A stretch of DNA of 23,656 bases from a virus, in the IMG/VR virus record IMGVR_UViG_3300044797_000180, positions 1 through 23,656 of that record, one strand, 5' to 3'. Made by a program: the position numbers and the translations under genes. This document shows positions 1 to 23,656 of the stretch, one piece after another. The notes under the pieces are model-generated. The model did no database searches. It was not told the origin of the DNA and worked only from the letters and a program-made list of their open reading frames with translations. Each line of letters begins with the position of its first letter. Position 1 is the first letter of the stretch.

Positions 1-480
1 CACGGCGTCGTAGGTCCAGCCGTCCAGCTCCGTCTCCGACACGTGGTTGTCCACCACGTCGTAGTCGGTCCGCTCGATCCGGACCAGCAGCCCGCCGCGC
101 TTGCGGACGGCCCGCGCCTCATTGATGAAGCGGACGTCGGTGATCACGACGTCACCGCCGGTCTGACAGATGGCATCCGCCCGGGCCATCCCGATCCGGG
201 CCCACACCGCCTCGTCCTGCTTGCGCATGGCCATGCCGAAGTTCTGCAGCAGCCGCCGCACCTCCGGGCGGGCCTTGGCGTTGTCCCAGCCGTAGCAAGC
301 CACGAGGTAGGACAGCGACCGGGAGAAGCCGTTAGCGCCCGTGACGTCCGGGTTGGTGGCGAGCAGGGCGTCCTTGAGGGCGTCAGCGAAGGCGACCCGC
401 TGGAAGCCGTAGTCCTCGACCAGGGCGGCGCCCAGGGTGTCCTTGCCCGCTCCGCGCTTGCCGGTCAGACCGATGAGCAT
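1..480 (-). CDS. deoxynucleoside monophosphate kinase (partial, C-terminus off the left edge)
   Basis: The first 160 codons are open with no stop and continue past position 1. The protein begins MLIGLTGKRGAGKDT, a P-loop (Walker A, residues 4-15) typical of phage dNMP kinases, followed by an ADALKDALL segment. Near residue 120 is TDVRFINEA, a block well conserved in this family. Family knowledge: these enzymes phosphorylate dNMPs to dNDPs in the cytoplasm to feed phage DNA synthesis. The ATG at 480 has an AGGAG ribosome site about 5 bases upstream. It overlaps the end of the methyltransferase gene by 16 bases, so the two are probably co-translated. The missing C-terminus is due to the window edge, not a mutation. 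Confidence 0.88.
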   Translation of the reverse strand, partial: MLIGLTGKRGAGKDTLGAALVEDYGFQRVAFADALKDALLATNPDVTGANGFSRSLSYLVACYGWDNAKARPEVRRLLQNFGMAMRKQDEAVWARIGMARADAICQTGGDVVITDVRFINEARAVRKRGGLLVRIERTDYDVVDNHVSETELDGWTYDAV

Positions 481-1181
481 TTCGTCTCCTGGGTAGTGAG
501 GTGTTCGCGGAGCCACCAACCGATGTGCTCGGTGTAGGCGGGAGGGATGGCCTCGATCAGGCCGTGGCGGGTGCTGACCCACGGCATGCCCATGGCCCGC
601 TGGATCTCGGGGACCTCGCCCTTGCCGCCGCCCTTGCCGTAGGCGGCGATGTACGGGCCCTCGTAGAACTGGCCGTGCCGCCAGCCCCGGACCCGGCCGC
701 GGTGCGGCAGGTGGGCCGGCTGCGGCATGCCCCAGCCGCCCAGCTCGAACTTGCGGTGCCGCAGCACGCCCAGGCCAAACATCTCGCCGCAGAGCACGAC
801 GTCCGGGCGGGCGCTGGGGTTCTCGATGACGTACGGGAGGCCGATCACCTCGAGCAGCTCCCGCACCTCCGGGTAGAGATCGGGGTGGCGGCCGTTGTTC
901 CCGCCGTGGGTGCCGAGGGTCAGCGTGCACGTCGCCTGGCAGGGCGGCGAGGCGTGGATGGCATCAACGACGTGCCAGCCCGCCCGGGCCATCCCGGCCA
1001 GGCGGCGGAGCACGTCCAGGGCGTCCTCCTGCGAGAAGTGTTCGCCGCAGTACTCGGGCTGAGGGTCCCGGTCGATGCCGAACACCTCGAAGCCCGCACG
1101 CTGGTAGCCCTTGGTGGCGCCCCCGGCGCAGCAGAAGAGATCTAGAAGCCGCGGGCGGGCCGCGGGCAGGTGATTTTCCAT
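465..1181 (-). CDS. C5 cytosine-specific DNA methyltransferase (phage Dcm-like)
   Basis: This 238-residue protein should methylate cytosine C5 using S-adenosylmethionine. Motif I is LDLFCCAGGATKGY (residues 13-26). Motif IV is ASPPCQ with Cys81 as nucleophile. Motif VI is ENP (120-122), where bacterial enzymes usually have ENV. Motif VIII is RHRKFE (141-146). Motif X is IPPAYTEHIGWWL (212-224). It is much shorter than typical restriction-associated Dcm enzymes and has little room for a target-recognition domain, as in other orphan phage methylases. No restriction endonuclease is adjacent. The likely role is protection of phage DNA or another modification step. The start at 1181 has no clear ribosome site; a short structured leader lies just upstream. 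Confidence 0.88.
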   Translation of the reverse strand: MENHLPAARPRLLDLFCCAGGATKGYQRAGFEVFGIDRDPQPEYCGEHFSQEDALDVLRRLAGMARAGWHVVDAIHASPPCQATCTLTLGTHGGNNGRHPDLYPEVRELLEVIGLPYVIENPSARPDVVLCGEMFGLGVLRHRKFELGGWGMPQPAHLPHRGRVRGWRHGQFYEGPYIAAYGKGGGKGEVPEIQRAMGMPWVSTRHGLIEAIPPAYTEHIGWWLREHLTTQETKCSSV

Positions 1182-1207
1182 GCCCGGGAAATGGGCCGGA
1201 AACGCAA

Positions 1208-1232
1208 ACGCCCGCCGGGCCAGGGCGGGCGT
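1208..1232 (-). terminator. terminator-like hairpin in the methyltransferase leader
   Basis: A perfect 9-bp inverted repeat (ACGCCCGCC / GGCGGGCGT) has a 7-base loop. On the minus strand the stem is followed by TTTGCGTTTCCGGC. That tail resembles the one after the strong late terminator at 2871-2910 (TTTTGTTTCCGGC). The plus strand has no T-run after the stem. It lies only 26 bases upstream of the methyltransferase ATG and no minus-strand gene ends here. It may therefore act as an attenuator or as insulation rather than a normal gene-end terminator. Confidence 0.5.
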
Positions 1233-1276
1233 ATGTTCGGGCGTGAGCCGGGGTACGGGCCGCTAGCATCTACAGC

Positions 1277-1291
1277 GTTGTCACGTGTCAC
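1277..1291 (+). promoter_or_regulatory. shared plus-strand motif (operator or promoter candidate), copy A
   Basis: GTTGTCACGTGTCAC lies 21 bases upstream of the HTH gene ATG. It differs at one base from the motif at 11977-11991, upstream of the only plus-strand gene inside the tail operon. It contains TGTCAC twice, separated by one G, as a direct repeat. A related weaker form precedes the integrase (1544-1558). The repeat and position are seen in the sequence; the regulatory role is inferred. Confidence 0.4.
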
Positions 1292-1312
1292 ACGAGCCGC
1301 CGGGGGCCCGCT

Positions 1313-1501
1313 ATGCCAGTCGTCTACCTCAGCATCGAGCAGTTCGCCGAAATGGCGGGGCTCAAACCGGCCACCCTACGGAACTACCGGGTGGCGGGCC
1401 TGCTGCCCGAGCCGGACGTAATGGTCGCCCAGTCGCCGGGCTGGAAACCGACGACCGTCCAGCGCTGGCTCAAGACCCGGGCCAAGACCACCGCCCGCTG
1501 A
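1313..1501 (+). CDS. small helix-turn-helix DNA-binding protein (MerR/excisionase-like)
   Basis: The product has 62 residues. The segment IEQFAEMAGLKPATLRNYR (about 8-26) reads as a helix-turn-helix, followed by a short wing and PTTVQRWLKTR at the C-terminus. This layout matches the MerR/AlpA/excisionase winged-helix type used by phages to choose DNA sites. It sits 61 bases upstream of the serine integrase on the same strand. Candidate roles are recombination directionality factor or lysogeny regulator. Known directionality factors of serine integrases are very diverse, so that is inference only. The ATG at 1313 has a GGGGG stretch six bases upstream as a weak ribosome site. Confidence 0.65.
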   Translation: MPVVYLSIEQFAEMAGLKPATLRNYRVAGLLPEPDVMVAQSPGWKPTTVQRWLKTRAKTTAR

Positions 1502-1543
1502 CCTGCGGGTTTCATCAACTCGCGGTCGTGACTGCTTGCCCAT

Positions 1544-1558
1544 GGTGTAACGTCTGCG
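1544..1558 (+). promoter_or_regulatory. putative integrase promoter region with related motif, copy C
   Basis: GGTGTAACGTCTGCG partly matches the motifs at 1277 and 11977 (TGTAACGT core). TAACGT at 1548-1553 fits a TAnnnT -10 box. A start about 7-10 bases downstream would lie at or next to the integrase ATG at 1563 and give a leaderless or nearly leaderless mRNA, which is common in actinomycetes. No convincing -35 box is seen. Confidence 0.3.
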
Positions 1559-1562
1559 AGCT

Positions 1563-2723
1563 ATGGGGACCTGCGCCATTTACTGCCGAATCAGCCTGGA
1601 CAAGACCGGGCAGATGGCGGGCGTGCAGCGGCAAGAAACCGAGTGCCGCGAGCTGGCAGCGAGGCTAGGCCTGGAAGTCGAGCGGGTCTACGTCGACAAC
1701 GACGTGAGCGCATTCAGCGGCAAACGCCGGCCCCAATTCGAGGCACTGCTGGCCGCCGGGCCCGAGGCCATCGTGGTCTGGCACCTCGACCGGCTCGTCC
1801 GGCGCATGAGAGACCTCGAGCCCGTGATCGCCCTAGACGTCAACGTCTACGCCGTCTCGTCCGGCCTGGCCGACCTCTCCACACCGACCGGCCGCATGGC
1901 CGCCCGCATGACCACGGTCATCTCCCAGTACGAGTCGGAGCAGAAGGGCGAGCGCCAGAAGGCCATGCACCGCCAGCGGCGGGCGCAAGGGCGAGTGTGG
2001 TGGTCCATCGTGCCGTACGGGTTCGAGAAGGACGGCACGCCCGTCGACCCCGCCGCAATCGAGGCCATCTACCGGAAGGCCGTCGCGGGCGACTCGCTGG
2101 CCTCGATCGGCCGCGACGTCGACATGTCCCCGCACGGCGTGCGCAAGCTCCTGGCCAACGAGCGGAACCTGCCCATCGTCGGGCCGGAGCTCTGGGACCA
2201 AGCCAACTCGATCCTGCGGTCGCGGCGGCACGGCTACCGGCACGGCGTCGGGATGCTCACCGGCGTGGCCACGTGCGGAACGTGCGACGGGCCGGTCGGC
2301 GTCGGGACGTCCACGACGCGCCCGGGCCGGTTCTACAAATGCCGCCTCGGACACGTCATCTGGGAGAAAGAGCTCATCGACGAGTACGTCGGCATCCAGG
2401 TGGCGGACGTCCTAGCGGGCGCGCGCGACGAGATCGAGGCCAAGCCCCACGAGAGCGTCGACGAGCTGGCGGCGCTCTCGGCCGACTTCGTGGCGGGCCG
2501 CCTGACGGCCGAGACGTTCACCGCCGCCGTCGAGCGGGTCAAGCAGCGTGCGGCCCGGCCGGCGTCGCCGTGGGTGCCGTGGGCGCAGCTGACGGAGCCG
2601 GAGCGGCGGGAGCTGTGTCGAGCAGTTCTAGAGGCTGTCGTGCTGCCGGCACGCGGGCACGGTCGCTACTCGCCCCAGCGAGTGCAGTCCGTTGAGCTGC
2701 GCTGGCGTACACAGCCTGAATAG
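1563..2723 (+). CDS. int: serine integrase (compact large serine recombinase)
   Basis: This 386-residue enzyme should integrate the phage by recombining attP with a host attB. The resolvase-type catalytic domain has YCRIS with Ser11 as nucleophile, HLDRLVRR (residues 74-81) and the GLADLSTPTGRM block (101-112). A recombinase domain follows (PYGFEKDG near 151-158). Next comes a zinc ribbon, C238-x2-C241-x18-C260-x3-H264; the last ligand is His where Cys is usual. It ends in a tail typical of the family (LTEPERRELCRAVLEAVVLP). It is shorter than the usual 450-700 residues: the stretch between recombinase domain and ribbon and the coiled-coil insert are reduced. The start is just downstream of a TAACGT box. 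Confidence 0.92.
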   Translation: MGTCAIYCRISLDKTGQMAGVQRQETECRELAARLGLEVERVYVDNDVSAFSGKRRPQFEALLAAGPEAIVVWHLDRLVRRMRDLEPVIALDVNVYAVSSGLADLSTPTGRMAARMTTVISQYESEQKGERQKAMHRQRRAQGRVWWSIVPYGFEKDGTPVDPAAIEAIYRKAVAGDSLASIGRDVDMSPHGVRKLLANERNLPIVGPELWDQANSILRSRRHGYRHGVGMLTGVATCGTCDGPVGVGTSTTRPGRFYKCRLGHVIWEKELIDEYVGIQVADVLAGARDEIEAKPHESVDELAALSADFVAGRLTAETFTAAVERVKQRAARPASPWVPWAQLTEPERRELCRAVLEAVVLPARGHGRYSPQRVQSVELRWRTQPE

Positions 2724-2870
2724 CGGCGAGCTGGGCGGCACTCAGCCGGACGGGCGACGGGGCCATCGGAGTCTCTTTCTCTGCGCGGGACTTAGTACCT
2801 GAGGCGCACGCGCGAGGCGCGCGGTTCCGGGCGCGGGCTGTGAGGTCGCTTTGCGTTTGCCGGAAACAAA
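2724..2870. other. intergenic space between integrase and late terminator; possible attP
   Basis: These 147 bases separate the convergent integrase and late operon. Serine integrases usually keep attP next to their own gene, so this space and 1502-1562 are the two places to look. Short GC-rich inverted segments occur around 2811-2836, but no core can be identified without the host attB. No convincing gene is seen. A minus-strand open frame starting at 2766 runs antisense into the integrase and was rejected. Confidence 0.25.
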
Positions 2871-2910
2871 AACAGCCCGCCCCCTGGGAGTAGTCAGGGG
2901 ACGGGCTGTT
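2871..2910 (-). terminator. rho-independent terminator of the late operon
   Basis: Two 16-base arms (2871-2886 and 2895-2910) are separated by an 8-base loop. The single non-complementary position (2880 with 2901) is C-A on the plus strand but G-U on the minus strand, so the minus-strand RNA stem is fully paired. On that strand it is followed by TTTGTTTCC. It begins 5 bases after the stop codon of the last late gene. Confidence 0.88.
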
Positions 2911-2915
2911 GGTTG

Positions 2916-3281
2916 TCAGACAGTGGGCAGCGGGGTGACGGTCGCCAGGTTCAGGCCGGACTCGGCCAGGGCCGACGGGACCGACATCCGGAAGGTGTAG
3001 CCGTCCACGCCGGTCAGGCTCACCGTGACCTGGTATTGCCAGCCGGTCGGGGTGATCGCCGGGTCATCCGTGGCCTGGAGTTGAATCTCCACCAAGCCCG
3101 TGCCGGCCGCTAGCGGAACCGTCTGGGCGCCACAGATGATCTCGCCCAGATCGTTGTCCAGGTAACGAGACACCGTCGGCTGGAAGGTCACGAAGCCGGT
3201 CGGGCCGACCGCGCCGGGGGTCTGGGACGACGTGACGCCGGGCAGCTGGTACTGCCCGGCCACGGTCACGAGGGTCGTCAT
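2916..3281 (-). CDS. probable minor tail/fibre-base protein
   Basis: The 121-residue product is beta-rich with no membrane segment. The stretch ITPTGWQYQVTVSLTGVDG (about 75-93), followed by YTFRMSVPS, resembles a small domain at the base of siphovirus tail fibres, where a conserved GWxYxVT is followed by a strand and an xVP motif. It is the last gene of the late operon, directly before the terminator and two bases after the endolysin stop, so it is transcribed with the lysis genes. The ATG at 3281 was chosen because earlier in-frame starts run deep into the endolysin. The assignment rests on resemblance, not on catalytic residues. Confidence 0.55.
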   Translation of the reverse strand: MTTLVTVAGQYQLPGVTSSQTPGAVGPTGFVTFQPTVSRYLDNDLGEIICGAQTVPLAAGTGLVEIQLQATDDPAITPTGWQYQVTVSLTGVDGYTFRMSVPSALAESGLNLATVTPLPTV

Positions 3282-3283
3282 CG

Positions 3284-4159
3284 TCAGCCCCCGTAGACCC
3301 GCACGCCCAGGAAGGACTCGCCCCAGCCGACACACTTCAGCGACTTGTCGTGGGCGCTGACAGCCGTCTGCGGGATGAGCCGGACCTTGCCGTCGCCGAT
3401 GTAGCCGTTCGGGCCGAAGTCGGTCGAGTAGACATTGCCCTTGCCGTCGGCCAGCGCGACGTGACCGGCGCCGGTAGAGCCGCCGGTCCAGTAGACCGGG
3501 CAGCCCATCGGGGCGGTGTACCAGCCGTGCAGCTGGGCGTGCGGGACCAGCGCCGCCGCCTCGGCCGCAGTGCGCTTGACGCTGCCCCAGGCCGAGATGT
3601 TGACGGTGTAGGCGTTGCGCACGAAGGACGCGCACAAGCCCTTCCAGGACAGCAGCGGCTTGGCGACCTCCGCCTTGGCGTACTCGATGGCCGCAGCGGC
3701 GTGGGCGTTGGTGTTGCCCTTGCTGGCCAGCGCGTCGCGGGAGACCTTCGGCGCCGGGGCCGGAGCGGCGCCGGTCGCCTTGATCGCCTGGACCTGCTTG
3801 AGCAGCGCGGCCCACTCGGCGGTTGCGTGGTAGCTGTTGTAGGTGCTCCACGCCGTGAAGCCCTGCTCGCCGAACACGACACGGGCGGCGTGGGCGTTGG
3901 TCGCGGGCACGAACAGCTCAGCGACCAGCGGCTTGTTCCAGCCCGAGGAGCCCAGGCCGAACTCGCTCGGGGTGTGGGCGCCGGTGAAGATCTGCCAGAG
4001 ACCGACCGAGCCGTAACGGCTCAGCGTCAGGTCGCCGTTGTCGGCCGGGTTCCAGGCCGACTCGTAGTGCGAGATGACGGTCATGACGTCGGCGTCGGCG
4101 CGGGAAAAGCCGGCGCCCAGGGCGAGCTCGAGAACGTCGGCGGCGGTGAGAGTGGTCAT
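3284..4159 (-). CDS. endolysin: transglycosylase-like domain plus CHAP/NlpC-like domain
   Basis: The 291-residue enzyme should degrade host peptidoglycan at the end of infection. The N-terminal part (about 1-120) is lysozyme/soluble lytic transglycosylase-like: HYESAWNP (Glu33 as probable catalytic acid), YGSVGLWQI (49-57) and FTAWSTYNS (101-109). An Ala/Pro linker (130-139) leads to a cysteine-peptidase/amidase-like domain. There GLCASFVR places Cys176 and GAGHVALADG places His233, the order expected of CHAP or NlpC/P60 enzymes. No signal peptide is seen, so it depends on the upstream holin. Its ATG overlaps the upstream stop by 4 bases (ATGA). The two-domain reading is good; the exact bond cut by each half is inferred. 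Confidence 0.82.
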   Translation of the reverse strand: MTTLTAADVLELALGAGFSRADADVMTVISHYESAWNPADNGDLTLSRYGSVGLWQIFTGAHTPSEFGLGSSGWNKPLVAELFVPATNAHAARVVFGEQGFTAWSTYNSYHATAEWAALLKQVQAIKATGAAPAPAPKVSRDALASKGNTNAHAAAAIEYAKAEVAKPLLSWKGLCASFVRNAYTVNISAWGSVKRTAAEAAALVPHAQLHGWYTAPMGCPVYWTGGSTGAGHVALADGKGNVYSTDFGPNGYIGDGKVRLIPQTAVSAHDKSLKCVGWGESFLGVRVYGG

Positions 4160-4425
4160 GCGGCGGCCCTTCGGGAACGCGGATTTTCGAGGCGGGTCAG
4201 GCGTGTGTCCAGCAGGCCCACGCGGTCGTCGATGCTCTCGAGCATCCGCGTCTGCTTGGCCAGCTCCGCCGTGATGCTGTCGGCGAAGCCGTTGCCCGTC
4301 GGGCGGGAAAGCTCTACGGCGGAGGCGGCGCCGGACGCCGCCTTCCGCGAGAACCACACGGAGCCCAGGCCGAGGAAGACCACGGAGGCCGCCTCGGACA
4401 AGGACAAGAGGGTCGAGAAGGCCAT
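4156..4425 (-). CDS. membrane protein with coiled coil, holin-like
   Basis: The 89-residue product has one hydrophobic N-terminal segment (about 5-25, LLSLSEAASVVFLGLGSVWF). A soluble tail follows, where TAELAKQTRMLESIDDRVG and LLDTRLTRLE (about 52-81) look like a coiled coil. The C-terminus is basic (PRSRR). Small proteins of this build commonly sit beside the endolysin in actinophages and serve as holin or holin partner. It lies 4 bases after the 142-residue membrane protein and overlaps the endolysin start, so all three form the lysis cassette. Which of the two makes the membrane lesion cannot be told from sequence. Confidence 0.65.
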   Translation of the reverse strand: MAFSTLLSLSEAASVVFLGLGSVWFSRKAASGAASAVELSRPTGNGFADSITAELAKQTRMLESIDDRVGLLDTRLTRLENPRSRRAAA

Positions 4426-4429
4426 GGCG

Positions 4430-4858
4430 TTACGCCGCCGTGGCGGTGGCGGCGGCGGGCGAGGCGACCGGGGCGGCGGGAGCGACAGCCACCACGACAG
4501 CCTGGGCGGCCTCGGCGACCTTGGCCACGTCGGCGGCCACGGCCGCGGGCAGCACCGCCGCGGCGACCTCCTGCACGGCCGGGATCACGGCGGTGGCGTC
4601 CTGCACGACGTCCTTGATGACGGCCACCGGGGCGACGTCGTGGACGACCGCGGCGACGGCAGCGACCGCAGCAGCCTGCTTGTTCGGGACCAGCGCGACC
4701 GCGCCGCCCACACCGAGGACCGTCAGGGCCACGGCCTCCCACTGCGCGCCGGAAACCGAGCCGGCGGCCAGGTCGTTACCCAGCAGGACCAGACCAGCGC
4801 CGACGCCGGCAACGTGGGCCTTGAGGAACGGACGGACGTACTTGGCGATGAAGTTCAC
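4430..4858 (-). CDS. holin-like membrane protein with long Ala/Val tail
   Basis: The 142-residue product has a charged N-terminus (MNFIAKYVRPFLKAHV). A hydrophobic segment lies at about 15-33, then SGAQWEAVALTVLGVGG, then a second hydrophobic segment ending in VPNKQ. This two-helix hairpin with a VPN after the second helix is a recurring actinophage holin-type layout. The last 80 residues are almost only Ala, Val and Pro, low-complexity sequence that could form further hydrophobic helices. The GTG start at 4858 has an AGGAG site 7 bases away. It is the first gene of the lysis cassette. Confidence 0.65.
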   Translation of the reverse strand: MNFIAKYVRPFLKAHVAGVGAGLVLLGNDLAAGSVSGAQWEAVALTVLGVGGAVALVPNKQAAAVAAVAAVVHDVAPVAVIKDVVQDATAVIPAVQEVAAAVLPAAVAADVAKVAEAAQAVVVAVAPAAPVASPAAATATAA

Positions 4859-4879
4859 TGCTACTCCTGGAGGGCGGGA

Positions 4880-5425
4880 CTAGGCGATGGCGCGAGCGAT
4901 GAGATACGAGCCGGCGAGGACCGACAGCGTGTTGGTGCTGGAGGAGTCCTGCGCCCACTGGAGCTGCAGGGTCGTACCCGAGGCGCCGGACGTGATGACG
5001 AGCTCTTCGCTGATCACGAAAGCGTTCGTGGCGCTGCTGGTGCCGATCATTTGGTAGAACGAGTTGTTAGTGAGCCCGATGGCGCGGCCCTGCACCTGGT
5101 ACTCATCCGGACCGGTCACGCCGGCCGTGGTGTCGGACGGGCCCAGCACAGTTCGGGCGACCAAGGCGCCCGTGGACGTCAGCGACCAGTTGGCCTGGAT
5201 TCCCAGCGGCGTGCCGGACGTGACCGCCGACGCGTACGCCGCCAGCAGCTTCAGCCGGACCTCGTAGACCTGGTTGGCGGGCAGCGCCACGAACAGCGCC
5301 GCGTCGTTGGTCAACGTCGTGCTGGAGGTCATGGTCTGGTTGGCCGACTTCGGTACGTAGATCGGGGCCAGGACGTTGAGGGCGTTTGCCGTCAACACCT
5401 GGCCCGCGCTGAAGGAAATGGCCAT
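4880..5425 (-). CDS. minor tail or fibre-like protein
   Basis: The 181-residue product begins FSAGQVLTANALN (5-17), a start seen in many siphovirus tail appendage proteins. It continues KSANQTMTSSTTLTND and ALFVALPANQVYEVRL, matching a recurrent beta-sandwich module (pattern roughly ...TxTSSTTLxxDxxLxxxLxANxxYEx). The remainder is Ser/Thr-rich beta sequence with no charge clusters. It lies 3 bases after the large tail protein and 21 bases before the holin-like gene. A role in the tail tip or as a virion surface fibre is inferred from family resemblance and position. Confidence 0.65.
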   Translation of the reverse strand: MAISFSAGQVLTANALNVLAPIYVPKSANQTMTSSTTLTNDAALFVALPANQVYEVRLKLLAAYASAVTSGTPLGIQANWSLTSTGALVARTVLGPSDTTAGVTGPDEYQVQGRAIGLTNNSFYQMIGTSSATNAFVISEELVITSGASGTTLQLQWAQDSSSTNTLSVLAGSYLIARAIA

Positions 5426-5428
5426 GCG

Positions 5429-8413
5429 TCAGCCGCCGTTCAGTCCGAGATTGGATTGGAAGAACACGTCGACAGCCGACCCCGCCGTCTGCGCCTTGAC
5501 GACGCCGTTGACCGACCGGGTGACGGTGAACGTCTGCGGGCTGGTCGACCCGCTGATCGCCGTCACGGTCATGCGTTCGCCCGCCACGACGACGTCGAAC
5601 GGCACGTTTGCCGCGCCCCAGAGGTCGCCGACGTTGGTTGTCGTCACGGACATGCTCGTGGCGGTCGAGGTGATGTTGCTCGTGACCTTCGAGCTGCCCG
5701 AGTCCAGCGCCGCCGTCTGAGACGTGCCGCCGACCACCGCGACGGTGTACGGGTCGTAAGGGACCGTGTTCAGGGTGATGGTCCAGTCGGCCGACGGGAC
5801 GTCGCCGATCACCTCGTCGGTGCCGAGGATCACCTGATCCAGCCCGGTCGGCGTGACCCAAGCCGGGGTATTCGCCAGGGTGAACCGCTGGCCGATGTCC
5901 AGGCCGGAGATGGAGTCCACGGACGTGCCGACCGCGCCGAGCTTGGCCGTAACAGCCTTGAACCGCGGCGCGGGCGTCGTGCCCTGGCCGAGGTACCAAG
6001 AGGCCACCTGGGGCAGGTCGCGGGCCTCATTCTGGACGTTGACCTGAGGGCTGCCGGTGAACGTGCCAATGGCGGTCGTGGACAGCGGGCCGGTGGCCAG
6101 GTACGCGCGGGCCGTGCCGCCGCCCGCCGAGGTGGCCGTGACGTCGTTGACCGTCAGCTGGTCATCGTCGTACTGCTCGAACGGGGCCGTGATCATCTTG
6201 GCCGCATAGTCCATCGTCAGCTGGCTGGGCTGCGGGGCCATCGAGCGCACCTGGCGGTACGTCAGCCCCGCGAAGCCCCGGGCCTCCGCCAGTTCGCCCC
6301 CGTCGGTCGTGGCCAGCGTCTGCAGCAGGTTGACCGTCGTGTCATTCTCCTGCGGCCCGCAGAACACGTTGGTCGGATTCCAGACCGTGGGGCCGATCTG
6401 CAGCGGCACGCGCTGCTCCTGGCAAATCCGCGTGATGCGCTGGAAGGGGGTCTCCCCAGCCCACGCGCTGAACGGCCCCCCGTGGGCCAGAGGCCCCGGG
6501 AACACGTTGCTGACCTCCGGGAACCCCAGCCCCGTGCTGGAAAAGTTGCCGAAGTTGGTGTTCGTGCCGAAGTAGACGTGGCCGACCGTCAGCGGAGTGG
6601 TGAAGTACTCCACGCCCGTCGGGTCACGGCCGCACACGAGCTGGGCCACGGGGCCGACGGTGATGCCAGTCAGGGTCGAGTGGAGGCTGACCACCGCCCC
6701 GCTTGGCTGACTGACCGTCAGCGTCAAGTTGGTGTTTGCGGAGTTGCCAACGTCGGGCTGCCAGGACACGAGGACCCCGAAACTGGGGGCCTTGGTCGGG
6801 TCGGAGACCGCGACCACGTCGTAGAACGGCGCCGTGGTCGTGGCCAGGACGGAGAACGCTGAATTCATCAGGTTGACCTGAACGTCACCCGTGCCGAAGC
6901 CCTGCACCGCCACGTAGGCGACGCTGCTGCCGCCCGCAATCTGGGCGTACATGAAAGTGGCCAGCGGCTGAGTCGTGGTCAGGGCGGTGTTGTAGCACTT
7001 GAACACACCGGCCATCTGTCCGGCGACGTTTGTGCCCGTGGCGTAGCCCGCCGGTACCGGGCACGTGATGTACCCGCCCTTAGCTACCTGCGGCAGGTCC
7101 GCGGACCCGACGACGGAGCTGTCCTGGCCCAGCGTCACCGAACCGGCGGAGCCCGCAGGCTGCACACCGGGGATCGGAGAGGAAAAACCATTGCCCGACG
7201 TGCCCGACTCCAGCGGCCAGTAGGCCAGCAGCCCCGTGGGGGACGAGCCGCCCACGAGCGAGCTGCGCGCGGCCGAGGTGTAGAACCGGTAGATCGGCGA
7301 GTACGCGGGGGGCTGTCCCTGGCCGAGCTGGCGCACCACGCTGCCGCCCTGCACGGTGCACCGGACGTCGTTGCCCGAGAGGTCGGCCGTCGTCGCCAGC
7401 TGCGCCAGGGTGCCCGTGAAACGGGCATTCCATTGGGTGCTCCCCGTGACCTTCCAGACCTGCATGAGCACGTCCTGAAAGCCGTACTGGGTCGGCGTCC
7501 AATACAGCCGGGTGGACCCGGCCGCGGCGCAGTAGCGCGTCCAGGCCTGGATACGCGGGCCGGGGCCGCCGCCGGAGTCAGCGACCAGGACCCACTCACA
7601 GCCGACGAGGTCGTCGCCGGGGCCCAGCACCTGCTGGAAGCCCGAGTCGTCCGACACCTCCAGGAACACGACCAGCGTGTCCCCGGCCGCGTAGCTGACC
7701 GACTGGGACGCCGAGGCGTAGGTGGAGTAGCTCGACACGTAGCCCGACTGGACCGAGCCGCCATTATTGATCAGGTTCGACACGGAGGAGCCGCCCGGCA
7801 CGAACACCGAAACCGACGCCCCGACCGACGACACCGAGGAGGTCAGGGCGTCGCCGCCCACGGACCCCGCCGACACGGCCTTAGCCGCGCTGCCCAGCTT
7901 GCTGTACGTGCCGAATACGGCGGTCCCGCCGGAGTAGCCCGCCGGGTAGGTGAAGGTCGAGGACGCGGCCTGCTGGGCCCACGCGGAGACCAGGTACCCC
8001 GACGTCTCGGCCGTGATAGCCGGGTCCGGGAGCGAGGTCACAGCGGTGGCGAAGTCCGTGCCGCCGCCGTTGGGCGGCGTACCCATGCCGACGCGGACGG
8101 GCGTCGACTTCGTGAGGTTCGGGTAGAAGGCGCCGACCGGGTTGCCCGGTGTGTACTTGCCGGTGCGGTTGTTCAGCGTCATGTCCAGCGACGCGGCCGT
8201 GACGGACGTCGCCTCGTCGGGCCGGCCGCGTTTGATGTGCACGCCCTCGGCGGTGTAGACGTCGCCCGTGATGTTGGTCCACGCGCCGCCGGGCCGGACG
8301 TCCGCACGGAGGTTGGTCGAATTGCCCAGCGGGACCGGGGTCGCGCCCAGGGTGTTGAATGTGGACCCCAGGTCGTTGAGCTCGTAGCCCGGCTCGTTGA
8401 AAGTGTTCGTCAC
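5429..8413 (-). CDS. large minor tail (baseplate/tail-tip) protein with LamG-like and extra beta insert
   Basis: The product has 994 residues. The N-terminal part (about 34-110) carries ADVRPGGAWTNIT and SLDMTLNNRTGKYTPGNPVG, characteristic of actinophage minor tail proteins. The conserved architecture resumes with WNARFTGTLAQL, LSGNDVRCTVQG and RQLGQG (328-366), then GLLAYWPLESG (394-404), which opens a LamG/concanavalin-like jelly-roll domain. The middle (about 640-760) has FQRITRICQEQRVPLQIG, resembling tail-hub proteins. Residues about 130-325 look like an insertion, a Ser/Gly-rich beta domain with TLVVFLEVSDDSGF and RIQAWTRYCAAAGSTRLYW, perhaps a receptor- or glycan-binding module. The GTG at 8413 lacks a strong ribosome site. 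It is the largest gene in the window. Confidence 0.82.
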   Translation of the reverse strand: MTNTFNEPGYELNDLGSTFNTLGATPVPLGNSTNLRADVRPGGAWTNITGDVYTAEGVHIKRGRPDEATSVTAASLDMTLNNRTGKYTPGNPVGAFYPNLTKSTPVRVGMGTPPNGGGTDFATAVTSLPDPAITAETSGYLVSAWAQQAASSTFTYPAGYSGGTAVFGTYSKLGSAAKAVSAGSVGGDALTSSVSSVGASVSVFVPGGSSVSNLINNGGSVQSGYVSSYSTYASASQSVSYAAGDTLVVFLEVSDDSGFQQVLGPGDDLVGCEWVLVADSGGGPGPRIQAWTRYCAAAGSTRLYWTPTQYGFQDVLMQVWKVTGSTQWNARFTGTLAQLATTADLSGNDVRCTVQGGSVVRQLGQGQPPAYSPIYRFYTSAARSSLVGGSSPTGLLAYWPLESGTSGNGFSSPIPGVQPAGSAGSVTLGQDSSVVGSADLPQVAKGGYITCPVPAGYATGTNVAGQMAGVFKCYNTALTTTQPLATFMYAQIAGGSSVAYVAVQGFGTGDVQVNLMNSAFSVLATTTAPFYDVVAVSDPTKAPSFGVLVSWQPDVGNSANTNLTLTVSQPSGAVVSLHSTLTGITVGPVAQLVCGRDPTGVEYFTTPLTVGHVYFGTNTNFGNFSSTGLGFPEVSNVFPGPLAHGGPFSAWAGETPFQRITRICQEQRVPLQIGPTVWNPTNVFCGPQENDTTVNLLQTLATTDGGELAEARGFAGLTYRQVRSMAPQPSQLTMDYAAKMITAPFEQYDDDQLTVNDVTATSAGGGTARAYLATGPLSTTAIGTFTGSPQVNVQNEARDLPQVASWYLGQGTTPAPRFKAVTAKLGAVGTSVDSISGLDIGQRFTLANTPAWVTPTGLDQVILGTDEVIGDVPSADWTITLNTVPYDPYTVAVVGGTSQTAALDSGSSKVTSNITSTATSMSVTTTNVGDLWGAANVPFDVVVAGERMTVTAISGSTSPQTFTVTRSVNGVVKAQTAGSAVDVFFQSNLGLNGG

Positions 8414-8463
8414 GGGCCGCCCGCCAAACTAGTCGTAGTGAGCAAAACCGGGCCGGGCCGCGC

Positions 8464-8574
8464 CTACTGCCCGCAGGCAGGGCACGTGGTCGGCGGCGTG
8501 CCCGAGTCTCCGGTGGTGGTCTGCTGGCAATCGATGTTGTCGCACCGGTAGGTGGCCTGCAGGTGCATGGTCAT
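8464..8574 (-). CDS. 36-residue zinc-ribbon microprotein
   Basis: The product is 36 residues with two Cys pairs, CDNIDC (11-16) and CPAC (31-34), making a minimal Cys4 zinc ribbon. The start codon overlaps the upstream fibre gene stop by 4 bases (ATGA), which supports real translation. It lies between the fibre gene and the 994-residue tail gene. Its function is unknown. Options are a small structural or assembly element or a nucleic-acid or protein binder. The metal site is inferred from the cysteine spacing. Confidence 0.65.
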   Translation of the reverse strand: MTMHLQATYRCDNIDCQQTTTGDSGTPPTTCPACGQ

Positions 8575-9275
8575 GAGATCACCGCGTAAATATTGAAGGA
8601 GTTCGCAGATAGGGCGCTCTGCAGGAACGTCGACGGGGTCGCCGTAGACAGCTGTCCGGTGAGGAACGGGACTGCCAGGGTCTCCGTGCTGTTCGCGGCG
8701 ATGGACGTCGCCTGGAACGTGGGCGTTCCCGCAGCGGCGGTGAACCCGATGGCGTAGCGCGTTCCTGCGGTGACCGTGGCGCTGGCGGCCCAGGACTGGG
8801 TAATGACGCCCGTCGAACCGAAGATGGAGCCGGTCACGGAGGCAATCAGGGTGCCGTTGTCGGATGAGTCCAGCGAGTAGAGGCTGACCGTCCCCGTGCT
8901 GCCGGCTGCGGTGACGATGTACTTGACATGCGTCGTCGTGAGGCTGACGGGCGCCGTAAAGGGCATCAGGTAGGTGTGCGACCCAATGGAGCCAGTGCTG
9001 TTCGCGCACGCCGCGGGGTTGTAGGTGGCAATGCTCGTGGGAGACCGCAGGAAACCCGGGGTGGCGTAGCCGCCGGCCGGGACGTTATTCAGCTTGTACG
9101 TCAGCGAGCTGGTCACCGCCGAGCCGGTAACCCCCACGTACGCCTCGAGCGCCGCAACCGCGTCGTTGACGTTGGTGTGAATCGCCGCGTGCCCGATGCC
9201 GCCGGCGCTGCTCAGGTTGTCCGTACCGGCCGGGTCGTAGAACGTGTCCAGCCCCGTGGGGAAGCTAGTCGCCAT
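8571..9275 (-). CDS. minor tail / tail fibre protein
   Basis: The 234-residue product begins FPTGLDTFYDPAGTDNLSS (5-23), then GHAAIHTNVNDAVAALEAYV (28-47) and GVTGS. This block is a recurring N-terminal anchor of actinophage tail fibres, with a short helix that likely trimerises. The rest (about 70-234) is Ser/Thr/Ala-rich beta sequence (for example TAAGSTGTVSLYSLDSSDNG), probably the receptor-facing part. It directly follows the tape measure gene with 3 bases between stop and ATG, and overlaps the zinc-ribbon gene by 4. Its role in adsorption is inferred from domain build and position. Confidence 0.75.
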   Translation of the reverse strand: MATSFPTGLDTFYDPAGTDNLSSAGGIGHAAIHTNVNDAVAALEAYVGVTGSAVTSSLTYKLNNVPAGGYATPGFLRSPTSIATYNPAACANSTGSIGSHTYLMPFTAPVSLTTTHVKYIVTAAGSTGTVSLYSLDSSDNGTLIASVTGSIFGSTGVITQSWAASATVTAGTRYAIGFTAAAGTPTFQATSIAANSTETLAVPFLTGQLSTATPSTFLQSALSANSFNIYAVIS

Positions 9276-9278
9276 CTG

Positions 9279-11411
9279 TCATTTCCCCAATACGGTCTGG
9301 ACGTTGCCGCCGTTGGCGCGGACGTACTTGCGGAGCATTTGGACGAGGATGTCGCTGGAGTTGCCCGCCACGGTCAGGGTGACGTTGGCCGACCCGCCGC
9401 CAGAGACGACACCCACGCCGCCCTGCGCGCTGGGCACAGAGACCGACGTGGAGCGCGACGCGACCGTGGCCGCCCCGTTGGGGATGACCTGCGTCCCGCC
9501 GGGCAGCAGGGCCAGCTCGGGCCCGTTCTCGCCGACGATGGCGTAGCCGCCCTGGCCCACCGTGCCGCCCTCGGCGAAACCGAAGAACGAGCCGACAGAG
9601 TTCAGGGCCGAGCCGAAGATGCCGCCCGTGGCGCTGGCGATCGAGGAGAGCGCGCTGAGGACCTGGGGGATGCCCGACGCCTCGAAGGCGTCGTAGATGG
9701 CGTCGAAGGCGCCGCGAATGGCGTCGACGATTCCGTTCCAGACGCCCTCGATCACGCCGCCCAGCTCCTGCATCCCGGACATGAAGTCGTCGATCCAGTT
9801 GTCCAGCTTGCTGAAAACCGGCTGCAGCAGGCTCCAGGCCTCCTGGAACGGGCGCACCAGGATCGGCTCGAGGGCGCCCCAGGCGTCCTCGACCCAGCCG
9901 ATGAGGTCGGAAATCCCGTCCTCGATGGCCTGCCAGTGAACTTGTACCGCGTCTATAAATAGGCCAAAGGGACCGAGGAGAATGGCGAGGAGCAGGTGCC
10001 AGTGGTCCTCGATCCAGCCGACGACGTCGGAGACCGCGCCCTCAATGGCGTTGAATACGCCGGTGACGGCGTTCCAGAGGAATTCGAAGTAGCCCGCCAC
10101 CGCGTGCACGACGTCATTGACCCCGTCGCGGAAAGCGGTGCAGTGCTCGTAGAGCTCGTAGAAGGCCACGCCCAAGGCGACCAGTACGGCGGCCAGCAGC
10201 ACGTACGGGTTGGCCATCTCCTCGGCGTCGGCCGTGGCCTCCTCGGCGTCGAAGAGCGCAAGCACGGCGTTGATGCCGTCCTGGACGCCCTTGTAGATGG
10301 TCATGGCCGTGGTGAGCGTCTTGTAGGCGCCGTAGGCCGCAGCCGCGCCGGCCGCGAGCGGCCCGAACACGTCGCCGTGGTCGACGATGAACCCAATGCC
10401 GTCGGACAGCGCGCCCATCACCGAGGCGATATCGGGGGCCGCGGATTCGAAGGCCTGGGCCAGCTTGTCCACCACGGGGATCAGGTCGGTGCCAACCTGG
10501 TCCTTGAGGTCCGCGTAGGTGGCGGCCAGCTGCTGCATGGGCGTGGTGTTCGCGGCGGCGGCGCCCGCGGTCGACGAGGCAAGCGAGTCGAGGACGACCT
10601 GGTAGGCCCCGGCCTCGTCGCCCGACTTCTTGAACGCCGCGATCTGCGCGACCTGCGAGGCTGTCAGCGGGTCACCGGCCGCCGTCAGCGCCTTGGCGGC
10701 GGTGTACGGGTCGGCCAGCGCCTTGGACAGCGCACTAGCGGCGCCGCCCAGGGAAGCCGAGGTGTCGCCACCCTTCGACATGGCGGCCGCCATGTTGACC
10801 AAGGTCCCAGTCAGCTGGTCAGTCGTCACGACACCGGACTGGATGGCGTCCTGCACACCGCTGGACCGCAGCAACGTGTTCAGGGAATTCTGGACCGTCA
10901 CGCCCTGGACGCCAGCCAGCTCCCCGTACTTGTCCGAGAGCTGCTGGACCTGGTCGGCCGTGGTGCCCGCAATGTCGCCCGTCGACTGGAGGATCTGCCC
11001 CGTCTGGGCGTAGGTCACCTGCGCCGTCTCGGCGCCCTCGACGGACTCCTTGAGGAAGTCGAAGCCCTCGAACAGCCCGGCCGCCTCGACGATCGACTTG
11101 ACCGACTCCGCGAACCCCCCGCCGAACTTCTCGCCCGACTCCTCGCCGGCAGCCGCCGCCCGGTCGGCGTCCTCCGCGTAGGCCTCGCGCTCCGCCGAGG
11201 CCATCTCCGCCGCGGAGGCCTTCCACTCCGCCAGGGCCTGCGCGTTGGCCTTGGCCAGGTCCGAGGACATGCCCGTCATCGCGGCGGTCGCCTTGGAGGC
11301 GGCGTCCTCCGCCGCCGTGCCAATGCTGGCCAGGTCGTCGGCAGCAGCGGCGACGGCCGCGCCGGTGTCGTTGGTGGCGAGCAGGGAGAAGAGGACGGAG
11401 ACGTCAGCCAT
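9279..11411 (-). CDS. tail tape measure protein
   Basis: The 710-residue product sets tail length and helps DNA entry. The N-terminal third is Ala-rich helical (for example AAADDLASIGTAAEDAASKA). The middle holds hydrophobic helices (YVLLAAVLVALGVAFYELYE; HLLLAILLGPFGLFID). Many Trp/Gly/Ile helices follow (DLIGWVEDAWGALEPI). The C-terminus has FAEGGTVGQGG and GENGPELALLPGG, a signature of tape measure C-termini. It is short for the family; at the usual rule of about 1.5 angstrom per residue the tail would be roughly 105 nm. The ATG at 11411 overlaps the frameshifted chaperone ORF by 8 bases, the classic arrangement. Confidence 0.92.
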   Translation of the reverse strand: MADVSVLFSLLATNDTGAAVAAAADDLASIGTAAEDAASKATAAMTGMSSDLAKANAQALAEWKASAAEMASAEREAYAEDADRAAAAGEESGEKFGGGFAESVKSIVEAAGLFEGFDFLKESVEGAETAQVTYAQTGQILQSTGDIAGTTADQVQQLSDKYGELAGVQGVTVQNSLNTLLRSSGVQDAIQSGVVTTDQLTGTLVNMAAAMSKGGDTSASLGGAASALSKALADPYTAAKALTAAGDPLTASQVAQIAAFKKSGDEAGAYQVVLDSLASSTAGAAAANTTPMQQLAATYADLKDQVGTDLIPVVDKLAQAFESAAPDIASVMGALSDGIGFIVDHGDVFGPLAAGAAAAYGAYKTLTTAMTIYKGVQDGINAVLALFDAEEATADAEEMANPYVLLAAVLVALGVAFYELYEHCTAFRDGVNDVVHAVAGYFEFLWNAVTGVFNAIEGAVSDVVGWIEDHWHLLLAILLGPFGLFIDAVQVHWQAIEDGISDLIGWVEDAWGALEPILVRPFQEAWSLLQPVFSKLDNWIDDFMSGMQELGGVIEGVWNGIVDAIRGAFDAIYDAFEASGIPQVLSALSSIASATGGIFGSALNSVGSFFGFAEGGTVGQGGYAIVGENGPELALLPGGTQVIPNGAATVASRSTSVSVPSAQGGVGVVSGGGSANVTLTVAGNSSDILVQMLRKYVRANGGNVQTVLGK
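9951..9969 (-). repeat. A/T-rich motif, copy 3, inside the tape measure gene
   Basis: The minus strand reads CTTTGGCCTATTTATAGAC, 14/19 identical to the intergenic copy at 15057-15075, with GGCCTATTTAT exact. It encodes part of the hydrophobic segment GPFGLFIDA. Being coding, it may be coincidence. Confidence 0.25.
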
Positions 11412-11936
11412 GCGAGTTACGCGCCTCTCTCAGGTCCTCGATGAATTGCACCGCCTGCCGGAACTCGTCCACGGTCAGGTTGCCCAGCTCCCACGGCGGG
11501 ATGTGGAGCGTCTCGGCGATCACGCACCAGTAGCGCGAGCGCAGCTCCTCTAGCTCGCTGGAGCCAAAGGGGCGGCCTCGGCCAACTGCGCGTCGATAGT
11601 GGCCAGGGCCTTGGCCTTGGCGTCCTCGGGGGCGTCGGCCGCCGCGATGGAATCGCGCATCGTCTGCAGCTCCTCCGCGTCGAAGGACAGCTCCAGCTCC
11701 GAGACCATGAAGTCGGGAGTGTCCTCCCACCGGAAGGTCGGGTGGTCGGTCGAGAGGCAGTGCCAGAGCAGCACCCGGCGGGCCCGGGTCTTGCCGCCCA
11801 GCAGCGCCTTGCCGAACTCGTCGAAGGACATCTCGGCGCGCTTCTCGATCATCTCGGCGCGGGACTGCCGGACGCGCTTCGGCTTGTAGGGCCACGACTG
11901 GACGGGGCCGCCCTCAGGGCGGTAGGTGACGATCAC
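11404..11936 (-). CDS. tail assembly chaperone, frameshifted long form (G-T fusion)
   Basis: This is the -1 frameshift product of two overlapping frames. Translation starts at GTG 11936, shifts at 11565-11571 and ends at TGA 11404-11406, giving 177 residues. The added T part reads FGSSELEELRSRYW, then HIPPWELGNLTVDEFRQAV, helical and acidic as in other T domains. Family knowledge: the long form bridges the tape measure to tail tube subunits during assembly and is absent from the mature virion. The T frame has no good start of its own after the slip site, which supports the fusion. Its end overlaps the tape measure start by 8 bases. Confidence 0.85.
11550..11936 (-). CDS. tail assembly chaperone, short form (G)
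   Basis: The product has 128 residues: a basic N-terminus (KPKRVRQSRAEMIEKRAEM) and an acidic helical C-terminal half (SELELSFDAEELQTMRDSI), ending APLAPAS. Length, position before the tape measure and the overlapping -1 frame identify it as the gpG-like chaperone. The GTG at 11936 has GGAG 7 bases upstream. The upstream space on this strand is unusually long (301 bases) because a plus-strand gene is inserted between this gene and the gp10-like gene. Confidence 0.85.
   Translation of the reverse strand: MIVTYRPEGGPVQSWPYKPKRVRQSRAEMIEKRAEMSFDEFGKALLGGKTRARRVLLWHCLSTDHPTFRWEDTPDFMVSELELSFDAEELQTMRDSIAAADAPEDAKAKALATIDAQLAEAAPLAPAS
11565..11571 (-). promoter_or_regulatory. programmed -1 ribosomal frameshift site
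   Basis: The minus strand reads C CCT TTG in the zero frame, an exact X_XXY_YYZ heptamer. Both tRNAs can re-pair after slipping back (CCT to CCC, TTG to TTT). The zero-frame stop TAG follows at 11550-11552, 12 bases after the heptamer. The -1 frame stays open to 11404. The site type and place are standard for siphovirus chaperone genes. Confidence 0.85.
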
Positions 11937-11976
11937 GCGCTACTCCTAGCGTGGGTGGGTCATACGAACAGGTGAT

Positions 11977-11991
11977 GTTGTAACGTGTCAC
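11977..11991 (+). promoter_or_regulatory. shared plus-strand motif, copy B, upstream of the inserted gene
   Basis: GTTGTAACGTGTCAC matches the motif at 1277-1291 at 14 of 15 positions. TAACGT at 11981-11986 could be a -10 box; a mRNA starting near 11993 would have a leader of about 44 bases with a GGGAG ribosome site. No clear -35 box is seen. It suggests that the inserted gene has its own promoter, perhaps co-regulated with the HTH/integrase module. Confidence 0.4.
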
Positions 11992-12036
11992 TCGGCGCTA
12001 GCGTTGAGGCCAACAGACCGAGACACGGGAGATGCG

Positions 12037-12246
12037 ATGAAGACCCAGGCAACCAACCAGGCGATCCAGACCGCGCTCGCCCAGGGCAGCAGCCCGCGGG
12101 TGGCCTGGCTCACCGGGATGTTCCCGCCCAAGCGGCACCACGGGACCGTGGTCTGGGCGAACGCGAACCGGGTATGTGTGCGCGACGAGGAGACCGGCAA
12201 GGTCTCCAAGCTGAACGCCAACCGCGTCCTGGCCGTCTCAGCCTGA
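12037..12246 (+). CDS. plus-strand 69-residue protein inserted in the tail operon (moron candidate)
   Basis: The protein starts MKTQATNQAIQTALAQG, an amphipathic helix. It then has FPPKRHHGTVVWANANRVCV and DEETGKVSKLNANRVLAV, an alternating beta pattern that could form a small SH3-like barrel. It is basic, with no membrane segment or signal peptide. The ATG at 12037 has GGGAG 6 bases upstream; an in-frame GTG/ATG further upstream is not needed. It is the only gene between 3 and 23 kb on the plus strand. It is convergent with the gp10-like gene (9-base overlap) and divergent from the chaperone gene. I do not recognise a family. Its own upstream motif and opposite strand suggest expression in the lysogen. 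Confidence 0.6.
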   Translation: MKTQATNQAIQTALAQGSSPRVAWLTGMFPPKRHHGTVVWANANRVCVRDEETGKVSKLNANRVLAVSA

Positions 12247-12735
12247 CCCGCAGATCCGCTCCGCCATCGCCTCCGCCGCAGCCAGGATCGCCTCGCGGGC
12301 GTCCGGCACCGACTCGGCCATAGCAGTGTCGAACCAGCCCGGCTTGCCGATCTGGAAGATGCCGTTCTTCCCGTTGCGGCTCGTCTTGGCGCCGAACAGC
12401 GCGTGAGACCAGCCGCGATGGTTGAACGCCGCCGGGGCACTGTTGAACCCACGCGGGTACTTGCCCTTCGCCGCCGTGACGCCCACGCCGGTGTACGTGC
12501 CAGAGGCGCGCACGGCGGGCTTCAGCGCGGCCGCGATGGCCCGACGCATGCCCATGTCCGCGCCCTTGACGGGCATCGCCTGGATGCTGGACTGGGCCTG
12601 CACGACAGCCGGTTGCACTGCGGCCTTGAGGTTCTTGTTCAGCTCGGTCCGCAGTGCCTTACCGTCGTCCTCCAGCTTCAGCCGGGCCATGAGCGCCTTC
12701 AGCGCCTGCTGCTCAATGGTCAGCTTGACGGCCAC
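12238..12735 (-). CDS. HK97-gp10-like tail completion / neck protein
   Basis: The 165-residue protein is basic and mostly helical at both ends (LTIEQQALKALMARLKLEDD; AREAILAAAEAMAERI). The central part has RGWSHALFG and KPGWFDTAMAES, a Trp-containing pattern seen in HK97 gp10-type and related minor tail/neck proteins that complete the head-tail joint. In most siphophages this gene precedes the major tail gene; here it follows the two tube proteins, so the call is moderate. The GTG at 12735 lies 9 bases after the upstream stop without an obvious ribosome site. Its 3' end overlaps the convergent plus-strand gene. Confidence 0.6.
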   Translation of the reverse strand: MAVKLTIEQQALKALMARLKLEDDGKALRTELNKNLKAAVQPAVVQAQSSIQAMPVKGADMGMRRAIAAALKPAVRASGTYTGVGVTAAKGKYPRGFNSAPAAFNHRGWSHALFGAKTSRNGKNGIFQIGKPGWFDTAMAESVPDAREAILAAAEAMAERICGSG

Positions 12736-12744
12736 GGCAGCGGG

Positions 12745-13155
12745 TCAGGAAGTGGCGCGGGTGATCGCGGCCGTGGTCTTCCAGGTCACCGACACGCTGT
12801 CGACGTCGCCGACCTTGCCCGCCAGCGGGTTGTACTGGGAGACCAGCACGTTACCGGTGTACGACGGGTTGGTGGTCGAGCGGGAGCCCTGGGTCGCGGC
12901 GACCTCGAAGCTGGTCACGGTGCCGAACAGCGGCCAGAGCAGCTGGTCCACGGCGGAGGCCGAGTAGTCGTTGTAGAAGTTCAGCTTCAGCGTGCCCTGC
13001 TTCAGGCCGCCCAACATCTCGTGCCAGCCAGCGGACTGGTAGTTGGTGACGTCCTTCTCCTCGGTGGTGAAGGACAGCTCGGCGCTCGAGCACCACTGGG
13101 TCATGTCCACCGCGTTGATCAGGACCTTCTCGGCGGTGAGTACGAACTTGGCCAT
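12745..13155 (-). CDS. second tail tube protein (short paralog)
   Basis: The 136-residue protein is homologous by eye to the N-terminal half of the upstream major tail protein. Both begin with a (M)xKFVLT motif. The line KDVTNYQSAGWHEMLGGLKQ here matches IDVTNYNSGGWNEYIAGLGQ there, and the following TLKLNFYNDY resembles KLTVNGFWEA. The C-terminal part carries NPSYTGNVLVSQYNPLAG. Tube proteins of this fold stack as hexamers to make the tail lumen. The ATG at 13155 has a strong AAGGAG site and lies 9 bases after the neighbour's stop. It could be a second tube subunit, a tube-tip adaptor or a decoration protein. Confidence 0.72.
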   Translation of the reverse strand: MAKFVLTAEKVLINAVDMTQWCSSAELSFTTEEKDVTNYQSAGWHEMLGGLKQGTLKLNFYNDYSASAVDQLLWPLFGTVTSFEVAATQGSRSTTNPSYTGNVLVSQYNPLAGKVGDVDSVSVTWKTTAAITRATS

Positions 13156-13164
13156 GCTGACTCC

Positions 13165-13893
13165 TTATTGGATGCCGAACGAGACGCCGGCCAGGATCGA
13201 CGGGGTGGTGCCGGTGACGGTGTAGCTGACGCGCCAGTAGGCGTCGGTGATCGGACCGGCCACGCGGGCGATCTGCCCGCCCGCCGCCGTCGCGGTGGTG
13301 AAGGTGATGCGCGTCGTCGGCGAGCCGAAGCCCGACGTCGCCGCCGACTGGACAACCACGGCGATCGACGGCGAGGTCCCGGCGAAGCTCAGCGCGTTGA
13401 GGTTCGCGTAGAGGTACTGGCCGGTGGCCACGGCGCCGAGGTTATTGATCGTCCCGGTGCCCGACGCCGTCAGGGCGTTGCCCGGCGGCAGAGCGATCAC
13501 GCCGCGCACCAGGGGCCAGCTGGACGAGGCCGCCAGCTTGAACGAAGCCGCCTCGCCGACCTTGCCCCACACGTCGTAGGAGCTCTCCAGGACGTTGGTC
13601 AGGTAGCACAGCGCCTGGTCGGCCGCGCCCTGCGGGGCGACCGTGACACCGCCCAGGGCGGCGAAGTTGGCCCAGGCGTTGTCGTCGACGACGCCCAGCG
13701 ACCCGGCTTCCCAGAAGCCATTGACCGTGAGCTTCGCTTGGCCGAGGCCGGCAATGTACTCGTTCCAGCCGCCGGAGTTGTAGTTCGTGACATCGATCTC
13801 GGCGCGGGTCGCGGAGATGCCGACCTCGTTTACGTCGCCGGAGAGGTCGCCGCCCCCGATCAGGGTGCGGGCGTTTGTAAGCACAAACTTCAT
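13165..13893 (-). CDS. major tail (tube) protein
   Basis: The product has 242 residues. The N-terminal tube domain begins MKFVLTNARTLIGGGDLSGD and has ATRAEIDVTNYNSGGWNEYI (about 29-48), GLGQAKLTVNGFWEAG and WGKVGEAASFKLAAS. From about residue 134 a Ser/Thr/Ala-rich beta region follows (GTSPSIAVVVQSAATSGFGS), a typical surface decoration domain. It follows the tail terminator gene, which it overlaps by 4 bases (ATGA), in the standard siphovirus place. High expression is expected. The short paralog directly downstream covers only the tube domain. Confidence 0.8.
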   Translation of the reverse strand: MKFVLTNARTLIGGGDLSGDVNEVGISATRAEIDVTNYNSGGWNEYIAGLGQAKLTVNGFWEAGSLGVVDDNAWANFAALGGVTVAPQGAADQALCYLTNVLESSYDVWGKVGEAASFKLAASSSWPLVRGVIALPPGNALTASGTGTINNLGAVATGQYLYANLNALSFAGTSPSIAVVVQSAATSGFGSPTTRITFTTATAAGGQIARVAGPITDAYWRVSYTVTGTTPSILAGVSFGIQ

Positions 13894-14330
13894 GCGGTGC
13901 CGTCCCCGATGATCTCGACAGTGAAAGTGGCGCCCAGGTAGGTCGTGTCGCCCAAGGCGTAGTGCTGATAGCCGTCCACCTGGCTGACCCAGAGGTCCTC
14001 GCACCCGCCGGCGAAACCGGCGCCGCCGTACTGGACCCGGCCCGCCTCCAGGGCGGCCTTGATCGAGTAGTCCGAGGCGTAGTGCAGGTAGGGGTCCAAG
14101 GCCAGCTGCCCGGCCAGGTCGTCCGCGCGCGAGACCAGCACGACGATCTCCATCGTCATCTGCTCCGTCGTGTTGCGCATGGTGCGGTCGTACTGGAGCA
14201 GCTTCGGCGGGCGGATGTAGAAGGCGGGCACCGTGACCATGTCCGGCTGGTACCAGTAGGCCGACAGAGGCGCGGGCACCACGGAAGAGATCTGCGAAGC
14301 CATCGACTGGCGCAGGGCGGTGATGTCCAT
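13890..14330 (-). CDS. tail terminator protein
   Basis: The 146-residue product starts MDITALRQSMASQISSV, then YQPDMVTVPAFYIRPPKLLQ, then the strand-helix pair TMEIVVLVSRADD/LAGQLALDPYL. It ends TYLGATFTVEIIGDG. This order (N-terminal helix, proline-containing strand, VLVSRADD, then a YLGAxFTVE strand) matches actinophage tail terminators, which cap the tube and set the head-joining end. The start overlaps the adaptor stop by one base (TAATG). It lies just before the tube gene, as expected. Confidence 0.75.
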   Translation of the reverse strand: MDITALRQSMASQISSVVPAPLSAYWYQPDMVTVPAFYIRPPKLLQYDRTMRNTTEQMTMEIVVLVSRADDLAGQLALDPYLHYASDYSIKAALEAGRVQYGGAGFAGGCEDLWVSQVDGYQHYALGDTTYLGATFTVEIIGDGTA

Positions 14331-14947
14331 TAGGCAAAGCCCCCGCGGCGGTAGGGATCCGTCAGCGCCTGGACGTCCGGGTCGACCCGGGACACGCGCG
14401 CGGCGCCCCACTCGGAGCTGCCGAGGATGCCTTCCGGCGAGTCCTTGCGGCGGTAGAGCCGGGCGGCCTGGATGTAGGCGGCCTGGATGATGTCGTCCGG
14501 CACGTACGGCCAGCCCCAAAGGGCCGTGACGCGCAGCAGGATGTAGGGGTCCTGGATCACGCCTATAGCGCGGCGCGCGGCCGTGATGGGCTGGCCGATC
14601 GCCAGGGCGTTGTCCGGCATCAGCACGAAGTCGTTGCTGATGTCCGTCCACGTGCCCGTGGGCGCGCCGGTGTAGCCCTGGTAGCCCTCTTCGAAGATCA
14701 GGCCGGTGACCGAGCCGATGTCGTCGAGCATGATGCCGCCGCCGTCGACGTACCAGTGCTCGCGCTTGAGCGGGCTGTAGATCCGCTGACTGGTCTCGGT
14801 GTCCAGGTAGAACCGGCGCCCGCACATCTGGTCAATCTGGCGGCTGGCCGAGTTCAGGGCGTTGGTGAGCAGCGCGTCCCGGGCGGTGTCCGTGATGTTC
14901 AGCATCTGCTTCAGGGTCGTGATGTCGCCGTACGCCGGAGGAGTCAC
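14330..14947 (-). CDS. head-tail adaptor (connector) protein, HK97 gp6-like
   Basis: The 205-residue product begins YGDITTLKQMLNITDTARDA, then LTNALNSASRQIDQMCGRRF, the helical opening of connector proteins that bind below the portal. A beta section follows (HWYVDGGGIMLDDIGSVTGL). Conserved LLRVTALWGWPYVPDDIIQA and AARLYRRKDSPEG are near the C-terminus; WGWPxVPxxIxxA is a recurrent motif of this family. The GTG at 14947 overlaps the small upstream gene by 4 bases (GTGA). Confidence 0.8.
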   Translation of the reverse strand: MTPPAYGDITTLKQMLNITDTARDALLTNALNSASRQIDQMCGRRFYLDTETSQRIYSPLKREHWYVDGGGIMLDDIGSVTGLIFEEGYQGYTGAPTGTWTDISNDFVLMPDNALAIGQPITAARRAIGVIQDPYILLRVTALWGWPYVPDDIIQAAYIQAARLYRRKDSPEGILGSSEWGAARVSRVDPDVQALTDPYRRGGFA

Positions 14948-15048
14948 TTGGCGTCCTCGTCGGCCTTACTACGGCGGGACTTCGGCGGGGCCTGACGATC
15001 CGTCAGAGCGGCGCGCTTCTCGGCCGCAGCGGCCAGTCGGCTGTCCAT
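14944..15048 (-). CDS. 34-residue basic/acidic microprotein after the capsid gene
   Basis: The product starts MDSRLAAAAEKRAALTDRQ and ends in a charged tail (PPKSRRSKADEDAK). It is short, helical at the start and rich in Lys, Arg, Asp and Glu. The ribosome site AGGAGG with 5-base spacing is the best in the neighbourhood and the stop overlaps the adaptor start (GTGA), so translation is likely. No family is recognised. Small charged proteins in this place are common in actinophages; a capsid or connector accessory role is possible. Confidence 0.65.
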   Translation of the reverse strand: MDSRLAAAAEKRAALTDRQAPPKSRRSKADEDAK

Positions 15049-15056
15049 GTTGCCTC

Positions 15057-15075
15057 CTAGATAAATAGGCCGGAG
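15057..15075 (-). repeat. A/T-rich intergenic motif, copy 2 (CTCCGGCCTATTTATCTAG)
   Basis: It lies between the capsid terminator and the ribosome site of the 34-residue gene. It matches the intergenic copy at 22744-22762 at 17 of 19 positions and an internal copy in the tape measure gene (9951-9969) at 14 of 19. Candidates are an internal promoter downstream of the terminator, or an RNA processing site. Confidence 0.45.
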
Positions 15076-15084
15076 AGAACGACA

Positions 15085-15114
15085 GAGCGCCCCGCCGGTG
15101 AGGGCGAGGCGCTC
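15085..15114 (-). terminator. intrinsic-terminator-like hairpin after the major capsid gene
   Basis: A 12-bp stem (7 bp, one wobble, 4 bp) has a 6-base loop. The one mismatched pair (92/107 in the last digits) is C-A on the plus strand and G-U on the minus strand. The following minus-strand bases (TGTCGTTCTCTCC) are pyrimidine-rich rather than a pure T-run, so it may be a partial terminator or a mRNA-stabilising stem that raises capsid output. Confidence 0.6.
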
Positions 15115-15129
15115 GACGAACTGCCGGAC

Positions 15130-16572
15130 TTAGTTGAGGAACGAACCGCTGAAGGACGGGGTGACCAGACCGGTGCCCGAGATCTTCTGCTGCGCGCTGT
15201 AGCCGCCCGACTGGTAACGAAGGGTGGTGTAGGCGAAGTAGCCGTAGAGCACGAACAGCACGCCCAGGCTGGCGGCGTTGGTCTGCTCGGCGCGGATCAT
15301 CACGGGGGCGGAGGAGTCCTCCCACAGGATGGCCTCGCGGCGGTTGACCACGTAGATCTCGTCCTGGTTGGTGCCGCCGCCGAGGTTGGTGGCGATGTTG
15401 TTATCGACGATGACCGCCAGGCCGCCGAAGGTGCCGCGGTAGCCCGGGCCGTAGATCTGCTGGCCGGACTCGGTGCCGCCGGTCAGGAAGACGCCGCCGC
15501 CCTGCGGGGTGACGAACGGGTAGTTGTTCGCGCTCGTGGTGGCCATGATCGAGGCCCACCGGCGAGAGTGCATGACGATGACCTGGTCGCCTTCCTGAGT
15601 GTCCAACAGGACGCTTTCCAGGTTCGAGCGGGCAGACATGATCTGGGCGTAGAGGCCCTGGACCGTGGCAGCGCCGGCCGAGGCGGTGAAGGTGTTCGGG
15701 TTGGCAACCGCGCTGAGGCCAGTGGTGGCCTGGTTGATCAGGGTGTTGTCCAGCGTGGTGTTGTACTGGCGGAGCAGGTCGTCCAGGGTGACCTCTTCGG
15801 CGCCGGTGCTGCGCTCGATGGCCTGGCGAGACATGGTCTGCTGGGCGGCCAGGGTCTGGACCGGGATGGTGAGCAGGGTGTCGGCCATGTCCTGGTTGCT
15901 CACGGAGTTGTTCTGCGTGGCCTGAACGGCGACGGTCGAACCGGTCGTGATGCGGGAGATGTTGACGACCATGCCCTGGCTCGGCAGGTCCATCGGCCGG
16001 CAGACCTCAGCGAACGGACGCATGGCCTTGGCCTGCGGCGCGAAGAAGTCGGTCAGGTACTGGGGCACGGTCAGACCGACGAATGAGCCGGTGCTGGTCG
16101 CACGGTTCTGCCAAGCGCCCTTGCGCTCCATGCGCTCCTCGACCATGTGGCGCTGCAGCTTCTCGCGCGCCTCCCAGTTGCCCAGGGCGGAACCGGCCAC
16201 GTCCTGGATGAACGTGTGGCCCTTGGGGTCGTTGCCCGGGTGGTAGCTGCGCTCTTCCTGGCCAACGCGCGCGACGCCGTCGTAGGCGGGCTTCGCGATG
16301 CCCGAGGAGCGGACCTCGGTGGAGAGCTGGGCAGCGGCCTTGTCGGCGGCCAGGTCAGCCTCGAGCTGGGCGATACGCGCGTTGCGGAGCTCAACGCGGG
16401 CGTCGATGTTGGCCTTCTTGGAGCGGAGCTTCTCGACGTCGGCCACGGCGACGTCCTCGCCCTTGGCCTCCTGGCCGCGGAGCTCGGCCAGCTTGGTGGA
16501 GTGACCGGCGCGCTTCTCGGCGTCGGCAGCGTTCTCGCTGCGCAGCTGCGCAATGAGGCTTTCGAGAGTCAT
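15130..16572 (-). CDS. major capsid protein (HK97 fold) with N-terminal scaffold (delta) domain
   Basis: The product has 480 residues. Residues 1 to about 100 are a strongly charged coiled coil (LIAQLRSENAADAEKR; VELRNARIAQLEADLAADKA), the delta-type scaffold normally removed by the prohead protease. The rest is an HK97-fold capsid: GSFVGLTVPQYLTDFFAPQA, then RPFAEVCRPMDLPSQGM (E-loop region), VIVMHSRRWASIM, and FGGLAVIVDNNIAT near the C-terminal half. No separate scaffold gene is present, which agrees with the fused domain. The ATG at 16572 is preceded by AAGG. The gene is framed by hairpins on both sides, unlike the tightly overlapping neighbours, as expected for a highly expressed gene. 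Confidence 0.93.
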   Translation of the reverse strand: MTLESLIAQLRSENAADAEKRAGHSTKLAELRGQEAKGEDVAVADVEKLRSKKANIDARVELRNARIAQLEADLAADKAAAQLSTEVRSSGIAKPAYDGVARVGQEERSYHPGNDPKGHTFIQDVAGSALGNWEAREKLQRHMVEERMERKGAWQNRATSTGSFVGLTVPQYLTDFFAPQAKAMRPFAEVCRPMDLPSQGMVVNISRITTGSTVAVQATQNNSVSNQDMADTLLTIPVQTLAAQQTMSRQAIERSTGAEEVTLDDLLRQYNTTLDNTLINQATTGLSAVANPNTFTASAGAATVQGLYAQIMSARSNLESVLLDTQEGDQVIVMHSRRWASIMATTSANNYPFVTPQGGGVFLTGGTESGQQIYGPGYRGTFGGLAVIVDNNIATNLGGGTNQDEIYVVNRREAILWEDSSAPVMIRAEQTNAASLGVLFVLYGYFAYTTLRYQSGGYSAQQKISGTGLVTPSFSGSFLN

Positions 16573-16609
16573 TGGGTACCTTCGTGAGGGAGTTGGGGAA
16601 GCAGGAATG

Positions 16610-16633
16610 GCCCGACGGCATGGGCCATCGGGC
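16610..16633 (-). other. hairpin between prohead protease and capsid genes
   Basis: A 6-bp arm, one wobble and 3 bp close a 4-base loop. The odd pair (16616/16627) is C-A on the plus strand and G-U on the minus strand. No T-run follows. It lies 37 bases upstream of the capsid ATG and may be a 5' stabilising stem or processing site of the capsid mRNA. Confidence 0.45.
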
Positions 16634-16691
16634 GAGAGACGCGCCCTTGGATCGAGGGGCCAGGGCCTAAGCCGCGACCCGCCTCACGCGG

Positions 16692-17513
16692 TCAGCGCAG
16701 GTCGTCGTCAGTGACGAGGAAGGAGCGACGCACCGGGGCGACGACAGCCGCCGGGGTCTCGTACTTCGCGCGCAGCTGCTCGAGCAGCCGCCGCTCCGCC
16801 CGCTCGTCCATCGGCTGCTGAGCCGACCGGTTCGACGCGCTGGCGAAAGTGTTGGGGTTGGCGCCGTAGCCGCAGATCGACACGTCGCCGCGCTGCAGGT
16901 TGGCGGAATGGATCACGTACTGGCTGAAGTCCGGGGACCACTCGCCGCTGTCGATGACGAAGCGGAATGACATCTCGGACACAAGGCCGGAGTTGAGCTT
17001 CGGCAGGATGTAGGCGACGTCCGGGTCGGCGGGGTCCAAGAGAGCCCGACAAGCCAGACCCAGCTGCGTCTCCACGAGGTCCAGGTGTCCCAGCTGCCCA
17101 GCAGGGATAGTTGTCCGCGCAATCCGGCGTAGGTCGTCGTGCTGGAGGACAAGAGGAACGTCCAGACCAGCGCCCAGGCTGAGAGATTGCTTGAAGGCGC
17201 CGGGCGCCACGAGCTCGTCGTACGGGCCCGCCTGGTCGTACATCTCGTAGGGCGAATTTGTGCTGGAGGCAAGGCCGGTGAAGTACGTGTCCCCGACCGA
17301 GAAGCCGCCACCGTCGTCTCCGCTCCAGTAGCCGCCCGACGGCGTCATGCCGTCGTAGACGCCGGCGCGACACTGCGCCGTGAAGGTCACTGCGGCCGCG
17401 GCCCGACTGCCCGGCAGGTCGGAGTTGCGGCGCTGCGAGGGGCGGTCCTTGCGGGCCCGGTACAGCGAGGCGCGGCGCTCGGCGGCCTCGCCGATCATGT
17501 CGGCGCGGTTCAC
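16692..17513 (-). CDS. HK97-family prohead protease
   Basis: The 273-residue product should cleave the capsid delta domain during maturation. YDELVAPGAFKQSL (98-111) is the family's substrate-strand block. VPLVLQHDD (119-127) places the catalytic His125. LVSEMSFRFVI (177-187) carries the catalytic serine (Ser179 or Ser182). The C-terminal part has QRGDVSICGYGANPNTFASA (about 209-228), also conserved. There is a Gly/Asp-rich insert (SGDDGGGFSVGD) before the active region. The GTG at 17513 overlaps the upstream stop by 4 bases (GTGA), with GGAAGGGAC upstream. An in-frame ATG five codons later is a less likely start. Confidence 0.85.
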   Translation of the reverse strand: MNRADMIGEAAERRASLYRARKDRPSQRRNSDLPGSRAAAAVTFTAQCRAGVYDGMTPSGGYWSGDDGGGFSVGDTYFTGLASSTNSPYEMYDQAGPYDELVAPGAFKQSLSLGAGLDVPLVLQHDDLRRIARTTIPAGQLGHLDLVETQLGLACRALLDPADPDVAYILPKLNSGLVSEMSFRFVIDSGEWSPDFSQYVIHSANLQRGDVSICGYGANPNTFASASNRSAQQPMDERAERRLLEQLRAKYETPAAVVAPVRRSFLVTDDDLR

Positions 17514-17968
17514 TGGGTCGGTCCCTTCCGCAGCTCGTCCCAATCGACGGCGGCGAGCTTGACGGGCAACATTGCTTCGGGGTCGTCGGCATACGTCGCC
17601 AACGTGCGGTGCAGGCCGTCGGCCAGGACGCCGTCCAGCGCGGGCTGGGAACTTCCGCGGATGAAGAGGACCGGCGACAACGGCTGACCGGCCTCGATGG
17701 CCTTGGTCTGCCGCTTCACGCCCGGCACGTCGGCGTCCAAGAACGGCGAGCCCGACGCGCGCAAGATGTCCTTGGCCGCGGCCTGGACGATCGGCGCCGC
17801 CTTCAGCGCCGCGATGCAGGCGTCGACCGTGGCCGCCGGGAAAGCCAGCGCCAGGAACGAAGCGGCGTGGTCGTAGTCGGCCGGGTCGACCGTCTTGGAC
17901 CACACCGGCGCGGGCGTGTCCTGCTTGCGCGCGACCGGCGCGGACCGGTGGATGAAGATGTCCGGCAC
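17510..17968 (-). CDS. ParB-like DGxHR-motif protein
   Basis: The 152-residue product has PVLFIRGSSQPALDGVLADG, then LHRTLATYADDPEAMLP (about 103-139). The ADGLHRTLA stretch is the D-G-x-H-R core of the ParB/Srx-like nucleotide-binding fold, found in several phage head-region proteins. A helical Ala-rich N-terminal half precedes it. The GTG at 17968 shares one base with the portal stop (TAGTG), and its end overlaps the protease start by 4 bases. The biochemical role is not known; nuclease, NTP-binding or structural use are all possible. Identity rests on the motif and on the portal-protease location. Confidence 0.6.
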   Translation of the reverse strand: MPDIFIHRSAPVARKQDTPAPVWSKTVDPADYDHAASFLALAFPAATVDACIAALKAAPIVQAAAKDILRASGSPFLDADVPGVKRQTKAIEAGQPLSPVLFIRGSSQPALDGVLADGLHRTLATYADDPEAMLPVKLAAVDWDELRKGPTQ

Positions 17969-19557
17969 TAGTCCTCCACGAAATGGATGTGCACGGCGTC
18001 GGCCGATCGGCCCGCGGAGAAGAACTGCGTACCCGGCGGGGTGTAGACCGGCTGCGCGTCCTCCTGGGCAGCGCCGCAGCACGGGCACGAGCCCGCGTCG
18101 TAGAGGCAGCCCATGCCGACCGGGTTGCACTCGCAGCCCGCCGGGCAGGAGCACGGCTGGGCCGCGCTGTCGACCTGCGAGACGACGCCGTTGGGCAGAA
18201 CCGTCTCGACGTTGCCGCGCGCGACCAGCGACCGGACGGCCTGGTGGCACTCCTGGCAGTGGGCCTGGTCGGCCATGAGGGTGGCGCCGCCCGAGCCGTC
18301 GACCGAGTCGATCGGCATGTAGGCGCGGGCCTGCTTGCCCTTGGCCGCCAGCCCCTTCTGGTCCGGGTTCAGCATGGCGTTCGGGGTCGGCGGGGCCGCG
18401 CTGGCCTTCAGGTCCGCCAGCTCTTTCTGCTGCGCGGAAGTGAGCGGCGGCAGGTTCTCCAGCTCGCGGAACTCCGTCGGCGTGCGCATCTGCAGCGCCG
18501 CCTGGAGCTGGTAGAGCTGATGGCGGGACAGCGCGTCCATGCGGAGCAGCGCGTCCGTGTTGAACTTGATGTACCGCGGGTTAGCCAGCAGGTTGTTCGA
18601 GATGTACTCCTCGCGCCGGGCGATAGCCGGGCTGAGGTTGTAAATCAGGAACTGCAGGTTTCGCTGGTTGATGTTGGCGTAGGTCATCTTCGCCGCGCCG
18701 CCGCCGCCGGACGTGGCCACGTCGACCAGGTCGTGGGGGACGTCGAAGAATCGGCAGATCTCCTCAGCCGCGAACTGCTTGCCCGCCAGCCAGTTGAGGC
18801 CGGTCATGTCGGCCTTCATGGAGGAGAATTCCCAGTCGGCGCCCATGACCAGCGCGTCGCCGTTGGACAGCGTCGCCCGGTACTGGTCCTTGAATTCCTT
18901 GGCCTGAACGGGGTTCAGCGTCCGGGCCGTGTTCTTCATGACGACCGAAGGCAGCGTGCCGTTGTCGAGGAACTCGACGATGAACGAGTCCAGCGAGGCG
19001 TACGTGCCCAGCGCCCACGAGGCGTAGGCGACCGGCGAGAGGCCAATCTCCAGGCCAGGGACCAGGTTGGCGCGCTCGTGCCAGACGTCGGTGGGGTCGT
19101 AGACGACGCCCTTATAGCGGTAGCCCTGCACGCCGCCGCCAGCCATGCAGACGGCCACGTCGGTGGCCGGGATCAGCTCGATGCAGGCGGGCATGCCCAG
19201 GCCGTCACGGGCCGTGATGAGACCGAAGGTGTTACCGGCCCGGTCCAGGTCCATCTGGCTGGCGTAGAGCCACTCCATGAGGGACATACGCGGGCCGCCC
19301 GGGAACCGCAGGACCTGCGGCTTGGGGCACTCCACCTGGTAGCTGACGCCCGTCGCCGGGTCGGTCACGCGGCGGTAGACGTCCACCGGGAACGTGGAGA
19401 TGAGACTGGCGCGCAGACGCAAGCAGGCCCACACAACCGAGGTGTGGAAGGCCGTGTCCTGGGTCACCAGGCGGTTCGGGCGGGCGGTGCGCCGCGGGAT
19501 CAGGTCCTGCGGCGGCGGGAAAGTGATCTGGCGCTCCTGGCGCCCCCAGAGCGGCAT
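17968..19557 (-). CDS. portal protein (HK97 type) with a Cys-rich C-terminal extension
   Basis: The product has 529 residues. The portal core carries HTSVVWACLRLRASLISTFP (38-57), VWHERANLVPGLEIGLSP (158-175), EEICRFFDVPHDLVD (265-279), MTYANINQRNLQFLIYNLSP (291-310) and FNTDALLRMDALSR (332-345), all usual HK97-portal blocks. From about residue 425 the protein continues beyond the normal end. Ten cysteines lie between 434 and 494 (CQEC, CSCPAGCEC, C484, CPCC), a pattern suited to one or more zinc sites. It then ends GRSADAVHIHFVED. The ATG at 19557 has GGAAGG upstream. The portal forms the DNA channel at one capsid vertex and works with TerL. Confidence 0.9.
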   Translation of the reverse strand: MPLWGRQERQITFPPPQDLIPRRTARPNRLVTQDTAFHTSVVWACLRLRASLISTFPVDVYRRVTDPATGVSYQVECPKPQVLRFPGGPRMSLMEWLYASQMDLDRAGNTFGLITARDGLGMPACIELIPATDVAVCMAGGGVQGYRYKGVVYDPTDVWHERANLVPGLEIGLSPVAYASWALGTYASLDSFIVEFLDNGTLPSVVMKNTARTLNPVQAKEFKDQYRATLSNGDALVMGADWEFSSMKADMTGLNWLAGKQFAAEEICRFFDVPHDLVDVATSGGGGAAKMTYANINQRNLQFLIYNLSPAIARREEYISNNLLANPRYIKFNTDALLRMDALSRHQLYQLQAALQMRTPTEFRELENLPPLTSAQQKELADLKASAAPPTPNAMLNPDQKGLAAKGKQARAYMPIDSVDGSGGATLMADQAHCQECHQAVRSLVARGNVETVLPNGVVSQVDSAAQPCSCPAGCECNPVGMGCLYDAGSCPCCGAAQEDAQPVYTPPGTQFFSAGRSADAVHIHFVED

Positions 19558-19560
19558 GCG

Positions 19561-19725
19561 TTACGCCTTCCGGGTCGAGAGGAGCGAGCCGACGATCACG
19601 ACGAGGCCGGACGGGATGAGGCCAAACGGGCCGATGAACTGCCAGAGCCCGGCACCCGTGCCGGCGGCGACCAGGCCCAGACCGGCCAGGTCAAGCCCGG
19701 TCGTGAGGTCCAGCTGCTTCGACAT
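19561..19725 (-). CDS. small two-helix membrane protein between terminase and portal
   Basis: The 54-residue product starts MSKQLDLTTG and has two hydrophobic stretches (LDLAGLGLVAAGTGAGLW; GLIPSGLVVIVGSLL), then a basic end (STRKA). AGGAG lies 7 bases before the ATG at 19725. It sits 8 bases after the terminase stop and 3 bases before the portal start. Small membrane proteins occupy this place in some actinophages; the role is unknown (head assembly at the membrane or superinfection effects are possible). Confidence 0.65.
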   Translation of the reverse strand: MSKQLDLTTGLDLAGLGLVAAGTGAGLWQFIGPFGLIPSGLVVIVGSLLSTRKA

Positions 19726-19733
19726 GCGGGCTC

Positions 19734-21266
19734 CTAGATGAAGGCGGCGGAGAGGTCCTCCGGCGGCGCGAGCTTCCGCGCCAGGTGAGCGGCGCCCGCG
19801 GCGGCATACAGGGCGTCGCAATGGCCCATGTCCTTGCGCTGGAAGCGCCAGGAGCCATCGCCCGACAGCAGGCGCTGGGCGCCCGCAACGTGGGCGTTGA
19901 GTAGCGGGTCATCGCCGTGGCTGAGCTGCCCGGCGGTGACGAGCACCGAGAACTCCTGACACAGCTCCAGCACCTCGGAGCCGCCCAGGTCTATGACCTC
20001 GCCGTAGCGCCCGGGCACACCGTCGGTGTACTTGGCGGCCTCGCGGATCTCGTAGCCCAGGCCGGCCGCCGGACCGGACGGATACCAGCCCAGAGCCGCG
20101 AAGCGCGGGCGCTCGTTGACCGTGCCGACGTCCAGGCGCTTGGCCATCAAGGCGGCGATACCGTGCCGGGCTTCCTCCAGGGAATCCCACGCGGCGACCG
20201 ACTCGACGCGGACGCGGCCGTGCGTGCCCGGGAGGACGCACGCGGCGGCCAGGGTGACGTGGCGCCCGTCGGGGGCCGCGTCGATGACCGCGATGAGCGG
20301 CGCGTCCACGCGCTGCAGCGACCCGGACGGGTCGGCCGCGGCGGCCCAGGCGTGCTCGTCGATGGCGCCAGACAGCGACCGGACGCGCTGGCAGAGGACC
20401 TCAGTACGGAACCCGTTCGGCGGGTCCGTGGCCAGGGCAGACCGGATGGCCTCCTCCTGGACCGTGTGGCCCATGCCCGGGTTGGCCATGGCCCACATCT
20501 CCGGGTCGGCCAAGTCACAGCCGTCGGGCGCGGACCACTCGAACAGCCCGACCGTCTGGTCGCGGCCAGCCAGGGCCGAGTCGCGCAAAGAGTTCAGGAC
20601 GACCGACTGGTCGTCGCCCGCATTGGAGATGCACCAGATCTGGCCGCGCGGGCGGGCCATCACGGTCTTGGACAGCGCCGACCAGGACTTCCAGTCGTGC
20701 TGCTGGCGGATCTCGTCCATGACCAGCATGTCCACGCTGAAGCCACGGCCCGCGCCCTCGGTCGTGGCCGAGATGCGGTAGCGGCCGCCGCCGCGCAGGG
20801 CCAGCTCCTCGTCGCCGTTGGTCTTCCGCGGCGGGCCCGCCAGCTCCCGGGACAGCTCCGGGGACGCCTCGACGGCCTGGCACGCCCGGCGCCACGCCTC
20901 CTTGGCCGTGTCGCGGGACTGGGCCGCGCCCATGACCAGCCCGGCGCCGTCGATGTAGAGGCGCCAGAGGGCCAGGGCCACCACGAAGCTGGTTTTGCCG
21001 TTCTGCCGAGCGACGAGCGAGACCACGGTGCGGAATCGGTAGCGGCCGTCCGGCGTCAGCTCCATCGCGTGGATGGCCAGCCACCGCTGCCACGGCAGAA
21101 GCGGCACGCCCAGCACGAGCTCCGCGAAATCGGCCACCGCGTAGCCGTGCGAGGTCTTGCGGGTCAGCTCGCGCAGCGGCTCCGTGAACAGCCGAGGCTC
21201 AGCCGAACCGAAACGCTTAGCCGGAGTGGGCTGCTCGGAGCTGGGCGAGTGCGCTGGGTCCTGCAC
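19734..21266 (-). CDS. terL: terminase large subunit
   Basis: The 510-residue packaging motor cuts and pumps DNA into the prohead through the portal. Walker A is VARQNGKT (85-92). Walker B is MLVMDE (180-185, with Asp184-Glu185). The coupling motif is CISNAG (212-217). The nuclease domain has AVIDAAPDGRH with Asp329 as first metal ligand and GHCDALYAAAG with Asp484 near the end. The GTG at 21266 is chosen for its GGAGG site 6 bases upstream. It overlaps the small subunit gene by 50 bases. Length and motif spacing are normal for the family. Confidence 0.95.
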   Translation of the reverse strand: MQDPAHSPSSEQPTPAKRFGSAEPRLFTEPLRELTRKTSHGYAVADFAELVLGVPLLPWQRWLAIHAMELTPDGRYRFRTVVSLVARQNGKTSFVVALALWRLYIDGAGLVMGAAQSRDTAKEAWRRACQAVEASPELSRELAGPPRKTNGDEELALRGGGRYRISATTEGAGRGFSVDMLVMDEIRQQHDWKSWSALSKTVMARPRGQIWCISNAGDDQSVVLNSLRDSALAGRDQTVGLFEWSAPDGCDLADPEMWAMANPGMGHTVQEEAIRSALATDPPNGFRTEVLCQRVRSLSGAIDEHAWAAAADPSGSLQRVDAPLIAVIDAAPDGRHVTLAAACVLPGTHGRVRVESVAAWDSLEEARHGIAALMAKRLDVGTVNERPRFAALGWYPSGPAAGLGYEIREAAKYTDGVPGRYGEVIDLGGSEVLELCQEFSVLVTAGQLSHGDDPLLNAHVAGAQRLLSGDGSWRFQRKDMGHCDALYAAAGAAHLARKLAPPEDLSAAFI

Positions 21267-21495
21267 TCGGGGCCTCCGTGGACTTGGCCGCGCCGGCCCG
21301 CGCCGCCTTGGGCGTGGCGAGCAGGGCGTCTAGCAGCGAGATGAGCGCAGCGGCGTCCTGTGAGCGCCCTGTGCGCTCGTAGTTCTCGGCCAGGCGCAGC
21401 GCGAGTAGGTGCGCGGCGCGGTACTGCGGCTCGCACTCGTCGAGGAGCTCGCGCACCGCGCCGGAGATGGTCGAGCGCACTTCATGCAGCGCCAT
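21217..21495 (-). CDS. putative terminase small subunit
   Basis: The 92-residue product is mostly helical: LHEVRSTISGAVRELLDECE (3-22), LLALRLAENYERTGRSQDAA (29-48) and ALISLLDALLATPKAARAG. It has an Ala/Pro-rich tail. Length, helical build and the place directly before TerL agree with actinophage small terminases, which recognise the packaging site; no clear helix-turn-helix is visible, so the call rests on position and general build. The ATG at 21495 has only a weak GGATGG upstream. The non-coding palindrome-rich region directly upstream is its likely DNA target. Confidence 0.6.
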   Translation of the reverse strand: MALHEVRSTISGAVRELLDECEPQYRAAHLLALRLAENYERTGRSQDAAALISLLDALLATPKAARAGAAKSTEAPSAGPSALAQLRAAHSG

Positions 21496-21733
21496 GCATG
21501 ACCATCCAGAGGTGGGAGGGCCGCCAGGTGTGGGTTTCCAACACCTCAACGTCCAGAATCGTCGGGGAGAAATTTTCCCAATCCGGGTCGGCTAGCGCTA
21601 GCGCTCCCCCAGAAAAACGCCCCCTAGGCCCCTGACCTGCGGCTTTGCGGGCTCGTCGGGTGCATCCGTGTTGCCTGGCGGGCCTCGAGCGCGCGCTCTT
21701 GGTATGAAGCTCGATACCCGTGAGTAACTAGCG

Positions 21734-21750
21734 GTGTGGGAATCCCACAC
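21734..21750. repeat. 17-base perfect palindrome (8-bp arms, 1-base centre)
   Basis: GTGTGGGA-A-TCCCACAC lies in the non-coding region before the terminase genes. Such short symmetric sites often bind dimeric proteins; here a repressor, a terminase or an HNH target is possible. Confidence 0.55.
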
Positions 21751-21759
21751 TCATGCAGC

Positions 21760-21794
21760 CATGCACGCCGCCTCGCGGGGAGGCAGCGTGCATG
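21760..21794 (-). terminator. 15-bp hairpin after the 75-residue gene
   Basis: The arms (CATGCACGC..GCCTC and partner) pair over 15 positions around a 5-base loop. The single C-A position (21769/21785) becomes G-U on the minus strand. It begins 14 bases after the stop of the upstream gene on that strand. No T-run follows, so it may be a terminator without a U-tail, a processing site, or part of the packaging signal. Confidence 0.5.
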
Positions 21795-21808
21795 ACTATG
21801 CATGTGGG

Positions 21809-22036
21809 TCAGCCAGCCGGGACGGCCGTAACATCCGCGGCGAGATTCGCAACCTCAGCCTGCAGAGACTGGATCGCCTCGGCAACCGGTGTGTTGTCCA
21901 CGGTGGCCGGAACGGCGTTACGCAGCCGGTCAGCAACCGCCGCGATTTCTGAAGCGGTGCAAGTCGCACCAGGAACGGACAAGCGGCGAGCCAGGTCGTC
22001 CAGGACGTCCACCGCAGCAGCAACTACGTTATCCAT
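21809..22036 (-). CDS. 75-residue helical protein, unknown
   Basis: The product begins MDNVVAAAVDVLDDLARRL (1-19), then SEIAAVADRLRNAVPATVDN and VAEAIQSLQAEVANLAADV, a likely C-terminal coiled coil. It is acidic, Ala/Val-rich, with no Cys and no membrane segment. The ATG at 22036 follows the HNH stop by 6 bases with AGG nearby. No family is recognised. It lies between HNH and the packaging region, so it could assist packaging, but nothing in the sequence proves this. Confidence 0.6.
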   Translation of the reverse strand: MDNVVAAAVDVLDDLARRLSVPGATCTASEIAAVADRLRNAVPATVDNTPVAEAIQSLQAEVANLAADVTAVPAG

Positions 22037-22042
22037 GCATAC

Positions 22043-22303
22043 CTACCATTCGCTGTTAGGCCGACACTCAGGGTCGACGGTCCGGCGACCGTCGGTCGCA
22101 CGGTTGCACTTCTGGTGCTCAGGACCGCTGTACTTCGACCGGTCATGGTCGTTGTGGCCCAGATCCCACGGCTCAGCCGGTGAGATGTAGATGCCACAAC
22201 GCCAGCAGACGACAGCGCCCGCAGCTACGATCGGCGCCCAACGACGCCGAAGCGCCTTGTGACGTTCGCCGTAGCCGCGGGCAGCCGTGCGCGCCTTGGT
22301 CAC
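22043..22303 (-). CDS. HNH endonuclease
   Basis: The 86-residue product has a basic N-terminus (TKARTAARGYGERHKALRRR). The HNH core follows: CWRCG (34-38), then EPWDLGHNDHDRSKYSG (about 45-61), then PEHQKCNRAT. CxxC with the later C and H ligands forms the zinc site, and DLGH plus N provide the metal-dependent nuclease centre. Phage HNH proteins next to terminase help TerL cut at cos sites. The GTG at 22303 overlaps the upstream stop by 4 bases (GTGA). Earlier in-frame starts fall inside the upstream gene and give no sensible sequence. Confidence 0.85.
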   Translation of the reverse strand: MTKARTAARGYGERHKALRRRWAPIVAAGAVVCWRCGIYISPAEPWDLGHNDHDRSKYSGPEHQKCNRATDGRRTVDPECRPNSEW

Positions 22304-22500
22304 GAGCAGAAGAGCGCCGCGATCAGGGAAGTAACAGCGGTGCTGGTGCCGGTGATGTCGCTCAGCTTGAAAGCAACGGTGACGGTGTCCGAAGCGGTCG
22401 GCGCAGCGCCGTACGTCGCGGTCGGCGTCAGGGTCAGCGTGACGGTGTCGTAGGACGAGCGTGCAGCGGAAGTGAAAGCGTTGGCGCTGTAGACAGCCAT
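22300..22500 (-). CDS. 66-residue beta-rich protein, unknown
   Basis: The product is MAVYSANAFTSAARSSYDTV, then TLTLTPTATYGAAPTASDTV and TVAFKLSDITGTSTAVTSLI. It is nearly free of Lys/Glu and rich in Thr, Ser, Ala and Val, in a pattern of alternating beta strands like a small virion decoration or fibre fragment. AAGGA lies about 6 bases before the ATG at 22500. It overlaps the HNH start by 4 bases and follows the tRNA. No family is recognised. Confidence 0.6.
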   Translation of the reverse strand: MAVYSANAFTSAARSSYDTVTLTLTPTATYGAAPTASDTVTVAFKLSDITGTSTAVTSLIAALFCS

Positions 22501-22560
22501 TCGGCATCCTTGGGGTTGGCTACTCCTGATGTACGGCTAGCCAGCTGGACAAGCCGCGCG

Positions 22561-22631
22561 CTGCGCCCCAAGGATTCGAACCTCGACAGCGACGGTCAGA
22601 GCGTCGCGTGCTGCCGTTACACCAAGGCGCA
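22561..22631 (-). tRNA. tRNA-Gln (anticodon CUG)
   Basis: A 71-base cloverleaf reads on the minus strand. The acceptor is TGCGCCT paired with GGGCGCA, with discriminator G. The D-arm has GTG/CAC pairs with TAA and GGCA in the loop. The anticodon stem is CGACG/CGTCG with loop CTCTGAC, so the anticodon is CTG and it reads CAG. The T-arm is CGAGG, TTCGAAT, CCTTG. CCA is not encoded. CAG is the likely main Gln codon in this GC-rich phage, so the gene probably supports late translation. Confidence 0.9.
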
Positions 22632-22638
22632 TCAAAGC

Positions 22639-22711
22639 GCCCGCCCAGCGGCTCCTAGCGCGGCGTCGATGACTTGACCGACGACTTACGGGCGCGAGCG
22701 GCTGGGCGGGC
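22639..22711 (-). repeat. 73-base inverted repeat (structured element) just upstream of tRNA-Gln
   Basis: Arms 22639-22654 and 22696-22711 pair at 15 of 16 positions (GCCCGCCCAG core) around a 41-base interior that holds a small CGTCG/CGACG stem. On the minus strand its 5' arm overlaps the 3' arm of another possible stem (GGGCGG 22734-22739 with CCGCCC 22708-22713), so the two are mutually exclusive. It does not fold as a tRNA (no TTCGA loop). Confidence 0.45.
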
Positions 22712-22743
22712 GGTTAGCAAGGCTCGCTTTTGGCCGCCCTGCA

Positions 22744-22762
22744 CTAGAGAAATAGGCCAGAG
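22744..22762 (-). repeat. A/T-rich intergenic motif, copy 1 (CTCTGGCCTATTTCTCTAG)
   Basis: It starts one base after the stop of the 61-residue gene and upstream of the structured element and tRNA. It is 17/19 identical to the copy at 15057-15075. A/T-rich bases stand out in the GC-rich background. A regulatory or RNA-processing role is inferred. Confidence 0.45.
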
Positions 22763-22763
22763 G

Positions 22764-22949
22764 TCAGTAGCACTCAGGCCGGTCGTACCGGGCGAAACCG
22801 AAGTGGTCACGCTCGGACTCGGACATGATCGGCATCAGCTCCACCGGGGCCTCTGAGCTCTCAACGTCGTCGGACGCGGGCTCAGTCTTGCCGAACGCAA
22901 ACGCCAGCTCGTACTTGCCCAGCGCGACATGCACCGACAGCGGCGGCAT
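22764..22949 (-). CDS. 61-residue acidic protein, unknown
   Basis: The product starts MPPLSVHVALGKYELAFAFG, a beta-hairpin-like stretch. It continues with an acidic linker (SDDVESSEAPVE) and ends ESERDHFGFARYDRPECY, where the last residues are aromatic and charged. The ATG at 22949 shares one base with the upstream stop (TGATG), suggesting coupled translation. No family is recognised. Short early-late proteins like this are common before the terminase genes of actinophages. Confidence 0.6.
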   Translation of the reverse strand: MPPLSVHVALGKYELAFAFGKTEPASDDVESSEAPVELMPIMSESERDHFGFARYDRPECY

Positions 22950-23167
22950 CAGACCTCGCAATCGACGCAGCGACGCGCCAGGCCGTCATGCTCGTCAGCG
23001 TCGATCTCGAACGCGCTGAGCGACTTGGTGACGTGGCAGACGACGCAACGCTTGCCGCCGGCCCGGTTCAGCTCGTCGCGACGCCGCAGAACGGCCTTGA
23101 TCAGCTCGTCCGCGTCGTCGCCGCGCCAGCCGTCCTCCAGGACGGTGCGGCGGATCATCTCAGTCAT
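22949..23167 (-). CDS. 72-residue Cys4 zinc-finger protein
   Basis: The N-terminal half is helical and acidic (MTEMIRRTVLEDGWRGDDAD; LIKAVLRRRDELNR). The C-terminal half is KRCVVCHVTKSLSAF, then DGLARRCVDCEV. The pattern CxxC-x4-LSxF-x(n)-DGLxxxCxxC matches the zinc-binding front part of phage HNH/endonuclease VII-like proteins, but here the protein ends directly after the second Cys pair, so no nuclease domain is present. TAGGAG lies 8 bases before the ATG at 23167. It is possibly a nucleic-acid-binding accessory protein. Confidence 0.68.
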   Translation of the reverse strand: MTEMIRRTVLEDGWRGDDADELIKAVLRRRDELNRAGGKRCVVCHVTKSLSAFEIDADEHDGLARRCVDCEV

Positions 23168-23177
23168 GCGGTTGCTC

Positions 23178-23276
23178 CTACCACGGGAGTTTGCGCCCAC
23201 CCGGCGTCGACGTGTCGGGCTCAGGCTTCGGCGAGGGCTTGCGGATGTCCGACTTGCGGATCTGAACCTGCTTCAT
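23178..23276 (-). CDS. 32-residue Lys/Pro-rich microprotein
   Basis: The product MKQVQIRKSDIRKPSPKPEP continues DTSTPGGRKLPW. It is rich in Lys, Arg and Pro and likely disordered. The ATG at 23276 has AGGGAG 6 bases upstream. An in-frame ATG at 23330 would give a 50-residue form that shares a base with the upstream stop (TGATG); I prefer the shorter one because of its ribosome site. No family is recognised. Confidence 0.5.
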   Translation of the reverse strand: MKQVQIRKSDIRKPSPKPEPDTSTPGGRKLPW

Positions 23277-23329
23277 GGCTGCTCCCTTGAGACGTGACCA
23301 TGAAATGGGCCAGATCCGCAGGCGCGGCA

Positions 23330-23428
23330 TCACTTCTTCCGTGCCGGAGTCATGATCTTCGCGTGGCGCGGCGCGGTCTTGACACCGACAGCAGCCTTGG
23401 ACTTCTTCGAACGGGCGTAGCTGGCCAT
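23330..23428 (-). CDS. 32-residue basic microprotein
   Basis: The product begins MASYARSKKSKAAVGVKT and ends APRHAKIMTPARKK, with about a third of residues Lys, Arg or His and no acidic residue. The ATG directly follows the upstream stop (TGA ATG). Its composition suits nucleic-acid binding or ribosome contact, but no family is recognised. The unbroken chain of abutting small genes here supports translation. Confidence 0.5.
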   Translation of the reverse strand: MASYARSKKSKAAVGVKTAPRHAKIMTPARKK

Positions 23429-23563
23429 TCAGTCCCTCAAGTCGTGGCAGGCGGCGCAGACGGTCACGCCGAGCGGTTGGGTCGGTGTGCGCACGAGCCA
23501 GCACAGCTCGCCGCGGTGGATATCAGCTGCGCACGTGTCACACGAGGCGACGGGGCGGCTCAC
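23429..23563 (-). CDS. 44-residue Cys4 zinc-ribbon microprotein
   Basis: The product is SRPVASCDTCAADIHRGELC, then LVRTPTQPLGVTVCAACHDL with a short RD end. Cys pairs CDTC (8-11) and CAAC (36-39) form a likely zinc ribbon, with C21 extra. The GTG at 23563 overlaps the upstream stop by 4 bases (GTGA), which decides between three in-frame GTG codons. The function is unknown; a small DNA- or protein-binding regulator is one possibility. Confidence 0.6.
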   Translation of the reverse strand: MSRPVASCDTCAADIHRGELCWLVRTPTQPLGVTVCAACHDLRD

Positions 23564-23656
23564 AACGCCCACCACAGCCAGAACAGCGCGGCGGCCAGCA
23601 GGGCGTACTGCAGGTGCACCGGAGCCGCGGCCAGGCGGCGGTAGAGGCGCCGGACC
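23560..23656 (-). CDS. small membrane protein (partial, N-terminus off the right edge)
   Basis: The last 31 codons are visible: a basic stretch (VRRLYRRLAAAP), then VHLQYALLAAALFWLWWAL, a single hydrophobic segment running to the stop. This is a tail-anchored layout or the last helix of a larger membrane protein. It overlaps the next gene by 4 bases. The rest lies beyond the window. Confidence 0.5.
   Translation of the reverse strand, partial: VRRLYRRLAAAPVHLQYALLAAALFWLWWAL

Follow-up and report, generated by a model that had tools for sequence, protein, structure and literature searches.

A putative antisense moron among the tail genes of a presumed actinobacterial phage, and a sequence box that it shares with the integration genes

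Coding potential of a lone plus-strand ORF

Why should one small gene face the opposite way among the tail genes of a phage, and when would it be expressed? The question is raised by a 23,656-base virus record (the window, analyzed over its whole length), which is a linear contig fragment and incomplete. Every other gene predicted between 2.9 and 23.2 kb by a simple codon-based gene finder lies on the minus strand; the exception is a 69-codon ORF with an ATG start (12037-12246, plus strand), whose translation, MKTQATNQAIQTALAQGSSPRVAWLTGMFPPKRHHGTVVWANANRVCVRDEETGKVSKLNANRVLAVSA, begins MKTQATNQ and ends NRVLAVSA. A GGGAG Shine-Dalgarno sequence (12027-12031, plus strand) is located 5 nt 5' to the ATG; the consensus ribosome binding site of Streptomyces is RRGGAG (PMC6742748). 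The GC content at codon positions 1, 2 and 3 is 0.62, 0.51 and 0.94, and the codon log-odds score is 0.45 bits per codon, compared with averages of 0.41-0.95 for the genes of the window. The best alternative frame at this locus, on the minus strand, scored 0.11 bits per codon and gave an AlphaFold model with pLDDT 67 and pTM 0.29, against 82 and 0.63 for the plus-strand ORF. With its high third-position GC, a codon score equal to that of neighboring genes and its GGGAG, the ORF looks like a coding sequence. The first-pass annotation had described a lone plus-strand gene of 69 residues with its own GGGAG amid minus-strand genes, and this description was confirmed by ORF analysis, codon scoring and gene finding.

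Comparison with related loci

The late gene upstream of the ORF (12238-12735, minus strand) encodes a 165-residue protein assigned to phrog_11991, a family of unknown function, and the late gene downstream (11550-11936, minus strand) encodes a 128-residue tail protein (phrog_17335) and has its own AGGAG ribosome site; both assignments rest on PHROGs and on the survey of gene junctions. A perfect 5-bp hairpin, CGCTA-GGAG-TAGCG (11938-11951, minus strand), displays the ribosome site of the 128-residue tail gene in its loop.

Related loci were gathered with the major tail protein (12745-13155), which found 51 viral loci and, in the form of an alignment, further viral loci plus 31 prophage loci from named genomes. 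The prophage hosts are mostly Streptomyces, and also include Planobispora, Herbidospora, Nonomuraea, Thermocatellispora and Amycolatopsis. Searches with the portal protein and with the integrase retrieved no close relatives. The gap between the 165-residue and 128-residue genes was measured only in loci where both flanking genes were recognizable, 107 loci that represent 65 distinct clusters. It was between -1 and 52 nt in all 107, as against 301 nt in the window, and no other case of an antisense gene inside the late operon or between late genes was seen among 163 related loci. Because the flanking genes are nearly contiguous in the relatives and none of the 163 loci has another antisense gene inside a late operon, the spacer and ORF (11937-12246, about 300 nt) are an inserted single-gene unit, a moron in antisense orientation. 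No flanking direct repeats marking an insertion mechanism were found around the insert. At first pass it had been proposed, as a check, to see if related phages have or lack the gene as a unit; the comparison gave a clean answer, with the unit missing from every relative surveyed. The absence extends to relatives that share the tail module, which suggests that the gene may be dispensable for virion assembly or lysis.

Insertions were also seen at a neighboring junction, that between the major tail protein gene and the 165-residue gene. A same-strand HNH endonuclease gene is located there in L015 (8430-9125), and insertions of like size are found at the same junction in L020 and L114, the latter being the same contig as L015. 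The L015 HNH product ends in GAVTRATS, a copy of the tail protein's own C-terminus; it looks as though the insertion had brought along or duplicated the 3' end of the tail gene. As the inserts at this junction show, the tail-gene stretch does accept insertions.

A gene of the window that lies between the portal and head protease genes (17510-17968, minus strand, 152 residues) has no match in the 163 related loci, Pfam or PHROGs. It probably represents another accessory insertion, this one in sense orientation, and on visual inspection the C-terminal half of its product resembles ParB. The portal protein (17968-19557, minus strand, 529 residues) is aligned by its relatives only to about residue 390, and its C-terminal extension is cysteine-rich (CQECH...CSCPAGCEC...CPCCG) and looks metal-binding. 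The product of a gene at 3284-4159 (minus strand) has a lysozyme-like (SLT_3) N-terminal domain and a C-terminal part that matches PHROG 12298, annotated as a membrane-associated moron protein.

A sequence box shared with the HTH and integrase genes

Family searches identified, on the plus strand, genes for a MerR/excisionase-like HTH protein of 62 residues (1313-1501), which is a candidate regulator, and for a serine integrase of 386 residues (1563-2723). The motif GTTGTMACGTGTCAC occurs only twice in the window, as GTTGTAACGTGTCAC in the leader of the putative moron (11977-11991, plus strand) and as GTTGTCACGTGTCAC in the leader of the HTH gene (1277-1291, plus strand), and the two copies are identical at 14 of 15 positions. 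Their cores are TGTAACGT at 11979-11986 and TGTCACGT at 1279-1286, and a third core, again TGTAACGT, is located at 1546-1553 (plus strand), 9 nt 5' to the integrase ATG. The match between 1277 and 11977 had been reported at first pass and is borne out; the core at 1546 had been missed. The core consensus TGTMACGT has exactly three sites in the window (1279, 1546 and 11979), all on the plus strand, with one in the leader of each plus-strand gene (HTH gene, integrase and moron) and none elsewhere. Its background frequency in the relatives is 2.6 per Mb-strand.

On its own, the 15-mer match is moderate evidence. The window contains 234 pairs of 15-mers with one mismatch or none; when two segments of matching lengths were drawn at random, they had such a 15-mer in common 0.75% of the time, and dinucleotide-shuffled versions of the two real spacers did so in 5 of 3000 cases. 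A blind test for any 8-mer common to three such spacers was not significant (451 of 3000 random triples, 15%). The motif evidence is stronger because TGTMACGT occurs only three times, each 5' to a plus-strand gene, and the octamer carries weight because the core belongs to a motif taken from two sites and was met afterwards at a third. This placement supports the earlier suggestion of a regulatory-looking box common to the moron and the HTH/integrase module. The distance from box to start codon differs from gene to gene (50, 26 and 9 nt), as does the distance to the candidate -10 elements, and a single regulatory logic for all three genes is not obvious.

A CACGTGTCAC-like site at 23530/23531, with 15-bp near-identity to the site at 1281, reads as coding sequence and was taken as chance. 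A Bxb1-type operator was also rejected, since both main sites have 3 mismatches to what we take to be the consensus and the sites are too few. Among Cluster A mycobacteriophages, L5 and TipsytheTRex have over twenty stoperator sites (PMC9283540). The boxes described here resemble Cluster A operators and stoperators in being short, intergenic and oriented with transcription, but there are three only, all on the plus strand and 5' to plus-strand genes, and no such repressor is found in the fragment. With three cores in an incomplete fragment as against more than twenty repeated, asymmetric sites spread over a genome, the boxes do not fit a stoperator system of this type. Neither a repressor nor a replication region was identified in the 23,656-base contig fragment.

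Promoter-like signals and antisense geometry

The -10 consensus of Streptomyces promoters is TANNNT (PMC6742748). The plus strand of the window has 14 such hexamers in all, with three in the 100-nt moron spacer (11947, 11981 and 11999) and two in the 131-nt HTH spacer; the minus strand has none in these two divergent spacers. The moron and HTH spacers are 59% and 72% GC, somewhat A+T-richer than the rest or comparable to it, and the clustering of hexamers is supportive of promoters, not proof. TAGCGT at 11999-12004 (plus strand) is a candidate -10 element. Neither a convincing -35 partner (TGAC) at good spacing nor a sigma-70 consensus was found, and the leader RNA showed no excess stability (z = 0.78).

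The moron and the 165-residue late gene are convergent, and their 3' ends overlap by 9 nt. From this geometry it follows that a moron transcript would be antisense to the neighboring late mRNA, and the overlap may have a regulatory effect. No intrinsic terminator was detected within 11500-13000 by a scan that requires a run of T and might overlook a terminator poor in U.

The predicted protein

No credible homolog of the 69-residue protein was found by blastn or tblastn against phage records, by tblastn against plasmids, by pattern-based scans of IMG/VR viral contigs with two peptide sets, or in a set of over 1,100 genomes of actinobacteria, made up of 12 named prophage carriers, 343 members of the Planobispora family, 395 of the Streptomyces family and 396 drawn from the phylum at large. 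Candidates in two genomes, G051 and G735, had per-genome E values of around 1e-3, with hundreds of genomes searched, and were attributed to chance; another, in G015 (L066), overlaps a better ORF in a different frame and was judged spurious. The protein matched no family in Pfam, PHROGs, NCBIfam or PADLOC, the anti-phage defense models of the last included, and no relative was present among PDB sequences. A Pfam match to KPP10_Orf10 (E 0.03) was below the curated cut-off and was discarded. The first-pass statement that the product has no recognized family was thus upheld in every collection searched.

The AlphaFold2 model, made without an alignment, is compact and of fair confidence, with a helix and five strands. 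Foldseek and VIA-align matched it with weak significance to SH3-like barrels (Tudor, KOW, Hfq and the C-terminal domain of retroviral integrase), with a best Foldseek E of 0.003; the VIA Z scores, of up to 7.6, are within the range of common arrangements. A helix with a five-stranded SH3/Tudor/KOW-like barrel is a plausible structure for the protein; the fold is too common for a function to be read from it.

Proposed explanation and alternatives

The account that we favor, to which as a whole we give a probability of about 0.55, is that of an antisense moron expressed in lysogeny, linked by the box to the HTH and integrase genes and silenced by late transcription. On this account a tailed, temperate phage of actinobacteria has acquired a single-gene moron, set antisense where two tail genes meet, with a ribosome site and a putative plus-strand promoter of its own. 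Because it carries the same control sequence as the integration genes, the moron is probably switched on while the virus is dormant; the TGTMACGT box common to the HTH gene and the integrase would place its expression with the lysogeny module, at a time when the late operon is silent. Upon induction, late transcription of the opposite strand would cross the moron and would be expected to shut it down, with the outcome that moron and late operon are expressed in a mutually exclusive fashion, as in a noncontiguous operon. The small SH3-like barrel would most likely bind nucleic acid or protein of the host or the phage, and its likeliest benefit would be the exclusion of other phages or a change in the host. 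The sequence comparisons establish the coding ORF, its insertion, its antisense orientation and the shared octamer; promoter activity, timing, regulator, interference and the role of the protein are inferred. A fuller version, in which a phage regulator binds TGTMACGT and so co-controls the HTH gene, the integrase and the moron, and in which the barrel protects the lysogen until late transcription silences its gene on induction, when the prophage makes virions of its own, strikes us as quite unlikely.

Among other explanations, an inserted gene that is real but constitutively expressed from an ordinary host-type promoter deserves serious thought, unlikely though we consider it. The octamer would then be simply a part of -10 elements with no phage regulator involved, as would fit TAACGT at 11981 (moron) and 1548 (integrase), both of which match TANNNT, and the lack of operator-like arrays; the HTH copy (TGTCACGT), however, does not fit TANNNT, and identity at 14 of 15 positions exceeds what a -10 element needs. 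We have rather low expectations of a moron expressed early in lytic infection, together with the integration functions, as an anti-defense or host-takeover factor. Integrase genes are typically expressed when infection is being established, and many uncharacterized small phage proteins have this barrel shape (a match of weak significance here), but a site within the late operon exposes the moron to antisense late transcription, and the contig fragment shows no link to early genes.

It is improbable that the insert serves chiefly to tune the tail genes, as an antisense RNA or a promoter, with the protein incidental. The convergent genes, their overlapping 3' ends and the undetected terminator would suit such a role, and a moron of phage P22 is believed to influence read-through into a late gene (PMC2629481); against this, the third-position GC, the good ribosome site and the confident fold speak for a translated protein. 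Least credible of all is that both the ORF and the spacer motif arose by chance. A 15-mer match like this one, taken singly, would turn up by chance in about 0.2-0.75% of cases, and three such spacers often have some 8-mer in common, but against this reading stand the coding statistics and the ribosome site, an insertion that is discrete when set beside 65 distinct relatives, and the positions of the three octamers.

Relation to known systems

By the comparative definition, a moron appears inserted in an operon across related phages and is usually independently expressed (PMC2629481). The widened gap in the window supports the earlier claim of a moron, in the sense of an independently inserted plus-strand gene; as to a promoter of its own, plus-strand TANNNT hexamers and the shared box are present and a full sigma-70 consensus is absent. 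Classical morons have their own transcription terminator, which the comparative definition does not require. The nearest parallel is the "ant moron" of P22-like phages (PMC2629481), which likewise is inserted in the late operon, is absent from close relatives and has apparently its own expression signals; here, in contrast, the insert holds one gene only, of 69 codons, which belongs to no known family, reads antisense and has no detected terminator.

In the Staphylococcus phage 80alpha, ith/tha form a noncontiguous operon, an antisense layout that helps to switch genes between the lysogenic and lytic states (PMC11087260). The layout is found in the window as well, with a small gene antisense to the genes of one operon, which flank it on both sides, and in both cases two expression states could exclude each other. 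In 80alpha, however, it is the lysogeny operon that contains the antisense gene, which encodes the lytic-phase inhibitor, whereas the gene described here is embedded in the late tail operon and would make its product in lysogeny; no homology is claimed. Prophage-expressed defense genes are known in actinobacteriophages, as in Sbash (gp30/31; PMC6426596), the Gordonia phage CarolAnn (PMC6426606) and Butters (PMC7542560). The timing proposed for the moron is the same as that of these accessory genes, which are on in the prophage, but the 69-residue protein has no family or defense-model match.

The architecture described here, a moron in an antisense layout, is of a known kind; the product is an orphan with a testable regulatory prediction. 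The location, orientation and shared box of this accessory gene predict expression in the lysogen and silence whenever the tail operon is active. If borne out, this would carry the noncontiguous operon, with its antisense design, into the late genes of a phage of actinobacteria, and would provide a new prophage-expressed protein as a candidate for phage exclusion.
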